64,000 nt of DNA, taken from positions 62,001 to 126,000 of the forward strand of contig JAUIIU010000001.1 in NCBI GenBank assembly GCA_030431695.1. Reading direction: 5' to 3'. This stretch comes from Bacteroidia bacterium. Its GTDB lineage: Bacteria; Bacteroidota; Bacteroidia; Flavobacteriales; Flavobacteriaceae. The number at the start of each line of letters is the position of its first letter. Positions within the stretch are counted from its first letter, which is position 1. The notes below the pieces were generated by a model. That model saw nothing but the letters and a program-made list of their open reading frames with translations. It ran no database searches and had not been told where the DNA came from. The translations under genes and the position numbers were made by a program. Shown here piece after piece: positions 1-64,000 of the stretch.

Positions 1-312
1 ATCGAAGATAGAAAAGATGCATGTCCTAACACTCCTGGTCTGGCAGAATTCAACGGATGTCCTGACACAGACGGTGATGGAATCGCTGACCCACAGGATG
101 CATGTCCTACTGTAGCCGGTATCGCTTCACTTAACGGATGTCCAGATGCTGACGGTGATGGAATCACTGACGCTGAGGATGCTTGTCCAAATGAGGCTGG
201 TCCAGCTGCTAACAACGGATGCCCATGGCCAGACAGAGATGGTGACGGTGTACTAGACAAAGACGATCAGTGTCCAGATGTACCTGGTACTGTAGCTAAC
301 AATGGTTGTCCG
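1..312 (+). repeat. Coding tandem repeats (TSP type-3 units)
   Basis: Roughly 110-bp units inside the OmpA gene, each encoding an acidic DxDGDG loop and a cysteine-containing CP turn spaced about 35 residues apart. At least three full units are visible and more probably lie before base 1. They are a protein-level repeat, not a mobile element. Confidence 0.8.
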
Positions 313-678
313 GAAGTAACTGTTGAGATCATCAAGCAACTTAACGATTACTCTAAGACCATCCTGTTCGATACTGGTAAATCAACTATCCGCCAGGAGT
401 CTTACGCTACTCTACAGAACATCGTAGATATCATGAAAGAGTATCCAAACACTTACTTCGTGATCGAAGGTCACACAGATAGCGTTGGACGTGAGAGCAC
501 AAACCAGACTCTTTCTGAGAACAGAGCTAAGTCGGTACGTGACTACCTAACTACTATCGGAATGGACGGAAGCAGACTTTCTTCCATCGGTTACGGTGAG
601 TCAAGACCAATCGCTCCAAACAATACCAAAGCTGGTAGACAACAAAACAGACGTGTAGAGATCTCTTTGAAGAACTAA
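1..678 (+). CDS. OmpA family outer membrane protein with TSP type-3 repeats (3' part only)
   Basis: The reading frame is open from base 1, so the N-terminal part lies outside the window; 225 residues remain. Residues 1-105 hold calcium-binding thrombospondin type-3 repeats with DxDGDG and ACP/GCP signatures. Residues about 115-225 form an OmpA C-terminal peptidoglycan-binding domain, with FDTGKSTI, the GHTDSVG core and NQTLSENRA followed by the RRVEI end. Proteins of this kind anchor the outer membrane to the cell wall in flavobacteria, usually with an N-terminal beta-barrel, which cannot be seen here. Codon use is strongly biased (CGT, GGT, AAC), which suggests high expression. An intrinsic terminator follows within 25 bases, so this gene ends a transcription unit. 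Confidence 0.93.
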
Positions 679-698
679 GCACATCTAAATAAAAAAGG

Positions 699-735
699 AA
701 AACGCCTCCCGATAACGGAGGCGTTTTTTATTTTT
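699..735 (+). terminator. Intrinsic terminator of the OmpA gene
   Basis: Inverted repeat AACGCCTCC (701-709) and GGAGGCGTT (717-725) with a short loop, followed by a T-rich run to 735. It lies 22 bases after the OmpA stop codon and directly before the next start. Confidence 0.9.
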
Positions 736-740
736 AGGGT

Positions 741-3476
741 ATGCAAAGCTTTCTGGAGGAAACAATACAAGACCTGTTAGATAAACACGAGGATGTTTCC
801 GAGTTAACCGTAATCCTTCCCTCCAAACGAGCAGGCGGCTTTTTCAAACATTACCTTCGGAAACAACTAAGGAAAACAAGCTTTCTACCTCGCGTTCTTA
901 GTATTGAAGAGTTCGTAGAGCTCATATCAGACCTCAGTATCATAGACCCTTCAGAATTACTTCTCAGAAGCTATAAGGCATACCTGGGCACGAAAAGCAT
1001 CGAGAAAAAGGAAGACTTTGAATCCTTTAATTCCTGGATTCAAATACTACTGAACGACTTTAATGAGATAGACAGATACCTAGTCGACAGCGATCAATTC
1101 TTCAGCTACCTCGGCAGTATCAAATCGATCGAAAAATGGTCCCCGCAAAGCGAATCAACCGATCTGATCAAATCTTACCTTTCTTTCTGGAATAGCCTGC
1201 CCGAGTTTTACGACATACTTCGAACAGACCTGGAATCGGATGGCCTTGGATACCAGGGAATGGTCTATAGAAAGGCCGCCGAAGAGATCGAACACTACCT
1301 GGGATCCAAAGGCGGACAACCTCATGTGTTTATCGGGTTCAATGCTCTAAACCTAGCCGAGCAAACCGTGATCAAAGAATTGCTGGAACTGGGAAACACA
1401 TCGATCTACTGGGACGCCGAAGCTCACTTCTTTTCAGGACGGCCGCACAGCGCATCTCAATTTATGAAAAGCTATTTCGATACCTGGAATTATTATCAAA
1501 CCAACCGTCCTGAATTAGGGAATAACTATACCAAAAACAAGAAATTTTACTTCGTCGAAACCCAGAAGAATATTGCCCAGGCGAAATACGCGGGTCAGAT
1601 CCTGGGATCAATGTCCAGGGAGGAACTGAATGAAACCGCTGTCATCCTCTGCGACGAGAACCTGCTTACACCACTGTTGTATTCACTTCCCGCAAATCTT
1701 GAGAAGGTGAATGTGACCATGGGGTCGAGTATAGAGAATTCGCCCATAACCGTCTTTATACTTTCCCTATTACGGATTCAGAAGTCGGGACGGAGCAAGT
1801 GGTATTTCAAAGATATATTCAATCTCCTGAATAATCCTGCCGGCCAACGCCTGGTCCCTAATGCGAAGAATCTGGTTCGTTTGATTTCAGAAGAGAACCA
1901 GACTTATCTTTCAGTATCAGAATTGGTCGAATTGGATAGTAATTCAGAGAGTGAGAACCTTAAAATTATCTTCGGCAGCTGGAACAACGAGCCGCTCTCG
2001 GCGATAAATAATTCCATGGAATTATTAGTTAGACTAAAACCTTTGCTGTGGTCCAGCCAGTTGGAATTAGCGATTGCTTACGAGTTATATACGATCCTAT
2101 CAGAAATAAAAGGGCAAATAAACAATTTTCCATACCTGGAGTCTATCAACTCTGTTTATACCTTATTCCAGGAATCGGTTCGAAGCCTTACCACCGACTT
2201 GGCCGGAGATGCATACGAAGGCCTCCAGGTTATGGGAGTATTGGAAACAAGAGTATTGGACTTTAAAAATCTGATCGTGCTTTCCGTAAACGAAGGAATC
2301 CTTCCTGCCGGGAAAACCAATGCCTCATTCATTACCTACGACTTGAAGAAGACCTTTAACCTGCCCCTTTTTACAGATAAGGATGCAGTTTATGCCTACC
2401 ATTTCTATCATCTGATTCACAGGGCCGAACAAGTACATTTTATCTATAACGCCACTTCCGAAGGGCTCAACGCAGGTGAAAAAAGCAGGTTCCTGATGCA
2501 AATCGAAACAGACAGGCTTTCGGCACATCTTATCGATTATCAAGTTGTTTCGCTTCCGATTTTGCTGAATGAAACACCCCTTCAGCAAATACCTAAGACT
2601 AAAACCGTAATGGATCGGCTACAGGCAATTGCCCAATCCGGGTTCTCTCCTTCTGCCCTTACATCTTACATTCGAAATCCTTTCGATTTCTATCTCTCAC
2701 GTGTCTTGAAAATTAATGAATTCGAAACAGTCGAGGAGACTGTGGATTACAACACACTTGGCTCCATAGTTCACAACAGTCTTGAAAAACTATACGAGCC
2801 TTTTGTTGGCAGTTATTTAGAGCCGAAAGGCTTGAAGACAGCCATGGACTGCGTAGATGAGACAGTACGCAAACAATTCACCAACACTTATAAAAGCGGT
2901 GATTATTCTACTGGCAAGAATCTCCTGATCTTTGAAGTGGCCAAAAGGTATGTTGAAAATCTGATCAAGCTTGATTTGGAAGAATTGGAATCGGGGCATC
3001 GTATTCGAATTCTTCATATTGAAAAGAAAATGCAGCTGGCGCTGCAGATAGACGAAATTCCATTCCCCGTTTATGTCCAGGGGATGGTAGACCGGGTGGA
3101 TGAGAGGGATGGCGTGATCAGGATCATCGATTACAAAACAGGATTGGTGAATCAAAATGAATTGCAAATAACAGATTGGGATCTATTGACAACAGACTAT
3201 AAGTACAGTAAGGCCTTCCAGGTCCTTATGTATGCATACATTATTCATGCAGAAGAGCACTTCGACACCTCGGTTGCCGGTGTGATATCCTTCAAGAACT
3301 TCAATAGCGGTTTTATGCAATTTGTATCAAAGACAGATTCGGGGAGTGCTAAAAATCATGAAATTTTCAATAATACTTTGAAGCAATTCGAAACTGGCAT
3401 GAAGAGCCTAATCAAAGAAATTTGTGATCCGGCATTACCTTTTATTGAAAAGCAAGTGAAATTTCCGAAAAATTAG
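741..3476 (+). CDS. AddB/RecB-like PD-(D/E)XK nuclease family protein
   Basis: A 911-residue protein. The N-terminal part (ILPSKRAGGFF near residue 25) resembles the inactivated helicase fold of AddB/RexB proteins. The C-terminal part carries a RecB-type nuclease: GSIVHNSLE near residue 675 supplies the conserved histidine, and GMVDRVD followed by IIDYKTG at about residues 778-800 supplies the acidic and lysine active-site residues. Such proteins act with an AddA helicase-nuclease in double-strand break processing. The addA partner is not adjacent here; in Bacteroidota it may be elsewhere. The ATG lies 15 bases after the OmpA terminator, and tRNA-Ala follows. The family assignment is firm; the name AddB is an inference from architecture. 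Confidence 0.82.
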   Translation: MQSFLEETIQDLLDKHEDVSELTVILPSKRAGGFFKHYLRKQLRKTSFLPRVLSIEEFVELISDLSIIDPSELLLRSYKAYLGTKSIEKKEDFESFNSWIQILLNDFNEIDRYLVDSDQFFSYLGSIKSIEKWSPQSESTDLIKSYLSFWNSLPEFYDILRTDLESDGLGYQGMVYRKAAEEIEHYLGSKGGQPHVFIGFNALNLAEQTVIKELLELGNTSIYWDAEAHFFSGRPHSASQFMKSYFDTWNYYQTNRPELGNNYTKNKKFYFVETQKNIAQAKYAGQILGSMSREELNETAVILCDENLLTPLLYSLPANLEKVNVTMGSSIENSPITVFILSLLRIQKSGRSKWYFKDIFNLLNNPAGQRLVPNAKNLVRLISEENQTYLSVSELVELDSNSESENLKIIFGSWNNEPLSAINNSMELLVRLKPLLWSSQLELAIAYELYTILSEIKGQINNFPYLESINSVYTLFQESVRSLTTDLAGDAYEGLQVMGVLETRVLDFKNLIVLSVNEGILPAGKTNASFITYDLKKTFNLPLFTDKDAVYAYHFYHLIHRAEQVHFIYNATSEGLNAGEKSRFLMQIETDRLSAHLIDYQVVSLPILLNETPLQQIPKTKTVMDRLQAIAQSGFSPSALTSYIRNPFDFYLSRVLKINEFETVEETVDYNTLGSIVHNSLEKLYEPFVGSYLEPKGLKTAMDCVDETVRKQFTNTYKSGDYSTGKNLLIFEVAKRYVENLIKLDLEELESGHRIRILHIEKKMQLALQIDEIPFPVYVQGMVDRVDERDGVIRIIDYKTGLVNQNELQITDWDLLTTDYKYSKAFQVLMYAYIIHAEEHFDTSVAGVISFKNFNSGFMQFVSKTDSGSAKNHEIFNNTLKQFETGMKSLIKEICDPALPFIEKQVKFPKN

Positions 3477-3492
3477 TATTTTCGCATCCCAC

Positions 3493-3566
3493 GGGGCATT
3501 AGCTCAGCTGGCTAGAGCGTTTGGCTGGCAGCCAAAAGGTCATCGGTTCGACTCCGATATGCTCCA
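3493..3566 (+). tRNA. tRNA-Ala(GGC)
   Basis: A full cloverleaf can be folded. The acceptor stem GGGGCAT pairs with ATGCTCC, including the G3-U70 wobble that marks alanine tRNAs. The D-arm is GCTC/GAGC, the anticodon stem TTTGG/CCAAA with loop CTGGCAG (anticodon GGC), and the T-arm ATCGG-TTCGACT-CCGAT; the discriminator is A. CCA is not encoded. A near-consensus -7 element (TATTTTCG, 3477-3484) lies 8 bases upstream, overlapping the stop of the nuclease gene. Confidence 0.95.
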
Positions 3567-3572
3567 CAAGAG

Positions 3573-3599
3573 AAAGCAAGGTGAAAGCCTTGCTTTTTT
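3573..3599 (+). terminator. Terminator after tRNA-Ala
   Basis: Stem AAAGCAAGG (3573-3581) with CCTTGCTTT (3588-3596), loop TGAAAG, followed by T residues. Confidence 0.85.
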
Positions 3600-3610
3600 G
3601 CATGCAAAAA

Positions 3611-3658
3611 TATCGGAGGAGAAGTTTATCCTGAGCGTCAGTCGAAGGGACTCCGATA
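3611..3658 (+). repeat. REP-like hairpin between tRNA 3'-end copies 1 and 2
   Basis: TATCGGAG (3611-3618) and CTCCGATA (3651-3658) form a perfect 8-bp inverted repeat. The loop contains CCTGAGCGTCAGTCGAAGG, close to a short palindromic element that I recall as common in intergenic regions of flavobacterial genomes. The second arm is part of tRNA-end copy 2. Confidence 0.55.
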
Positions 3659-3675
3659 TGCTCCACATCAAGCAG

Positions 3676-3705
3676 AAAACCAGGATGAAAGTCCTGGTTT
3701 TTTTA
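3676..3705 (+). terminator. Hairpin-T-run after tRNA-end copy 2
   Basis: AAAACCAGGA (3676-3685) pairs with TCCTGGTTTT (3692-3701), loop TGAAAG, then T residues. The structure is terminator-like although no complete gene lies directly in front of it. Confidence 0.75.
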
Positions 3706-3844
3706 TTTCTGAAGAATCACAAGCTTGCTTGTGAATTCGAAGGAAAAAAAGAATTAGATATTGGAACAAGATCTGGTTTTCTATTTGCAGTAGCGGAACT
3801 CTGAGGACGGATGAAATCACTCCGATATGCTCCACATCAAGGAG

Positions 3845-3872
3845 AAAACCAGGACCAAGGTCCTGGTTTTTT
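3845..3872 (+). terminator. Hairpin-T-run after tRNA-end copy 3
   Basis: AAAACCAGGA (3845-3854) pairs with TCCTGGTTTT (3861-3870); the loop CCAAGG can close further. It repeats the stem of copy 2. Confidence 0.75.
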
Positions 3873-3911
3873 AGTTTCTGAAAGAAGCTTATATTTTATT
3901 ATCTTAGCAGT

Positions 3912-3995
3912 ATGGGAGTAGGAGCACTCGTAATAGGAACGGTACTGTTGTGCCTGTTATTCGGACTGATCGCAGAGATCCAGGAAAGGATCTAA
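3912..3995 (+). CDS. Putative 27-residue single-span membrane peptide
   Basis: A short frame encoding MGVGALVIGTVLLCLLFGL followed by an acidic-basic tail IAEIQERI: one strongly hydrophobic span and a charged end. I do not recognise it. Two points favour a real gene: the sequence TATCTTAG (3900-3907), one mismatch from the TAnnTTTG -7 element, lies exactly 4 nt before the ATG, the same geometry as rbfA, rnpA and lpxH in this window; and an intrinsic terminator follows at 4022-4039. Against it: the size and the lack of any family recognition. Function unknown. Confidence 0.42.
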   Translation: MGVGALVIGTVLLCLLFGLIAEIQERI

Positions 3996-4014
3996 ATTTC
4001 AGTATATTTCCGAA

Positions 4015-4050
4015 ATAAGAAAGACGTCCGAGGACGTCTGTTCTGTTTTA
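4015..4050. terminator. Bidirectional terminator between the small peptide and usp
   Basis: AGACGTCC (4022-4029) and GGACGTCT (4032-4039) form an almost perfect palindrome, with T-rich sequence on both sides when read outward. It can serve the plus-strand small frame and the minus-strand usp gene. Confidence 0.7.
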
Positions 4051-4061
4051 TACCTGCAAGT

Positions 4062-4856
4062 TTATTGTTGTCCGCACAATATCAGCAATGGTTTGCTAGT
4101 ATAAAAATCCTTTTTTAGAATGATGTTCTTTTCAGCCAGCTTTTTAAAGAAACCTCGTTTCCGTCTGAGCACACAAAGAATATCCGGTTGGCTTGATTGG
4201 AAATGCTCCAGCACACCCTGGTAGATGGTGGCGTTTTCGGTTTCAGTATAATTCGTCATTAAGTCTTTTAACTCCTTGTCCAATAGATCCGCCTCACCTG
4301 CCATGTCGGGTGTTCTCACCTTAAGCACATTCAATTTGGCCGAAAACAATTCAACCAGGGTCTTCAACGGATCCAGTACTCCTTCCCTTTCAAAAGTAGT
4401 ATGCTTAAGGGCAAGTAGTATCGTCTCCGCCTTTCTGAATAAATAATCCCTCGGCACGATTAGCATAGGGGTCTCTGTTTGCTTTACAAGCTTCCCTGTA
4501 ATATTTCCGAGGTAAATTTCATCCTTGATCTCAACACTCTGGGGAGACATAATAATCAAGTCGATATTCAATTGTTTGGATACCCTTGCGATCCCTTCAT
4601 AAGGATCTCCCTTAATGGGCTTAGCGATCACTGAAACCCCCTGCGTGTCCACAGAATTTAACACTTCTTCCAACTGAGCCTCGTTGTCCTCCATTGCCAC
4701 CTGGGTGACCTTTCCCATACCTCCGGCCTTCGAATAATCCCTGTAAAGGTTTATAAGATAGACGGTCGCTCCACTCATGGCTGCAAAGTTCACAGCATAT
4801 TTCAGGTTATTTACACCATTTACAGTCGATCCAACCGGTACCAGTATATTTTTCAT
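4062..4856 (-). CDS. Universal stress protein (UspA family, two-domain)
   Basis: A 264-residue protein, about twice a single Usp domain. The first domain starts MKNILVPVGSTVNG and ends near residue 138 with LGNITGKL and TPMLIVP, matching the nucleotide-binding end of ATP-binding Usp proteins. The second half (about 145-264) is Usp-like but has no clear G-x2-G-x9-G(S/T) motif, so it is probably degenerate. Members of this family respond to starvation and stress; the exact role is unknown. Monocistronic, ending at a palindromic terminator. Confidence 0.85.
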   Translation of the reverse strand: MKNILVPVGSTVNGVNNLKYAVNFAAMSGATVYLINLYRDYSKAGGMGKVTQVAMEDNEAQLEEVLNSVDTQGVSVIAKPIKGDPYEGIARVSKQLNIDLIIMSPQSVEIKDEIYLGNITGKLVKQTETPMLIVPRDYLFRKAETILLALKHTTFEREGVLDPLKTLVELFSAKLNVLKVRTPDMAGEADLLDKELKDLMTNYTETENATIYQGVLEHFQSSQPDILCVLRRKRGFFKKLAEKNIILKKDFYTSKPLLILCGQQ

Positions 4857-4907
4857 GATCTAGGTTATTGAATTATCTTTAAGCTGGCACAAAATTAATG
4901 CTTTAAA

Positions 4908-5411
4908 ATGATACGTAAAGCGAATGATTCTGAAATCGACCGCTTAATGGCCATCACAAAGGCCTGCACAACGAAAATGATCACTGCCGGAATTCTTCAG
5001 TGGAACGAGAATTACCCCCATCCGGAGGCATTTCTTGTCGATATCGAACGTGGCGAATTGTTCGTAATGGAAATCGAAGAAGAAATAGCAGCCTGTATCA
5101 CGGTTTCGACGTTAAAAGATGAGGTCTATGATCCCGTGAGGTGGCTTACCGAAGATGGAAAAAATTATTATATCCACCGCCTGGCTGTTCATCCGGTTTA
5201 TCAACAACAGGGAATTGCGAGGAAACTGATGGATTTTGCAGAGTCCTACGCTCGGGAGAACAATGGGGTTTCCATTCGGCTGGACACTTTCAGTAAAAAT
5301 CTTCGCAATCAACAATTTTATGAGGCACGCGGTTATTCCAGGCTTGAAGAGATCTACTTCCCGAAACAAAGCGAGTTTCCTTTCTATTGCTATGAATTGT
5401 TGCTGAAGTAA
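4908..5411 (+). CDS. GNAT family N-acetyltransferase
   Basis: A 167-residue single GNAT domain. The acetyl-CoA binding motif A is visible as HRLAVHPVYQQQGIARKLMD around residues 84-103, followed by the motif B region NLRNQQFYEARGYSR. The substrate cannot be told from sequence. A one-mismatch -7 element, TATCTTTA, lies at 4874-4881. Divergent from usp (51 bases between starts) and convergent with the T9SS cargo gene, 10 bases apart. Confidence 0.88.
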   Translation: MIRKANDSEIDRLMAITKACTTKMITAGILQWNENYPHPEAFLVDIERGELFVMEIEEEIAACITVSTLKDEVYDPVRWLTEDGKNYYIHRLAVHPVYQQQGIARKLMDFAESYARENNGVSIRLDTFSKNLRNQQFYEARGYSRLEEIYFPKQSEFPFYCYELLLK

Positions 5412-5421
5412 ACCCGCAGGC

Positions 5422-7149
5422 TTATCGGATCAATGAAAAATGCCCGTTGTATTCCAGTCCGTTCACATCCACCGCCCTGTACCAGTAACCTCCCAGGGGC
5501 ATGGGTGTTCCTTCGTATAGACCATCCCAGCCATTGGCATTTGCATTAATCGTGGCTAAAATCTTCCCATAACGATCATAAATGTAGATGTAGGTTAGCG
5601 GAATGGGGTTCGATTTGGGGGGTATATAATTCCAGGTGTCGTTAATTCCATCTCCGTTAGGAGAAAAATACGGTGGAAATCCCGGAGCTGGCAAAGCTAA
5701 CCGAAAGGACTGCTCTACGATTCCACAACCTGTAGTGTCTCTAACATAGACCGTGTAATTTCCTTCGGAAAGGCCACGGTACCGACTACTCATTTGCCAG
5801 TCTGTTGTAGAATTCAAAGAGTACTCGTAGTCTCCCAATCCGCTTGTAATTATTCGCAAATTGAAGAAATCCCCATCAATTTCCTTTCTAATCATTTCGA
5901 TTGTGGGCCTGGAGGATAATACCGTAGTAAATTCTTTATCCGAAGAACACTCAACCACAAATCCGTCTTGTGTCAGTTCGATATATGCTTCATACCTGTA
6001 TTGTCCCGGTTCCGATAGTTCCAAATAATTTTCTTCGGAAAGAAGTATTTCCGTTCCGCCCGGTACGATTCGATACCAACGATACCCGTCTGCCGGATCC
6101 GTTGCCTCAATCCGTGTGACGATAGCATCCTGGCAGTAGGCAATTTCATCAGGAAAAGTGATTTCAGGATTGATAACAATCAGGTTGCCTGTCAAAGGGT
6201 CATAAAACGGCCCACAGCCCAAAATTGTAGAAAACGACTGTTGTCCACATCCCTGTGCCTGTCCGGCTTCATTAAAAGGAATGATCTTGACGAAATAGGT
6301 CTTATTAGGTTCGAAATTGATCACATTGATCATCGGATTGGTGAAAATTGCCATATCCAAAACATCATTAACAAACGGAGAAGATCCTACGCTTACAATA
6401 TAGCCAGTGGCTTCGGGCACCGGGATCCATTCAAGTGTCGTATCCAGGGGAACATTGGTAGAGCCATCTGCAGGCCTTATCAGCACAGTACAGGCCGGAG
6501 GTTCCCCAAGATCTCCAGTAGTGAAGCTTTCCGAGGGACATCCCGAGGCATCGCCATTTTCGTTATACGGTGTAAGGGTAACGAAAATCTGCGTAAGCGG
6601 AGGCAAGTTTGAAGGTGGGTCAAAGCTTAATTCATTGCCTACATCCTGTTCGGTTAGTATATCTCCTGAACCAGGTGCTGTTCCTAAAGATATTCGATAG
6701 CCAATGGCAAAGGTTGCGTAGGTCCAGCTGATATTAGATGTTATATTTACATTGGTTTCTCCATTCACAGGCTGAATTATCATCGTACAACCTGGCACAT
6801 CAGTAACGTCTTCGGTGGTAAAGGAAACACTGCTACAAACAATACTATTCTGATTAATGAAAAATAAGGTGATTGTAACAAAGATTTCCGTTGATTCTGG
6901 TAATCCCATAGGGGGTGTGAAGGTTGTCTCGCTCCCAACCGGCTGTTCATTTACAATATCCGTTCCTTCCGGAGTAGTTCCAAGTGAAATGATATAACCG
7001 GTAACACCCACAACCTCCTGCCAGCTTATGGACGTGTTAACTGGCACATTGATCGACCCTGGGACCGGGTTTATCAATGCAGGACATTCCTGCCCCCTCC
7101 CGGCGGTCATTACAAAGATTAAACAAGCGATTAATACACAGCTTCGCAT
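5422..7149 (-). CDS. T9SS type B sorting domain protein with FN3-like repeats
   Basis: A 575-residue secreted protein. Residues 1-19 form a signal peptide. Three similar repeats of about 95 residues follow (to about residue 310), each opening with C-[PT]-x-[LI] and NV/NVP and containing GYIxSLG and FxTxxPF-type fibronectin-like strands. The C-terminus is the gliding-motility-associated sorting domain: YFSPNGDGINDTW, IYDRYGK, GWDG and GHFSLIR. It is therefore predicted to be exported through the type IX system and left on or outside the cell surface. An in-frame TTG precedes the ATG at 7149; the ATG is preferred because a perfect -7 box (7155-7162) ends 5 nt before it. Confidence 0.92.
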   Translation of the reverse strand: MRSCVLIACLIFVMTAGRGQECPALINPVPGSINVPVNTSISWQEVVGVTGYIISLGTTPEGTDIVNEQPVGSETTFTPPMGLPESTEIFVTITLFFINQNSIVCSSVSFTTEDVTDVPGCTMIIQPVNGETNVNITSNISWTYATFAIGYRISLGTAPGSGDILTEQDVGNELSFDPPSNLPPLTQIFVTLTPYNENGDASGCPSESFTTGDLGEPPACTVLIRPADGSTNVPLDTTLEWIPVPEATGYIVSVGSSPFVNDVLDMAIFTNPMINVINFEPNKTYFVKIIPFNEAGQAQGCGQQSFSTILGCGPFYDPLTGNLIVINPEITFPDEIAYCQDAIVTRIEATDPADGYRWYRIVPGGTEILLSEENYLELSEPGQYRYEAYIELTQDGFVVECSSDKEFTTVLSSRPTIEMIRKEIDGDFFNLRIITSGLGDYEYSLNSTTDWQMSSRYRGLSEGNYTVYVRDTTGCGIVEQSFRLALPAPGFPPYFSPNGDGINDTWNYIPPKSNPIPLTYIYIYDRYGKILATINANANGWDGLYEGTPMPLGGYWYRAVDVNGLEYNGHFSLIR

Positions 7150-7154
7150 CAATT

Positions 7155-7162
7155 CAAAAATA
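7155..7162 (-). promoter_or_regulatory. -7 element of the T9SS cargo gene
   Basis: TATTTTTG on the minus strand, an exact TAnnTTTG match, 5 nt before the ATG. The expected transcription start falls at or next to the start codon. Confidence 0.65.
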
Positions 7163-7335
7163 TTAGACTCTATACAGGTTTGGGAATCTATTCACGCACA
7201 GAGTAGAAGACAATATCAGCGAGGATGGCCTTCACAGCAATTCTTTTGGCAATCGTGTCTTAAATATATTGATTATTGCTATAACACCGTAATTTTTAAC
7301 GATCTAAGACTGGTTTAGTATTCCTTCGGAATGGT

Positions 7336-7343
7336 TACTTTTG
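7336..7343 (+). promoter_or_regulatory. -7 element of the MATE gene
   Basis: TACTTTTG, an exact TAnnTTTG match, ending 4 nt before the TTG start codon of the MATE gene. Predicts a leaderless transcript. Confidence 0.65.
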
Positions 7344-7347
7344 AGCC

Positions 7348-8688
7348 TTGAAAAATTTCAGAACAGATATATCCTTTGGGCGAATCCAGCAACTGGCGAT
7401 CCCAGCAATCTTATCCGGTATCGCCGAACCTGTCCTGTCCAGCACCGATGCGGCAGTAGTTGGAAATATCCCAGAGTATGGAACAGAATCCCTGGCCGCC
7501 GTGGGCATCGTTGGGTCTTTTCTTTCAATGCTTATCTGGATACTCGCACAGAGTCGTAGTGCAATATCAGCCATCGTATCTCAAAATCTGGGTGCGGGTA
7601 AGATTGACGAATTAAAGAATTTTCCGGCCCAGGCTATCTACTTCAACATCGCACTTAGCATTATCGTGCTGGTATCCACCTATTTTTTTGTTGAAGAGAT
7701 CTTCTCCCTGTTGAATGCCGAAGGCATTATCCTCGAATACAGTATTGCTTATTACGACATAAGGGTCTGGGGATTCCCACTCACATTGTTCACCTTTGCT
7801 GTATTCGGGTTATTCCGCGGGCTACAGAATACGTTCTGGCCTATGACCATAGCAACCACGGGGGCATTGGTGAATATTGGCCTGGATTTCGCACTGGTAT
7901 ATGGTATCGACAATTTTATACGGCCAATGGGAATTGAAGGAGCCGCATGGGCCAGCCTCATCTCTCAGGCAGTCATGGCGCTGATGGCGCTGATATTCAT
8001 CCTGCGCAAGACTGATGTGTCCCTGCGACTACGGTTCCCTTTGCATCCGGAGATCAAACGATTGGTGCAAATGAGCGTGAATCTCTTTATCAGGTCGGTT
8101 GCGTTAAATGCCGCACTGATGCTGGCCGTACGGGAGGCGACAGGCCTCGGCAAGGAGTATATCGCGGCTCATGCGATCGCCATAAATATCTGGTTGTTCT
8201 CTGCCTTTTTTGTGGATGGCTATGGTGCCGCAGGTAACATACTTGGAGGTAAATTGTTGGGCGAAAAGGATTATACCACTCTTTGGAAGCTTACCCGGCG
8301 GGTCAACCTCTATAACCTCATCGTTGCGGGAATTCTTATCCTTACAGGGCTTATCTTCTACAAAGACCTCGGCCTCTTGTTCAACAAGGACCCCGAAGTT
8401 CTAACTATCTTCTACGGTATGTTCTTTATGGTGCTGATCAGTCAGCCACTGAATGCTCTTGGCTTTACTCTTGATGCGATATTCAAAGGGCTGGGTGAAA
8501 TGAGTTACCTACGGAATGTCTTGCTTGGAGCCACCATTTTAGGTTTCATCCCAATGATGTTCCTCTCAAGATATATGGACTGGGGCTTAAAAGGCATATG
8601 GCTGGCCATATTGGTGTGGGTTGGTTACAGGTCTGTGGCACTGATCATCAAATACCGAAACAAATACCTTCCCTTAGTAGAAAAATAG
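7348..8688 (+). CDS. MATE family efflux transporter
   Basis: A 446-residue polytopic protein with twelve predicted membrane segments and two similar halves. The first half shows ILSGIAEPVLSSTDAAVVG, typical of DinF/NorM-like MATE proteins that export drugs or metabolites using ion gradients. The start is TTG at 7348: an in-frame TGA lies at 7342-7344, and no ATG occurs before well into the first conserved segment, so TTG is almost forced. QueD follows after 25 bases, with a near-consensus -7 box of its own (TACTTTTA, 8690-8697). Substrate unknown. Confidence 0.93.
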   Translation: MKNFRTDISFGRIQQLAIPAILSGIAEPVLSSTDAAVVGNIPEYGTESLAAVGIVGSFLSMLIWILAQSRSAISAIVSQNLGAGKIDELKNFPAQAIYFNIALSIIVLVSTYFFVEEIFSLLNAEGIILEYSIAYYDIRVWGFPLTLFTFAVFGLFRGLQNTFWPMTIATTGALVNIGLDFALVYGIDNFIRPMGIEGAAWASLISQAVMALMALIFILRKTDVSLRLRFPLHPEIKRLVQMSVNLFIRSVALNAALMLAVREATGLGKEYIAAHAIAINIWLFSAFFVDGYGAAGNILGGKLLGEKDYTTLWKLTRRVNLYNLIVAGILILTGLIFYKDLGLLFNKDPEVLTIFYGMFFMVLISQPLNALGFTLDAIFKGLGEMSYLRNVLLGATILGFIPMMFLSRYMDWGLKGIWLAILVWVGYRSVALIIKYRNKYLPLVEK

Positions 8689-8713
8689 ATACTTTTACAA
8701 AAAGTTTACGGCT

Positions 8714-9163
8714 ATGAGCAAGATTCGGATCACCAAGATGTTTAGCTTCGAAACAGGCCATGCCCTGTATGGTTACGATGGCAAATGTCGGAACGTGCAC
8801 GGTCACAGCTACAAACTTTCGGTGACGGTCATCGGAACTCCCATAGACGATCCGAATCATGTGAAATACGGTATGGTGATCGATTTCAGCGACCTTAAAA
8901 AAATTGTGAAAGAGGAGATCGTGGACGTATTCGACCATGCCACGGTTTTCAATAAGAACACTCCTCACGTAGAATTGGCGAAGGAATTGGAGTCCAGGGG
9001 CCATAATGTCTTACTGGTGGACTATCAGCCAACCAGCGAGATGATGGTGATCGATTTTGCTGAAAAGATCAGTGCCCGCCTACCAAAGGCGATTGCCCTG
9101 CATTCACTGAAACTCCAGGAAACCGACACCAGCTATGCTTCCTGGTTCGCCTCTGAAAATTAA
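8714..9163 (+). CDS. queD: 6-pyruvoyl-tetrahydropterin synthase / 6-carboxytetrahydropterin synthase (QueD) family
   Basis: A 149-residue T-fold enzyme. Zinc ligands are H16 (FETGHAL) and H29/H31 (VHGHSY). The catalytic cysteine is C25 in GKCRNVHGH, the spacing seen in QueD. FDHATVFN and a late glutamate (LQETDTSYASW) complete the active site. QueD makes 6-carboxytetrahydropterin in queuosine synthesis; related PTPS enzymes act in pterin pathways, and no other queuosine gene lies nearby. Between MATE and lpxH on the same strand. Confidence 0.85.
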   Translation: MSKIRITKMFSFETGHALYGYDGKCRNVHGHSYKLSVTVIGTPIDDPNHVKYGMVIDFSDLKKIVKEEIVDVFDHATVFNKNTPHVELAKELESRGHNVLLVDYQPTSEMMVIDFAEKISARLPKAIALHSLKLQETDTSYASWFASEN

Positions 9164-9213
9164 GCTGTTCCTTACCATACAACTCCAAGTGAGTTTTTAA
9201 CTATCTTTATCCC

Positions 9214-9972
9214 ATGCAGATCCCAGAGGGTAAAAAAATCTATTTTTCCAGCGATAATCACCTGGGAGCCCCTACTTCGGAAGCCAGCCTGCCGCGTGAA
9301 AAGAAATTCGTTCGTTGGCTGGACACGGTGAAAGACGATGCCGCAGCGATCTTTCTGCTTGGTGATCTTTTCGATTTTTGGTTCGAATATAAAACCGTGG
9401 TGCCAAGGGGGTTTGTTCGCGTTCTAGGTAAACTGGCCGAAATCAGCGACAGTGGTATCCCTATTTATTTCTTTGTGGGTAATCACGACCTGTGGATGCG
9501 TGATTATTTCGAAAAAGAACTAAATATTCCCGTGTACAGGGACCCGAAGGAGTTCACCTTTAACGGTAAGTCATTCTTTATTGGTCACGGCGACGGAAAA
9601 GGCCCCGGTGATAAAGGTTACAAGCGCATGAAGAAAGTGTTCACCAACCCGTTCTTCAAATGGCTGTTCCGCTGGTTGCACCCCGAACTTGGTATGCGAC
9701 TTGCTCAACACCTTTCAGTAAAGAACAAGATCATTTCAGGAGATGAGGACAAAAAGTTCCTGGGTGAAGAGAAAGAATGGCTGGCCCTATACGCACGCAG
9801 GAAGCTCGAAGAGAAACATTACGATTATTTTGTTTTCGGCCACCGGCATCTGCCAATGGAGATCGAAATTGGGCCGGGATCTACCTATTTCAACCTTGGT
9901 GACTGGATCACTCACTTCTCTTATGGTGTCTTCGACGGCACTAAGTTTGAACTGTTGGAATTCAAAGAATAA
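9214..9972 (+). CDS. lpxH: UDP-2,3-diacylglucosamine diphosphatase
   Basis: A 252-residue calcineurin-like phosphoesterase. All metal motifs are present: FSSDNHLG near the start, LLGDLFDFWFE at about residue 45, FVGNHDLWM at about residue 90 and FGHRHLP near residue 210. LpxH cleaves UDP-2,3-diacylglucosamine to lipid X in lipid A synthesis at the inner membrane. The -7-like TATCTTTA (9202-9209) ends 4 nt before the ATG, suggesting a leaderless mRNA. Convergent with the next gene, 6 bases apart. Confidence 0.92.
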   Translation: MQIPEGKKIYFSSDNHLGAPTSEASLPREKKFVRWLDTVKDDAAAIFLLGDLFDFWFEYKTVVPRGFVRVLGKLAEISDSGIPIYFFVGNHDLWMRDYFEKELNIPVYRDPKEFTFNGKSFFIGHGDGKGPGDKGYKRMKKVFTNPFFKWLFRWLHPELGMRLAQHLSVKNKIISGDEDKKFLGEEKEWLALYARRKLEEKHYDYFVFGHRHLPMEIEIGPGSTYFNLGDWITHFSYGVFDGTKFELLEFKE

Positions 9973-9978
9973 ATTTGC

Positions 9979-10590
9979 CTATTTCAGCAAGAACTCCAGG
10001 GTGATTGCATCCAGCCTGCCATCCGGGAAAAGGCCACTCTTCGCTTCAAAATCTCTCAGCGCATTGAAGGTTTCCGTGCGGAATAATCCATCATGATCAA
10101 GGATATGCCCCTTGGCTATCAACAATCCCTGGATTTCATAAACCATCGCATTCCTATCGCCCAGATTCAAAGAGTTTTGAGCCGGGCTAGCATAAAACAG
10201 CCTGCGGATCAATTGTTTCTTTTCTTCTTCCGCCGACAATTCCTCGGTTTGCGGGGTTTTCGGCGGATTCAATAGCTGTGCCTCGAAATACCTGGCATTT
10301 GCCAGCCGATTGCCATATTCGGTAATAGCGGCCCGTGTCTGCTCATTGTCTTTTTTCGGGTTGCGAACATCGATCCCATGGGCACTCCATTGGGTGATCA
10401 CAAAACCATTCACAGCTTCAACCGCCTGGTAATAGTTCAGTAAAATCGATTTATCGGCTGTGGAAGCATTGATTGCTTCAGGAACCTCGTATGCATATTC
10501 CTCAAGGCTGAACCGTTTGTACTTTTTGTATTGCCCCCATCCGATCAGGCCTAAGATCACGATCAAAAGGAAGATGATAATTTGCTTCAT
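9979..10590 (-). CDS. Membrane-anchored peptidoglycan-binding domain protein
   Basis: A 203-residue protein with one N-terminal membrane span (about residues 3-20, IIIFLLIVILGLIGWG) and a C-terminal PG_binding_1-like module (about residues 145-203, NALRDFEAKSGLFPDGRLD). The middle is charged and not recognised. Probably anchored in the inner membrane with the cell-wall-binding module in the periplasm. It follows recJ on the same strand after 34 bases. Exact role unknown. Confidence 0.75.
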   Translation of the reverse strand: MKQIIIFLLIVILGLIGWGQYKKYKRFSLEEYAYEVPEAINASTADKSILLNYYQAVEAVNGFVITQWSAHGIDVRNPKKDNEQTRAAITEYGNRLANARYFEAQLLNPPKTPQTEELSAEEEKKQLIRRLFYASPAQNSLNLGDRNAMVYEIQGLLIAKGHILDHDGLFRTETFNALRDFEAKSGLFPDGRLDAITLEFLLK

Positions 10591-10624
10591 TCGCCAGGTT
10601 TGTTTAATCTAAAGATATGAAAAA

Positions 10625-12316
10625 TCAAGGTTTGATGTCCCGGATCTTAAGTTGAAGGCTTACGGTCCCGTTCCATTCATTCTCGTCAATGGAATATGCC
10701 ATTTTAAAATAATTCCCGTTGACAGCTATTGATTCCTTGTCACCCAGTCCGAATCCAATGCCGGTGATGGGACGATCATTTCCTCGCTGTATCACTAGGC
10801 GAAGATGTGACTTGTCCGAGCCTACACACCTGCCGGAGCCGTTGTCTCTAACTTCGGAAGCCATAAAGACAGGAGCCATATTTCCGGGTCCGAAGGGCGC
10901 GAACTGCTTTAGTATCCTGTAAAGTTTCGGACTGACCTGCTCCAGGGGCAGCTCCGCATCGATCTTCAATTCCGGCTTTAGCAATTTAGGGTCAATGGTT
11001 TCCGAAACCACCTGTTCGAATTTCATTTTGAAATTCTCGTAATCTTTTTCTGCCATTGTCAGTCCTGCAGCGTACTTATGCCCCCCGAACTGTTCAATGA
11101 ATTCCGCACAGCCCTCCAGGGCATTGTATACATCAAAACCCCGAACCGAACGAGCCGATGCGGCCAACTTTTCACCGCTTCGAGTAAAGACCAGTGTAGG
11201 GCGGTAATAGGTTTCCGTCAACCTCGAGGCTACGATGCCGATCACCCCTTTGTGCCATTCCTCACTAAAAACAACGGTTGTCATCCGGTCCTGTTCATTA
11301 TTCTCTGCTATTTGTTGCAATGCTTGTTCGGTGATCTGTTTGTCGGTTTCCCGGCGCTCTGAATTATAGGACTCAATCTCAGCAGCATAAGCCCTGGCCG
11401 TTTCCAGGTCACACTCAGCAAGGAGTGCGACAGCTTCATTTCCGTGTTTCATCCGTCCGGCAGCGTTGATCCTGGGAGCGATGATAAACACCACATCGGT
11501 GATGCTAAGTTCTCGTTTTTTCAATTGCTGAAGGATAGCCAGGAAGCCGGTCCTCGGGTTAGAGTTCAATACTTTCAATCCGTAATAGGCCAGTATGCGA
11601 TTCTCGCCCGTTATAGGAACGATATCCGCCCCGATGGCTGTTACCACAAGATCGAGGTATAGAAGGAGGTCGTCGATCGTTTGTCCTTTTCGCGATGCCA
11701 ATGCCTGAACAAGCTTAAAACCAACGCCGCATCCGCATAATTCTTTGTAGGGATAATCACAGTCATCTCTTTTAGGGTCCAGCACAGCCGCGGCTTTGGG
11801 AAGCTTCTCTCCCGGCCTGTGGTGGTCGCAAATGATGAAATCGATCCCTTTTTCTGAAGCATAGTCTATTTTATCAATGGCCTTTATCCCACAATCCAGG
11901 GCGATCACAAGGGTGATGTCGTTGTCCTCGGCAAAGTCAATTCCCTGGAAGGAAATCCCATAACCTTCATCGTACCTGTCCGGGATATAGGTACAAACGT
12001 TTGGGTAGTATGTTTTCAGGAAGGAAGATAGAAGTGCTACACTGGTAGTGCCGTCCACGTCGTAATCGCCATATATTAAAATGTTTTCTTCGGAAGCGAT
12101 CGCGCCTTCGATACGAGCAACGGCTTTGTCCATATCCTTCATCAGGAAAGGATCGTGCAATTGGGACAGATCCGGGCGAAAAAATTCACGTGCCTGTTCG
12201 AATGTTTCAATCCCTCGCTGCACCAGCAAAGTTGCTATTATCGGTTCTACCTGCAGCGACTGGCTAAGCTTGCTGACTTTTTCGGGTTCGGGTTTTGGTT
12301 TTAGGGTCCAACGCAT
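10625..12316 (-). CDS. recJ: Single-stranded-DNA-specific exonuclease RecJ
   Basis: A 563-residue DHH-family exonuclease. The signatures are IYGDYDVDGTTS near residue 80, LVIALDCG near 138, and the catalytic IICDHHRPGE near 160. DHHA1 and C-terminal OB-type regions follow, with GGHKYAAGLTM near residue 413. RecJ degrades single-stranded DNA 5' to 3' in recombination and mismatch repair. The length matches the family. The first ATG (MRWTLKPKPEPEKV) is the usual start. Divergent from the CMD gene across 211 bases. Confidence 0.96.
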   Translation of the reverse strand: MRWTLKPKPEPEKVSKLSQSLQVEPIIATLLVQRGIETFEQAREFFRPDLSQLHDPFLMKDMDKAVARIEGAIASEENILIYGDYDVDGTTSVALLSSFLKTYYPNVCTYIPDRYDEGYGISFQGIDFAEDNDITLVIALDCGIKAIDKIDYASEKGIDFIICDHHRPGEKLPKAAAVLDPKRDDCDYPYKELCGCGVGFKLVQALASRKGQTIDDLLLYLDLVVTAIGADIVPITGENRILAYYGLKVLNSNPRTGFLAILQQLKKRELSITDVVFIIAPRINAAGRMKHGNEAVALLAECDLETARAYAAEIESYNSERRETDKQITEQALQQIAENNEQDRMTTVVFSEEWHKGVIGIVASRLTETYYRPTLVFTRSGEKLAASARSVRGFDVYNALEGCAEFIEQFGGHKYAAGLTMAEKDYENFKMKFEQVVSETIDPKLLKPELKIDAELPLEQVSPKLYRILKQFAPFGPGNMAPVFMASEVRDNGSGRCVGSDKSHLRLVIQRGNDRPITGIGFGLGDKESIAVNGNYFKMAYSIDENEWNGTVSLQLKIRDIKP

Positions 12317-12527
12317 ATTTGTCTAAATTCCAAACAACAATATATCAAATGACAAACCGCTGGGTTCTGGAGCGGGTGTGGATTCAATTTATGGTTATTC
12401 GGATATCTTTTTTAAGGGAAGCTGAACAGCGATTGTAAAAGTACAAATTAACTTTTAATGAATCTGTTTTTTGCTGGGGATTCGCCATTCGATTTTGTAC
12501 TTTCGAGAGATTCAAAAATCATAATCT
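12317..12527. other. Intergenic region between recJ and the CMD gene
   Basis: Divergent promoters are expected here. For the plus strand, TACTTTCG (12497-12504) is a one-mismatch -7 element with TTTTTTG about 23 bases upstream. No small gene, hairpin or repeat was seen. Confidence 0.4.
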
Positions 12528-13118
12528 ATGCCTTTAGTATCACCACTTTCACCCGAACATGACCTCGAAACCAAAGAACTGGCCGAATTCTTCAACGAAA
12601 CACTGGGATTTTGCCCGAACAGCGTGCTCACCATGCAGCGACGGCCCGCCATCAGCAAGGCTTTTATCAACCTCAATAAGGCTGTTATGGCCAATGAAGG
12701 CAGGGTCACATCAGCCTTAAAACGAATGATAGCCTGGGTGAGCAGCAATTCCACCGGTTGTCGTTATTGCCAGGCACACGCCATCCGTGCCGCAGAGCGC
12801 TACGGCGCCGAACAGGAACAGCTGGACAATATCTGGGATTATCGGACGCACCCGGCTTTTTCTGATGCAGAGCGCGCAGCGCTCGATTTTTCGCTGGCTG
12901 CCTCTCTCGTGCCAAACGCTGTCGATGAGGACATTAAAAGTAGGCTTTATGAACATTGGGACGAAGGTGAGATCGTAGAAATGCTTGGTGTGATCTCCTT
13001 GTTTGGATACCTCAACCGATGGAACGATTCTATGGGAACCTCCATCGAGGGTGGTGCCGTTGAAAGCGGTGAACAATACCTTGGCAAGCACGGGTGGAAT
13101 AAGGGGAAGCATGTTTAG
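12528..13118 (+). CDS. Carboxymuconolactone decarboxylase / AhpD-like protein
   Basis: A 196-residue protein with the redox motif CRYCQAHAIRAAERYG at about residues 84-99, the C-x2-C-x3-H arrangement of AhpD-type peroxidases. The length and the ending fit the peroxidase-related CMD proteins. The substrate is not known. Convergent with the UDG-like gene, 28 bases apart. Confidence 0.85.
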   Translation: MPLVSPLSPEHDLETKELAEFFNETLGFCPNSVLTMQRRPAISKAFINLNKAVMANEGRVTSALKRMIAWVSSNSTGCRYCQAHAIRAAERYGAEQEQLDNIWDYRTHPAFSDAERAALDFSLAASLVPNAVDEDIKSRLYEHWDEGEIVEMLGVISLFGYLNRWNDSMGTSIEGGAVESGEQYLGKHGWNKGKHV

Positions 13119-13146
13119 AATCTTGGCACCCTAGAATGTCCGTGTT

Positions 13147-13719
13147 TTAGTAAAGAAGTATTTGCTGTATTTTTTCTTTGAGTTTAGGAACTATATCCTT
13201 TTCAAACCAGGGGTTTCTGGAGCGCCAGAATCGATTTACCGGGGAAGGGTGTGGCAGTGGCCAGAATTGAGGCAGGTATTCAGAATGATTCCTGACCTTA
13301 TCTGTCAGGTTCCTGTTATCGTTCTTCAGAAAATATGCCTGGGCATAGGTGCCAACAAGCAGGATCAATTCAACATTATTAAATCCTTTGAATACCCTGT
13401 CGTGCCAGGTTTCGGCACATTCTTTACGTGGCGGCAGGTCCCCACTCTTCCCTTTCCCGGGGTAGCAAAAACCCATTGGAACAATCCCGAAATTATCGGG
13501 TTCATAAAATATATCATCCGATACTCCAAGCCATTCCCTCAATTTCCTTCCGCTCTGGTCGTCCCAGGGAATTCCGCTTTCGTGGACCTTGGTTCCCGGA
13601 GCCTGGCCTACAATGATGATCTTCGAATTTTCGGTAGCTTCAATTACGGGTCTTGGCCCCAGCGGCAGATGTTCGGCACAGATGGTGCATTTTCGGATCT
13701 CACTGAGCAGCTGTTTCAT
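13147..13719 (-). CDS. Uracil-DNA glycosylase family protein
   Basis: A 190-residue UDG-superfamily protein. Motif 1 is IIIVGQAPGTKVHESG (about residues 34-49), followed by PWDDQSGRKLREWLG; the C-terminal HPSPVNRFW motif carries the conserved histidine. The N-terminal C-x2-C (KCTICAEHL), a cysteine in MGFCYPGKG and one in KECAETW suggest an iron-sulfur-type arrangement, but this is not certain. Predicted to excise uracil or a related base. The start overlaps the rsmI stop (ATGA). Confidence 0.85.
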   Translation of the reverse strand: MKQLLSEIRKCTICAEHLPLGPRPVIEATENSKIIIVGQAPGTKVHESGIPWDDQSGRKLREWLGVSDDIFYEPDNFGIVPMGFCYPGKGKSGDLPPRKECAETWHDRVFKGFNNVELILLVGTYAQAYFLKNDNRNLTDKVRNHSEYLPQFWPLPHPSPVNRFWRSRNPWFEKDIVPKLKEKIQQILLY

Positions 13720-14387
13720 TTTTTCCCTGCAACTACCATCACTATCTCTCCTTTCGGAGGATGTGTTCCGAAGTGATCCGTCAATTCCGCCAACGTGCCA
13801 CGGATAGTTTCTTCGTGTAATTTAGTGAGTTCCCTGGATACCGAAGCGTTCCGCTCTGCTCCAAAAATCTCCTGGAATTGGGTGAGGGTCTTCAGCAATT
13901 TATGTGGCGATTCGTAAAAGACCATGGTTCGGGTTTCTTCGGCGAGTGCCTGCAGCCTAGTTTGCCGACCCTTTTTCACCGGTAAAAACCCCTCGAAAAC
14001 AAAACGGTCATTCGGCAGGCCACTGTTCACCAGTGCCGGCACAAAAGCCGTGGCTCCCGGCAAACATTCCACTTCGATACCTTCTGCTACACAAGCCCGC
14101 GTTAGAAGAAACCCGGGATCACTGATCGCCGGGGTTCCGGCGTCGCTGATCAACGCGATATTTTCGCCAGCCTTGATCCGGGAGACAATATTGTCCACCG
14201 TTTTGTGCTCGTTGTGCATATGATGAGACATCATGGGTGTGTCGATCTCGTAATGCTTGAGTAATTTTCCGCTGGTGCGGGTATCCTCGGCGAGTATGAG
14301 ATTTGCCTCCTTCAGCACCTCAATGGCCCTGAAGGTCATATCCTTTAAATTTCCGATAGGAGTGGGAACCAGGTAGAGTTTTCCCAT
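13716..14387 (-). CDS. rsmI: 16S rRNA (cytidine(1402)-2'-O)-methyltransferase
   Basis: A 223-residue tetrapyrrole-methylase-fold enzyme. It begins GKLYLVPTPIGNLKDMT and continues with ILAEDTRTSGKLL and ALISDAGTPAISDPG, diagnostic of RsmI, which 2'-O-methylates C1402 in the ribosomal decoding centre using SAM. It is shorter than the E. coli enzyme (286 residues) and lacks its C-terminal extension. Middle gene of a three-gene minus-strand unit, with an ATGA overlap to the UDG-like gene. Confidence 0.95.
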   Translation of the reverse strand: MGKLYLVPTPIGNLKDMTFRAIEVLKEANLILAEDTRTSGKLLKHYEIDTPMMSHHMHNEHKTVDNIVSRIKAGENIALISDAGTPAISDPGFLLTRACVAEGIEVECLPGATAFVPALVNSGLPNDRFVFEGFLPVKKGRQTRLQALAEETRTMVFYESPHKLLKTLTQFQEIFGAERNASVSRELTKLHEETIRGTLAELTDHFGTHPPKGEIVMVVAGKK

Positions 14388-14396
14388 GATCCGTTG

Positions 14397-15131
14397 TTAA
14401 TTGAACCTCTTTTCGAGCAGGGCCATGAACCGTTCGGCATATTCTTCCTTGTTCAGCCAGTAATTGTAATCGGGTTTTACTTTACCCTTTATAAATGTCT
14501 CGGCCTCCTCCAGCGATTCCATGGTATTGATCTGGGAAAGAACCCTGGTGTAATCATCTGCACTGTCGTTGAAAAGGTGTTTTATGAATGCCAGACGATC
14601 ATTAAGCCCGATCTCAAGGCTGGTTCCGAGGCTGTCGTTGATCGATTTCGACTTGGCCGCAGTTCCATTTCCGATGGTCTCTTTAACCGCTGTACCTTGT
14701 TGAATGTTCTCCGTTTCCTTTCTTTCGAAAACCGGCGTATCCTGGTAATGAGATGCAAATTCTTCCAGGTCGTTCTTCGTGTACATTTTCTTCGGAAGCA
14801 CATGTTCCAGGATCTCGTCCACATGCTGACTTTCCTGGGGCATTTGTGCCACGATATCCTTTATTTTTTCAATAGCGGGTTCTACAATTTCATCTTCGTG
14901 TTCCGGCCTTGGAACAGGTTCCGGTTCTACGAACCAATTTTGTTCTCGAAACGACTTGGAATCGAAGCTCTGGCCTCCCCCTTCCAACTGTCCTTCAAGG
15001 TAAGCAAGCACAGTGAGTTTATCATAGATCACCCGAATCTCCTGCTTTAGTCTCATTACGTTGAAATCACCGTCACTTTGGGCTAATTCCGCCGCCAGAT
15101 CTGAAATTTCTTTCTGAAGTTTCTTCTTCAT
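14397..15131 (-). CDS. Conserved hypothetical protein upstream of rsmI
   Basis: A 244-residue soluble acidic protein without signal peptide or membrane span. Residues 1-50 are helical and coiled-coil-like. Residues 60-160 are low-complexity and acidic, with PEPVPRPEHEDE. Residues about 165-244 form a compact domain (LNDRLAFIKHLFND and later NYWLNKEEYAERFM) that I recall from other Bacteroidota proteins of unknown function. It sits 9 bases before rsmI and is probably cotranscribed. I cannot assign a function. Confidence 0.8.
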   Translation of the reverse strand: MKKKLQKEISDLAAELAQSDGDFNVMRLKQEIRVIYDKLTVLAYLEGQLEGGGQSFDSKSFREQNWFVEPEPVPRPEHEDEIVEPAIEKIKDIVAQMPQESQHVDEILEHVLPKKMYTKNDLEEFASHYQDTPVFERKETENIQQGTAVKETIGNGTAAKSKSINDSLGTSLEIGLNDRLAFIKHLFNDSADDYTRVLSQINTMESLEEAETFIKGKVKPDYNYWLNKEEYAERFMALLEKRFN

Positions 15132-15234
15132 AACTTTTTATATTGAAAACGTTCTTCGCTGACTTTAGTTTTGTTAAATTTACGCAACCTATATGTAAAC
15201 GTCAAAGAATTCCCTTTTATTCTAGGTAAACCCT

Positions 15235-15873
15235 ATGTTTCTTGAAAATACCGTAAATCAGAAAGAGCAATTTGGCTGGATCGAAGTGATCTGCGGATCG
15301 ATGTTTTCCGGAAAGACCGAGGAGCTCATCCGAAGGTTGAAACGGGCTAAATTCGCCAGACAGAAGGTCGAGATCTTCAAGCCGGCTGTCGATATGCGAT
15401 ACGACGAAGACAAAGTGATTTCTCACGATAGTAACGAGATCAGGTCCACTCCTGTCCCGGCTGCTGCCAATATCCCGATCCTGGCAGATGGCTGTGATGT
15501 GGTTGGAATTGACGAAGCGCAATTTTTCGACGACGAGATCGTGAAGGTTTGCAACGATCTTGCAAATAACGGGGTGCGTGTCATTATTGCCGGCCTGGAC
15601 ATGGACTATAAAGGAAACCCATTCGGTCCCATGCCGAATTTGATGGCTACCGCCGAATACGTAACAAAAGTACATGCCGTTTGTCCGCGTACGGGCAACC
15701 TCGCCCATTACAGCTATAGAAAGGCCCAAAGTGATGAGTTAGTACTCCTGGGCGAAACCGAAGAATATGAGCCTCTCAGCCGGGCCGCCTATTACAAGGC
15801 CGTCCTCCGTGAAAAGGTGAAGAAAATGGACGTAAAGGATCCTGTTCAGTTACCTACCAAAAAGCAAGCATAG
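15235..15873 (+). CDS. tdk: Thymidine kinase (type II)
   Basis: A 212-residue enzyme. The P-loop is [16 protein letters not shown] (about residues 20-35), the Walker B-like GIDEAQFF lies near residue 91, and the lasso region is [11 protein letters not shown]. It phosphorylates thymidine in nucleotide salvage. Odd point: the four structural-zinc cysteines of most type II kinases are mostly absent. AVCPRTG replaces a C-x2-C, and SRAAYY replaces the usual C-x2-C/H pair. Alr follows 3 bases downstream, so the two are cotranscribed. Confidence 0.93.
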
Positions 15874-15876
15874 CAA

Positions 15877-16986
15877 ATGCCCCGAGTCGAAGAAACCATC
15901 CTCGAGATAGATCTCAATGCACTAGACCACAACTATCGCGTCATTACTTCGAAACTGAAACCAGAAACGAAGGTTCTCGGAGTTGTCAAGGCGGGAGGCT
16001 ATGGAAGTGACGCAGCTGTGATCGCGGAAGAACTGGAGGCACTAGGAGTCGATTACCTTGCCGTTGCCTATGTGAAGGAAGGAGTTGAACTTCGCGACGC
16101 AGGCATAAAGATCCCGATACTGGTACTACACCCCCAGCCTGCAAATTTTGAAGAGTTGATCGATCGCTGCCTGGAACCGGCTTTATACAGTAAAAGAATA
16201 CTTAAAGCATTTGTTTCAGTCGCTTCAGAAAAATCCCAAAAGGCCTACCCTGTTCACCTGAAGTTCAATTCAGGTTTGAACCGACTCGGATTTAGGGAAG
16301 ATGATATTCCATGGGTTACGGGCGAACTTTCCAATGCACCTTCAGTAACAATCAAATCACTTTTCTCCCACCTGGCGGCGAGCGAGGATCTCCGGGAGAG
16401 GGAATTCACGATTGGTCAGATCAATAAGTTCCGAGCAATTGTAAAGGAAATGCACGCCAATCTAGGCTATAAGCCATTAGTACACCAGAGCAATACTTCC
16501 GCCATCCTGAATTATCCCGAAGCAGAATTCGATATGGTCCGAACCGGGATAGGCTTGTACGGCTATGGAAATGATAAGGCCGCAGATCAAAAACTGAAAC
16601 CGGTGCACAGTTTGAAATCCGTGATCTCACAGATCCACGAGATAGCGCCAGGAGAATCCGTTGGTTACAATCGTGGACACAAAGCGTCAGGAACCGAATA
16701 TTCCGCAACTATCCCGATCGGTCATGCTGATGGCATTCCACGTTCACTTGGCAAAGGAAAAGGCCATGTGATCATAAAAGGCAGGAAAGCACCGATCATT
16801 GGCAATGTTTGCATGGATATGCTGATGGTCAATGTTAGCGGGATCGATTGTGCTGAAGGCGATGAGGTGTTGATCTTTGGCGACGGACAACCTGCGACTA
16901 CCATGGCCCAAAACGCAAATACGATTTCCTACGAACTACTTACCGCATTATCCCACCGAATAAAACGGGTTGTTTGCCGAAAATAG
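15877..16986 (+). CDS. alr: Alanine racemase
   Basis: A 369-residue fold-type III PLP enzyme. The PLP lysine lies in VLGVVKAGGYGSDA (about residues 33-46) and the catalytic tyrosine in SVGYNRGHKA near residue 263. GNVCMDMLMV near residue 310 is the second conserved active-site segment. It converts L- to D-alanine for peptidoglycan. The length is typical. Coupled to tdk upstream. Confidence 0.96.
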   Translation: MPRVEETILEIDLNALDHNYRVITSKLKPETKVLGVVKAGGYGSDAAVIAEELEALGVDYLAVAYVKEGVELRDAGIKIPILVLHPQPANFEELIDRCLEPALYSKRILKAFVSVASEKSQKAYPVHLKFNSGLNRLGFREDDIPWVTGELSNAPSVTIKSLFSHLAASEDLREREFTIGQINKFRAIVKEMHANLGYKPLVHQSNTSAILNYPEAEFDMVRTGIGLYGYGNDKAADQKLKPVHSLKSVISQIHEIAPGESVGYNRGHKASGTEYSATIPIGHADGIPRSLGKGKGHVIIKGRKAPIIGNVCMDMLMVNVSGIDCAEGDEVLIFGDGQPATTMAQNANTISYELLTALSHRIKRVVCRK

Positions 16987-17029
16987 ATAGTATCTTGTTC
17001 ATTCTTAGTGCATAAAAACAGTTTTTAGT

Positions 17030-17037
17030 TAACTTTG
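17030..17037 (+). promoter_or_regulatory. -7 element of mscL
   Basis: TAACTTTG, an exact TAnnTTTG match, 28 nt before the mscL ATG. It is flanked by two direct GTTAAC copies (17028-17033 and 17044-17049). Confidence 0.6.
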
Positions 17038-17065
17038 CGGCAGTTAACTCTATAAACCTATCAAT

Positions 17066-17473
17066 ATGTTAAAGGAATTCAGGAATTTCATTATGACGGG
17101 TAACGTGATCGACCTTGCCGTTGCCGTTATCCTAGCCGGAGCCGTTGGCCTGGTTGTAAACGGATTTGTTTCCGATATTATGATGCCGATCGTTGGGCAC
17201 TTTGCAGGAGGTGTGGACTTCGCCGATATGAAGTACATTCTGGACGACGCAGTTGTTGCCGAAGATGGCACCGTGACCACTCCGGAAAATGCCATAATGT
17301 ATGGTAAATGGATCAACGCCATCATCAACCTGATCATTGTTGGGTTTGTGCTGTTCATGATCGTGAAGGCCTACAACAAGACCAAAAAGAAAAAGGAAGA
17401 GGCTCCTGCGCCACCTCCGGGTCCAACCCAGGAAGAATTACTGGCAGAGATCAGGGACCTTTTGAAGAAATAA
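17066..17473 (+). CDS. mscL: Large-conductance mechanosensitive channel
   Basis: A 135-residue protein with the hallmark N-terminus FRNFIMTGNVIDLAVAVILA (amphipathic helix and first span), a periplasmic loop, a second span (about residues 78-98) and a charged C-terminal helix after a proline-rich linker. MscL opens under membrane tension to release solutes. It has its own promoter and terminator. Confidence 0.96.
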   Translation: MLKEFRNFIMTGNVIDLAVAVILAGAVGLVVNGFVSDIMMPIVGHFAGGVDFADMKYILDDAVVAEDGTVTTPENAIMYGKWINAIINLIIVGFVLFMIVKAYNKTKKKKEEAPAPPPGPTQEELLAEIRDLLKK

Positions 17474-17512
17474 GAACGTCCGTAGCCGCTACGCTACTCA
17501 TTTTAACCACTA

Positions 17513-17550
17513 AACCCTCCGTCGCCAAGGCTATGGAGGGTATTTTTTTT
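17513..17550 (+). terminator. Intrinsic terminator of mscL
   Basis: ACCCTCC (17514-17520) pairs with GGAGGGT (17535-17541), with an inner GCC/GGC pairing, followed by eight T residues. Confidence 0.9.
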
Positions 17551-17585
17551 ATCCTTTTCTTCTGAAAAAATAAAATTCTATCGCT

Positions 17586-17593
17586 TACTTTTG
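17586..17593 (+). promoter_or_regulatory. -7 element of asd
   Basis: TACTTTTG, an exact TAnnTTTG match, 17 nt before the ATG at 17611. Confidence 0.65.
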
Positions 17594-17610
17594 AACCAAA
17601 TTATTTGCCC

Positions 17611-18621
17611 ATGAAAGTTGCTGTTGTTGGTGCCACCGGGATGGTTGGTGCCGTTATGCTGAAAGTACTGGAAGAGAGAAACTTCCCGGTTACCGAATTA
17701 TTACCTGTCGCCTCTTCACGATCGGTAGGGAATAAAATTGAATTCAAGGGTAAATCGTATACGATCATCGGGCTGCAGAAAGCTGTCGACAGGCAACCGG
17801 ATATCGCGATCTTTTCGGCCGGGGGAAGCACATCCCTCGAATGGGCCCCGGCATTTGCCGAAAATGGTACAACAGTCATCGATAATTCATCAGCATGGCG
17901 AATGGACCCTTCCAAAAAGCTTATCGTGCCCGAAATTAACGCGAATGTCCTCACTTCAGATGATAAGATAATAGCAAATCCGAATTGCTCCACCATCCAA
18001 ATGGTGATGGCTCTTGCTCCTCTTCACAGGAAATACAGAATGAAACGCGTGGTTGTTTCCACCTACCAGTCTGTTTCGGGAACCGGTGTAGCCGCCGTTA
18101 ACCAGCTGGAGAACGAGATCAATGGAGTGAAAGGAGAAATGGCATATCCCTACCCAATTCACAAAAATGCATTGCCACATTGTGATGTCTTCGAGGAAAA
18201 CGGGTATACCAAGGAAGAGATGAAACTAGCACGGGAACCCCAGAAAATACTTGATGACAGGAGTTTTTCGGTCTCAGCAACCGCAGTGCGTATTCCAACG
18301 GCCGGCGGACATAGCGAAGCAGTTAATGTAGAGTTCTTCAATGATTTTGATATTTCCGAAGTTAGGAGAATACTTCACGAAACTCCGGGAGTGACGGTTC
18401 AAGATAACCCCGACACCAATACCTATCCTATGCCGATGTACGCGCACGACAAGGATGAGGTCTTCGTAGGCAGGATCCGTCGCGATGAAACACAGCCGAA
18501 TACCCTGAACATGTGGGTGGTAAGTGACAATCTTCGCAAGGGTGCCGCTACCAATGCCATACAGATCGCCGAGTATCTAGTAACCAATAAGCTGGTCGGT
18601 CAATCGGTATCATCTTCCTGA
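17611..18621 (+). CDS. asd: Aspartate-semialdehyde dehydrogenase
   Basis: A 336-residue enzyme from the ATG at 17611; a TTG two codons earlier is possible but less likely. It starts MKVAVVGATGMVGAVML (NADP-binding). The active-site cysteine is in NPNCSTIQMV, and RIPTAGGHSEAV near residue 227 carries substrate-binding residues. It makes aspartate semialdehyde for the lysine/diaminopimelate, threonine and methionine pathways. Monocistronic, with a promoter 17 nt upstream. Confidence 0.96.
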   Translation: MKVAVVGATGMVGAVMLKVLEERNFPVTELLPVASSRSVGNKIEFKGKSYTIIGLQKAVDRQPDIAIFSAGGSTSLEWAPAFAENGTTVIDNSSAWRMDPSKKLIVPEINANVLTSDDKIIANPNCSTIQMVMALAPLHRKYRMKRVVVSTYQSVSGTGVAAVNQLENEINGVKGEMAYPYPIHKNALPHCDVFEENGYTKEEMKLAREPQKILDDRSFSVSATAVRIPTAGGHSEAVNVEFFNDFDISEVRRILHETPGVTVQDNPDTNTYPMPMYAHDKDEVFVGRIRRDETQPNTLNMWVVSDNLRKGAATNAIQIAEYLVTNKLVGQSVSSS

Positions 18622-18652
18622 TCCCTGATTAAGTGAAAAAGTAAACCTTAAT

Positions 18653-18686
18653 CCCGATGCTGATAGGTGTCGGGACTTTATTTTTC
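18653..18686 (+). terminator. Terminator of asd
   Basis: CCCGATGC (18653-18660) pairs with GTGTCGGG (18667-18674) through two G-T pairs, loop TGATAG, followed by a T-rich stretch. Confidence 0.75.
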
Positions 18687-18722
18687 ATTATATTTAAGAG
18701 AAGATAACCTAATCCCCAGCGT

Positions 18723-19097
18723 ATGAATTCAAATTTTACTACTCTCCTTCGTATCATTCTCGCGCTTATTCTTCTTGTTTTTGGTGTGAATAAGTTCCTG
18801 GAGTTTATTCCGGCCCCTGAACTTTCGAGTGAAGCATCCGATTTTATGGGCTCCCTGGTAGATACCGGGTATGTGCTGTATTTTCTCGGTATTCTCGAGA
18901 TCGGAATCGGCATTTTACTGCTTCTGAAAAAATGGGTGCCCTTCGCCCTGCTGGTGCTTGTGCCAATTTCGGTGAATATCCTGATGTTCCATATTTTCAT
19001 GGACCTGCCGGATATACTTCAGGCCATTGTTGTTGCCGGGCTGAATGCGGTTCTAATTATGAAATACTGGAAGGCGTACCGGCCTCTGTTCCATTAG
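18723..19097 (+). CDS. DoxX-like four-helix membrane protein
   Basis: A 124-residue protein with four hydrophobic spans and the opening RIILALILLVFGVNKFLEF, as in DoxX/DoxD family proteins of Bacteroidota. A glutamate in the third segment (LGILEIGIGILLLL) is typical. Function is unknown; relatives are linked to redox or membrane stress. One-mismatch -7 box TATATTTA at 18689-18696. Confidence 0.75.
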   Translation: MNSNFTTLLRIILALILLVFGVNKFLEFIPAPELSSEASDFMGSLVDTGYVLYFLGILEIGIGILLLLKKWVPFALLVLVPISVNILMFHIFMDLPDILQAIVVAGLNAVLIMKYWKAYRPLFH

Positions 19098-19178
19098 ATT
19101 ATTTATTAGAATTCATCCAACCCACATAAAGGAAGACACCGCTCTTTTTAGTACCTTTATGCTCTAATTTTATTCATT

Positions 19179-21338
19179 ATGAAAAAGAGTATCATCCTTC
19201 TTCTGATGGCAACGGTGTTTATTGCCTGTAAGGAGGAAAAAAAAGAACCTATTGCTGTGAACTATCCTGAAACAAAACAAGTGGATACGGTAACTAACTA
19301 TTTCGGAACTGAAGTAAAGGATCCTTATCGCTGGCTGGAGGATGATATGAGCGATGAAACAGGTGACTGGGTAAAGCGTCAAAACGAAGTTACATTCGGT
19401 TACCTGGACACCATCCCGTTTCGTGAAGAATTGAAACAACGGTTGGAAACTTTGTGGAATTACGAGAAAGTAGGTGCACCGTTCAAGGAAGGTGACTATA
19501 CGTATTTCAGAAAGAATGACGGCCTTCAAAACCAATATGTGGTATACCGCTATAAAACTGGTGCCGATCCATCGACAGCCGAAGTCTTCCTGGACCCGAA
19601 TACCTTTAAGGAAGACGGCACCATTTCCCTGGGAGGCCTGAGCTTTTCCGACGACGGTAAAACTACTGCCTACAGTATTTCTGAAGGGGGTAGCGACTGG
19701 CGCAAGGTGCTGGTAATGAATGCCGAAAACAAAGAGATCATCGAAGATACCCTGATCGATGTGAAATTCAGCGGACTCTCATGGAAAGGCAATGAAGGTT
19801 TCTATTACTCGAGTTACGATAAGCCCAAGGGAAGCGAACTCTCTGCAAAAACAGACCAACACAAACTCTATTTCCACAAGCTGGGAACACCTCAAAGTGA
19901 GGATGAACTGGTATTTGGCGGTACTCCAGCCGAAAAACACAGGTATGTAGGTGGTTATGTGACCGAAGACAACAAATACCTGGTTGTGACGGCCAGTATT
20001 TCCACTTCCGGGAACAAGTTATTTATAAAAGACCTGGAAGATCCGTCGGCCGGATTCGTAACCGTATTGGACCATACAGACAGTGACACCTACGTGTTGG
20101 AAAACGAAGGCTCAAAACTATACCTGGGAACTAATCTTGATGCACCCAATCAGAAGATAGTAACCGTTGATGCGGCCAACCCAACCCCGGAGAACTGGGT
20201 AGATTTCATCCCGGAAACGGAGAACGTGTTGAGTCCTTCCAGTGGTGGAAAATACATTTTCGCAGAATATATGGTTGATGCCGTGTCCAAGGTCTTCCAA
20301 TACGACATGGACGGCAATATGATCCGGGAGATCGAACTTCCGGGAGTGGGAAGCGCAGGTGGTTTCGGAGCAAAAAAGGATGAAACGGAATTGTATTATT
20401 CGTTCACCAACTATGTGACCCCGGGGTCGATCTACAAATTCGACATGGAGTCCGGCGAATCCGAATTGTATCGCAAGCCGGAGATCGATTTTAACCCGGA
20501 CGATTACGAAAGCAAGCAGGTTTTCTATACCTCCAAGGACGGAACCAAGGTGCCAATGATCATAACCCACAAGAAAGGGCTGAAACTCAATGGAAAGAAC
20601 CCTACCATTCTCTATGGGTACGGAGGATTCAATATCAGCCTTACGCCGTCTTTCAGCATTACCAACGCAGTGTGGATGGAACAAGGTGGCGTTTACGCCG
20701 TGCCAAACCTCCGTGGTGGTGGCGAATATGGTAAAAAATGGCACATCGCGGGAACCAAAATGCAAAAGCAGAATGTATTCGACGATTTTATCGCAGCTGC
20801 GGAATACCTTATCGAGAATAAATACACCTCTTCCGACTATCTGGCTATTCGTGGCGGGTCTAACGGCGGACTATTGGTTGGAGCGACCATGACCCAGCGA
20901 CCAGACCTTATGAAAGTCGCACTACCGGCAGTGGGAGTTCTTGATATGCTTCGATACCATACTTTTACCGCCGGAGCGGGATGGGCTTACGACTACGGTA
21001 CTTCGGAGGACAACAAGGAAATGTTCGATTACCTCAAAGGTTATTCCCCAGTTCATAATGTCAAAGAAGGTGTCGAATATCCCGCAACGCTTATCACAAC
21101 TGGTGATCATGACGACAGGGTGGTTCCTGCTCATAGCTTTAAGTTCGCTGCGGAATTGCAGTCGAAGCAAACCGGAACCAATCCTACGCTGATCCGCATC
21201 GAAACTGATGCCGGGCATGGAGCGGGAACTCCTGTGAGCAAGACCATCGAGCAGTATGCAGACATCTTTGGTTTTACCCTTTACAATATGGGTTACGAAG
21301 TGCTGCCCGAAAAGGTGAATGAGAAGATCAAAGAATAA
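19179..21338 (+). CDS. Prolyl oligopeptidase family serine peptidase (S9A), lipoprotein
   Basis: A 719-residue protein. The N-terminus [20 protein letters not shown] is a lipoprotein signal with cysteine near position 17. A beta-propeller domain (about 80-440) regulates access, and the C-terminal alpha/beta hydrolase domain carries the triad Ser561 (RGGSNGG), Asp646 (HDDRVVP) and His680 (DAGHGAG). It cleaves peptides after proline. Predicted to sit in the periplasm or at the outer membrane. One-mismatch -7 box TACCTTTA at 19152-19159. Confidence 0.95.
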
Positions 21339-21360
21339 TTGAAATAATCAAACTCCCATA

Positions 21361-21402
21361 AAGCTGTCTTTGACCATCCAGTTGCTCAGAGACAGCTTTT
21401 TT
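21361..21402 (+). terminator. Terminator of the S9 peptidase gene
   Basis: AAGCTGTCT (21361-21369) pairs with AGACAGCTT (21390-21398), followed by T residues. It ends only a few bases before the next start codon at 21408. Confidence 0.85.
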
Positions 21403-21407
21403 ATATT

Positions 21408-22352
21408 ATGCTGAAGGTCGATATCCGCTCATTTTCCTATGATTCCGCAGAGATCCTGAAGGAAATCGCTTTTGCCCTGGAAAAAGGTCAGCAACTGGCA
21501 GTTCTTGGAGAGAGTGGTTGCGGTAAGTCAACCCTTTTGCATATTATATATGGATTACTTCACCTGGAACACGGACAGATCCACTGGGGCCAAACCGAAT
21601 TACTTGGCCCGAACTACAATATCGTTCCAGGGGAGTCCTTTATCAAGCTGGTTGCCCAGGAATTCAACGTAATGCCCTATATAACTGTTTCTGAAAATGT
21701 AGCCGAGCACCTCCCCAGGCTCGACCCCAAATCGGAGGCCAAACGGGTGCGCGACCTGCTGGAAGTAGTGGATATGCTTCCTTTCAGTGATAGCATGGTC
21801 AAAAATCTTAGTGGCGGTCAGAAACAGCGGGTAGCGCTGGCGAAGGCATTGGCCAAAGAACCGGAATTGCTGCTTCTTGATGAGCCATTCAGCCATATAG
21901 ATACCTTCAGAAAAAATTCACTGCGAAGAAAGCTGTATTCCTATCTCAGGGAAAATGATATCGCCTGTATAACTGCTACACATGACGCGGCAGAAGCCCT
22001 GGCATTTTCCGATGAAATTCTGATACTCAGAAACGGCACTACGGAAGCACTCGGAAAACCAGAGGTGATCTATAATTCTGTAACCAATATTTACCAGGCA
22101 GGGTTTTTCGACGAGGTGAATGAGCTGCCGGGCACCCTGTTTGATTCTGAAGAACAGGAAACACTACTGCTTTTTCCACATCAGTTAAGGGTTTCAGAGA
22201 CCGAAACAACGCTCAAGGTTACTATTCAGAACAATTATTTCCGCGGAAGCAATTACCTGGTCGAGGCTAAATGGAACGACAAAACGATCTACTTTGAGCA
22301 TTCACAGAAGATCCTTGAAGGCAGTGAAATCTTCATCAAAAGGAATCAATAA
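21408..22352 (+). CDS. ABC transporter ATP-binding protein
   Basis: A 314-residue ATPase: Walker A GESGCGKST (about residues 36-44), signature NLSGGQKQRVALAKAL, Walker B LLLLDEPFSHID, and a switch histidine in ITATHDAAEAL. The C-terminal 90 residues resemble the TOBE-like regulatory end of iron or spermidine/putrescine importers. No permease gene is adjacent, so the transported compound is unknown. The start lies right after the S9 terminator. Confidence 0.9.
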   Translation: MLKVDIRSFSYDSAEILKEIAFALEKGQQLAVLGESGCGKSTLLHIIYGLLHLEHGQIHWGQTELLGPNYNIVPGESFIKLVAQEFNVMPYITVSENVAEHLPRLDPKSEAKRVRDLLEVVDMLPFSDSMVKNLSGGQKQRVALAKALAKEPELLLLDEPFSHIDTFRKNSLRRKLYSYLRENDIACITATHDAAEALAFSDEILILRNGTTEALGKPEVIYNSVTNIYQAGFFDEVNELPGTLFDSEEQETLLLFPHQLRVSETETTLKVTIQNNYFRGSNYLVEAKWNDKTIYFEHSQKILEGSEIFIKRNQ

Positions 22353-22382
22353 TTCTGATTATCTTGTTCAAAACAACTGACT

Positions 22383-22913
22383 ATGGCCAGGTTATTTCTT
22401 ATTGTTTGTTCACTGGTTCTTTCTGTTTCATCTGTTCGGGCACAGGAAAACGAGAAATATGCAATCAAGGTTGCTTCGGAAGACGCGATCATTGAGACTT
22501 TGTATGCGGTCATTTCCGGAGAAAAAGGAGAAGAACGGAATTGGGAGCTCTTTCGATATTTGTTCAAACCAGAAAGTCGTTTGATCCCAACTGTGAAAGG
22601 TCCTGACGGTGTTTATAACACTCAACCCATGATCCCGGAGGACTATATAAAAGCAGCCACCGATTGGTTTGAGACTACCGGTTTTTATGAAAAGGAGATT
22701 TTCAGGAAATCCGAGTCATTCGGAAATATCACCCATCTCTTCAGCACCTACGAGTCATTCAGAAATAAGGATGACAAGGAACCTTTTATGCGTGGTATCA
22801 ATAGTATACAGTTACTGAACGACGGGGATCGCTGGTGGGTGATCACAATTTACTGGACTCCGGAAACCGAATCCAACCCAATACCTGCACAATATCTGCC
22901 AAAATCGAACTAG
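22383..22913 (+). CDS. Secreted NTF2/SnoaL-like hypothetical protein
   Basis: A 176-residue protein with a clear signal peptide (residues 1-20, ending SSVRA-QE). The mature part has the spacing of a small cone-shaped NTF2/SnoaL fold: a helical start (EDAIIETLYAVISG), then strands around GNITHLFSTYESF and INSIQLLNDGDRWWVITIYW. Such folds bind small ligands or act as isomerases; the function is unknown. It follows the ABC ATPase after 30 bases and may be cotranscribed. Convergent with the GreA-like gene (1 base apart). Confidence 0.7.
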   Translation: MARLFLIVCSLVLSVSSVRAQENEKYAIKVASEDAIIETLYAVISGEKGEERNWELFRYLFKPESRLIPTVKGPDGVYNTQPMIPEDYIKAATDWFETTGFYEKEIFRKSESFGNITHLFSTYESFRNKDDKEPFMRGINSIQLLNDGDRWWVITIYWTPETESNPIPAQYLPKSN

Positions 22914-22914
22914 A

Positions 22915-23373
22915 TCAATCGATTTCAAGAACATTGATCTTCATCCCGTTGAAGGTGGCGCTTTCTCCCGTTTTCTTACCCAGCAGTAATTTCCCTATTG
23001 GCGATTCCAGGGAAACACAATAATAGTTCGTATCCGATATAGGAACAGCACCGGCCGAAACACTCATGAAATATGTGGCTTTATCAGTAATGACAAGGCT
23101 TCCCAGGTGGGCGATGTCGTTGATGTGTTCGAGATTTATCTTGTTCAGGACTGCTTCCTGTCTTTCAACTTCGGCAAGTTGTTTACTGAATTTCTCCCGC
23201 TCCAACTGTAACATCGCGCGGTTCGTGTGGTGTTTATCGCCAACCGTGCTCTTCTCCTCGTCGAAAAGAGAGTCTTTTACCGCGTCCAGAGCTTTATTGA
23301 TCCTGTGCCTGTGCCCGTCTATATATTCTTCACATTTATGAAATAGGATCGTCTTAATTTCCTGATTGGTCAT
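22915..23373 (-). CDS. GreA/GreB C-terminal-like protein (putative elongation factor homologue)
   Basis: A 152-residue protein. The N-terminal half is a long charged helix, coiled-coil-like (LQLEREKFSKQLAEVERQ). The C-terminal half matches the FKBP-like GreA domain, with VSLESPIGKLLLGKKTGE close to the GreA/GreB end. I recall similar proteins being annotated as 3-oxoacyl-ACP synthase in databases, but no ketosynthase feature is present. The acidic tip typical of GreA is not evident, so transcript cleavage activity is doubtful. The start overlaps the mtgA 3' end by 20 bp. Confidence 0.72.
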   Translation of the reverse strand: MTNQEIKTILFHKCEEYIDGHRHRINKALDAVKDSLFDEEKSTVGDKHHTNRAMLQLEREKFSKQLAEVERQEAVLNKINLEHINDIAHLGSLVITDKATYFMSVSAGAVPISDTNYYCVSLESPIGKLLLGKKTGESATFNGMKINVLEID

Positions 23374-24049
23374 TCTTCTTCAAATTTACTTCGCCTAAGT
23401 TATGCATTTGTCGTAAAACCCACTGTTTCCTTTGTTCTAAAAATGCGGTCCTCGGTGAGGCTTTATATTTTCTCGGGTTTGGCAATATTACTGCGATGGA
23501 AGCCGCTTCATGCGTTGTCAGATCTTTTGCATCCTTGTTGAACCAGTATTTGGCTGCCGCCTGGACACCATACACCCCTTCACCCATTTCGATACTGTTG
23601 AGATAGACCTCCAGTATTCTTTCCTTGCCCCAGATATTCTCGATAAGGAAGGTGAAGTAGGTTTCCAGGCTCTTCCGCAGCCAGCTTCGCTCTGGCCATA
23701 GAAATACGTTCTTTGCTGTTTGCTGGGAAATGGTGCTGCCTCCTTTAAGGCGTTTACCCGCCTTGTTGCCTTCGTAGGCCTTCTTGATCGCTTCGTAGTC
23801 GAAACCGTTATGGTCTGGGAAATTCTGGTCTTCGGAACTAATTACAGCCAGTTGCATGGCTTCGGAGATCTGCTCAATCGGGACCCATTCATGTTGAATA
23901 TCGACAGGATCATCCGACTGGAAGGTCCGGATCGCCATTAACGGGGTTGCGGGCACCTTCACATATTTGTACAAAAACACCCAGGCAACAGTTAAAACAA
24001 CGAACCAGATCGCTGTTTTTAATAAAAACCGGAACAATTTCTTTATCAT
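23354..24049 (-). CDS. mtgA: Monofunctional biosynthetic peptidoglycan transglycosylase
   Basis: A 231-residue GT51 enzyme from the ATG at 24049, which overlaps the upstream stop as ATGA; the frame stays open 14 codons further upstream, but that would lie inside the FAD gene. One N-terminal membrane span (about residues 5-28). The catalytic glutamate is in SSEDQNFPDHNGFD, and KGGSTISQQTAKN is the second conserved motif. It polymerises lipid II glycan chains in the periplasm. Confidence 0.93.
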   Translation of the reverse strand: MIKKLFRFLLKTAIWFVVLTVAWVFLYKYVKVPATPLMAIRTFQSDDPVDIQHEWVPIEQISEAMQLAVISSEDQNFPDHNGFDYEAIKKAYEGNKAGKRLKGGSTISQQTAKNVFLWPERSWLRKSLETYFTFLIENIWGKERILEVYLNSIEMGEGVYGVQAAAKYWFNKDAKDLTTHEAASIAVILPNPRKYKASPRTAFLEQRKQWVLRQMHNLGEVNLKKNDQSGN

Positions 24050-25203
24050 TTGGAATCGATTAGCGCTGCCAGTTGTTTCCCTATCGAGCAACCAATTGCA
24101 ACACCCATTCCTCCGAGTCGAACCCCGCAGTAAACATTCTCTTCTATTTGATTGACGATAGGCTTCTTCTTACCGCCCACTCCCATAATCCCACTCCAGC
24201 GGCTGTCAATTTCAAACGCGGTTCCTGGTAGAATTGTTGTGCTAAGTAGTTGATCCAGTTTATTCTGGACCAATTCTGTAATTCCGATCTCCGTAGTTTG
24301 TTCAGCTTTGAAATCAAGGTTTCTACCCCCTCCAAACAGGATACGATCATGAATATTCCTGAAATAATAATAGCCTTTGTCAAGGTGAAACGTTCCTTTG
24401 ATCTTTAATCCCGGTATTGGTTTGGTGATCAGAACTTGCGCTCGAGCCGGAACAACATCTTCATCAAATAATTGACGCGCAAAACCATTCGTAGCTATAA
24501 TGAGATTTTTTGCCGGAATTTCTTCGGAATTGTTCAAAATCATAGAAATCTGACCGTTTTTTCGCGAAAAACTGTCAATTTTCGTCGAATTAAGGATCAA
24601 AATCCCCTTTTCCATGGCCTTGGATAACAATCCGAGCATCATGGCGCCCGTGTCAATCTGACCCTCAAATTGATTAAAAATAAGTTGTTTTTGGATATTT
24701 TTAAACGAAAATGCGTCATTTTTAACCGAAAACGTCGCTTTTTTGTCAAAATCAGCCTCTGTAACCAGGCCATTGATGTAGTCTATATTTTCAAGGCAAA
24801 ACTCAAAAAGTTCAATATCATCTTCAGCAAACAATTCGTACCCGCCGTATTGTCTGAAGTCCATCTTTGCATCGCCAAGAATGCTGCGCAAAAGACTAAG
24901 GCCCTGGATCCTGTTTTTGATGATTTCGATGACTTCTGCTTCTGAATGAGTATTAAGATCTTCCAGTATCTCGGAAACACTGCCAAAACAAGCAAATCCG
25001 GCATTTTTAGTGCTTGCGCCACTTGGTAATATTCCTTTTTCAAATATTACGATCTTTCCATCCGGGAATCGTTCCCTGAGAAATAAGGCACAACTAAGTC
25101 CTACAATACCGCTTCCAACGATAGCGTAATCGATATCACTAAGCCAGGTTTTTCGCTCCCAGTAAGACAGGTTCATAGATGTGACGATTTGCGTAAAATT
25201 CAT
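24046..25203 (-). CDS. FAD-dependent oxidoreductase (DAO family)
   Basis: A 385-residue protein. The dinucleotide-binding motif is YAIVGSGIVGLSCALFL (about residues 26-42), followed by EKGILPSGASTKNAGFACFG, typical of glycine/D-amino-acid oxidase-like enzymes. C-terminal YCGVRLGGMGVAIGCSIG is the second FAD contact. The substrate is unknown. ATG at 25203 is preferred over the TTG codon before it. Translationally coupled to mtgA. Confidence 0.88.
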   Translation of the reverse strand: MNFTQIVTSMNLSYWERKTWLSDIDYAIVGSGIVGLSCALFLRERFPDGKIVIFEKGILPSGASTKNAGFACFGSVSEILEDLNTHSEAEVIEIIKNRIQGLSLLRSILGDAKMDFRQYGGYELFAEDDIELFEFCLENIDYINGLVTEADFDKKATFSVKNDAFSFKNIQKQLIFNQFEGQIDTGAMMLGLLSKAMEKGILILNSTKIDSFSRKNGQISMILNNSEEIPAKNLIIATNGFARQLFDEDVVPARAQVLITKPIPGLKIKGTFHLDKGYYYFRNIHDRILFGGGRNLDFKAEQTTEIGITELVQNKLDQLLSTTILPGTAFEIDSRWSGIMGVGGKKKPIVNQIEENVYCGVRLGGMGVAIGCSIGKQLAALIDSK

Positions 25204-25280
25204 CAAAAAAGGCCAAAATTCATCTTTTTTTGACTAAAAATCGATGATTCTGGCCCTATTTCATAAGAAATCGAGCTGTT

Positions 25281-26633
25281 TTAATCCTCTTCCGGCTCTT
25301 TCATTTCCCAACTGTTCATGAACGCCGTGGTATAGTTTCCGGCAACGTAGTCCGGGTGATCCATCAATTGACGGTGGAACGGGATTGTGGTTTTTATTCC
25401 TTCGATCACGAACTCATCCAGTGCACGCTTCATTTTGTTGATCGCCTCATCCCTTGTTTGAGCCGTGGTGATCAGCTTCGCTATCATTGAATCATAATTA
25501 GGAGGGATCACGTAACCGGCATAAACATGCGTGTCCAGGCGTACTCCATGACCTCCCGGGGCATGAAGTGTCGTGATTCTTCCCGGTGACGGGCGGAAGC
25601 CGTTATAAGGGTCTTCGGCATTGATCCTGCATTCGATGGAGTGAAGGTTGGGCGTATAGTGTTTACCCGAGATCGGTACTCCGGCCGCGACCAGTATTTG
25701 TTCCCGGATAAGGTCGAAATCGATTACCTGCTCGGTGATCGGGTGTTCCACCTGTATACGAGTATTCATTTCCATGAAGTAGAAGTTCCTGTGTTTATCG
25801 ACCAGGAATTCCACGGTTCCTGCCCCTTCATACTTAATGTATTCGGCCGCCTTTACAGCCGCCATACCCATATCATTCCTAAGTTTTTTGGTCATGAACG
25901 GGCTTGGTGTTTCTTCGGTGAGTTTTTGGTGCCTCCGTTGAATAGAGCAGTCCCTTTCGCTCAGGTGACAGGCTTTTCCGGAACTATCTCCTACGATCTG
26001 TATCTCGATATGTCTGGGTTCTTCAATTAGTTTTTCCATGTACATATCGTCGTTCCCAAATGCCGCCTTACTTTCCTGACGAGCAGAATTCCAGGCTTCT
26101 TCCAGGTCTTCTTCCTTCCAAACAGCACGCATTCCTTTTCCTCCGCCCCCGGCACTCGCTTTGAGCATTACGGGATAACCTACCTCTTCGGCTATTTTTA
26201 TACAGCTTTCAAAATCTTCGATCACCCCATCACTTCCGGGTACACATGGCACCCCAGCTTCCTTCATGGTTGCTTTGGCAGTAGCCTTATCACCCATCTT
26301 CTCTATCATTTCCGCCGAGGCCCCGATAAATTTAATATCGTGCTCCTCGCAGATCTTCGAGAATTTGGCGTTTTCAGAAAGAAAACCATATCCGGGATGG
26401 ATTGCATCGGCATTGGTGATCTCCGCAGCCGATATGATATTTGATATCTTCAGGTAACTCTCGCTACTGGGTGCCGGTCCTATACATACGGCCTCATCGG
26501 CAAATCTAACGTGGAGGCTTTCTTCGTCGGCTTTGGAATATACAGCAACTGTTTTAATTCCCATCTCTTTACAGGTTCGTATAACCCGTAACGCGATCTC
26601 GCCACGGTTGGCTATTAGTATTTTCTTGAACAT
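25281..26633 (-). CDS. accC: Acetyl-CoA carboxylase biotin carboxylase subunit
   Basis: A 450-residue ATP-grasp enzyme. It opens [20 protein letters not shown], carries the glycine-rich ATP loop [12 protein letters not shown] at about residues 158-169, and [14 protein letters not shown] near residue 287. It carboxylates the biotin of AccB, the first step of fatty acid synthesis. Third gene of fabH-accB-accC; 57 bases after accB. Confidence 0.97.
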
Positions 26634-26690
26634 AATCTTCTAGAATTTCAAGATTCAGCGGTTCGTCCCGTGGAATCTTTTAATTTGAAT

Positions 26691-27188
26691 TTACGACGGG
26701 TCTACTAAGAATAGTGGTTGATCGAATTCTACTGGACTGGCATCATCAACCAGCACCTTTACGATCTTACCTGAGACTTCACTTTCGATTTCGTTGAAAA
26801 GCTTCATAGCTTCAATTACGCAAAGTACGTCTCCTACTGCAACACTGTCTCCAACTTCTTTGAAAACCGGTTTGTCCGGGGCCGGTTTCCTGTAAAAAGT
26901 TCCAATAATAGGTGATTTAACGACGACGAGATTCGAATCTTCCTCTGCAGGGGCAGCCTTTTCAACAGGCTGAGAAGCAGCAGGGGCTTCCGCCGGAGTA
27001 GCGGGAACGGTTTGTGGTTGAGCCGCAACTGGCATTGCAGGAACCTGTTGAATGTAAGTAGTTTCACCATTTCCATCGGTCTTACCCGTTCGAATAGTGA
27101 TCTTTACATCCCCCATTTCAAGTTTCACTTCACTGGCGCCGGATTTCGCCACAAACTTGATCAAGTTTTGTATTTCTTTTAATTCCAT
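26691..27188 (-). CDS. accB: Acetyl-CoA carboxylase biotin carboxyl carrier protein
   Basis: A 165-residue protein. The C-terminal biotinyl domain has VIEAMKLFNEIE with the biotin-accepting lysine in EAMK (about residue 131). A proline/alanine-rich linker (about residues 55-85) joins it to a helical N-terminus. It carries carboxybiotin between AccC and the carboxyltransferase. Between fabH and accC. Confidence 0.96.
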   Translation of the reverse strand: MELKEIQNLIKFVAKSGASEVKLEMGDVKITIRTGKTDGNGETTYIQQVPAMPVAAQPQTVPATPAEAPAASQPVEKAAPAEEDSNLVVVKSPIIGTFYRKPAPDKPVFKEVGDSVAVGDVLCVIEAMKLFNEIESEVSGKIVKVLVDDASPVEFDQPLFLVDPS

Positions 27189-27209
27189 GATTCTCTTTTT
27201 TCAGTTATG

Positions 27210-28211
27210 TTAGTTTTTTGGATCGTAGGCCCATTTCACGTAGATCGCTCCCCATGTGAAACCGCCGCCAAAAGAGGCGAAGACCAAATTATCCCCCTTC
27301 GAGAGTTGATTTTCATAATCCACAAGGCAAAGGGGTAGAGTTGCCGAAGTGGTATTCCCGTATTTTTGAATATTCACCATTACTTTTTCTTCAGGCAAGC
27401 CCATACGCCTGGCAGTGGCATCAATGATGCGCATATTTGCCTGATGAGGTACCAGCCAGTCCACATCATCTCCGCTCATTCCATTTCGAACCATGATCTT
27501 CTCACTTACGTCGGCCATGTTCGAAACGGCGAATTTGAAAACGGTCTTTCCATCCTGAAAAACATAGTGTTGCTTCTTATCTACTGTTTCGTGCGAGGGT
27601 GGTAAAATTGATCCCCCGGCATCTATTTTTAAACTTTCACGTCCAATTCCATCACTTCTCAAGTATTCATCCTGCACTCCAAAACCTTCAGTATTCGGTT
27701 CGAACAGTACTGCTCCACCACCATCCCCGAAAATAATGCAGGTAGTTCTGTCTTCGTAATCGATGATGGAGGACATCTTATCGGCGCCCAGCAGTAGCAC
27801 TTTTTTATAACGGCCGGATTCTATATACCTGGCTGCTGTGGACATGCCGTATAGAAAACTGGAACATGCCGCGACAAGGTCGAATGAAAAAGCGTTTACG
27901 GCACCTATCTGAGTGGCTACGTAAACGCCCGTTGCCGCTACCGGCATATCAGGTGTGGCTGTCGCCATAATCACCATGTCAATATCTTTCGGGTCTGTGT
28001 TGCTTTTTCGAAGGAGGTCTTCAGCCGCTTTTATCGCCAGGAATGAAGTGCCTTTGCCTTCTTCTTTCAGGATGCGGCGCTCTTTTATTCCTGTCCTGGT
28101 TGTGATCCACTCGTCATTTGTGTCGACCATTGTTTCCAGGATCTTATTGGTTAGCACGTAATCCGGAACATATCCGCCTACAGCTGTTATCGCGGCTGAG
28201 ATTTTGCTCAT
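27210..28211 (-). CDS. fabH: Beta-ketoacyl-ACP synthase III
   Basis: A 333-residue thiolase-fold enzyme. The triad is Cys in VAACSSFLYGM (about 115), His in VPHQANMRI (about 255) and Asn in YGNTTSATLPL (about 286). It joins acetyl-CoA-type primers to malonyl-ACP to start fatty acid chains. In flavobacteria FabH often prefers branched primers, which cannot be read here. First gene of fabH-accB-accC. Confidence 0.96.
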   Translation of the reverse strand: MSKISAAITAVGGYVPDYVLTNKILETMVDTNDEWITTRTGIKERRILKEEGKGTSFLAIKAAEDLLRKSNTDPKDIDMVIMATATPDMPVAATGVYVATQIGAVNAFSFDLVAACSSFLYGMSTAARYIESGRYKKVLLLGADKMSSIIDYEDRTTCIIFGDGGGAVLFEPNTEGFGVQDEYLRSDGIGRESLKIDAGGSILPPSHETVDKKQHYVFQDGKTVFKFAVSNMADVSEKIMVRNGMSGDDVDWLVPHQANMRIIDATARRMGLPEEKVMVNIQKYGNTTSATLPLCLVDYENQLSKGDNLVFASFGGGFTWGAIYVKWAYDPKN

Positions 28212-28309
28212 AGTATATGCTTAAATTCGCAAAAAATGGCTTAAAAGAAGCGAAAATTACTAAAAATTAGCTAAAAAAAAGCCGTTTTTGCCATTTTTTG
28301 GAAAAACGG

Positions 28310-28344
28310 GTTAAATAAAAAACTCCTGCAAAATTGCAGGAGTT
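28310..28344 (-). terminator. Terminator of rpmF
   Basis: On the minus strand, AACTCCTGCAA pairs with TTGCAGGAGTT across 28321-28344, followed by a T-run (28316-28320 on the plus strand is A). It ends the DUF177-rpmF unit before fabH. Confidence 0.88.
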
Positions 28345-28364
28345 GGACTTTCTATAAACAGGAA

Positions 28365-28562
28365 TTATGCTTCGGTTTCTTCCGTCGCATCGATCACTAC
28401 CTGCCCTCTGTAGTACAATTTTCCTTCGTGCCAATGCGCTCTGTGGTACAAATGCGCTTCTCCGGTAGTTGGATCTGTTGCGATTTGTGGTGTCGTTGCT
28501 TTGTAATGCGTTCTTCTTTTATCTCTTCTTGTTTTTGAGATCTTTCTTTTAGGATGTGCCAT
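28365..28562 (-). CDS. rpmF: 50S ribosomal protein L32
   Basis: A 65-residue basic protein with the family start [19 protein letters not shown] and the middle [13 protein letters not shown]. It lacks the zinc-binding cysteines of some L32 forms, as is usual in Bacteroidota. Ten bases after the DUF177 stop, one transcription unit. Confidence 0.96.
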
Positions 28563-28571
28563 TACTCTGTA

Positions 28572-29114
28572 TTATTTGTCCGTTAATAGTTTTTTCAAGT
28601 CGTCCCATCTCGGATCGGTTGAGTCGTCTTCTGACGAAGCATCCTCCCCGCTCTTAGGTCGCAGTTCTTCAAGTTTCTCGAGTATGTCGCTTTTCAATGT
28701 ACCGTCAATAACACCCGGATGAATTCTTCGGGTGGGTAAAGACAGAACAATGGATTCGTATACGTATTGCTGAATGTTGACTTCATGACTACCATGCGGA
28801 AGGATCAGCAGGTCTTCATTCTCATCGTTGAATTCCTCTCCGAACTTCACCACGAAATGATAGTTTCCTGAAATCTCCTGGTCGAATGGTTCGCTCGTGA
28901 TATCACAGAGAACCCCAACCGTACCATTGAATTCCATGGAGATCTCAAGCAAGGTTGTCTTTTTATTCAGCAACACGTCGAGTTTGATATCTGAATGGTC
29001 AAACTCTTCATATTCGAAATGCTCAAAGAACGTATTAGTTATTTCGAAATTAAACCGGTGTTCTCCTAATTTCAATCCTATAAAAGGAATGGTAAATTCT
29101 TTCAGTTCCTCCAT
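28572..29114 (-). CDS. DUF177 (YceD) domain protein
   Basis: A 180-residue acidic protein. FNGTVGVLCDITSEPFDQEI (about residues 70-89) matches the core of the DUF177/YceD family, whose genes nearly always precede rpmF. It is linked to 23S rRNA accumulation in other organisms (YceD/Duf177). The C-terminus SGEDASSEDDSTDPRWDDL is typical. A perfect -7 box lies upstream at 29159-29166. Confidence 0.92.
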   Translation of the reverse strand: MEELKEFTIPFIGLKLGEHRFNFEITNTFFEHFEYEEFDHSDIKLDVLLNKKTTLLEISMEFNGTVGVLCDITSEPFDQEISGNYHFVVKFGEEFNDENEDLLILPHGSHEVNIQQYVYESIVLSLPTRRIHPGVIDGTLKSDILEKLEELRPKSGEDASSEDDSTDPRWDDLKKLLTDK

Positions 29115-29158
29115 GATCGCACCCGTTAATTATCTATGCCCCACTTAAAAGGCGGCTG

Positions 29159-29166
29159 CAAAGATA
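29159..29166 (-). promoter_or_regulatory. -7 element of the DUF177-rpmF unit
   Basis: TATCTTTG on the minus strand, an exact TAnnTTTG match, 44 nt before the DUF177 ATG. Confidence 0.6.
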
Positions 29167-29195
29167 TAAAATTATTTAATTTCCCTGAGCTTTGC

Positions 29196-30257
29196 CTATT
29201 TCTTTTTGGCAAATGTTTTTTTCTGATTCGCCTTTAGGGGATCGCTCGATAATTCTCTGTATTCCGAACGTTTTCTGAAGATCTCGATAGCCCTGAACAC
29301 AGCCTGTTTGAACGATTCGTAATTCGCCTCATTCTTGCCGGCCATATCATAGGCCGTACCATGATCCGGCGATGTGCGGATCTTGCTCAAACCAGCAGTG
29401 TAATTCACCCCCTTTCCAAAGGCAAGGGTTTTAAAAGGAACAAGACCCTGGTCATGATACGAGGCAATGACCGCGTCGAAGTTCTTATAATTTCCCGAGC
29501 CGAAGAAGCTATCAGCCGCATACGGCCCGAAAACGAGTTTCCCGTTATTCCTTATGTTGGTTAATGTGGGCTCAACGACCTCATCATCTTCTGTCCCGAT
29601 AACACCATGGTCTCCAATGTGTGGATTGATCCCCAGTACAGCAATCTTTGGTTTACGAATTCCAAAATCACTGATCAGTGTCTTGTGGATGATATTGATC
29701 TTCTTCTCGATCAGTTCGCGCGTGATCTTGCTTGAGACATCTTTCACCGCCACATGATCGGTTAGTAGCCCAACACGCAACCCGTTTGAGATCATAAGCA
29801 TAAGGCTTTCGCCTTCGAGTTCCCGGGCAAGATAATCCGTGTGGCCGGGAAAGTTGAATGATTCCGACTGCACATTGGATTTATTGATAGGTGCGGTAAC
29901 CAGCACATCGACCTTGGATTGTTTCAGCGCAGCTACTGCTGCTTCCAGGGATTTGATCGCATACTCCCCAATTTTTTTGTCCTCAACGCCAAAATTGATC
30001 TCGACAGGCTCCTTCCATACATTGATCACATTGAGCTTCTTGTGAGCGATCTTATCCAGAGAATCTATCCCGTACAGATTAATATCCAGTTCATAGGTCT
30101 TAATGAAGTGTGACATGAGCTTAACCGACGCAAAGATCACAGGGGTACAGAACTCCAGCATACGATTGTCCTGGAAGGTTTTCAACACAATCTCGCTTCC
30201 GATCCCATTCAGGTCGCCTATGGATATCCCAACGATTATTTTCTCCTTTTTGCTCAT
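29196..30257 (-). CDS. pdxA: 4-hydroxythreonine-4-phosphate dehydrogenase
   Basis: A 353-residue enzyme from the ATG at 30257 (MSKKEKIIVGISIGDLNGIG). The frame is open further upstream, but that segment is unlike the family and crosses the promoters, so it is not used. SFNFPGHTDYLA and GINPHIGDHG are diagnostic, and the C-terminal TSPDHGTAYDMAGKNEAN completes the metal/substrate site. PdxA acts in pyridoxal phosphate synthesis. Divergent from ribE. Confidence 0.95.
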   Translation of the reverse strand: MSKKEKIIVGISIGDLNGIGSEIVLKTFQDNRMLEFCTPVIFASVKLMSHFIKTYELDINLYGIDSLDKIAHKKLNVINVWKEPVEINFGVEDKKIGEYAIKSLEAAVAALKQSKVDVLVTAPINKSNVQSESFNFPGHTDYLARELEGESLMLMISNGLRVGLLTDHVAVKDVSSKITRELIEKKINIIHKTLISDFGIRKPKIAVLGINPHIGDHGVIGTEDDEVVEPTLTNIRNNGKLVFGPYAADSFFGSGNYKNFDAVIASYHDQGLVPFKTLAFGKGVNYTAGLSKIRTSPDHGTAYDMAGKNEANYESFKQAVFRAIEIFRKRSEYRELSSDPLKANQKKTFAKKK

Positions 30258-30277
30258 CCGGCCAGGGCTATTATTCG

Positions 30278-30285
30278 TATTTTTG
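30278..30285 (+). promoter_or_regulatory. -7 element of ribE
   Basis: TATTTTTG, an exact TAnnTTTG match, 27 nt before the ribE ATG. It faces the pdxA -7 element 6 bases away. Confidence 0.6.
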
Positions 30286-30291
30286 TATGTG

Positions 30292-30299
30292 CAAATGTA
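30292..30299 (-). promoter_or_regulatory. -7 element of pdxA
   Basis: TACATTTG on the minus strand, an exact TAnnTTTG match, 34 nt before the pdxA ATG, located inside the predicted early transcribed region of ribE. Confidence 0.6.
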
Positions 30300-30312
30300 A
30301 GTAATAGTATCC

Positions 30313-30909
30313 ATGTTTACAGGAATAATTGAATCTCTTGGAACCATAGCCGAAATGAACCGTGAAGGCGATAACCTGCACCTGGTTATAAGTAGTTCCA
30401 TCAGTCCGGAACTTCGCGTCGATCAAAGTGTTTCTCACAATGGGATTTGCCTCACCGTGGTAGAGACCTGGCCCGAAAAATATAAGGTAACCGCAATTCG
30501 AGAAACCCTGGACAAGACCAATCTAGGTAAACTTGAGATCGGCAGCCTTATTAACCTGGAGCGATCGATGAAAATGGACGGTAGGCTGGACGGACATATT
30601 GTACAGGGACATGTGGATGAAACTGCGCTATGTACACATGTTGAAGAAGCGAACGGCAGCTGGTACTATACCTTTCGCTATGATTCAGCAAAAGATAATG
30701 TTACCATTGAAAAAGGGTCTATATCGGTAAACGGAGTAAGCCTTACTGTGGTGAATTCAAAAGAAAATGAATTTAGCGTTGCTATTATTCCTTACACTTA
30801 CGAAAATACTAACTTCAAACAAATAGAAGTGGGGACGACGGTAAATCTCGAATTTGACGTGATCGGCAAATATGTGAAGCGTCTTATGAACGGGTCCTCG
30901 CCAACCTGA
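30313..30909 (+). CDS. ribE: Riboflavin synthase alpha subunit
   Basis: A 198-residue protein with two lumazine-binding repeats (about residues 1-97 and 98-190). The N-terminus MFTGIIESLGTI is the family mark; VSHNGICLTVVE and SISVNGVSLTVVN are the paired active-site motifs. It converts two 6,7-dimethyl-8-ribityllumazine molecules to riboflavin. Its last 26 bp overlap the convergent small gene at 30884. Confidence 0.96.
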   Translation: MFTGIIESLGTIAEMNREGDNLHLVISSSISPELRVDQSVSHNGICLTVVETWPEKYKVTAIRETLDKTNLGKLEIGSLINLERSMKMDGRLDGHIVQGHVDETALCTHVEEANGSWYYTFRYDSAKDNVTIEKGSISVNGVSLTVVNSKENEFSVAIIPYTYENTNFKQIEVGTTVNLEFDVIGKYVKRLMNGSSPT

Positions 30910-31102
30910 TTTTCCGGGTAGCAACGATAGTTCCATAGATCAAACCAGCGAGCAAAAGAATGATAATTCCACTGTCCAATGGCAACTCTGGTGGAGGTGT
31001 AGGAGGGGGTGGCGGAGGTGTGTCCGACGGCTGCGCACGCATAACAGTACCGTTTAGTAAACTAAGTACTATGGCTAGTATGGCTACGATTTGGGGTCGC
31101 AT
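30884..31102 (-). CDS. Small secreted protein with Pro-rich linker and PID-CTERM-like C-terminal tail
   Basis: A 72-residue protein in three parts: a signal peptide (residues 1-24, ending near MRAQP), a run PPPPPPTPPPELP, and a C-terminal hydrophobic span PLDSGIIILLLAGLIYGTIV followed by the basic end ATRKIRLARTRS. This tripartite tail resembles protein-sorting tails of Bacteroidota described as PID-CTERM; the assignment is from memory and not verified. Such tails usually imply processing by a dedicated membrane protease. The gene overlaps ribE tail to tail by 26 bp. Confidence 0.72.
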   Translation of the reverse strand: MRPQIVAILAIVLSLLNGTVMRAQPSDTPPPPPPTPPPELPLDSGIIILLLAGLIYGTIVATRKIRLARTRS

Positions 31103-31225
31103 ATTCAGGGTCTAAAGTAATAATTTTTTTTAAACAACAAAGAAATTATCAGATTATCAGAATGTAAATAACTGAATTTCCGATCATTTATTGTTTCTCC
31201 CTCACCGTTCACTTGCATAAAATAG

Positions 31226-31299
31226 TGGTCCCACTTGGGCTCGAACCAAGGACCCCCTGATTATGAGTCAGGTGCTCTAACCAGCTGAGCTATGGGACC
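31226..31299 (-). tRNA. tRNA with anticodon CAU (elongator Met or Ile2)
   Basis: Read on the minus strand: acceptor GGTCCCA/TGGGACC, U8-A9, D-stem GCTC/GAGC, anticodon stem CCTGA/TCAGG with loop CTCATAA, T-arm CTTGG-TTCGAGC-CCAAG, discriminator A. The anticodon stem lacks the three G-C pairs of an initiator. C4-G69 and C5-G68 are present, the pairs reported as lysidine-synthase determinants in tRNA-Ile2, so Ile2 is possible, but elongator Met cannot be excluded. CCA is not encoded. Confidence 0.92.
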
Positions 31300-31309
31300 A
31301 AATAAGTTG

Positions 31310-31340
31310 CAAAAGTAAGATACTTTGTTATTCCAGCAAA
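31310..31340 (-). promoter_or_regulatory. Complete -33/-7 promoter of tRNA(CAU)
   Basis: On the minus strand TTTG (31337-31340), 19-bp spacer, then TACTTTTG (31310-31317), ending 10 nt before the tRNA. Both boxes and the spacer fit the Bacteroidota sigma-A consensus; it is the best promoter in the window. Confidence 0.8.
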
Positions 31341-31358
31341 CAATTTACATTATTATTA

Positions 31359-31775
31359 CTATTCCGTAAAGCCGGGGTCAATGTCCTGGCAAAGTTCAAC
31401 CAGCACCCCGTTTGCTGTCTTAGGGTGCAGGAAAGCCACCCATTTATTGTCCGCCCCCCGCTTGGGTTCTTTATTTAATAAAATGAATCCCTCTTCTTCC
31501 AGGCGTTTCATTTCCGAACGAATGTCGTCCACGGCGAAGGCCACGTGGTGCATCCCTTCTCCCCTTTTCTCTATAAACTTAGTGATCGCGCTGTTTTCTG
31601 TCGTTCCCTCGAGAAGTTCGATCTTGTTCTCTCCACATTTGAAAAAGGACGTCATTACTCCTTCAGAAGCAACCTCTTCCGTTTTGTAATGCTCATAACC
31701 AAATAATTTTCTGTACACCTCGTTGGCCGCGGAGAGATCTTTAACTGCAATACCAATATGTTCTATTTTTGTCAT
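31359..31775 (-). CDS. mce: Methylmalonyl-CoA epimerase
   Basis: A 138-residue vicinal-oxygen-chelate protein with two beta-alpha-beta modules. Metal and substrate signatures: KIEHIGIAVKDLSAAN, GEGMHHVAFAVDD near residue 73 and LVELCQ at the end. It interconverts the methylmalonyl-CoA epimers between propionyl-CoA and succinyl-CoA. Divergent from rbfA; upstream of the tRNA on the same strand but with the tRNA promoter in between. Confidence 0.93.
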   Translation of the reverse strand: MTKIEHIGIAVKDLSAANEVYRKLFGYEHYKTEEVASEGVMTSFFKCGENKIELLEGTTENSAITKFIEKRGEGMHHVAFAVDDIRSEMKRLEEEGFILLNKEPKRGADNKWVAFLHPKTANGVLVELCQDIDPGFTE

Positions 31776-31818
31776 TCTTCAGAATTCAATAAATTAACAA
31801 TTAACGCCTTAAATGTAC

Positions 31819-31826
31819 TATTTTTG
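31819..31826 (+). promoter_or_regulatory. -7 element of rbfA
   Basis: TATTTTTG, an exact TAnnTTTG match, ending 4 nt before the rbfA ATG; predicts a leaderless mRNA. Confidence 0.7.
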
Positions 31827-31830
31827 CAGT

Positions 31831-32226
31831 ATGACTGAAAGCAACAGACAAAAGAAAATCGGAAGCGTACTGCAAGAGGATCTGGCAAACGAATTGCAAG
31901 GCATGCTGCGGGAGGCCGGACAAACAGGCATCCTTATTTCCGTTTCCAAAGTAAGCGTAACGGTGGATCTGTCGATAGCAAAGGTGTATGTTAGTATATT
32001 TCCTTCGGATAAGGCCAATACAATGGTGGACGAGTTGAACCGGCTGAAGCCAATGATCAAACATCGTATTGCGTTGCTTACCAAAGATCAGCTGCGAAAA
32101 ATGCCCGACCTGATCTTTTACAACGACGATAGTCTCGAGTATATCGAAAACATCGAAAAAGCCGTTAAAGGAGAAGAAAACCCATTGCTGGATCCGGACA
32201 CCCTCCCGAAACGCAAAAAATCCTGA
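31831..32226 (+). CDS. rbfA: 30S ribosome-binding factor A
   Basis: A 131-residue KH-fold protein starting MTESNRQKKIGSVLQEDLAN. An in-frame ATG six codons earlier lies before the -7 box, upstream of the expected transcription start, so 31831 is chosen. ISVSKVSVTVDLSIAKVYVS and IALLTKDQLRKMPDLIFYND match the family. RbfA binds 16S rRNA late in 30S maturation. The permease gene starts 1 base after its stop. Confidence 0.95.
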   Translation: MTESNRQKKIGSVLQEDLANELQGMLREAGQTGILISVSKVSVTVDLSIAKVYVSIFPSDKANTMVDELNRLKPMIKHRIALLTKDQLRKMPDLIFYNDDSLEYIENIEKAVKGEENPLLDPDTLPKRKKS

Positions 32227-32227
32227 A

Positions 32228-33436
32228 GTGAACTACCCCTTTTATATTGCGAAACGATACCTGTTCTCAAGGAGCAGTAATAACGCGATAAATGTGATCA
32301 CCCTAATTGCGGCCATTGGGGTGGTTGTGGGTGCTATGTCATTATTCATAGTGCTTTCGGCCTTTTCAGGACTGAAGGATTTCAGCCTGCAATTCACAAC
32401 GGTTTTCGACAGCGACCTGAAAGTGACCCCTGCCAGTGGAAAGACCCTGTCATTTTCCGAAGAAACACTTCGATTGCTGGAAAACGACGAGGATATTGAG
32501 GTCTTCTCTAAAGTAATTGAGGAACGGGCCTTTTTACAATACAAGGGCAGAAATCATATCGCTTATATCAAAGGCGTTGATTCCAACTACGTCAAAGTGG
32601 TCCCAGTAGACAGCATCCTTTTTCTAAGTGAATGGTTGGATTATGGTCGGAATGAGGTGGTGATCGGCACTGCTACCGCTTTGAAACTCTCCGTGGGTAT
32701 CAATGATTACACCGACCCCATCGAGGTCTATGTTCCTACTCCCGGCAGCGGGCAGATCACCGAGCTCAATATCGAAAACGCTTTCCGCAGGGAACAAGTG
32801 GTCGCGTCCGGCTTTTATGAGGTTAATGAAGACGTGAATGGTAAATACATCTTTTCCGATTACGAATTGGCTCAATCCCTGCTTTCTATGAACAAGGATC
32901 GTTTGTCGTCTGTTGAACTAAAACTGAAGCCAAACAGCGATGAGGAAATGGTGAGAGAACGACTTACGAGTTATTTTAGCGGCCAGGACATCGTGATCAA
33001 GAATCGGATACAGCAGAATGACGCGCTTTACAAAATGCTGAACACCGAAAATATCGCTGTGTACCTGATCTTCACTCTTGTACTTATTATTGCTTTGTTC
33101 AATGTGATCGGCTCAATTATAATGATGATCCTCGACAAACGGGCGAACATCAAAACCCTGTTCAACCTGGGCGCAACATTACGTCAACTTCGCAATATCT
33201 TTTTCCTGCAAGGGACATTGATGACCTCTCTCGGCGGTGCATTGGGTATTTTGATAGGAGTGGTGGTTGTGTGGATCCAGATGGAGTCTCCCTTTGTGTA
33301 TATCACAAGTTCCCTTCCATATCCGGTAAAATTGAAAGTGATTAACATCCTGGTGGTCTTTGCAACGATTGCCCTGCTTGGTATAATTGCTTCCAGGATA
33401 GCGGCGTCCCGAGTCAAAGCTCGCTTACTGGACTAA
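32228..33436 (+). CDS. FtsX-type ABC transporter permease (LolC/LolE-like)
   Basis: A 402-residue protein with four membrane spans: one near the N-terminus (about residues 20-45), a large periplasmic domain, and three at the C-terminus (about 275-395). FYIAKRYLFSRSSNNAINVI and the C-terminal ASRVKARLLD are typical of lipoprotein-releasing permeases. The start is GTG, 1 base after the rbfA stop. No ATPase gene is adjacent. Convergent with dusB, sharing stop bases. Confidence 0.88.
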   Translation: MNYPFYIAKRYLFSRSSNNAINVITLIAAIGVVVGAMSLFIVLSAFSGLKDFSLQFTTVFDSDLKVTPASGKTLSFSEETLRLLENDEDIEVFSKVIEERAFLQYKGRNHIAYIKGVDSNYVKVVPVDSILFLSEWLDYGRNEVVIGTATALKLSVGINDYTDPIEVYVPTPGSGQITELNIENAFRREQVVASGFYEVNEDVNGKYIFSDYELAQSLLSMNKDRLSSVELKLKPNSDEEMVRERLTSYFSGQDIVIKNRIQQNDALYKMLNTENIAVYLIFTLVLIIALFNVIGSIIMMILDKRANIKTLFNLGATLRQLRNIFFLQGTLMTSLGGALGILIGVVVVWIQMESPFVYITSSLPYPVKLKVINILVVFATIALLGIIASRIAASRVKARLLD

Positions 33437-34425
33437 GCGAACTGGTGGTCTCCAAATTTTTCAAGCACTTCGTCAAATGCGGCAAAGACATCCGCTGAAT
33501 CATCGCTTGTGACCATTTTCATTCGGTGCTCCTTGAAATTAGGAATTCCTTTGAAATAGTTGGTATAGTGCCGGCGGGTTTCAAAAACTCCAAGTTTCTC
33601 TCCTTTCCAGTCTATAGCCATCGTGAGGTGTCGTTTAGCAGCTTCAACACGTTCGGCCATAGTAGGAGGAGGACAATGTTCACCAGTCTTGAAATAGTGT
33701 TTTACTTCTTTAAAGAACCATGGATAGCCGATACTGGCCCGACCAATCATAGCCCCGTCAAGTCCGAATTTATCCCGCATCTCCATTGCTCGTTCCGGGG
33801 AATTCACGTCGCCATTCCCAAAGATAGGGATGTGCATTCTCGGGTTATTCTTTACTTCGGCGATTGGAGCCCAGTCCGCCTCCCCTTTATACATTTGGGC
33901 ACGGGTCCTTCCATGTATCGAAAGGGCCTTAACCCCAACGTCCTGTAGTCGTTCGGCAACCTCAACAATGCGTATGGAATCGTGGTCCCAGCCCAGTCTT
34001 GTTTTTACGGTAATAGGCAGCTTGCTGTGTTTTACCATTGCTTCGGAAAGGGATACCATAAGATTGATATCCTTCAAAATGCCCGCACCGGCTCCTTTTG
34101 AAACGACCTTCTTCACCGGGCAACCGAAATTTATATCGATGATGTCCGGCCCACTGGCCTCAACAATCTCAACACTCTTCAGCATAGAATCAAGAACCGC
34201 ACCGAAGATCTGAATGCCAACTGGTCGTTCTTTTTCATAAATGTCGAGCTTCATGACGCTTTTAGCTGCATCACGGATCAGGCCTTCCGAAGAAATAAAT
34301 TCGGTATAAACCACATCCGCTCCCTGTTCCTTACACAAGGCGCGAAAAGGAGGGTCGCTGACGTCCTCCATCGGGGCCAGTAACAAGGGAAATTCCCCTA
34401 CATCTATATCGCCTATCTTTGCCAT
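33433..34425 (-). CDS. dusB: tRNA-dihydrouridine synthase
   Basis: A 330-residue FMN enzyme from the ATG at 34425. LLLAPMEDVSDPPFR opens the TIM barrel; INFGCPVKKVVSKGAGAGIL (about residue 100) carries the catalytic cysteine; VKTRLGWD, SIHGRTRAQMYKG and GNGDVNSPERA follow. It reduces uridines in the tRNA D-loop. DusB is the closest match; the exact target position is inferred. A perfect -7 box lies 8 nt upstream. Confidence 0.92.
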   Translation of the reverse strand: MAKIGDIDVGEFPLLLAPMEDVSDPPFRALCKEQGADVVYTEFISSEGLIRDAAKSVMKLDIYEKERPVGIQIFGAVLDSMLKSVEIVEASGPDIIDINFGCPVKKVVSKGAGAGILKDINLMVSLSEAMVKHSKLPITVKTRLGWDHDSIRIVEVAERLQDVGVKALSIHGRTRAQMYKGEADWAPIAEVKNNPRMHIPIFGNGDVNSPERAMEMRDKFGLDGAMIGRASIGYPWFFKEVKHYFKTGEHCPPPTMAERVEAAKRHLTMAIDWKGEKLGVFETRRHYTNYFKGIPNFKEHRMKMVTSDDSADVFAAFDEVLEKFGDHQFA

Positions 34426-34433
34426 AGCTGCTG

Positions 34434-34441
34434 CAAAAATA
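34434..34441 (-). promoter_or_regulatory. -7 element of dusB
   Basis: TATTTTTG on the minus strand, an exact TAnnTTTG match, 8 nt before the ATG; the leader would be only a few bases. Confidence 0.6.
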
Positions 34442-34493
34442 CACATAAAGTGCTAATAGCGTTAGGAATGCGCTGCACACAAGAAATTTGAGT

Positions 34494-34501
34494 TATATTT
34501 G
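34494..34501 (+). promoter_or_regulatory. -7 element of lepA
   Basis: TATATTTG, an exact TAnnTTTG match, 28 nt before the lepA ATG. Confidence 0.6.
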
Positions 34502-34529
34502 CATCCAATTTTACAGGAAGCACCTTGCT

Positions 34530-36326
34530 ATGAAGAACATCCGTAACTTTTGTATCATCGCCCATATCGATCATGGTAAAAGCACCCTGGCCGACAGGCT
34601 ATTGGACGCAACGGGGTCGGTGACGGTGCGGGAACAGCAAGCTCAGCTTCTCGACAATATGGACCTGGAGCGCGAACGTGGTATCACTATAAAAAGCCAT
34701 GCGATCCAGATGGAATACGAGTACGAGGGAGAGAAGTATATCCTGAACCTCATCGACACCCCGGGGCATGTGGATTTTTCTTACGAAGTTTCCCGCTCAA
34801 TTGCAGCTTGCGAAGGCGCTTTGCTGGTTGTGGATGCGGCACAGAGCATTCAGGCACAGACCATTTCGAACCTTTACCTCGCCCTTGAGAACGACCTTGA
34901 GATCATTCCGGTATTGAATAAAGTGGATCTACCTTCGGCGAATCCCGAAGAAGTTACCGATGACATTGTTGACCTCCTGGGATGTGATCACGAAGAGGTG
35001 ATCCCGGCTTCGGCCAAAACGGGAATTGGGATCGACGAGATCCTCAAAGCGATCATCGAACGAATCCCGGCGCCGAAAGGCGATGAGGACGAACCGCTTC
35101 AGGCACTGATATTTGATTCTGTTTACAATCCGTTCCGTGGGGTAGAGACCTATTTCCGAATCTTCAACGGAAAAATAAGGAAGGGCCAGCACATCAAGTT
35201 CATGGCGACCGGTAAAGATTACTATGCCGATGAAGTGGGTACTCTCAAGCTGAAACAGCACCCCAAACAAGTGATCAACGCTGGCGATGTGGGCTATCTG
35301 ATCACTGGGATCAAAGACGCTCGCGAAGTAAAGGTAGGTGACACGATCACCGATGCCAAAACACCAACGACCAAAATGATCGCTGGTTTCGAAGATGTGA
35401 AACCGATGGTATTCGCCGGTATCTACCCGGTGGACACAGAAGATTACGAAGAACTGCGGAACTCCATGGAGAAGTTACAGCTGAACGATGCCTCCCTGGT
35501 ATTTCAACCGGAAAGTTCAGCAGCGCTCGGTTTCGGTTTTCGATGCGGGTTCTTAGGAATGCTTCACCTGGAGATAGTACAGGAGCGTCTGGAAAGAGAG
35601 TTCGATATGACCGTTATAACTACGGTTCCGAATGTGTCCTATCACGCCTATACGAACAAAAACCCCGACGATATAATCCTGGTGAATAACCCGTCCGACC
35701 TGCCGGATCCTTCAACCCTAAACCGCGTTGAAGAGCCTTATATCAAGGCAAGTATCATCACAAAGTCGGATTTTGTCGGGCCGGTGATGTCGCTTTGTAT
35801 TGAAAAGAGAGGACAGATCACCAATCAAACTTATCTGACCCCGGAGCGCGTCGAACTGAATTTCGATATGCCGCTGGCAGAGATCGTCTTTGATTTCTAC
35901 GACAGGCTGAAAACGGTTTCCAAAGGATATGCTTCTTTTGACTATTCGCCTATCGGCATGCGAACTTCAAAACTTGTAAAAGTTGATGTCTTACTGAATG
36001 CCAACCCGGTAGATGCGCTATCCGCTTTGATCCACCAGGACAACGCCTATGATATTGGCAAAAAGATGTGCGAGAAACTGAGGCAGCTCATACCCCGGCA
36101 ACAATTCGATATCCCGATCCAGGCTGCAATTGGCTCCAAGATCATTGCTCGCGAAACTGTGAAGGCATTGAGGAAGGACGTAACTGCGAAGTGTTACGGT
36201 GGGGATATCACCCGAAAAAGAAAGCTTCTTGAGAAACAAAAGAAGGGTAAGAAGCGTATGCGTGCTGTTGGAAATGTGGAGATCCCGCAGGAGGCTTTTA
36301 TGGCAGTTCTGAAACTAAACGATTGA
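34530..36326 (+). CDS. lepA: Elongation factor 4
   Basis: A 598-residue translational GTPase from the ATG at 34530; 14 further open codons upstream cross the promoter. G1 is [14 protein letters not shown], switch regions RGITIKSH and DTPGHVDF, G4 [10 protein letters not shown]. The C-terminal LepA-specific domain ends with [19 protein letters not shown]. It binds ribosomes and affects elongation or initiation. Followed by a terminator. Confidence 0.97.
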
Positions 36327-36346
36327 TCGAATCAACATATCCATAT

Positions 36347-36376
36347 AAAAACCCGGGTCATTGCCTGGGTTTTTTA
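36347..36376 (+). terminator. Terminator of lepA
   Basis: AACCCGGG (36350-36357) pairs with CCTGGGTT (36364-36371), loop TCATTG, then T residues. Its T-run overlaps the stop codon of the convergent small lipoprotein gene. Confidence 0.8.
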
Positions 36377-36601
36377 GTTTCCACACTGCACGCTGTCTGC
36401 CTGGAGATCCTGCAAATAGACATTGTATGGTGTTCCGGTGTTCTCTCCGTTGACCGAAGCGTTTCCGTCCCCTTCTTCACAAAGTAAAAAGTCCAGTGTC
36501 TGTGGTGCACTACAGGTTACACAGCCTCCGGTGTCGTCGCCTTTGCAGGAGATCAACAGTGCAATTACTGAAATAATGATAATAGCAACAGGGAGTTTCA
36601 T
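36374..36601 (-). CDS. Small predicted lipoprotein
   Basis: A 75-residue protein with a lipoprotein signal: MKLPVAIIIISVIALLISC, lipobox LISC with cysteine near position 19. The mature part is short, acidic and cysteine-containing (GGCVTCSAP, LLCEEGDG, VQCGN), so disulfides are likely. I do not recognise a family. It sits between lepA and the antiporter, and its stop lies in the lepA terminator tract. Probably an outer-membrane lipoprotein. Confidence 0.65.
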   Translation of the reverse strand: MKLPVAIIIISVIALLISCKGDDTGGCVTCSAPQTLDFLLCEEGDGNASVNGENTGTPYNVYLQDLQADSVQCGN

Positions 36602-36644
36602 TGTCTTGAGAATCTAAAAGGTAAACGAATCAAACTGAACAATA

Positions 36645-38522
36645 TTACGCTAAATTACTTCCCCTGTCCTTATTGACGATTCCAGGATTCACAACCCCCT
36701 CCACGTCGATAGGTTTTCCCATATACACGAGGTGGTAGCCTGGTCCGGCCTCCATTTCCTCCGGGTTTTGGATAAAGTCGAGATTTCCTTTTTCGTCCTT
36801 TAGGAATAGGGCCACAACATTGTCGTCCTGCTCGATATGGCGCAATAGCTTAAGGAATTTTTCGTGCGAATCGAGGGGAAGTTCCTGGATTGACGGGTAG
36901 TCTGCTGCCACCTGAGTAAAACCAAGGTAATCATGTGTGGTTGACAAAACCTCACCTTTCGAGTTCAACAAGCTTCTTTCTACATTAGCCTCCTGAGAAT
37001 TCATTAGACGATAAGCACCATTCTCACCCAATGTTTTGCTGTACTTTTTCAGTGCCTGGTGATTGATGTCGTCACTTCCCGTCATAGCGATCAGGAAACC
37101 AATGTCGTTCAGTTCAATGTTGTCTGTCAGTTCGCTGGTCATGATATTGGCGTTCATGGCTTCCAGGCCCAGGTTTTTTGCAGTATCAATATTGTTCGTA
37201 TTCGTGTCCACAAGAACCACATGGCGATTGTTCTTGGTAAGATAGCTTCCGATAAGTCGGGATACCTTAGCCGCACCTACGATAAGAATTCCTTCTGAAC
37301 TTTTCAGAAAAACACCTATTAGTTTGGCGATCAATCGCGCGGTTGCGGCATTCAGCAATACTGTTACCAGCACAACGGAAAAAACCAAAGGCGTTATGTA
37401 CTCGGCGCCGGGCACTCCTTGCTCCACCAGCTTAGTTCCGAATAGTGATGCGATACCTGCCGCCACGATACCTCGTGGTCCCACCCAGCTTATGAATGCT
37501 TTTTCATTCACCTTCAAACCACTACTGGTCGTACTGAGAAAAACACCCAGGGGCCGCAAAACAAATATGATCACCGCCAGCAATAATGCCGTTTTCCAAT
37601 TGTAAACCAGCAACAGGTCGTCCAGGCTGATGTTTGCGGCCAGTAAAATGAAGAGAATAGAAATCAAAAGCACGCTAAGTGATTCCTTGAAATACAATAA
37701 TTCTTTCAGGCTGGGGAGATCGCTGTTTCCCAGGAACATTCCCATGACAACTACTGCAAGCAGACCAGATTCGTGGGCGAAAACGTCACTTTCAACAAAT
37801 ATCAGCAGCACTACAGACAGGGCCACCACATTCAGCAGGTAATGAGGTATAAATTTTCTCTTGATCGCATAATAAAGGGCGTATCCGCCGGAAATTCCGA
37901 AGGAAAACCCGATCAGCACGATCTTCCCGAATTCGATCAGAGCTTGCTTAGTGTATCCCGCGTCGCCCCCAACACTGATAAACTCGAATACGAGTACCGC
38001 GACGAGGGCCCCGATCGGGTCGATCAGGATGCCTTCCCATTTAAGTACTGCCGAAACGTCCTTTTTCAGTGGAATGTTCCTAAGGATGGGTGTAATAACG
38101 GTAGGCCCTGTAACGATGATCAGCGCAGAAAAGAGGAAAGATATTCTCCAGTCAAGTCCGAAAATATAATATGCAGCAACCCCTCCGCCAATAAAAGTTA
38201 CGGCAGAACCGAGACTGATAAGTTTTATGATCACCGGGCCGATCTTCTTTACTTCGTTTCTCCGAAGTGTGAGCCCCCCCTCGAACAGGATAATACCAAT
38301 TGCCAGCGACACAAAATAGAACAGGTTCTGGCCGGGAAATAATCCTTTCTCGCCGTTGAAGATAGGTTGTATCCACTGGGATCCATCTTCAGAGAAAAGG
38401 GTGGAAACCGGCCCTACGAACAGGCCAATCAGGATAAGTGGCAGGATCGCCGGGATCTTGAGCTTCCAGGCCACCCATTGGGCCAGGATACCTAACACTA
38501 TAATTCCGGCGAGTTCAAGCAT
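36645..38522 (-). CDS. CPA1/CPA2-type cation:proton antiporter with TrkA-N domain
   Basis: A 625-residue protein. The N-terminal 390 residues contain about twelve spans of a Na+/H+ exchanger, including LKWEGILIDPIGALVAVLV near residue 160 with the paired aspartates and glutamate of the ion site, and SWVGPRGIVAAGIASLFG. The remainder is a cytoplasmic Rossmann TrkA-N domain (ILIVGAAKVSRLIGSYL near residue 415) for nucleotide or redox control. An inverted repeat lies directly before the start (38536-38557). Confidence 0.93.
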   Translation of the reverse strand: MLELAGIIVLGILAQWVAWKLKIPAILPLILIGLFVGPVSTLFSEDGSQWIQPIFNGEKGLFPGQNLFYFVSLAIGIILFEGGLTLRRNEVKKIGPVIIKLISLGSAVTFIGGGVAAYYIFGLDWRISFLFSALIIVTGPTVITPILRNIPLKKDVSAVLKWEGILIDPIGALVAVLVFEFISVGGDAGYTKQALIEFGKIVLIGFSFGISGGYALYYAIKRKFIPHYLLNVVALSVVLLIFVESDVFAHESGLLAVVVMGMFLGNSDLPSLKELLYFKESLSVLLISILFILLAANISLDDLLLVYNWKTALLLAVIIFVLRPLGVFLSTTSSGLKVNEKAFISWVGPRGIVAAGIASLFGTKLVEQGVPGAEYITPLVFSVVLVTVLLNAATARLIAKLIGVFLKSSEGILIVGAAKVSRLIGSYLTKNNRHVVLVDTNTNNIDTAKNLGLEAMNANIMTSELTDNIELNDIGFLIAMTGSDDINHQALKKYSKTLGENGAYRLMNSQEANVERSLLNSKGEVLSTTHDYLGFTQVAADYPSIQELPLDSHEKFLKLLRHIEQDDNVVALFLKDEKGNLDFIQNPEEMEAGPGYHLVYMGKPIDVEGVVNPGIVNKDRGSNLA

Positions 38523-38535
38523 GTAGTATTATTTT

Positions 38536-38557
38536 TTGTGAAAATAGTAATTCACAA
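38536..38557 (-). promoter_or_regulatory. Operator-like palindrome upstream of the antiporter
   Basis: TTGTGAA (38536-38542) and TTCACAA (38551-38557) form perfect 7-bp arms around an 8-bp spacer. On the minus strand it overlaps TATTTTCA (38539-38546), a candidate -7 element of the antiporter. It could be a repressor site; no regulator gene is near. Confidence 0.45.
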
Positions 38558-38707
38558 GGTAGCCCAAAAATATTTATTTCATCTTTCGATGAATTTCAGC
38601 GTATTTGACCCCTGAAGATTGCCTTTTTAAAAATCATTCCTTCACTATCTTAATAATACCTTAACATTATCGGTCAATCGCCTTAGTTTTATTATTTTGC
38701 GGCTCCT

Positions 38708-39568
38708 ATGGAAATATACCCCATTGAATCCGGAAATTTTAAGCTCGACGGTGGTGCGATGTTCGGTGTGGTGCCCAAAACACTCTGGTCGAGAACCAAC
38801 CCTGCCGACGACAACAACATGATCGATATGGCTGCCCGATGCCTGCTTATTGAGAACGGGAACAGGCTTACGCTTATAGATACTGGTATGGGTAATAAAC
38901 AGAGTGAAAAATTCTTCGGTTATTACTATCGCTGGGGCGATCATTCGCTCGAAGGTTCGCTGAAAAAATTCGGCTTTCACCCTGACGACATTACCGATGT
39001 TTTCCTTACACATTTACATTTTGATCATTGCGGTGGAAGCATCCAATGGAACAACAACCGAAGCGGTTATGAACCGGCCTTCAGAAATGCAACTTTCTGG
39101 AGCAATGCCCGTCACTGGGATTGGGCTGTACACCCGAACCGGCGCGAGCGAGCATCCTTTCTGAAAGAAAATATAATTCCCATGGAAGAATCCGGGCAAT
39201 TAAAATTTGTGTCGGATCCAAAAGGCGATTACTCTGAAGGCAGCGAAATGGATTTCGGCATTTTCTTTGCAGACGGTCATACAGAAAAGCAAATGATACC
39301 TCATATCCAATACAAGGGTAAGACTGTCGTTTTTATGGCCGATTTACTGCCCACCGCAGGGCATTTGCCTTTGCCGTACGTAATGGGATATGATACTCGT
39401 CCGTTGCTCACCCTTCCCGAAAAGGAAAAGGTTTTGAATGCTGCGGCCGACAATAATTATTATTTATTCCTCGAGCACGATGCTCACAATGAGATTATAA
39501 CTGTTAAACATACCGAGAAAGGCGTCCGCTTGGACCAGTCATTCTCCTTTGATGAATTATTTAATTAG
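38708..39568 (+). CDS. MBL fold metallo-hydrolase
   Basis: A 286-residue metallo-beta-lactamase-fold protein. The metal motif is FLTHLHFDHCGG near residue 100; further ligands are in FADGHTEKQM near residue 196 and the late LEHDAHNE. The domain resembles the quorum-quenching lactonase/YtnP branch, but the substrate is not known. The S8 peptidase follows after 8 bases. Confidence 0.88.
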   Translation: MEIYPIESGNFKLDGGAMFGVVPKTLWSRTNPADDNNMIDMAARCLLIENGNRLTLIDTGMGNKQSEKFFGYYYRWGDHSLEGSLKKFGFHPDDITDVFLTHLHFDHCGGSIQWNNNRSGYEPAFRNATFWSNARHWDWAVHPNRRERASFLKENIIPMEESGQLKFVSDPKGDYSEGSEMDFGIFFADGHTEKQMIPHIQYKGKTVVFMADLLPTAGHLPLPYVMGYDTRPLLTLPEKEKVLNAAADNNYYLFLEHDAHNEIITVKHTEKGVRLDQSFSFDELFN

Positions 39569-39576
39569 ACTGAAAG

Positions 39577-41256
39577 ATGAAATTCACTAAAATTTTTCCC
39601 CTGGCTGCATCTGCGGCCATTTTGATGGCGAGCTGTGGAAACAGCGTATCGCCAATTGTTTCAACCCCAATTGAGAATATCGATACCCTTCCGTTAAAAA
39701 CAGCACAGCTTTCGGAAGAACAAACTAAAGCATGGGGTGCTAGCGACCTATTGTCCGACACCATCCCGGGAATGAGTGTTGAAAAAGCTTACGCTGAAAT
39801 TCTGAACAAAACGAAAAGAAAAGGTCAAAAAGTGATCGTTGGTGTTATCGACAGCGGTGTTGACATTGAGCACGAAGACCTGAGAAATGTGATCTGGACC
39901 AATGAGGATGAGATCGCCGGTAATGGAATAGATGACGACAACAACGGTTTTGTTGACGATGTTCATGGCTGGAATTTCCTTGGTGATATTGTGGGTGAGA
40001 ACATGGAATACACGCGTTATGTGAGGAAACTAGGTCCGAAGTTCGAAGGTAAATCAGAAAGTTCTGTTAGCGCTGCGGACAGGGCGGATTATGCGATCTA
40101 TAAAAAGGCGAAGGCCGAATTAGAAAAGGAGTCCCAGGAGGCTCAGGCAAATAAAGCGCGCTACGAACAGATCCTCGGCCAGTTAAAGCCGGCACATGAT
40201 GCCATCGCCAAGAAGCTCGGAAAAGAGAACTACACCCAGAAGGACCTTTCGGGAATCGCAAATCCTTCTCCCGCTGAGCAGCAGCAGATCGGGATGTTGA
40301 ACCAAATGCTGAATTACGGTGACTCTGTGCCCGAGGTTATCGAACAGCTTAGTGGCGGGATAGAGTACTTCGATGGCCGTCTTAATACACACTTTAACGT
40401 TGGCCAAGAATTCCGTACGGTATTGAACAACGACCCGGATGATTTTTCAACCAAGGTCTATGGTAACAACGATGTTGATGGGCCCGACCCTGAAGAAGAA
40501 GATGCAACACACGGAACACACGTTGCTGGTATCATCGCTGCGCAGAGAAATAATGGCGTAGGAATGAATGGTGTGGCAAATAACGCCGAGATTATGGTTG
40601 TTCGAACAATTCCAGACGGGGATGAATACGATAAGGACGTGGCCCTGGCGATCAGGTACGCAGTAGATAATGGTGCAAAAGTGATCAATACTAGTTTCGG
40701 GAAGTACTTCTCTACTCATCCGGAGTGGGTGCGTGACGCAATTAAATATGCAGCATCTAAAGATGTACTAATCGTGAATGCTGCCGGAAATGAGGCCTAT
40801 GACCTGGACACTATCGAAGTTTATCCTAATGATCAGTCGCTAACAGGTGCGGAATATGCTAATAACGTTTTGACCGTGGGGGCTCTTAACTACAAGTATG
40901 GAGGCGAAATGATCGCGAACTTCTCCAACTACGGGAAGTCGAATGTAGACGTCTTTGCCCCTGGTGTAAAGATCTGGTCGACGACTCCGCTGAACAACTA
41001 TGAATATCTCCAGGGTACTTCAATGGCTGCGCCCGCGGTTGCTGGTGTTGCTGCGACTATCCGTTCATACTACCCGAGCCTGAGCGCAGTCCAGGTTAAG
41101 CAGGTTATCATGGATAGCGGACTTACTTCGAAAAGCCCCGTGATCCTGGGCGGTGATGCTTCTAACCAGCAGAACTTCCCGGATATCTCAAAGTCAGGTA
41201 AGATGGTGAACATGTACAATGCCCTCATCCTTGCCGATAAAATGTCGCGTAAATGA
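39577..41256 (+). CDS. S8 family serine peptidase (subtilase), lipoprotein
   Basis: A 559-residue protein with lipoprotein signal MKFTKIFPLAASAAILMASC. The subtilase triad is Asp92 (GVIDSGVDIEHED), His312 (ATHGTHVAGIIA) and Ser482 (GTSMAAPAVAG). The Asp-to-His distance is about 220 residues, far more than in classical subtilisins; the extra part (about 130-290) is helical and charged. Expected to act at the cell surface or periplasm. The M1 peptidase start overlaps its stop (ATGA). Confidence 0.94.
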   Translation: MKFTKIFPLAASAAILMASCGNSVSPIVSTPIENIDTLPLKTAQLSEEQTKAWGASDLLSDTIPGMSVEKAYAEILNKTKRKGQKVIVGVIDSGVDIEHEDLRNVIWTNEDEIAGNGIDDDNNGFVDDVHGWNFLGDIVGENMEYTRYVRKLGPKFEGKSESSVSAADRADYAIYKKAKAELEKESQEAQANKARYEQILGQLKPAHDAIAKKLGKENYTQKDLSGIANPSPAEQQQIGMLNQMLNYGDSVPEVIEQLSGGIEYFDGRLNTHFNVGQEFRTVLNNDPDDFSTKVYGNNDVDGPDPEEEDATHGTHVAGIIAAQRNNGVGMNGVANNAEIMVVRTIPDGDEYDKDVALAIRYAVDNGAKVINTSFGKYFSTHPEWVRDAIKYAASKDVLIVNAAGNEAYDLDTIEVYPNDQSLTGAEYANNVLTVGALNYKYGGEMIANFSNYGKSNVDVFAPGVKIWSTTPLNNYEYLQGTSMAAPAVAGVAATIRSYYPSLSAVQVKQVIMDSGLTSKSPVILGGDASNQQNFPDISKSGKMVNMYNALILADKMSRK

Positions 41257-43091
41257 AGCAGGTAATTGCGATCTTTTCGCTGTTGTTGTGTTTTAGTTCA
41301 GGCATTGCCCAAAATAACGCCGAATACTGGCAGCAGCATGTCGATTATACTATGGAAATCGACGTGGATGTAGAGGCCTATCAGTATAAAGGAAAGCAAA
41401 CAGCGATATATACGAATAACTCACCCGATGTGCTTCATCGGGTGTTTTACCATCTATATTTTAATGCCTTTCAGCCGGGAAGCGATATGGACGTGCGTTC
41501 ACGTTCCATTGCCGACCCCGACAGCCGGGTACGAGACAGGATCTCAAAACTGTCTCCATCGGAGATAGGTTTTATCAAACCAACACTCTTAACCCAGAAC
41601 GGAAAGCCACTCAAATATAAGGTAGTGGGTACGGTTCTGGAAGTTGAATTGAATTTGCCAATTCAGTCCGGACAAAGCACCACTTTATATATGGAGTGGG
41701 ATGCCCAGGTGCCGGTTCAAATAAGAAGAAGCGGCCGTAACAACCGGGATGGTGTTGCACTGAGCATGGCACAATGGTATCCGAAGCTCGCCGAATACGA
41801 CTTCCAGGGATGGCACGCCGATCCCTATATCGGTAGGGAGTTCCACGGGGTTTGGGGAGATTTCGACGTTAAGATCACCATTGATTCCGATTATACCATA
41901 GGTGGAACGGGTTACCTTCAGAATCCTGAAGAAGTAGGCCATGGATATGGTCCCGCAGGAATGAAGTCCATGAAGCCGAAAAACGGCAAGTACACCTGGC
42001 ATTTTAAGGCGCCCGGGGTTCATGATTTCACGTGGGCTGCAGACGATGAATATATTCACGACACCCTCGAAGGACCTAATGGGGTTACACTACATTTTTT
42101 TTACAAGAATGACAAGCCTGAGGTCGTTGAGAACTGGAAAAAGATTCAACCAAAAACGGCTGAGCTGATGGCCTTCTTCAATGACTACATTGGCCCCTAT
42201 CCCTATAAGCAGTACTCTGTTATCCAGGGTGGTGATGGTGGAATGGAATACGGTATGTGTACCCTGATCACTGGCGGACAGCAATACAAGGGTCTTTTAA
42301 GTACTACTTCCCACGAACTGGCCCATAGCTGGTTTCAATTCGTGTTGGCAACTAACGAAAGCAAGCATGAATGGATGGACGAAGGGTTTACTTCCTATGT
42401 TTCGGCACTGGCAAAAGCCTCAATCAATAAGGAGGAATTCAAGGTAAATCGATGGGGCGGTTCCTACAGGGCTTACAACTTCATCGCAAACAGCGGGTCG
42501 GAACAACCACTATCTACTCATGCAGACCGATACCAGTTAAATCGGGCCTACGGTATTGCTGCCTATAGCAAGGGGGCTGTTTTCCTCTCGCAGCTGGGTT
42601 ATGTGATCGGGCAGGACAACCTCGAAAAGACGATAAAGCAGTATTTCAAGGACTGGGCCTTTAAGCACCCAACCCCTAATGATTTTATCCGTGTTGCTGA
42701 AAAAACAAGTGGATTCGAACTCGATTGGTACCTTACAGACTGGACCCAAACAACCAATACCGTTGATTATGGAATAAAGTCCGTGGAGACAGGAGGGGAG
42801 AAAAGTATAGTACAATTAGAGCGCATTGGGCTCATGCCTATGCCGATAGACCTGTTCGTGGAATATGAAGATGGATCTGAAGAGCTGTTTCACATCCCGC
42901 TGCAAATGGCTCGCTCAGAGAAACCTCGTGAGGGCGATGTCGCCTGGACGGTGTTGTCGGATTGGTCCTGGGCAAATCCTGATTACACCCTAACGATAAA
43001 TAGAGGCCGAAAGGTGGCCAGGGTAACCATAGATCCTTCCGGACTAATGGCCGATGTGAATCGGGAAAACAATGTTTATACTGTAAATTGA
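41253..43091 (+). CDS. M1 family metallopeptidase (aminopeptidase N-like)
   Basis: A 612-residue protein with signal peptide (residues 1-19, ending SSGIA-QN). The zinc site is TTSHELAHSWFQF near residue 353 with the third ligand in EWMDEGFTSY, and the substrate-anchoring GGDGGMEYGMC replaces the usual GAMEN region. It removes N-terminal residues from peptides. The ATGA overlap with the S8 gene suggests translational coupling and linked work on extracytoplasmic peptides. Confidence 0.93.
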   Translation: MKQVIAIFSLLLCFSSGIAQNNAEYWQQHVDYTMEIDVDVEAYQYKGKQTAIYTNNSPDVLHRVFYHLYFNAFQPGSDMDVRSRSIADPDSRVRDRISKLSPSEIGFIKPTLLTQNGKPLKYKVVGTVLEVELNLPIQSGQSTTLYMEWDAQVPVQIRRSGRNNRDGVALSMAQWYPKLAEYDFQGWHADPYIGREFHGVWGDFDVKITIDSDYTIGGTGYLQNPEEVGHGYGPAGMKSMKPKNGKYTWHFKAPGVHDFTWAADDEYIHDTLEGPNGVTLHFFYKNDKPEVVENWKKIQPKTAELMAFFNDYIGPYPYKQYSVIQGGDGGMEYGMCTLITGGQQYKGLLSTTSHELAHSWFQFVLATNESKHEWMDEGFTSYVSALAKASINKEEFKVNRWGGSYRAYNFIANSGSEQPLSTHADRYQLNRAYGIAAYSKGAVFLSQLGYVIGQDNLEKTIKQYFKDWAFKHPTPNDFIRVAEKTSGFELDWYLTDWTQTTNTVDYGIKSVETGGEKSIVQLERIGLMPMPIDLFVEYEDGSEELFHIPLQMARSEKPREGDVAWTVLSDWSWANPDYTLTINRGRKVARVTIDPSGLMADVNRENNVYTVN

Positions 43092-43114
43092 TCCGTCGGC
43101 GCCGGTTTAATAAT

Positions 43115-43146
43115 TTATTTCCCGCCTTTGGCGGGATTTTTTTTCG
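43115..43146 (+). terminator. Terminator of the S8-M1 unit
   Basis: CCCGCC (43121-43126) pairs with GGCGGG (43130-43135), loop TTT, followed by a run of T. Confidence 0.9.
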
Positions 43147-43183
43147 GCCAACCAAATTTATGTAAATGAGTTACATTTATGCC

Positions 43184-43540
43184 ATGCCTTTCAGATTTCC
43201 GAAAAACGAGAAGTTAAAATCGCGCAAGACCATCCAGGCTTTGTTCTCGGAAGGGACCCGGGTGAATCATTACCCGTTAAGAATGATCTACCTAAGCATG
43301 GAAGGCCTGGAAAATAACAAGGCCGGGTTTTCTGTTCCTAAAAAGACTTTCGGAAAGGCAGTGGACAGAAATCGATTAAAGCGCCTGATGAGAGAAGCTT
43401 TTCGATTACATAAAAACACGTTAAAGCCTAATAACGGCGATCATTTTGCGTTCTTGTTTTTGTATATTGGCAAAGAGAGTTGTGATTATAAATCTGTTGA
43501 GAACGCAATGGCAACACTACTCCAGAAACTCCCGGAATAA
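43184..43540 (+). CDS. rnpA: Ribonuclease P protein component
   Basis: A 118-residue protein from the ATG at 43184 (MPFRFPKNEKLKSRKTIQ); an ATG six codons earlier lies before the -7 box. KKTFGKAVDRNRLKRLMREA is the RNA-binding signature (RNR motif). It supports the RNase P ribozyme in tRNA 5' maturation. TACATTTA (43172-43179) ends 4 nt before the start. rpmH is not adjacent. Confidence 0.94.
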   Translation: MPFRFPKNEKLKSRKTIQALFSEGTRVNHYPLRMIYLSMEGLENNKAGFSVPKKTFGKAVDRNRLKRLMREAFRLHKNTLKPNNGDHFAFLFLYIGKESCDYKSVENAMATLLQKLPE

Positions 43541-43582
43541 CAGGCAGCGGCTTATTCCGAAGAATACATTCAAGTAATTATT

Positions 43583-45205
43583 ATGAAAAAGCGAATAATC
43601 ATACCGGTCCTGGCGCTCACGGTGTTTGTTTCAACTATGAGCTTCAAAAGTGATTTCTTCGAGATCGCAAAACAGATAGAGATCTTTACCACCATGTTCA
43701 AGGAACTGAACATGAACTATGTGGATGAAGTTACCCCGGCCATCTTAATGGACAAGGCTATTAAAGGAATGCTGGAGGATCTCGATCCTTATACTGTTTA
43801 CTGGAACGAACAGGAGGTTGAAGATGCCCGGATAAAAAATTCGGGGACTTACACAGGTATAGGCGCGTCTGTTCAGACGCTGAATGACAAAATAATCGTG
43901 ATGGAGCCTTACGAAGGGTATCCGGCAGACGAGGCTGGCCTGAAGGCTGGCGACGAGATTATCAGGATAGGAAATATTGACCTGTCCGGCTTCGATGATG
44001 ACGCCGGCGAGCTACTAAAAGGAGCTGCCGGGACTAAGGTTGAAATAACCTTTCTGAGACAGGGGAAGCGGCAAACCACAACTCTTACAAGAAAAAAAAT
44101 GCCGGTGAAAGCCGTTCCGTTTCATAAGCTCCTGGATAATAATATTGGGTATATCGTGCTTGCCAAATTCAACCGGACCACTACCCTGGAGACGAAAGCC
44201 GCGTTGGAAGAACTGAAGGCTGAAGGGGCAAAAAAGATCATTCTCGATCTTAGGGGAAATCCGGGTGGTTTATTAAATGAAGCCATTAGTGTTGTTAACC
44301 TGTTTGTTCCGAAAGGCGAAGTTATCACCACGACTAAATCGGTTATCGAAAAATACAATCGAACGTATATTACGAGAAGCGAGCCTGTGGATACCGAGAT
44401 CCCGCTGGTAGTGCTGATAAACGGAAGGAGCGCCTCGGCCAGTGAAATTGTTTCGGGCGGATTGCAGGACCTGGACCGCGCGGTCATCGTAGGAGCGAGG
44501 AGTTTTGGGAAAGGGCTCGTTCAGCGACCCAAAAAACTTACTTATGGTACTCAGCTAAAAGTAACCATTTCGAGGTATTATACGCCCAGCGGACGTTGTA
44601 TCCAGGCCCTGGACTACTGGAACAGGGATGAGAATGGTGATCCAATTCGTCTGGACCCAAAAGAATACAATGCTTTCAAAACAAAAGGCGGCCGAACTGT
44701 GTACGACGGCGGTGGAATTCTGCCGGATATTGAAGTGGAAACCGCGAAATTCAGTCCGATCACCACTGCCCTGCTCAAGGACAACGCGATCTTCGATTAT
44801 GCCACGGACTATTACTACAAAAACAGTATGAATGATTCTTCGGAATTCAGCTTTACCGATAATGATTTCCAGGATTTTCTGAGGTTTCTGAAGCTGAATG
44901 ATTTCAGCTATGAAACCGAAACCGAAAAGGAATTTGCGGAAGCGCTGCGTCGCTCCGAAGATGACGACCTTAAAAAAGGGATTGAAGGAAGTTACAAACA
45001 GTTGATGTCTGCAATCGACCAGGCCAAAACAAAGGCCCTGGAAGATAAAAAAGCAGAGATCACTTCTTTGCTTAAGGATGAGATTCTCAAGCGCTATTTT
45101 TACAGGGAGGGATTGTACAACTACCAGGTGAAACACAACCCGGAGATACTGGAGGCCATCAAGGTTCTAAACGATGCGGCCCGTTATCAACGAATATTGA
45201 AATAG
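43583..45205 (+). CDS. S41 family C-terminal processing peptidase
   Basis: A 540-residue protein with an N-terminal signal or anchor (about residues 4-20). A PDZ domain (about 85-165) contains GIGASVQTL and AGLKAGDEIIRIG. The peptidase core has ILDLRGNPGGLL near residue 220 and the catalytic Ser/Lys pair in NGRSASASEIVSGG and ARSFGKGLVQ. It cleaves C-termini of periplasmic proteins. The hydroxylase-family gene follows after 6 bases. Confidence 0.94.
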   Translation: MKKRIIIPVLALTVFVSTMSFKSDFFEIAKQIEIFTTMFKELNMNYVDEVTPAILMDKAIKGMLEDLDPYTVYWNEQEVEDARIKNSGTYTGIGASVQTLNDKIIVMEPYEGYPADEAGLKAGDEIIRIGNIDLSGFDDDAGELLKGAAGTKVEITFLRQGKRQTTTLTRKKMPVKAVPFHKLLDNNIGYIVLAKFNRTTTLETKAALEELKAEGAKKIILDLRGNPGGLLNEAISVVNLFVPKGEVITTTKSVIEKYNRTYITRSEPVDTEIPLVVLINGRSASASEIVSGGLQDLDRAVIVGARSFGKGLVQRPKKLTYGTQLKVTISRYYTPSGRCIQALDYWNRDENGDPIRLDPKEYNAFKTKGGRTVYDGGGILPDIEVETAKFSPITTALLKDNAIFDYATDYYYKNSMNDSSEFSFTDNDFQDFLRFLKLNDFSYETETEKEFAEALRRSEDDDLKKGIEGSYKQLMSAIDQAKTKALEDKKAEITSLLKDEILKRYFYREGLYNYQVKHNPEILEAIKVLNDAARYQRILK

Positions 45206-45211
45206 GAAAAA

Positions 45212-46033
45212 ATGCAGGATTTCCTCTATTTCTTTGAACATATGCCGATCTGGATGAAGGCTGGGTGGGTATTTGTGGTTCTCGCAATTTTCTGGATACT
45301 CGAAGGTAATTACAGTCAGTTTCGATTTAAATACCGAAAGTGGAGACACGCCAGGGTAAACTTGTTTTTACTGTTATTTGTGTTGAGCATCAATGCGATC
45401 TTTGGAATTGCCACAGCGGGAGTGTTTGTCTGGCTGTCCGATTCAGGATTCGGAATTCTCAACCTTTTTGAAGCCCCTGTATGGGTTGAACTATTACTTT
45501 CGATACTTGTTCTGGACCTGTTGGCGCAATACACTGTTCATTTCCTGCTTCACAAAATACCTGCGATGTGGCGTCTTCATATTGTACATCACAGCGACAA
45601 ACATGTGGATGTTACCACGGGTACACGCCATCACCCGATCGATTTTCTCTTTCGTGAGCTATTTGCGCTTGGCACAGTTGTAATCATGGGGATGCCGATC
45701 TCGTTCTATTTCTTTTACAGGATCGTGAGTGTGCTTTTCACCTATTTCACCCATGCAAACATGGCGCTGCCACTATGGCTGGATAAGGGGTTGAGTTACC
45801 TGATCGTTACCCCGAACATGCATAAATTTCATCACCACTACCAGCTGCCCTGGACCGACAGCAATTATGGAAATATACTGTCTGTCTGGGACAGGATCTT
45901 CGGCACCTATGTTTACGGCGACCTCCGGGAGATAAAATACGGGGTGGATGTTGCAGATCATCGCGATGATGAGAACCTGGGCATTCAGCTGGGTATTCCT
46001 TTTGACCGGTCGGTTGGTAAAACGAAGCGCTAA
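45212..46033 (+). CDS. Sterol desaturase / fatty acid hydroxylase family protein
   Basis: A 273-residue integral membrane protein with four or five spans. The histidine clusters of the di-iron site are HFLLHKIP, RLHIVHHSDKHVD, GTRHHPIDF and MHKFHHHYQLPW. Relatives hydroxylate or desaturate lipids and carotenoids; the substrate cannot be told. Six bases after the S41 gene. Convergent with amt, sharing stop bases. Confidence 0.88.
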   Translation: MQDFLYFFEHMPIWMKAGWVFVVLAIFWILEGNYSQFRFKYRKWRHARVNLFLLLFVLSINAIFGIATAGVFVWLSDSGFGILNLFEAPVWVELLLSILVLDLLAQYTVHFLLHKIPAMWRLHIVHHSDKHVDVTTGTRHHPIDFLFRELFALGTVVIMGMPISFYFFYRIVSVLFTYFTHANMALPLWLDKGLSYLIVTPNMHKFHHHYQLPWTDSNYGNILSVWDRIFGTYVYGDLREIKYGVDVADHRDDENLGIQLGIPFDRSVGKTKR

Positions 46034-47313
46034 TCGATGTTCTCGCCGTGCTGTGAAGCATCCAGTCCTCTGTATTCCTGATCTTCACGTACTCTCATGG
46101 ACAGTAACATGTCGGTTATCTTATATAGAATCCAGCTTCCGAAAAAGGTAAAAACGGCTACAAGCACCAGTGCCAGTAGGTGATATAGGAACGTGGTGGT
46201 TTCGCCATAAATGAGTCCGACATCCTTAGCCAATACCCCGGTAAGTATCATACCTACAATTCCGCCTACTCCATGGCTTGGAAATACATCCAGCGTGTCG
46301 TCGATCTCGGATTTTTTATTCAGTCTGATCGCAAAATTACTCACAATTGCGGCGACGAATCCTATGAAGATACTTTGTCCCAGTGAGACAAATCCAGCAG
46401 CCGGGGTAATAGCGACCAGGCCAACAATCGCCCCAATACATGCGCCGAGGGAAGACATTTTTCTGTTTTGAAATCTGTCCAGGAAGATCCAGGTGATCAT
46501 ACTGGCTGCCGATGCCAGGTTTGTATTGGCAAAGGCCGCCACTGCATCTGTATTTGCGCCAAGTGCCGAACCGGAATTAAACCCAAACCACCCAAACCAC
46601 AATAATCCGGTCCCAAGGATCACGTACGGAATATTCGCCGGCCGTTCTATTCGGTCTTTTCGCTTTCCGAGATAGATAGCCCCCGCCAGAGCCGCTATCC
46701 CTGCAGACATATGCACAACGGTTCCTCCGGCAAAGTCGAGCACCCCCCAATTCCGAAGTAGTCCATCAGGGTGCCAGGTCATGTGGGCTAATGGTGAATA
46801 GATGAATAATGAAAACAACACCATGAAGAGGATATAGCTGCGAAAACGTATCCGCTCGGCAAAACTTCCCGTTATTAACGCCGGGGTTATGATGGCAAAC
46901 TTCAGCTGAAACAGCGCAAAGATCAGGAATGGAATGGTTTCTGAGAACTCCGGATTTGGAGATAATGTAACATTTCTGAAGTTGAAAAAAGTAAGCGGAT
47001 TTCCTATAATTCCACCGATACTTTCTCCGAAAGCGAGGCTGAATCCCACGATCACCCATAGCACGCTGATCACGCCGAGCGCAACGAAGCTTTGGAGCAT
47101 TGTTGAAATCATGCTTTTCTTGGACACCATTCCGCCGTAAAAGAAAGCAAGTCCCGGCGTCATCAATAATACAAAGGCACTGGCAACTATCATCCAGGCC
47201 GTGTCGCCACTATCTATGTTTCCCGCGCCTTCAATAAATTCATATTCTACACTGAAAATAAGGCTAACAACAACTAGCCCGGCAAGAATAATAAAATTCA
47301 ATTTTCTACCCAT
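46030..47313 (-). CDS. amt: Ammonium transporter
   Basis: A 427-residue protein with an extra N-terminal span and eleven Amt spans. AFVLLMTPGLAFFYGGMVSKK, DFAGGTVVHMSAGIAALAG and FPSHGVGGIVGMILTG contain the twin-histidine pore. It imports ammonium. No glnK/P-II gene is adjacent. A 53-bp periodic repeat lies upstream (47311-47432). Confidence 0.95.
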   Translation of the reverse strand: MGRKLNFIILAGLVVVSLIFSVEYEFIEGAGNIDSGDTAWMIVASAFVLLMTPGLAFFYGGMVSKKSMISTMLQSFVALGVISVLWVIVGFSLAFGESIGGIIGNPLTFFNFRNVTLSPNPEFSETIPFLIFALFQLKFAIITPALITGSFAERIRFRSYILFMVLFSLFIYSPLAHMTWHPDGLLRNWGVLDFAGGTVVHMSAGIAALAGAIYLGKRKDRIERPANIPYVILGTGLLWFGWFGFNSGSALGANTDAVAAFANTNLASAASMITWIFLDRFQNRKMSSLGACIGAIVGLVAITPAAGFVSLGQSIFIGFVAAIVSNFAIRLNKKSEIDDTLDVFPSHGVGGIVGMILTGVLAKDVGLIYGETTTFLYHLLALVLVAVFTFFGSWILYKITDMLLSMRVREDQEYRGLDASQHGENID

Positions 47314-47432
47314 ACCCCTTATTTTATTGGTCGATATAGGATAAACTTATATAATTATTTGGGCAGACCCCCTTATTTTTTATGCAATGTTATTAACATT
47401 TATATAATTCCTAAAACAGACCCCTGTTTTTT
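47311..47432 (-). repeat. 53-bp periodic repeat in the amt upstream region
   Basis: A box CAkACCCCyTTATTTT (plus-strand sense) starts at 47311, 47364 and 47417, exactly 53 bp apart each time. A second box TTATATAATT occurs at 47347-47356 and 47400-47409, again 53 bp apart. The first copy contains the amt start codon. The units are diverged outside these boxes. 53 bp is about five helical turns, so the boxes face the same side of DNA. Likely a decayed tandem duplication kept as regulatory sites. Confidence 0.65.
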
Positions 47433-47456
47433 GTGAAATTCAAAATAATTTGATGA

Positions 47457-47894
47457 TTATTTTATCATTGCAATATGTGGGATCCCATCTTCCAGGTACT
47501 CTTTTCCTGTTTTTATGAATCCGTGAGAAGTGTAAAAATCTATAAGGTAGGTTTGAGCTGAAAGCTTGATCTTTGATGTGTTATATTTTTCCAGGATAGC
47601 ATCGATCGCTGCATCCAGGATCTTGTGGCCGTAGCCTTTGTCCCGGAACGCTGCATCCACCACAACTCGTCCAATGGCCGCTTCAGTAAAATAGATGTCC
47701 GGCGCAAAGCACCTGCTGTAAGCTACAAGCTTTTCTCCCTCGTAACCTAAGATATGAAGTGCCTTTCCATCCTTACCGTCAATATCCTGGTAAACACAAT
47801 CCTGTTCTACAACAAATACTTCACTGCGAAGCTGCAGTAGATCGTGAAGTTCTTCAGTAGATAATTCCTTAAATGTTTTTATACTCGTTGTCAT
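47457..47894 (-). CDS. ElaA-like GNAT acetyltransferase
   Basis: A 145-residue protein. LLQLRSEVFVVEQDCVYQDI and DGKDGKALHILG match the ElaA branch of GNAT enzymes, and IGRVVVDAAFRDKGYGHKIL is the acetyl-CoA loop. The substrate is unknown. It starts 3 bases after the CDF stop, so it is in the rpiB-CDF unit. Confidence 0.9.
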   Translation of the reverse strand: MTTSIKTFKELSTEELHDLLQLRSEVFVVEQDCVYQDIDGKDGKALHILGYEGEKLVAYSRCFAPDIYFTEAAIGRVVVDAAFRDKGYGHKILDAAIDAILEKYNTSKIKLSAQTYLIDFYTSHGFIKTGKEYLEDGIPHIAMIK

Positions 47895-47897
47895 ATC

Positions 47898-48812
47898 TTA
47901 GTCCTGAACAATGATATCCTTCGGGTCGTCTTTCTGGAATTCGGGTTGTATGTTAACGTGGTTGATCCCAAACTGTTCGCTTAAAATCCTTTCTACTTCG
48001 TTGAGAATTTCGTCAAATTCTGACAGGGTGATATCCCTGTAAAAATCGATATGTGCCTCAAGGTGGTTTTCCTGCTCGTTCAGCTGCCAGATATGCATAT
48101 GGTGCACATTTTTTATTTCTGAATGAGTTGAAATTGCATCTCTGATCTCTTCCAGATCCACATCGTCCGGTGTGAACAACATAAGGACATTGAATGAACT
48201 CTTCAATAAGTTAGCCCCCATCACAATAAGATAAATGGCAATTAGTATAGTGAGTAAACTGTCTACCCAGAACCAGTCGTAATACTTCATCAATAATCCC
48301 CCAACCAATACCGCAACAGAAGCAGACATATCAGTAAACAGATGCAGATAGGCCGAACGCATATTCATATTTTCACGGGAACTTTTCCTTAAGAGCAACA
48401 CACTGAACCCGTTGGCCGCAATCGCCACAATCGCCAGCCAGATCACCAGGCCGCTCTCTATTTCCTGCGGATTTATGAATCGGAGAATCGCTTCATATAT
48501 CAGGTATACCGCAACGACAAGAAGTGTCGCGGCATTGACAAAGGCCGCAATGATCTCCGCACGTTTGTAGCCAAAGGTCCGTTTGAAAGAGGCCTTCTTC
48601 CTGGCATATTTATTTGCGATATAGCTGATGATCAGCGACAGCACATCGCTGAAATTATGAAGCGCATCACTTAGTAATGATAGGCTTCCGGACAGGATTC
48701 CACCAACTACTTGCGCAACAGTGATAAGAATATTGAGAAATATGGAAATGAGGAGGTTCCTTCCCTTCACATCGCGGTGATCGTGATGATGATGTGAATG
48801 ATCGTGTCCCAT
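47898..48812 (-). CDS. Cation diffusion facilitator family transporter
   Basis: A 304-residue protein with a histidine-rich N-terminus (MGHDHSHHHHDH) and six spans. The metal site is seen in LSLLSDALHNFSDVLSLI (span II) and HLFTDMSASVAVLVGG (span V), followed by a cytoplasmic metal-binding domain. It exports zinc or similar divalent ions. Between rpiB (5 bases) and the ElaA-like gene (3 bases). Confidence 0.94.
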   Translation of the reverse strand: MGHDHSHHHHDHRDVKGRNLLISIFLNILITVAQVVGGILSGSLSLLSDALHNFSDVLSLIISYIANKYARKKASFKRTFGYKRAEIIAAFVNAATLLVVAVYLIYEAILRFINPQEIESGLVIWLAIVAIAANGFSVLLLRKSSRENMNMRSAYLHLFTDMSASVAVLVGGLLMKYYDWFWVDSLLTILIAIYLIVMGANLLKSSFNVLMLFTPDDVDLEEIRDAISTHSEIKNVHHMHIWQLNEQENHLEAHIDFYRDITLSEFDEILNEVERILSEQFGINHVNIQPEFQKDDPKDIIVQD

Positions 48813-48817
48813 ATCAA

Positions 48818-49249
48818 CTATGCACAGGCGATCTTATCTACTCGACGTTGATGTCTTCCGCCTTCGAACGGAGTTTCGAGAAATGTCTTTACCATGTCCA
48901 CGGCTTGTGGTTCACTCGTGAATCTTGCAGGAATGCTCAGGATATTCGCATCGTTGTGCTCACGCGCCAGGGCAGTTATCTCTTTTGTCCAGCACAGGGC
49001 GGAGCGTACTTCCTGGTGTTTATTAGCCGTCATCGAAGCTCCGTTACCACTACCACAGATGATTATACCAAAATCAACTTCATTACTGGCAACTGCTTCA
49101 GCCACCGGGTGTATGAAATCCGGATAATCTACGCTATCATTACTATCGGTTCCGAAATTGCGAACTTCATACCCTGCACCTTCAAGGTAGGATACTATTG
49201 CTTTTTTATAATCGGTTCCGGCGTGGTCATTTCCTATGGCGATCTTCAT
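48818..49249 (-). CDS. rpiB: Ribose 5-phosphate isomerase B
   Basis: A 143-residue protein: KIAIGNDHAGTDYK at the start, IICGSGNGASMTANK near residue 68 with the catalytic cysteine, then HNDANILSIPAR. It interconverts ribose and ribulose 5-phosphate in the pentose phosphate pathway. First gene of a three-gene minus-strand unit. Confidence 0.95.
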   Translation of the reverse strand: MKIAIGNDHAGTDYKKAIVSYLEGAGYEVRNFGTDSNDSVDYPDFIHPVAEAVASNEVDFGIIICGSGNGASMTANKHQEVRSALCWTKEITALAREHNDANILSIPARFTSEPQAVDMVKTFLETPFEGGRHQRRVDKIACA

Positions 49250-49267
49250 AACAGTAAACGGTTTTTA

Positions 49268-49275
49268 CAAAGATA
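49268..49275 (-). promoter_or_regulatory. -7 element of the rpiB unit
   Basis: TATCTTTG on the minus strand, an exact TAnnTTTG match, 18 nt before the rpiB ATG. Confidence 0.6.
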
Positions 49276-49768
49276 CTAATAATGCGGGCAGGACGGATTG
49301 CAATATATAGTCAAGATGGAATTAATTATTATGAGCAATTAATTCGTGATATAGTTAACAAAGCTGTTGATAGTTGTTCATTTGTTTTTTCAACTTTTCT
49401 TTGTGAATTCCATTTGAATATACATATGCACGAATCCTGCTTATTTCCAAAAATTAATCCTTGATTTTATACGTTCTTTTTCAAACCCAGGGACCAATTT
49501 TTGAACAGAGATAGTTATCGTTTTTTATCTTCAGTTGGTTGTTTAATTTCGTTGTTAACAGTTGTTAATTTACATCTATAAATACATGATTTATAGGAAT
49601 TATCCATTGCGATAAATTGTTAAGAACCTGGCGAAAAAGAATTACATCTTAATTTCAAAATTTTTATCCTAAAAGTTATTACTGAAATTAACAAGCCATA
49701 ATAATATCCATCTATTTAATTTAATTTCAATAAAAAGAATAATATTAATGATTTGTGTGTTGAGAACT
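49276..49768. other. AT-rich intergenic region (about 490 bp)
   Basis: A strongly AT-rich gap between divergent transcription units. Repeated TGTTRA/GTTAACA words occur: GTTAACA near 49354, TGTTGATAGTTG near 49366, TTGTTAACAGTTGTTAA near 49552 and ATTGTTAAG near 49616, plus TTATCCATT near 49601. No plausible protein gene was found; the 60-codon frame at 49282 has no recognisable features. It could be a decayed gene, an RNA gene or a replication-related site; none can be shown. Confidence 0.4.
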
Positions 49769-50008
49769 TTACACTATACGAAGATGAGAACTGTTGTTCA
49801 GGTTTTCTATGATCTGCTCGGCAAGAGGAATATCTTCCTTATGTACTTTGAGTCGGATACCACCGATAGCGTTGCTATGAAAGGGAAGTACGCCTATCAT
49901 AGTCTCATTCTGAAACACATGCCGGATCTGGTTGTGTTCGAGTAATAACCTAAGTACTGCATATTCACTGGGGTAGGTAAAAATCGCTATGGTTTCAAAA
50001 TCCTTCAT
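49769..50008 (-). CDS. DUF2007 (putative signal-transducing) domain protein
   Basis: A 79-residue protein starting MKDFETIAIFTYPSEYAVLRLLLEHN-like, with a late segment GGIRLKVHKEDIPLAEQII, matching the small DUF2007 fold of a P-II-like shape. Function not established. It lies between the AT-rich gap and rnr, transcribed away from rnr. Confidence 0.82.
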   Translation of the reverse strand: MKDFETIAIFTYPSEYAVLRLLLEHNQIRHVFQNETMIGVLPFHSNAIGGIRLKVHKEDIPLAEQIIENLNNSSHLRIV

Positions 50009-50069
50009 CCAACTATTACTAATGTATTAAATCTTTGTTTAATTCTGAATGCGATTCTTATATAAAACG

Positions 50070-50077
50070 TACTTTTG
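50070..50077 (+). promoter_or_regulatory. -7 element of rnr
   Basis: TACTTTTG, an exact TAnnTTTG match, 17 nt before the rnr ATG. Confidence 0.65.
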
Positions 50078-50094
50078 CTGAATAGAAAATTCTA

Positions 50095-52308
50095 ATGGCT
50101 AAGAGAAAGAAGCGAAGAAGGAACAGACAGCGTATTGAGAATCTTACCGAGACCATACTCAAAATACTCCGACAAAATCACAACCGTCCATTCAATTACA
50201 AGCAGATAGCCGCCAAGTTAGGCGTGGACGACCCAAGTAGCAGGAACCAGATCGTAAAAACCCTGAAGAAACTCCAGCAAAAAGGAACGGTTCAGGAAAT
50301 TGAAAGAGGAAATTACATCCTTACACCTTCGGTGAATTATTATACCGGTGTTGCTGATGTTAACTCAAAAGGTGACGGCTATGTTATAGTTGATGAACTG
50401 GATGATGATATTTACATTAAGCATCAGAACCTGAACAAGGCATTGAACGGGGATGTGGTTGAGGTTTATGTCTTCAAAAGGAGAAAGGGTGGAAGATTGG
50501 AAGGAGAAGTTTCCAAGATACTTCAGCGTAAGAGATCCGAATTCGTTGGGACCATACAGGTGTCGGAGAAATTTGCCTTTGTCGAAACAACCGGATACAA
50601 TATGTACACCGACATCTTCATTCCTAAATCCAAGATCGGAAAAGCAGAGAATGGTGACAAAGTATTGGTTAAAATTGATGGTTGGGAGGAACATTCCGAA
50701 TCGCCGGTGGGATCGGTAAAAAAGGTACTTGGTAAACCAGGGGAACATCATACCGAGATCCACGCCATCCTGGCACAATACGGACTTCCTTACGAGTTTC
50801 CTTCAGAAGTAGAGAATTATGCTAATTCCCTGGATACCTCTATCAAGGATTCAGAAATAAAGAAGCGCCGGGATATGAGGCAAATTCTTACTTTCACCAT
50901 AGACCCAAAGGATGCTAAGGATTTTGACGATGCGCTTTCATTTGAGGTCCTTGAGAACGGAAATTACGAGATCGGGATCCATATCGCAGATGTATCACAT
51001 TATGTAAAACCGGGAACGATCCTGGATGAAGAAGCTTATGAAAGAGCAACTTCGGTTTATCTTGTGGACAGGGTTGTTCCTATGTTGCCTGAAATTCTTT
51101 CGAATAATGCCTGTTCCCTTAGACCGAATGAGGAAAAATACACCTTCTCTGCTGTCTTTGAAATGAACGACAAGGCAGATGTTATCAATAAATGGTTTGG
51201 GCGAACTGTAACCTATAGCGACGCGAGGTTTGCTTACGAAGAAGCTCAGCACATCATTGAGAATCCAAAGACCCCATACATAATTCCGGAGGATATTTCA
51301 TTGACGGGAAAGAAATATGAGGTAAAAGAGGATATTTCCAAGGCGATACTTGAAATGGACAGGCTGGCAAAGATCCTTCGGAAGAAAAGAATGCACCAGG
51401 GAGCGATTTCCTTCGACAAAGTAGAGGTTAAATTCAGACTCGACGAAAACAACGAACCGGAAGGTGTTTACTTCAAGGAAAGTAAGGATTCGAACAAGCT
51501 GATAGAAGAATTTATGCTGCTGGCCAATAGAAGTGTGGCCGAATTCATAGGGAAACAGAAAGAGAAGAAAACCTTTGTTTACAGGGTTCACGACGAACCG
51601 GATGACGAGAAGATCGCCCAACTGGAGAACATCGTAAAGCGTTTCGGGTATAAACTCAACACCAGGGACCGACAAAGCACCGCTGCGTCACTGAATAAAT
51701 TACTTACTGATGTGCAGGGTAAAAAGGAACAGAATATGGTGGATACTCTGGCCATCCGAAGCATGAGTAAAGCTGTGTATACCACAAATAATATTGGCCA
51801 TTACGGGCTGGCGTTTGATTATTATACGCACTTCACATCTCCAATCCGACGTTATCCGGATGTCATGGTTCACAGGTTACTCCAGCATTACCTGGATAAC
51901 AAACCATCTGCGAAAGAAGAGCTTTATGAGGAGAAATGTGGCCATTCCAGCGACATGGAATACCTAGCCGCATCAGCAGAACGCGACAGCATTAAATACA
52001 TGCAGGTTAAATACATGATGGATCACCAGGACCAGGATTTCCTGGGAGTCATTTCCGGTGTCACAGAGTGGGGTGTGTATGTTGAGATCATATCGAATAA
52101 ATGCGAGGGTATGGTGCGCCTGCAGGACCTAAAGGATGATCACTATCGCTACGACAGGGATGAGTTTGCAGTAATTGGAGACAGGACGAAGAACACCTAT
52201 CGATTGGGAGATGAAGTTTATGTGAAAGTGAAGAATGCAGACCTTGTTAAAAAACACCTGGACTTCCTCATGCTCGGTCATCGAAAAGATTTTGAACCAA
52301 AACTGTAA
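50095..52308 (+). CDS. rnr: Ribonuclease R
   Basis: A 737-residue RNB-family exoribonuclease. A basic N-terminus and helix-turn-helix (about 1-70) are followed by cold-shock domains (about 75-230), the RNB catalytic domain with FTIDPKDAKDFDDALS (about 264-279) and HFTSPIRRYPDVMVHRLLQH near residue 580, and a C-terminal S1 domain. It degrades structured RNA 3' to 5'. Its base composition looks more AT-rich than that of genes before 46 kb. Confidence 0.97.
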   Translation: MAKRKKRRRNRQRIENLTETILKILRQNHNRPFNYKQIAAKLGVDDPSSRNQIVKTLKKLQQKGTVQEIERGNYILTPSVNYYTGVADVNSKGDGYVIVDELDDDIYIKHQNLNKALNGDVVEVYVFKRRKGGRLEGEVSKILQRKRSEFVGTIQVSEKFAFVETTGYNMYTDIFIPKSKIGKAENGDKVLVKIDGWEEHSESPVGSVKKVLGKPGEHHTEIHAILAQYGLPYEFPSEVENYANSLDTSIKDSEIKKRRDMRQILTFTIDPKDAKDFDDALSFEVLENGNYEIGIHIADVSHYVKPGTILDEEAYERATSVYLVDRVVPMLPEILSNNACSLRPNEEKYTFSAVFEMNDKADVINKWFGRTVTYSDARFAYEEAQHIIENPKTPYIIPEDISLTGKKYEVKEDISKAILEMDRLAKILRKKRMHQGAISFDKVEVKFRLDENNEPEGVYFKESKDSNKLIEEFMLLANRSVAEFIGKQKEKKTFVYRVHDEPDDEKIAQLENIVKRFGYKLNTRDRQSTAASLNKLLTDVQGKKEQNMVDTLAIRSMSKAVYTTNNIGHYGLAFDYYTHFTSPIRRYPDVMVHRLLQHYLDNKPSAKEELYEEKCGHSSDMEYLAASAERDSIKYMQVKYMMDHQDQDFLGVISGVTEWGVYVEIISNKCEGMVRLQDLKDDHYRYDRDEFAVIGDRTKNTYRLGDEVYVKVKNADLVKKHLDFLMLGHRKDFEPKL

Positions 52309-52348
52309 CAATTCTTCGTTGTCGATATCTTTAAAGAAACTAAACAAA

Positions 52349-53029
52349 ATGACAATGAAAAAGTATATACTTGGACTGTTATTGATCGCTTCATTTTCAG
52401 TAATGGCCCAATCGAGAATTCAGAAGGATGTTGGTGATTTCAATACTCTCAAGGTCTTCGACCTGATCGAGGTAAATCTTATTCAAAGCGATGTGAACCG
52501 GGTGGTCATCAAAGGGGAGAATGGAGACCATGTAAAGGTTGTGAACGACGATGGAGTGTTGAAATTACGCATGGAGCTGGAACAAAGATTTAATGGGGAT
52601 GAAACCTTTATTGAGCTTTATTTTACAAATATTGATGTGATAGATGCGAACGAGGGAGCCCTTATCGTATCTAATGAAACCATAGAACAAAACACTATCG
52701 AACTCCGCGCCCAGGAGGGAGGAAAGATCAAAGTGGGACTAGCCGCTAATCACACGAAGATTAGGGCGGTTACTGGCGGGATCGTTGTGGCCTCAGGGAT
52801 GTCCAAGAGCCAGGAGATCACCCTGAATACCGGGGGAATCTTTGAGGGTCGTGAACTTCAAACCGAAGACACCGAAATTGGTGTTACCGCAGCCGGGGAA
52901 GCCGAGGTATACGCAACCCAAAAAGTTAAGGTAAGGGTTACTGCCGGAGGAGATGTGAACATCTATGGGAATCCGCATAAAGTAGACAAAAAGAGTTTTG
53001 CCGGAGGCAGGATTCAAGTGATGAATTAA
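52349..53029 (+). CDS. Head-GIN (DUF2807) domain secreted protein
   Basis: A 226-residue protein starting MTMKKYILGLLL; ATG 52349 is chosen because the frame upstream overlaps rnr. Signal peptide to about residue 20 (FSVMAQS). The mature part is a right-handed beta-helix-like repeat of the DUF2807 family, with FDLIEVNLIQSD and repeated GG turns (EGGKIKV, TAGGDVNIYG). Found widely in Bacteroidota; function unknown. A one-mismatch -7 box, TATCTTTA, lies at 52326-52333. Confidence 0.87.
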   Translation: MTMKKYILGLLLIASFSVMAQSRIQKDVGDFNTLKVFDLIEVNLIQSDVNRVVIKGENGDHVKVVNDDGVLKLRMELEQRFNGDETFIELYFTNIDVIDANEGALIVSNETIEQNTIELRAQEGGKIKVGLAANHTKIRAVTGGIVVASGMSKSQEITLNTGGIFEGRELQTEDTEIGVTAAGEAEVYATQKVKVRVTAGGDVNIYGNPHKVDKKSFAGGRIQVMN

Positions 53030-53087
53030 AACTGAATTACTGGATATTACCGTCGGACAAGAGTAAAGTAATTCGTATTTTTACCCT

Positions 53088-53786
53088 ATGTTCGACGGTA
53101 TTTTATATGCGGCGCTCTATGGGGTTATTCTGGCTTTTATGGTTGGCCCTGTTTTTTTCACGCTTATAGAGACCAGCATTACCAAGGGCTTCAAAGCCGG
53201 CTTGTTCTTCGATCTTGGAGCGATCACCGCCGATATAATCTTTATCCTTATTGCCCTTTACGGAACCAGCAAGATCCTTGAGAAAGTGAGGGACGACCCC
53301 GGGCTTCTTATCTTCGGCGGAGTGATACTTATTGCCTATGGGGTCATTTCATACATACGAACAGCGAAGTCCTTTATCAAGATCGTTCGGGAACATTACG
53401 CTGTGAAGGTGAAAAAGGACCTGGGAGGATTATTTCTGAAAGGCTTCCTGCTGAATTTTGTCAACTTCGGCGTGCTTGCGGGTTGGATCGGAACGATTAT
53501 CATGGCAAATGCCCTTACATCATCAGACAATGGCGTTTTGGTATTCCTGGCCACGGTTCTGGTCACATTCTTCTTAACGGATCTGCTAAAGATCTCCCTG
53601 GCGAAAAAACTCAAGAGCCGACTTACGCCCCGTTTTGTTTTCAAAACCAAGAAGTGGATCAGCATCCTGATCGTTGGTTTTGGCGTATTACTTTTGGTTG
53701 AAGGGATCTTCCCCGATGAAGTCCAGAAAGGGCTCGAACGAATACCTTCGGTTACAAACCCGATCGAGAAAGCCACAAATAAATAA
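53088..53786 (+). CDS. LysE family translocator
   Basis: A 232-residue protein with five or six spans. GVILAFMVGPVFFTLIETSI at about residues 12-31 is the LysE/RhtB signature, with the GP motif in the first span. It is predicted to export amino acids or related compounds. The -7-like TATTTTTA (53076-53083) ends 4 nt before the ATG. Followed by a shared terminator and tRNA-Cys on the opposite strand. Confidence 0.9.
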   Translation: MFDGILYAALYGVILAFMVGPVFFTLIETSITKGFKAGLFFDLGAITADIIFILIALYGTSKILEKVRDDPGLLIFGGVILIAYGVISYIRTAKSFIKIVREHYAVKVKKDLGGLFLKGFLLNFVNFGVLAGWIGTIIMANALTSSDNGVLVFLATVLVTFFLTDLLKISLAKKLKSRLTPRFVFKTKKWISILIVGFGVLLLVEGIFPDEVQKGLERIPSVTNPIEKATNK

Positions 53787-53813
53787 ACCCCTTCCTGGAG
53801 GGAAGAGGTTTTG
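53785..53813. terminator. Terminator between LysE and tRNA-Cys
   Basis: AACC and CTTCC (53786-53795) pair with GGAAG and GGTT (53801-53810), with one C-A mismatch, followed by T residues. It can end both convergent units. Confidence 0.65.
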
Positions 53814-53884
53814 AGGCATCGAGCGGATTCGAACCGCTGTACAAGGTTTTGCAGACCTCTGCCTAGCCACTCGGCCACGATGCC
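53814..53884 (-). tRNA. tRNA-Cys(GCA)
   Basis: Minus strand: acceptor GGCATCG/CGATGCC, anticodon stem GAGGT/ACCTT with loop CTGCAAA (GCA), T-arm AGCGG-TTCGAAT-CCGCT, and discriminator U, the identity base of cysteine tRNA. CCA is not encoded. An exact -7 box lies 12 nt upstream. Confidence 0.95.
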
Positions 53885-53896
53885 GGATTCAGATGG

Positions 53897-53904
53897 CAAA
53901 TATA
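53897..53904 (-). promoter_or_regulatory. -7 element of tRNA-Cys
   Basis: TATATTTG on the minus strand, an exact TAnnTTTG match, 12 nt before the tRNA. Confidence 0.65.
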
Positions 53905-53940
53905 AAATATAAACTTTAAATAAAGGGGTTAATTATGAAT

Positions 53941-54297
53941 TTACCGTCCTTCGGACATGGTCACGCTTACCTCGGCCACATCTCCACCAATTGGAGGGTT
54001 TACCTTAGAGACCGTGACCTCAACAAATTCTACCTTTGGAAGTTCATCGAAGATCGTATCGATAATTCGTTGCCCGACATGTTCGAGTAGTTTGGAACGA
54101 ACCGCCATTTGTTCTTTTACAATTCGATTCAGGTGCACATAATCCACGGTGTCTTTTAAGTGATCCGTTCTTGCAGCCTCGGCAAGATCTGCTTGTACAG
54201 TAAGATTCACAAGGTAGTCGCTACCTATTTTCTCCTCTTCTGTAAGGCAACCATGGTTGGTAAAAATACGGATGTTCTTTAATCGAATTCGGCTCAT
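53941..54297 (-). CDS. folB: Dihydroneopterin aldolase
   Basis: A 118-residue T-fold protein starting MSRIRLKNIRIFTNHGCLTE. EEKIGSDYLVNLTV, DTVDYVHLNRIV and the C-terminal NPPIGGDVAEVSVT match FolB, which cleaves dihydroneopterin in folate synthesis. A single-gene unit, divergent from glnS. Confidence 0.94.
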   Translation of the reverse strand: MSRIRLKNIRIFTNHGCLTEEEKIGSDYLVNLTVQADLAEAARTDHLKDTVDYVHLNRIVKEQMAVRSKLLEHVGQRIIDTIFDELPKVEFVEVTVSKVNPPIGGDVAEVSVTMSEGR

Positions 54298-54313
54298 TAA
54301 AACATGCTTTCGG

Positions 54314-54321
54314 CAAAGATA
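54314..54321 (-). promoter_or_regulatory. -7 element of folB
   Basis: TATCTTTG on the minus strand, an exact TAnnTTTG match, 16 nt before the ATG. It lies back to back with the glnS -7 box, 7 bases away. Confidence 0.65.
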
Positions 54322-54328
54322 CTTTTTT

Positions 54329-54336
54329 TACCTTTG
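54329..54336 (+). promoter_or_regulatory. -7 element of glnS
   Basis: TACCTTTG, an exact TAnnTTTG match, 86 nt before the glnS ATG, giving a leader of about 80 nt. Confidence 0.6.
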
Positions 54337-54387
54337 TCAGTCCTTTCTCATTGAGGAGACAAGGAATATTTGTTTGCACAGTTACCC

Positions 54388-54408
54388 GTTCCGGGATGGT
54401 TTCGGAAC
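54388..54408 (+). promoter_or_regulatory. Leader hairpin before glnS
   Basis: GTTCCG (54388-54393) pairs perfectly with CGGAAC (54403-54408) around a 9-nt loop, ending 14 nt before the glnS ATG. It may influence ribosome access; no known riboswitch or T-box is recognised. Confidence 0.4.
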
Positions 54409-54422
54409 AAACATTAAATGTT

Positions 54423-56102
54423 ATGTCTAAAGAAGAGTCTCTGAATTTTCTCGAGCACATTATTGAACAGGACCTGGATTCAGGTTATAATAATAACGAT
54501 CTCAGGTTTCGGTTTCCGCCTGAACCCAATGGCTATCTTCACATTGGCCACGCATCAGCTATTTGTCTGAATTTTGGGTTAGGCGAAAAGTACAACGCCC
54601 CGGTCAACCTTCGGTTTGACGACACCAACCCCACGAAGGAGGAACAAGAATTTGTGGACGCTATAAAGCGCGATATTGAATGGCTTGGATATGTCTGGGC
54701 AGAAGAGTTATATGCCTCCGATTATTTCCAGCAGTTGTACGATTGGGCAGTCGAGTTCATCAGAGAGGGAAAGGCCTATGTTGATTCGCAAACCTCCCGG
54801 GAAATTGCCGATCAGAAAGGAACACCTAACGAACCGGGAAAGGAGAGCCCGTTCAGGAACCGGCCGGTTGAGGAAAGCCTCGAGTTGTTCGAAAAGATGA
54901 AGAACGGCGAAGTTGGAGAGGGAGAGCATGTGTTGCGCGCCAAGATAGACATGGCCTCCGGGAATATGTTAATGCGGGACCCGGTAATGTACAGGGTGTT
55001 GCACAAACATCATCACCGAACCGGAACAGACTGGAAGATCTTTCCGATGTACGACTGGACCCATGGAGAAAGTGATTATATAGAGCAGGTATCACATTCC
55101 TTTTGTACACTTGAGTTTCTGCCACACCGTGAATTGTACGACTGGTTTTTGGACCAGGTTTATTCCGAAGGAAAAATGCGCCCGAAACAACGCGAATTTG
55201 CGAGAAGAAACCTAAGCCACACGGTTGTGAGTAAAAGAAAGCTCGCGCGGCTGGTCGAGGAGGGGGTTGTCAGCGGCTGGGACGATCCAAGGATGCCGAC
55301 GATCTCGGGCCTGAGGCGCAGAGGGTACACGCCGGAATCGATTCGGAACTTTGCCGATAGCATTGGTGTTGGCAAAAGGGAAAACCTGATAGATGTCTCT
55401 CACCTCGAATACAACATTCGTGAAGACCTGAACAAGAAAGCTAAACGGGTTATGGCAGTCCTGAATCCTGTAAAAGTGCTGATCACGAACTATCCTGAAG
55501 GGCAAGAGGAACTGCTTGAAGCAGAGAACAACCCCGAGGACGAACAAGCTGGAAACCGCACAATTCCTTTTTCCGGGGAACTATACATTGAACGTGAAGA
55601 TTTCAAGGAAGAAGCGAACCGAAAGTTCTTTCGATTGACACTGGGTAAGGAAGTGAGACTAAAGAATGCCTACATAATCAAGGGAGAGAAAGTTGTTAAA
55701 GACAATGAAGGCAATATACTTGAGATCCATTGTACGTATGATCCGGATAGCCGCAGCGGTAGCGGGACCGAAGCATCAATGCGAAAAGTGAAAGGAACGT
55801 TACATTGGGTTTCGGTTAAACACGCCCTTCCCATCGAAGTGAGGCTGTATGACCGCCTGTTTACGGACCCCGCGCCTGACGGCCACAAGGAAAAGGACTT
55901 CATGGAGTTTATTAACCCCGACTCCCTGAATACCATTACCGCTTTTGGCGAACCCAGCCTGGATGATCTGGAAGTTGAGGACAAAGTACAATTCCAGAGA
56001 CTGGGATATTTTACCGTGGATCGCGACTCGACCGATGCAAGGAAAGTATTTAACAGGACGGTTCCACTAAGGGATTCCTGGGCCAAATTGGCCGACTTAT
56101 AG
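54423..56102 (+). CDS. glnS: Glutaminyl-tRNA synthetase
   Basis: A 559-residue class I synthetase from the ATG at 54423 (MSKEESLNFLEHIIEQD). HIGH motif PEPNGYLHIGHASA (about 36-49), DTNPTKEEQEFVD, KMSKS-like VVSKRKLARLV near residue 270, then the two-barrel anticodon-binding domain. It charges tRNA-Gln. A 24-codon open stretch upstream belongs to the leader. Convergent with the CPBP fragment, sharing stop bases. Confidence 0.96.
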   Translation: MSKEESLNFLEHIIEQDLDSGYNNNDLRFRFPPEPNGYLHIGHASAICLNFGLGEKYNAPVNLRFDDTNPTKEEQEFVDAIKRDIEWLGYVWAEELYASDYFQQLYDWAVEFIREGKAYVDSQTSREIADQKGTPNEPGKESPFRNRPVEESLELFEKMKNGEVGEGEHVLRAKIDMASGNMLMRDPVMYRVLHKHHHRTGTDWKIFPMYDWTHGESDYIEQVSHSFCTLEFLPHRELYDWFLDQVYSEGKMRPKQREFARRNLSHTVVSKRKLARLVEEGVVSGWDDPRMPTISGLRRRGYTPESIRNFADSIGVGKRENLIDVSHLEYNIREDLNKKAKRVMAVLNPVKVLITNYPEGQEELLEAENNPEDEQAGNRTIPFSGELYIEREDFKEEANRKFFRLTLGKEVRLKNAYIIKGEKVVKDNEGNILEIHCTYDPDSRSGSGTEASMRKVKGTLHWVSVKHALPIEVRLYDRLFTDPAPDGHKEKDFMEFINPDSLNTITAFGEPSLDDLEVEDKVQFQRLGYFTVDRDSTDARKVFNRTVPLRDSWAKLADL

Positions 56103-56405
56103 TACGATCGTTACGACAGCGTAAAGGTTGTCGGCTACGGGGTAAACAATGGGAAACCATAGCGAGCCCGTTTTCCATCGCATCAGCGACAGAAAAATCC
56201 CAACCGCAAAAATGTACAACAATTCAAATGGAGAATACTGGAAATGAAACAGCGCAAACATTGCTTCTGTAACCACTATTGATATCCACGGATAGTTGTG
56301 TTTCAGGATTGAATCCATCCGGGATTGTAAGAACGCCCTGAACAAAACGTCTTCCAGGATCCGCCCAAAAAAACTGTTTATGGTGATGGCAGAATTAAAA
56401 ATCAT
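56097..56405 (-). pseudogene. CPBP/Abi-type membrane protease fragment
   Basis: A 102-residue frame resembling the C-terminal core of CPBP intramembrane metalloproteases. Motif 1 is LEDVLFRAFL (E, D and FR) near residue 17, motif 2 FALFHF (histidine) near residue 50. The third motif, usually H-x3-N, reads PVADNLY and lacks the histidine. Most family members have 100 or more extra N-terminal residues; in-frame sequence runs only 12 codons further upstream to a stop at 56442-56444. It is either a degenerate remnant or a minimal family member. Confidence 0.55.
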
Positions 56406-56554
56406 TGAAACAAGGCGGAATGTTCGGGTACTGGTTGGATTTCATGAATTTCGTGTCGGGTATCACCCCAGGCATATCAGCCTATCTGCGCTGTTGTGGA
56501 AAAACTCTATCTTTATCCGGGAAGCCTTAAGGCATCAGAAGTCGTATATCAGCA

Positions 56555-57547
56555 ATGCAAAAACGTTTAAAGTGGGTAGACCAGGCCAGGGGGCTTTCGA
56601 TATTCTTAGTGGTATACGGACACAATTTTCCTTCCAACGAACCCTATATCTACAGTTTTCACGTCCCTCTTTTTTTCCTGATCGCAGGGATGTTTCACCC
56701 GAACAAGGTTGATCTCAACGGTATCGTCCGCCGGGCGAGAATGATACTTATCCCCTATTTTTTCTGGGCAGCAGCACTTTACCTGTTTTGGTTTTTTCTT
56801 GGCAGAAACTACGGAGATAGTGCTGCAATGGACGCCTCGCCGATTAAGAACTTAATCGGAATTTTTTACGCCCAGGGAGGCAGTGAATATATGGAATGGG
56901 GCATACCCCTTTGGTTTCTGCCATGCATATTTGTTGTGTATTTACTGAGGGCGGCAGTACGGAGGATCAACAACAAACCTATTCAAGCACTTGTCACGAT
57001 AACTCTGGCGGCTGTAGGATTCATTGTTCCGACTTACCTGGGCTTTTCCCTGCCGTGGAGCATAGATGTGGCGATGGTTGCATTAATATTCTACACCCTC
57101 GGCGAATTGATCAAGCCGCTTCTGGTGAAATTATCCGCAGTGAACACCGTCATATTGCTTTTGGTGTGCCTGGCCTTAAACCTGGGCGGATATGCTCTGA
57201 ACCCGGAAAAAGTAGATATGTATCGTTCCATTTACGGAAATCCGCTATTTTTCGTGGTAAGCGGCATTGGCGGGGCGTTGGCAGCTATCCTATTGTTCAA
57301 GCTCATACCCGTTTTCGGCTTTCTGTCTTATCTCGGCAAGCACACCATTGTGCTTTTAGCCACACATATTCGCATGCTCACCCTAATAAAGATAGTAGCA
57401 TTCTTTATTTTTGGGGTCACGGTATTCGAATTTTCTGAAGTGGAGAAATTAATCGTTTCCCTAGCACAGGTAATTATGGTGATTCCCGTGATCTGGCTCG
57501 TAAATAAATTTGTTCCCATTCTGGATGGAAAGGTTAAAAAAGCTTAA
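56555..57547 (+). CDS. Acyltransferase 3 family membrane protein
   Basis: A 330-residue protein with about ten spans. RLKWVDQARGLSIFLVVYGH near the start carries the family's conserved R and H, followed by FHVPLFFLIAGMF. Such enzymes O-acetylate or acylate cell-surface sugars. Start MQKRLKWVDQ. The PEtN transferase gene overlaps its end by 23 bp, so the pair is coupled. Acceptor unknown. Confidence 0.9.
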   Translation: MQKRLKWVDQARGLSIFLVVYGHNFPSNEPYIYSFHVPLFFLIAGMFHPNKVDLNGIVRRARMILIPYFFWAAALYLFWFFLGRNYGDSAAMDASPIKNLIGIFYAQGGSEYMEWGIPLWFLPCIFVVYLLRAAVRRINNKPIQALVTITLAAVGFIVPTYLGFSLPWSIDVAMVALIFYTLGELIKPLLVKLSAVNTVILLLVCLALNLGGYALNPEKVDMYRSIYGNPLFFVVSGIGGALAAILLFKLIPVFGFLSYLGKHTIVLLATHIRMLTLIKIVAFFIFGVTVFEFSEVEKLIVSLAQVIMVIPVIWLVNKFVPILDGKVKKA

Positions 57548-59000
57548 ACCCATTATTTACTTTCACCTGGTGTTGAATGCAACCATAGTGCTGTTCATCA
57601 CCGGCGCTTCCTATTATCACGTACCCCTGGAAGGATTTAAAGATCATGCGATTTATTTCCTTCACCTATGTGCGCTGCAGGGAACAGTTGCCGGCTTCTT
57701 GTATTTTCTGAGCCTGTTCAAATGGCCGTTCAGGATCCTGTTTTCTATCCTTTTCCTTGCCTACTGCGGATTTTCATTTTGGGCTTACTCGCAGGATATT
57801 TCAATTACGCCCTCCCTCATTCAGGGCGTGCTGGAAACCAAGCCCGATATAGCCGTGGACCTGGTTACCATTCCTTATTTCATGTTCTACCTGGCAGCGG
57901 TTACTGCACTTGTCTTTCTTCTGAAATGGCACAGTAGATTACCAAAGCGAAGGGGGCTAAAAGTTTTTGTAGCACCGGCTCTTGCGCTGATCATAATGTT
58001 TTACGTTTTAGAAAGACGACAATTCGGGTTCTTTAAGTTCAGGCTGCCTTATAATGTTGCGGTTGCAGTTGAGGAATATTTTGAAAAAGCCCCCCTGGAA
58101 CTGAACCTGGATCCAAAAGGAGTAGTTTCAAGATCAGATTCCATAAAGGCGGTGTTCGTCCTTGGTGAAACCCTCAGGGCGGATCATCTTGGGCTGAACG
58201 GATATAGCCGAAACACCACACCTCTGCTTTCCGAAAGAAATGACGTTATTAGTTATTCGAAGTTATTCACCTCCAAGACGATAACCGCAACCAGTGTACC
58301 CCAAATGCTGACCGATCAGAAACTGGAAGATTCGAACCGACCATTTACTTCGGTGTATTCGGTTGCGAATACCGCCGGATTCAAAACCACCTGGATAGGC
58401 AATCAAACTATGGAGAAATCCTATCTTCCAATTGCTGAAACGAATGGGGAAGTTATGCTCGTGGATAAATACAGGTCTGTATTTAGTTTCGATAAAGAAT
58501 TGGACGGGGTTATGTTAAAGCCTATGGATTCAATTCTGAAGACATCCGGCAAACAACTCATTACCCTTCATATGATCGGGAGCCACTGGTGGTACGAGAA
58601 CCGTTACGAAGATCAGCACCGGGTATTTACACCTGTGATCGACAGTAAATATATCCCGTCGCTTACCAGGGATCAGCTGGTAAATTCCTACGACAACACC
58701 ATTATTTACCTGGACGAGTTTTTGAACGACATCATTACAAGGCTCGAGAAGGAGGAAACACCGTCGTTTATGATCTATGCTTCGGATCATGGTGAATTGC
58801 TGGGTGAGGGAGGCAAATGGCTGCATGCCCAGGAAGATGATGCGCTGAAGAACCCCGGATATATTTTATGGTTTTCTGAATCTTTCAGGATAAACTACCC
58901 ATTCAAAGTGAAGGCCCTGGAAGAATTAAGCGACGAACCGACCACCATGGATGTGCTCTACCCAACCCTGCTGGACCTGCTCGATATAGAAATTCAATAG
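57525..59000 (+). CDS. Phosphoethanolamine transferase-like sulfatase-fold membrane protein
   Basis: A 491-residue protein from the ATG at 57525; a TTG five codons earlier is possible. Five N-terminal spans (to about residue 165) precede an alkaline-phosphatase-type domain. The nucleophile region is VFVLGETLRADHLGLNGYS with threonine in GETLRADH; metal ligands recur in ASDHGELLGEGG and KWLHAQ. Such enzymes add phosphoethanolamine to lipid A or surface glycans. It overlaps the acyltransferase gene. Confidence 0.9.
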   Translation: MERLKKLKPIIYFHLVLNATIVLFITGASYYHVPLEGFKDHAIYFLHLCALQGTVAGFLYFLSLFKWPFRILFSILFLAYCGFSFWAYSQDISITPSLIQGVLETKPDIAVDLVTIPYFMFYLAAVTALVFLLKWHSRLPKRRGLKVFVAPALALIIMFYVLERRQFGFFKFRLPYNVAVAVEEYFEKAPLELNLDPKGVVSRSDSIKAVFVLGETLRADHLGLNGYSRNTTPLLSERNDVISYSKLFTSKTITATSVPQMLTDQKLEDSNRPFTSVYSVANTAGFKTTWIGNQTMEKSYLPIAETNGEVMLVDKYRSVFSFDKELDGVMLKPMDSILKTSGKQLITLHMIGSHWWYENRYEDQHRVFTPVIDSKYIPSLTRDQLVNSYDNTIIYLDEFLNDIITRLEKEETPSFMIYASDHGELLGEGGKWLHAQEDDALKNPGYILWFSESFRINYPFKVKALEELSDEPTTMDVLYPTLLDLLDIEIQ

Positions 59001-59002
59001 CA

Positions 59003-59028
59003 GAAAAAAGCCCCTGAATCGGGGCTTT
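59003..59028. terminator. Terminator between the PEtN transferase and SPFH genes
   Basis: AAAGCCCC (59007-59014) pairs with GGGGCTTT (59021-59028), loop TGAATC. Read on the minus strand it is followed by a T-run, so it mainly serves the SPFH gene, while also ending the plus-strand unit. Confidence 0.88.
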
Positions 59029-59033
59029 CAACA

Positions 59034-60032
59034 TTAAAACGTTACGTCAGGATCCTCTTCCGGAGGTCGGCGCTTGGACTTCGAGCGGGTGTTACCCATT
59101 CGAGGGTCGGACTCGTTCTTCTTGCGCATTTCTTCGCCTATCTTATTACTGGCAACGAAAGAGGCGATCATATCATTCAGCATGTTGCTTCCCGCCTGGG
59201 GCGAATTTGGAAGAAGGATGAGGTTTGTGTTGGTTTCCTCACCGATGGACTGAAGGGTGTCGTAGTGTTGTGTCACAACGATCAAGGCAGATGCTTCCTG
59301 GGAATTGATCCCAACATTGTTCAGCACATCAACGCTTTCTTCGAGTCCGCGCGCGATCTCACGTCTTTGATCGGCAATACCCTGTCCCTGTAATCGCTTG
59401 CTTTCCGCCTCGGCCCTTGCCTTGGCAACGATCTTGATCCGCTCGGCTTCAGCCTCATACTCGGCGGCTACCTTTTCTCGTTCCGCTGCATTGATACGGT
59501 TCATAGCAGCCTTTACCTGAACATCAGGGTCGATATCGGTTACCAGGGTTTTAATGATGTCGTATCCGTAATCGATCATTGCGTCATTCAGTTCGCTTTT
59601 CACCGCGATCGCTATATCATCCTTTCGCTCGAAAACATCATCCAGCTTCATTTTTGGCACTTCAGCACGCACCACGTCAAAGACATAGGAGGTGATCTGG
59701 TCCTGCGGACTCTGAAGTTTATAGAAGGCATCATAAACCTTATCACGGATCACCTGGAATTGAACAGAGATCTTGAGCCGGACGAACACATCGTCCTTTG
59801 TCTTGGTCTCCACGAGAACATCCAGCTGCTGTATCTTCAGGTTTATCCGTCCTGCAATTCGCTGAACAATAGGGATCTTCAATTGTAAACCGGAATTCCG
59901 GATACTGCTGAATCGCCCGAATGTTTCAATAACAGCCGATGTTTGTTGTTTCACAATAAAAAAGACTCCGAACATTAGAAAGAAGAGAAGAATTCCAATA
60001 GGAATCACTAATAGAAAAGTACCACCACCCAT
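59034..60032 (-). CDS. SPFH/Band 7 (stomatin-like) membrane protein
   Basis: A 332-residue protein with an N-terminal membrane span (about 6-28) and a Band 7 domain (about 30-200): SAVIETFGRFSSI, QLDVLVETKTKDDVFV and DAMIDYGYDIIKTLVTDIDP. A charged coiled-coil (AAEREKVAAEYEAEAERIK) follows. SPFH proteins form large membrane assemblies and often partner proteases. The C-terminus is basic and low-complexity. Confidence 0.93.
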   Translation of the reverse strand: MGGGTFLLVIPIGILLFFLMFGVFFIVKQQTSAVIETFGRFSSIRNSGLQLKIPIVQRIAGRINLKIQQLDVLVETKTKDDVFVRLKISVQFQVIRDKVYDAFYKLQSPQDQITSYVFDVVRAEVPKMKLDDVFERKDDIAIAVKSELNDAMIDYGYDIIKTLVTDIDPDVQVKAAMNRINAAEREKVAAEYEAEAERIKIVAKARAEAESKRLQGQGIADQRREIARGLEESVDVLNNVGINSQEASALIVVTQHYDTLQSIGEETNTNLILLPNSPQAGSNMLNDMIASFVASNKIGEEMRKKNESDPRMGNTRSKSKRRPPEEDPDVTF

Positions 60033-60084
60033 AATTAATTGAAATATTAAATTAAAATCACCGTTGAAGATACGAATTTAGCGC

Positions 60085-60092
60085 TACTTTTG
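60085..60092 (+). promoter_or_regulatory. -33/-7 promoter of the PorT-like gene
   Basis: TACTTTTG, an exact TAnnTTTG match, with TTG (60064-60066) 18 bp upstream; 22 nt before the ATG. Confidence 0.7.
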
Positions 60093-60114
60093 TTACCAAA
60101 CCCGATATCAAAAT

Positions 60115-60792
60115 ATGAGTCTGAGAAACCTCACGTTTGTTACTTTTCTATTCTTCCTAACACTCAACCTACACGCTCAAAGAAACTTCGAACACTATAA
60201 CCGACTTGGACTCCAGGGAGGGGTGACTTTGTTCGACATCAATACTTCCGATTTTACCACACGGCAAACAACAGGTTTCATGGGAGGCTTTACTACCAGG
60301 GGTGCTTTTCGAGGGCCTTTCGACCTTATTTATGGCATTAGTTTCTTCGGAAATGAAATTGAGATCCTGGCGATAAATACGGGGGACGCGAGCAACCAGA
60401 CCATTCAGGAATACCTTGATTACAGCATCAACGCCGTACAGATAAACTTCCTGGGAAGTCTCAATATCGTAAAACACCATTTCAGCCTCGAATTCGGGCC
60501 GATACTGAATGTTAACGGCAAGCTCAAGCTAAGCGATGAAGATCAATACGGACAATACATCCTGAAGGTGGACAACCACATCCTTCGTGCAAGTGAAATT
60601 CAGGATATCTCAAAGGTAAACTTCCGTCTGATGGGCGGACTTACTGCAGGCCTGGAGAGTTTCAGGGTGTGGGCACAGTACCAGTACGGAGTTACGAACA
60701 TGCTCAAGAACCTGAACGATAAGGACCTGGGTAAATCCGACTTTAAAGGAAACAGCAGCACCATGATCTTTGGCGCTGTTTTTTATTTCTAG
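60115..60792 (+). CDS. PorT family outer membrane beta-barrel protein
   Basis: A 225-residue protein with signal peptide (residues 1-21, ending NLHAQ). The mature part alternates hydrophobic strands and ends in aromatic FGAVFYF, as expected for an eight-stranded barrel. GLQGGVTLFDINTSDF and HFSLEFGPILNVNG match PorT-like barrels of Bacteroidota. PorT itself supports type IX secretion; membership in the broad family does not prove that role. It shares stop bases with gltX. Confidence 0.82.
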   Translation: MSLRNLTFVTFLFFLTLNLHAQRNFEHYNRLGLQGGVTLFDINTSDFTTRQTTGFMGGFTTRGAFRGPFDLIYGISFFGNEIEILAINTGDASNQTIQEYLDYSINAVQINFLGSLNIVKHHFSLEFGPILNVNGKLKLSDEDQYGQYILKVDNHILRASEIQDISKVNFRLMGGLTAGLESFRVWAQYQYGVTNMLKNLNDKDLGKSDFKGNSSTMIFGAVFYF

Positions 60793-62306
60793 GAAATATA
60801 TTGGATCGCACGCGTGATCCTGTGCGTGGTTTCTTCCTTTCCGAGGGTTGCGGCGATATCGAACACATCGGGGCCTTTCATTTCACCAACAAGCGCAAGT
60901 CGCAATGGCATCATCACCTTACCAAATCCAATTCCTTCGGAAGTGATCCAGCCTTTTACTTTCTCCGACAGTTTTCCTGAACTGAAATCATCCAGGGAAG
61001 CCATTATTTCCTTCACCGTCGACAACAACTCCGGGGTACCTTCCCTGAAGGCTTTCCCCGAGGCTTTTTCATCATATTCCGAAGGAGCCTGGAAAAAGAA
61101 ACTGCCCTGCTCCCACAGGTCTTCTACAAAAGTTGCCCGCTCCTTGATCATAGACACGATCGCCACTACATCGGTATTGCTACAATCAACACCATTGGGA
61201 TCCAGGACTTCAGATTTAAATTGCTCCGCCAGAACAGTGTCCGACAAAGTTTGCAGATAATGATGCTGAAACCATTTTGTCTTTTCAGGATCGAACTTCG
61301 CACCGCCTTTGTGCACTTTGGCAAGGTCGAAGGCTTCAACCAATTCATCCAGGCTGAAGATCTCTTGCTCGGTTCCCGGGTTCCAGCCAAGAAGGGCCAG
61401 CATATTCACCACCGCTTCGGGCAGGTAGCCATCTTCCCGGTAGCCGGCATAATTGTCACCTTCCGAAGTATTCCACTCCAGGGGAAATACGGGAAACCCT
61501 AGCTTTTCGCCGTCACGCTTACTCAGCTTTCCCTTCCCTACCGGCTTCATGATAAGCGGCAAGTGCGCAAACTGTGGTGCTTGCCATTCAAAGGCCTCGT
61601 AGAGCAACTTGTGTAGAGCCAGGGAAGGTAACCACTCTTCGCCTCGGATCACATGTGAGATCTCCATGAGGTGATCGTCCACGATATTTGCAAGGTGGTA
61701 AGTTGGCATTCCGTCGCTTTTGAAGAGCACTTTATCATCCAGGGTGTTCGAGTCGATCTCGATATTCCCACGAATGATATCCTCCAGGTGTATGGCCGTG
61801 TCCTGAGGAGATTTAAAGCGAATCACATAAGGCTCACCGTTATCAATTCTTTCCTGAACCTCCTTTGCAGATAGCACCAGGGTATTATTGAGCTTTTCCC
61901 GGTTATGCCAATTGTAAATGAAGGTCTTTCCTTTGGCCTCGTGGTCTTTCCTGTGATTGTCGAGCTCCTCGGCCGTATCGAAGGCGAGGTAAGCCTTTCC
62001 TTCCGAAACCAATTTATCGGCATATTGGCGATAGAGATGTTTGCGCTCGCTTTGCCTGTAAGGGCCAAATCCCCCGTCCTTGCCGGGGCCTTCATCGAAT
62101 GGGATGTTCAGCCAGGCCAGGGAATCCACGATATATTCTTCGGCACCTGGCACGAACCGGTTCTGATCGGTGTCTTCGATCCGAAGAATGAAATCACCAT
62201 TATTCTTCTTTGCGAATAGATAGTTGAACAGAGCGGTTCTTACACCGCCGATATGAAGGGGTCCTGTTGGACTGGGAGCAAAGCGGACACGTACTTTCTG
62301 GGCCAT
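60789..62306 (-). CDS. gltX: Glutamyl-tRNA synthetase
   Basis: A 505-residue class I synthetase from the ATG at 62306 (MAQKVRVRFAPSPTG). HIGH motif PTGPLHIGGVRTALFNYL, then LRIEDTDQNR, and KLSKRDGE near residue 263 as KMSKS. The anticodon-binding domain completes the length. It charges tRNA-Glu. A perfect -7 box lies 21 nt before the start. Confidence 0.96.
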   Translation of the reverse strand: MAQKVRVRFAPSPTGPLHIGGVRTALFNYLFAKKNNGDFILRIEDTDQNRFVPGAEEYIVDSLAWLNIPFDEGPGKDGGFGPYRQSERKHLYRQYADKLVSEGKAYLAFDTAEELDNHRKDHEAKGKTFIYNWHNREKLNNTLVLSAKEVQERIDNGEPYVIRFKSPQDTAIHLEDIIRGNIEIDSNTLDDKVLFKSDGMPTYHLANIVDDHLMEISHVIRGEEWLPSLALHKLLYEAFEWQAPQFAHLPLIMKPVGKGKLSKRDGEKLGFPVFPLEWNTSEGDNYAGYREDGYLPEAVVNMLALLGWNPGTEQEIFSLDELVEAFDLAKVHKGGAKFDPEKTKWFQHHYLQTLSDTVLAEQFKSEVLDPNGVDCSNTDVVAIVSMIKERATFVEDLWEQGSFFFQAPSEYDEKASGKAFREGTPELLSTVKEIMASLDDFSSGKLSEKVKGWITSEGIGFGKVMMPLRLALVGEMKGPDVFDIAATLGKEETTHRITRAIQYIS

Positions 62307-62327
62307 TTCGTTATCAGAGTTTGGCTG

Positions 62328-62335
62328 CAAAGATA
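62328..62335 (-). promoter_or_regulatory. -7 element of gltX
   Basis: TATCTTTG on the minus strand, an exact TAnnTTTG match. Confidence 0.65.
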
Positions 62336-62383
62336 CAATCTAGCCGGGCAATTCCGAAGTGAGAGTTTGGACTAATTTTTGAT

Positions 62384-62398
62384 ATTTCTTTAAGAAAT
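62384..62398 (+). repeat. Short inverted repeat upstream of the DUF4175 gene
   Basis: ATTTCTT and AAGAAAT form perfect 7-bp arms around one T. It lies upstream of TATTTTAG (62406-62413), a one-mismatch -7 element, and could be an operator. No regulator is near. Confidence 0.35.
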
Positions 62399-62441
62399 AA
62401 AATTGTATTTTAGGAGTTTCTGAACCTAGGAAGCAGGCATT

Positions 62442-64000
62442 ATGAGTACGTTTGGGCTTATACAGCGGAAGCTGGAACAGTTTATAAAGAAGTATTACAC
62501 CAATGAATTGATCAAGGGGGCGATACTCTTTTTCGCTATTGGGCTGCTTTACTTTATCCTCACGCTGCTTGTAGAGTATTTCCTTTGGCTGGACACAGGC
62601 GGGCGAACCGTACTCTTCTGGATGTTTGTGATCGTTGAAGCGGCACTGTTTGTAAGGTTTATTGCCTTTCCCCTGGCAAAACTGTTCAACCTGCAAAAAG
62701 GGATCGGGCACGAAGAAGCGTCGAGGATCATCGGGAATCACTTTCCCCAGGTCAGCGATAAGTTGCTTAACGTTATACAGCTGAATCAGAACCAAAGGGA
62801 ATCCGAACTACTCATGGCCAGTATTGACCAAAAGGCATCGCAGCTGCAACCCATTCCTTTTAAACACGCCATCGATTTCCGGAAGAATGCAAAGTATCTG
62901 AAATACGCAGCCATACCGGTGGCCATCATCGCACTGGTAAGTGTGCTGGGCGACATGAACATCTTCTCCAGCAGCTATGAGCGCGTTGTGAACTACGACA
63001 CAGCGTATGAACCACCGGCGCCGTTTACTTTTTTTATTGTTAATGAAAACCTGAACGCCATAGAGAACAAGCCCTTTACCCTGAGGGTGCGAACCGAGGG
63101 CGAATTGATACCGGAAAACGCCAGTATTCGGTATAAGGACGAAACCTATTATCTGCAACAGAAAGCCCCCGGGTTGTTTGAGTATACGTTCTTACAGCCC
63201 TCGGAGGAGATATCCTTCAGACTGGAAGCGAATAAAGTGCAATCGCGTGAATATACCATTGATGTGGTGAAGACACCCTCCATGCGTGCCTTTGAAATGG
63301 TTCTGGATTACCCGGCATACACCGGCAAAAGGGATGAGGTGTTAAAAAGCAGCGGAAATGCCACTATTCCAGAAGGAACCCTGGTCTCCTGGAGCGTAAG
63401 CGCACTGAACACAACAGAAGTTGGTTTGAAAACAGCCGACTCTACCTATATCTTCGAAGAAGCAGATGCATCCAACGCAAACTCAAGATCGTTTCAACTG
63501 AACAAACGACTATTCCGAAAACTGGACTATGCGATCACTACTTCAAACGAAAACCTCAGGGAGTACGAAAACCTGTCCTTTACTCTAGGGGTGATCAAAG
63601 ACGAGTATCCGGAGATTGACGTGGAGTCCAGACAGGACAGCACCGATTCACAGATCGTATATTTTTTGGGAAGGGTAAGTGATGATTATGGCCTGACCAA
63701 ACTTCGCCTGATCTATTACCCGATCGGGGAGGAGGAAAAAGCGGCCGAATCTACGTTGCCTGTAAACAAAACCACGGTAGATCAGTTTGTGCACACTTTC
63801 CCGGGAGAAATTCAGCTGGAGGAGGGCGTGGCCTATGAATATTATTTTGAAGTGTTCGACAACGACGCCATTCATAATTTCAAGTCAACAAAATCGGGCG
63901 TGTTCACTTTCAGGAAGCTTACCAGTGATGAACTGGAGAACGAACAGCTTCAGAACCAGGAGAACACCATAAAGGACCTGGACAAAACGCTGGATGAACT
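62442..64000 (+). CDS. DUF4175-like large membrane protein (5' part only)
   Basis: A frame that starts at ATG 62442 (MSTFGLIQRKLEQFIKKYY) and stays open to the window end, giving 519 codons so far. Two membrane spans lie at about residues 28-50 and 55-75, and a third at about 150-170. Immunoglobulin-like beta segments follow (FTLRVRTEGEL, EYTIDVVKTPSMRAFEMVLD), then an acidic region. The layout and several phrases match the large DUF4175 membrane proteins of Bacteroidota, whose function is unknown. The C-terminal coiled-coil half lies outside. Confidence 0.8.
   Translation, partial: MSTFGLIQRKLEQFIKKYYTNELIKGAILFFAIGLLYFILTLLVEYFLWLDTGGRTVLFWMFVIVEAALFVRFIAFPLAKLFNLQKGIGHEEASRIIGNHFPQVSDKLLNVIQLNQNQRESELLMASIDQKASQLQPIPFKHAIDFRKNAKYLKYAAIPVAIIALVSVLGDMNIFSSSYERVVNYDTAYEPPAPFTFFIVNENLNAIENKPFTLRVRTEGELIPENASIRYKDETYYLQQKAPGLFEYTFLQPSEEISFRLEANKVQSREYTIDVVKTPSMRAFEMVLDYPAYTGKRDEVLKSSGNATIPEGTLVSWSVSALNTTEVGLKTADSTYIFEEADASNANSRSFQLNKRLFRKLDYAITTSNENLREYENLSFTLGVIKDEYPEIDVESRQDSTDSQIVYFLGRVSDDYGLTKLRLIYYPIGEEEKAAESTLPVNKTTVDQFVHTFPGEIQLEEGVAYEYYFEVFDNDAIHNFKSTKSGVFTFRKLTSDELENEQLQNQENTIKDLDKTLDE

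Follow-up and report, generated by a model that had tools for sequence, protein, structure and literature searches.

Why does the 3' end of a single tRNA gene occur three times in a row in a genome of the Flavobacteriaceae, and what are the short stretches of DNA between the copies? The window, i.e., the whole stretch of 64,000 nt that was analysed (assembly GCA_030431695.1, contig JAUIIU010000001.1, positions 62,001 to 126,000), belongs to the genome designated G000, and a first-pass annotation had described in it three tRNA-Ala 3' ends, each followed by a stem-loop and a T-run. The three ends are real, since ARAGORN places tRNA-Ala(GGC) at 3493-3567 and the repeats lie at 3650-3666 and 3819-3835, and these three copies delimit two short units. 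The features of the array are the following.

3493..3567, + strand: intact tRNA-Ala (GGC), host gene of the array (ARAGORN; Rfam RF00005)
3550-3567, + strand: copy 1 of the tRNA-Ala 3' end, within the intact gene
3574..3599, + strand: terminator-like hairpin 3' of the intact tRNA, AAGCAAGG-TGAAAG-CCTTGCTT, with T-run (by eye; a similar one at the same position in G005)
3610..3659, + strand: REP-type right end of unit 1, with 9 flush Watson-Crick pairs between its arms
3610-3618, + strand: left arm of unit 1, ATATCGGAG
3619-3650, + strand: REP-like module of unit 1
3651-3659, + strand: right arm of unit 1, CTCCGATAT, inside the copied tRNA end
3650..3666, + strand: copy 2 of the tRNA-Ala 3' end (repeat comparison and 17-mer search)
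3667..3819, + strand: body of the X-type unit, 153 bp (sequence, consensus fold, covariation)
3669-3681, + strand: X-type left arm, CAAG-C-AGAAAACC
3674..3703, + strand: X-type terminator-like hairpin, with a T-run behind and within its 3' arm (terminator consensus scan)
about 3705-3746, + strand: X-type hairpin 2
about 3756-3774, + strand: X-type hairpin 3
3775-3787, + strand: X-type right arm, GGTTTTCT-A-TTTG
3805..3823, + strand: right-end hairpin, GGA-CG-(GAT GAA ATC)-A-CTCC, the final four bases being the T-stem strand of the copied tRNA end
3819..3835, + strand: copy 3 of the tRNA-Ala 3' end (repeat comparison and 17-mer search)
3845..3872, + strand: terminator-like hairpin 3' of copy 3, a near copy of that of the X-type unit (inverted and direct repeat)

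The copies are identical over 17 nt, and the 19-nt family to which they belong showed identities of 100%, 100% and 95%. The 17-mer, with up to three mismatches, had three matches in the window, and because three copies occurred in none of 100 dinucleotide shuffles, the three tRNA-Ala 3' ends are not a product of chance. The whole genome contains three exact copies, no exact fourth one, and one copy with two mismatches on another contig. Each of the two units is composed of a terminator, hairpins and a further tRNA 3' end. The unit between copies 1 and 2 is 99 bp long and ends in a REP-like module, GAGAAGTTTATCCTGAGCGTCAGTCGAAGGGA, flanked by the mutually pairing sequences ATATCGGAG and CTCCGATAT; the right flank belongs to the copied tRNA end, so that the pairing of the arms includes the T-stem strand of the unit's own tRNA. 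The unit between copies 2 and 3 measures 169 bp and is of another kind, here named X-type, in which the two ends of a body of about 150 nt are paired. The first-pass estimate that copies 2 and 3 share about 60 bp was close (64 nt at 91%). The stem-loop with T-run could be seen by eye after all three copies, of which the consensus scan reported the second only, and the supposedly retained TGAAAG loop is present behind copies 1 and 2 and replaced by CCAAGG behind copy 3. A promoter reading of TTTTCTATTTGCAG, as sole explanation of this motif, was rejected, because the motif is an arm of the long-range helix and does not match the flavobacterial -7 promoter consensus. Beyond the array, at 3912-3995, a 27-codon ORF (MGVG..., by eye) resembles a small ORF found at the corresponding position in G003, and it may encode a conserved small membrane protein.

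We think, with somewhat more confidence than doubt, that the array is a stack of short, tRNA-regenerating mobile units in a tRNA gene. A unit would insert into the tRNA gene at or near the T-loop and bring the tRNA's 3' part at its right end, so that the upstream tRNA would stay complete and a spare 3' end would remain on the far side, and each unit would supply a terminator directly 3' of the complete tRNA. Tandem arrays would arise via repeated insertion or via recombination between the identical ends. Two types would be stacked here, the REP-type and the X-type, the latter having a folded, non-coding body of some 150 nt with complementary ends that close it; the two may have different origins. 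These folded inserts of marine flavobacteria, mostly without genes, look like an undescribed kind of tiny mobile element, and no description of such units was found in the literature covered, a scope that most subscription papers fell outside.

The array is not confined to tRNA-Ala. All tRNA genes were surveyed for a copy of the tRNA's own last 18 nt, with up to three mismatches, within 700 bp downstream. Such a copy was found for 8 of the 34 tRNA genes of G000 (Lys, Leu-GAG, Trp, Met, Gln, Pro, Leu-TAG and Ala), compared with 2/1120 when the ends of other tRNAs were used and 0/34 in the upstream regions, which are often shorter than 700 bp. The corresponding numbers were 4/36 in G006 (cross-control 2/1258), 6/33 in G346 (2/1056) and 1/44 in G038, a member of another family (5/1880), and the upstream controls were zero across the surveyed genomes. 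The survey excluded and masked the 'tRNA-SeC' calls of ARAGORN, which in G038 are 3' copies behind tRNA-Val, and two tRNA-Val cassettes are therefore missing from the 1/44; a tRNA-Arg unit of G000 escaped the 18-nt criterion because its copied end is truncated. The eight genes of G000 do not all carry the two types, as Leu-GAG and Pro are loose cases and the tRNA-Met copy encloses a gene cassette. The tRNA-SeC reports at the 3' copies behind tRNA-Val (L157 and L167 of G038) indicate that such units can create false tRNA annotations. Repetition of a short palindrome-like sequence in the genome, a trait of REP/RAYT systems, was present for the REP-type only. Three tandem REP-like copies, 88 bp apart, were also observed on contig C62 of G000 (L125), in a 3-kb locus without a tRNA.

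The same tRNA-Ala locus was compared in related genomes, as had been proposed at the first pass, and close relatives carry X-type units at this tRNA. G005 has a REP-type and an X-type unit as in the window, so inheritance plays a part in the shared layout; G003 has two X-type bodies, and G006 has three bodies in a row, namely two complete units and one without the final tRNA copy. In G002 and G004 one body each is left with the final tRNA copy lost or damaged (the last copies are damaged in G002, G004 and G006), and the congener G001 retains the left part of an X-type unit only. Two tRNA-Ala 3' ends 148-178 bp apart were found in 10 of the 397 family genomes, in 8 genera, and at least two of these ten have REP-type units only or other layouts. 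A search with motif and core matched 7 stretches of named genomes, among them MAGs labelled Winogradskyella and Flavobacterium. Altogether, X-type units at tRNA-Ala were found in genus g1, under seven other genus labels (G032, G346, G394, G165, G302, G328, G275) and in two MAGs, and REP-type units take their place in G119, G329 and G099. Those read in other genera were 160-168 bp long, several with unrelated sequence past the last copy, and wherever measured the X-type unit is 160-173 bp long. X-type units also occur at tRNA-Arg, at tRNA-Ser (three in tandem in G006) and, divergent, at tRNA-Pro. The suggestion that a repeat spreads together with the tRNA end and its hairpin is borne out by these same kinds of unit behind several tRNAs in several genera. 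Six matches to TTTTCTATTTKCAG...CTCC (G023, G065, G077, G078, G060 and G033) were set aside as chance, because their loci have no tRNA; three of them (G065, G077, G060) were judged coding-like by eye. Longer segments flanked by tRNA-Ala ends were seen as well: another core follows at a distance of 1.4 kb in G032 and 1.8 kb in G302, the intervening DNA being different, and the shorter of these segments (L046:5474-6840) holds a 358-aa ORF without Pfam match.

A sign of possible movement comes from tRNA-Arg(ACG). In G000 and G006 the trailer TTAAGAATGAAAAGC, which is the left end of another X-type unit, lies directly 3' of this tRNA, and in G004 a similar trailer lies 169 bp further on, after an X-type unit and a second tRNA-Arg end. 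These alleles with and without the unit agree with the first-pass view that a partial tRNA copy accompanies insertion. The G004 tRNA-Arg body shares an identity of 0.57-0.63 with seven of nine tRNA-Ala bodies (0.63 with that of G000, 0.62 with that of G346 and 0.61 with that of G004 itself), as compared to 0.54-0.55 with the tRNA-Arg bodies of G006 and G000; the values for the other two tRNA-Ala bodies were 0.54 (Winogradskyella) and 0.50 (G394), and that for tRNA-Ser was 0.55. At the level of sequence, then, one locus occurs with and without a unit among congeners, and that unit resembles most of another tRNA's units more than those at the same tRNA of its relatives, which points to transfer between tRNA loci. 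With three genomes compared, a gain in G004 is the simpler reading, though precise loss in the other two by repeat recombination would give the same pattern.

The X-type body has a conserved fold. Immediately 3' of the tRNA stands CAAG-N-X', which can pair with X-A-TTTG near the right end, and among 14 units the own pairs of ends had a mean of -16.4 kcal/mol, compared with -12.3 kcal/mol for re-pairings; none of 20000 re-pairings was as good, a count that gives no exact probability because the units are related. For tRNA-Ala the set had one unit for each genus label or MAG; two further units came from tRNA-Arg and one each from tRNA-Ser and tRNA-Pro. The own right arm ranked first for 5 of the 14 left arms, with eighth as the worst rank. 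RNAalifold on 12 bodies predicted the same closing helix and a long inner hairpin, with a double change in 22 of 32 predicted pairs. Over the 29 counted pairs, from which three terminator-stem pairs were left out, 89.0% of the cells were paired, 19 pairs had double changes and covariation was 0.460 as compared to 0.212 in shuffles, and each of the five measures stood above all 500 shuffles. Slid versions of the fold reached at most 62.9% paired and a covariation of 0.195, a comparison in which the fold is favoured since it was derived from the same alignment. The alignment omitted the divergent G394, G165, G302 and G275, the tRNA-Pro body and the tRNA-Ala bodies of G002, G005 and G006, which are close to included ones. 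The recurrence across tRNAs and genera, the constant anatomy and the covarying fold are seen at the level of sequence.

A fold of this kind could also belong to an RNA that serves the host, the body being a conserved non-coding RNA or 3' trailer with a role in termination or processing, or as a tRNA fragment or regulator, and its duplication being secondary. Host function would likewise produce covariation as strong as that seen over the 29 pairs, one of which is a G-U pair conserved in 11 of the 12 bodies; a 150-nt stretch of the window's copy has a folding z of -3.76, with 0/200 shuffles as stable, and the unit holds a terminator. Nevertheless, the distribution is patchy (10/397 family genomes by strict spacing, and the left part only in the congener G001), bodies at tRNA-Arg differ within one genus, the last copies in G002, G004 and G006 are damaged, and Rfam gave no family at gathering score, the six matches all lying below gathering scores. 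We regard a host-serving RNA as unlikely, though deserving of some weight.

The right ends tie both types of unit to their tRNAs. In the right-end hairpin of the X-type, which has the consensus GGA NN (NNN GNA NNN) A N TCC, the last bases belong to the T-stem strand of the tRNA copy. In an alignment of 16 right ends of 19 nt, 95.8% of the cells were paired and 13 were double-change cells, and 0/500 shuffles reached either of these values or the covariation score; the number of double-change pairs (124/500) and the pair types (394/500) were not unusual. Ends of other length (G005 and G006 tRNA-Ala, G004 tRNA-Arg, tRNA-Ser and tRNA-Pro) and the G002 and G004 tRNA-Ala and G000 tRNA-Arg ends were omitted. 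In the REP-type, the arms beside the module pair flush over 4-9 pairs in 10 of 12 rows, which were copies preceded by GAGAAGTTTA with up to two mismatches and in which the tRNA-Ala rows of G000 and G005 are the same locus in two relatives. Among 116 cross pairs, 96 had 0 or 1 flush pair and 13 had at least four, because some tRNAs have stem sequences in common. Of the two failures, one was a chance match inside a GIY-YIG gene and the other was Leu-TAG, whose copy is damaged; the right ends of Leu-TAG (REP) and Leu-GAG were without complementarity. The flush test was designed after an unspecific test for inverted repeats beside the copies, in which 0.05 was reached in 2 of 30 rows, some G038 rows probably being neighbouring whole tRNAs. 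In the X- and REP-type copies read, Leu-TAG excepted, the tRNA part begins no more than about two bases from the conserved T-loop A, a starting point that would let many tRNAs share one mechanism; in the GIY-YIG cassettes described below it begins further upstream.

These anatomical features bear on a neutral explanation, namely tandem duplication and decay of duplicated tRNA genes through slippage and recombination. The tandem near-identical units of G006, G003 and G346 do need recombination or slippage at some stage, yet the body is not recognisably tRNA-derived, its fold is kept across genera, the REP-type arms match their particular tRNA and single units stand next to unrelated far-side sequence. 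Purely neutral duplication therefore seems to us very improbable.

Large islands classically land in tRNA genes, CIMEs are tRNA-integrated island remnants, and many integrase attachment blocks run from the T-loop to the tRNA 3' end. The array might accordingly consist of the scars of tyrosine- or serine-recombinase islands, stacked CIME-like attL-attR sites left in the tRNA 3' end after loss of the genes. The copied block has just this extent, the direct repeat of a tRNA 3' end flanking an element is present, and, as in island remnants, a partial 3' copy lies on the far side of a complete tRNA and tandem stacking is possible. Islands also land at the same tRNAs, as two loci indicate. In G000 (C51:58500-76300, L257), tRNA-Asn and a REP-type repeat of its 3' end enclose a 16-kb stretch with a large serine recombinase. 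The 16-kb G275 locus has no intact tRNA, and its X-type unit is directly preceded by an integrase gene together with the 3' half of a tRNA-Ala. The L257 island looks defence-like: besides the recombinase, which matches Pfam Resolvase and Recombinase, it has ThiF and JAB genes, a SMODS-like gene that scores below the Pfam cut-off and, by eye, type I restriction-like genes. The tRNA part next to the G275 integrase, however, begins at the anticodon loop and not at the T-loop; thus true islands use the same tRNAs yet differ in appearance from the units.

Unlike island remnants, the units follow one design at several tRNAs and have no recombinase; the X-type, at 160-173 bp wherever measured, has no room for one, and its covarying fold is unlike a product of random deletion. 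The first-pass remark that no integrase is present holds for the contig of the window, which has no PF00589 match, and within the scope of that family the three Phage_integrase matches of the genome all lie on other contigs. No full element with the same ends was found: two exact patterns did not find the unit in IMG/VR, and the unit of the window had no match among plasmids and only a 28-nt match (E 0.05) among phages, so a phage, plasmid or viral-contig origin of the units has no support. The REP pattern had five matches in viral contigs, one of them behind tRNA-Lys (L261, IMGVR_UViG_639633025), where two tRNA-Lys genes precede a REP-like module and a 3' end resembling that of tRNA-Lys. We consider island scars improbable. 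Serial integration and loss of ordinary islands, as envisaged in the first-pass annotation, does not fit the near-constant length and covarying fold of the X-type and the loci read without integrase, and the occurrence of core plus hairpin at many unrelated tRNAs, largely the pattern it had named as telling against an attachment site, argues against a classical one and leaves insertion itself unaffected; its interpretation of the array is thus partly supported. In PMC9897764, whose main text has no word beginning with flavobacter, partial tRNA genes are mainly explained as attR sites of elements of about 9 to 23 kb.

The mobile units proposed here also differ from other short elements. MITEs are short and non-coding, with terminal inverted repeats and a short target-site duplication. 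The units are likewise short and non-coding with complementary ends, but they are bordered by tRNA 3' ends in place of a short target duplication, and some 45-50 nt, including the tRNA 3' end, lie beyond the right arm. REPs and their HUH proteins (REP with RAYT/TnpA-REP) are treated in PMC6006769, which has no word beginning with tRNA, and in PMC3733652; in PMC2864250, 'palindromic' refers to CRISPR. The REP-like module of the REP-type units resembles these short extragenic palindromes (PMC6006769, PMC3733652), but its flanking arms fit the adjacent tRNA. Y1_Tnp (PF01797) was found in 0/7 genomes of the genus and in 2/13 genomes searched, and a RAYT was rejected as driver in this genus for lack of a Y1 transposase in the seven genomes.

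Movement of the units is presumably active; it would act on single strands in folded form (DNA or RNA) and would depend on a factor supplied in trans. For the X- and REP-type units, the best candidate mobiliser would be the small GIY-YIG nuclease of some tRNA-flanked cassettes. Behind tRNA-Met of G000, the cassette encodes an 84-aa GIY-YIG protein (Pfam E 3.9e-16), which had 22 matches in 15 genomes; a tRNA lies no further than about 1.5 kb from 13 of the 22 (11 of 20 distinct loci), compared with an estimated 4% or so expected from tRNA density. The gene lies between a tRNA and its 3' copy at four loci in three genomes (tRNA-Met in G000, tRNA-Arg(TCT) in G346 and tRNA-Val twice in G038), and the other tRNA-linked GIY-YIG loci had no enclosing tRNA 3' copy. 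At tRNA-Arg(TCT) of G346 there are five 355-bp units in a row, and the one read encodes a GIY-YIG protein. Like GIY-YIG homing endonuclease elements, some of the tRNA-flanked cassettes carry a small GIY-YIG protein and keep the target gene complete; unlike them, most units read are non-coding, and cleavage of the tRNA gene is putative. Neither unit of the window encodes a GIY-YIG domain, and since none of the X-type units read has a recombinase or nuclease, the link to GIY-YIG is a shared habit only. Two further arrangements were observed at tRNA-Arg genes. In the five tandem units of G346 (L203, reverse strand 1782-3575), where RF00005 gives five partial matches, each unit ends in a tRNA part and the anticodon arm looks swapped for another hairpin. 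At tRNA-Arg ACG of G006 (L154/L198), three tandem GIY-YIG genes (by eye) lie 5' of the tRNA together with palindrome-interrupted copies of its 5' half, a mirror-image case.

It is conceivable, though we hold it doubtful, that the X-type is a bacterial SINE-like element, i.e., a structured non-coding RNA that has a tRNA 3' part at its end and is moved in trans from the T-loop of one tRNA gene to that of another. This could proceed, e.g., through an RNA or single-strand intermediate, and with the host gene regenerated the insertion would cost nothing. tRNA-derived SINEs are eukaryotic short non-coding units joined to tRNA sequence. The X-type would share with them this composition and the proposed movement in trans, but the units are bacterial, their tRNA part is the 3' end only and reverse transcription is hypothetical.

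In one genome, about one tRNA gene in four (8/34) has such a unit behind it. If the mobile-unit reading is true, it would account for some of the 'partial tRNA' annotations in flavobacteria and offer short, testable substrates for study of the insertion chemistry. It would also mean a new niche for mobile DNA that is tiny, mostly gene-free and folded, and that uses the most conserved part of tRNAs while keeping the gene whole.
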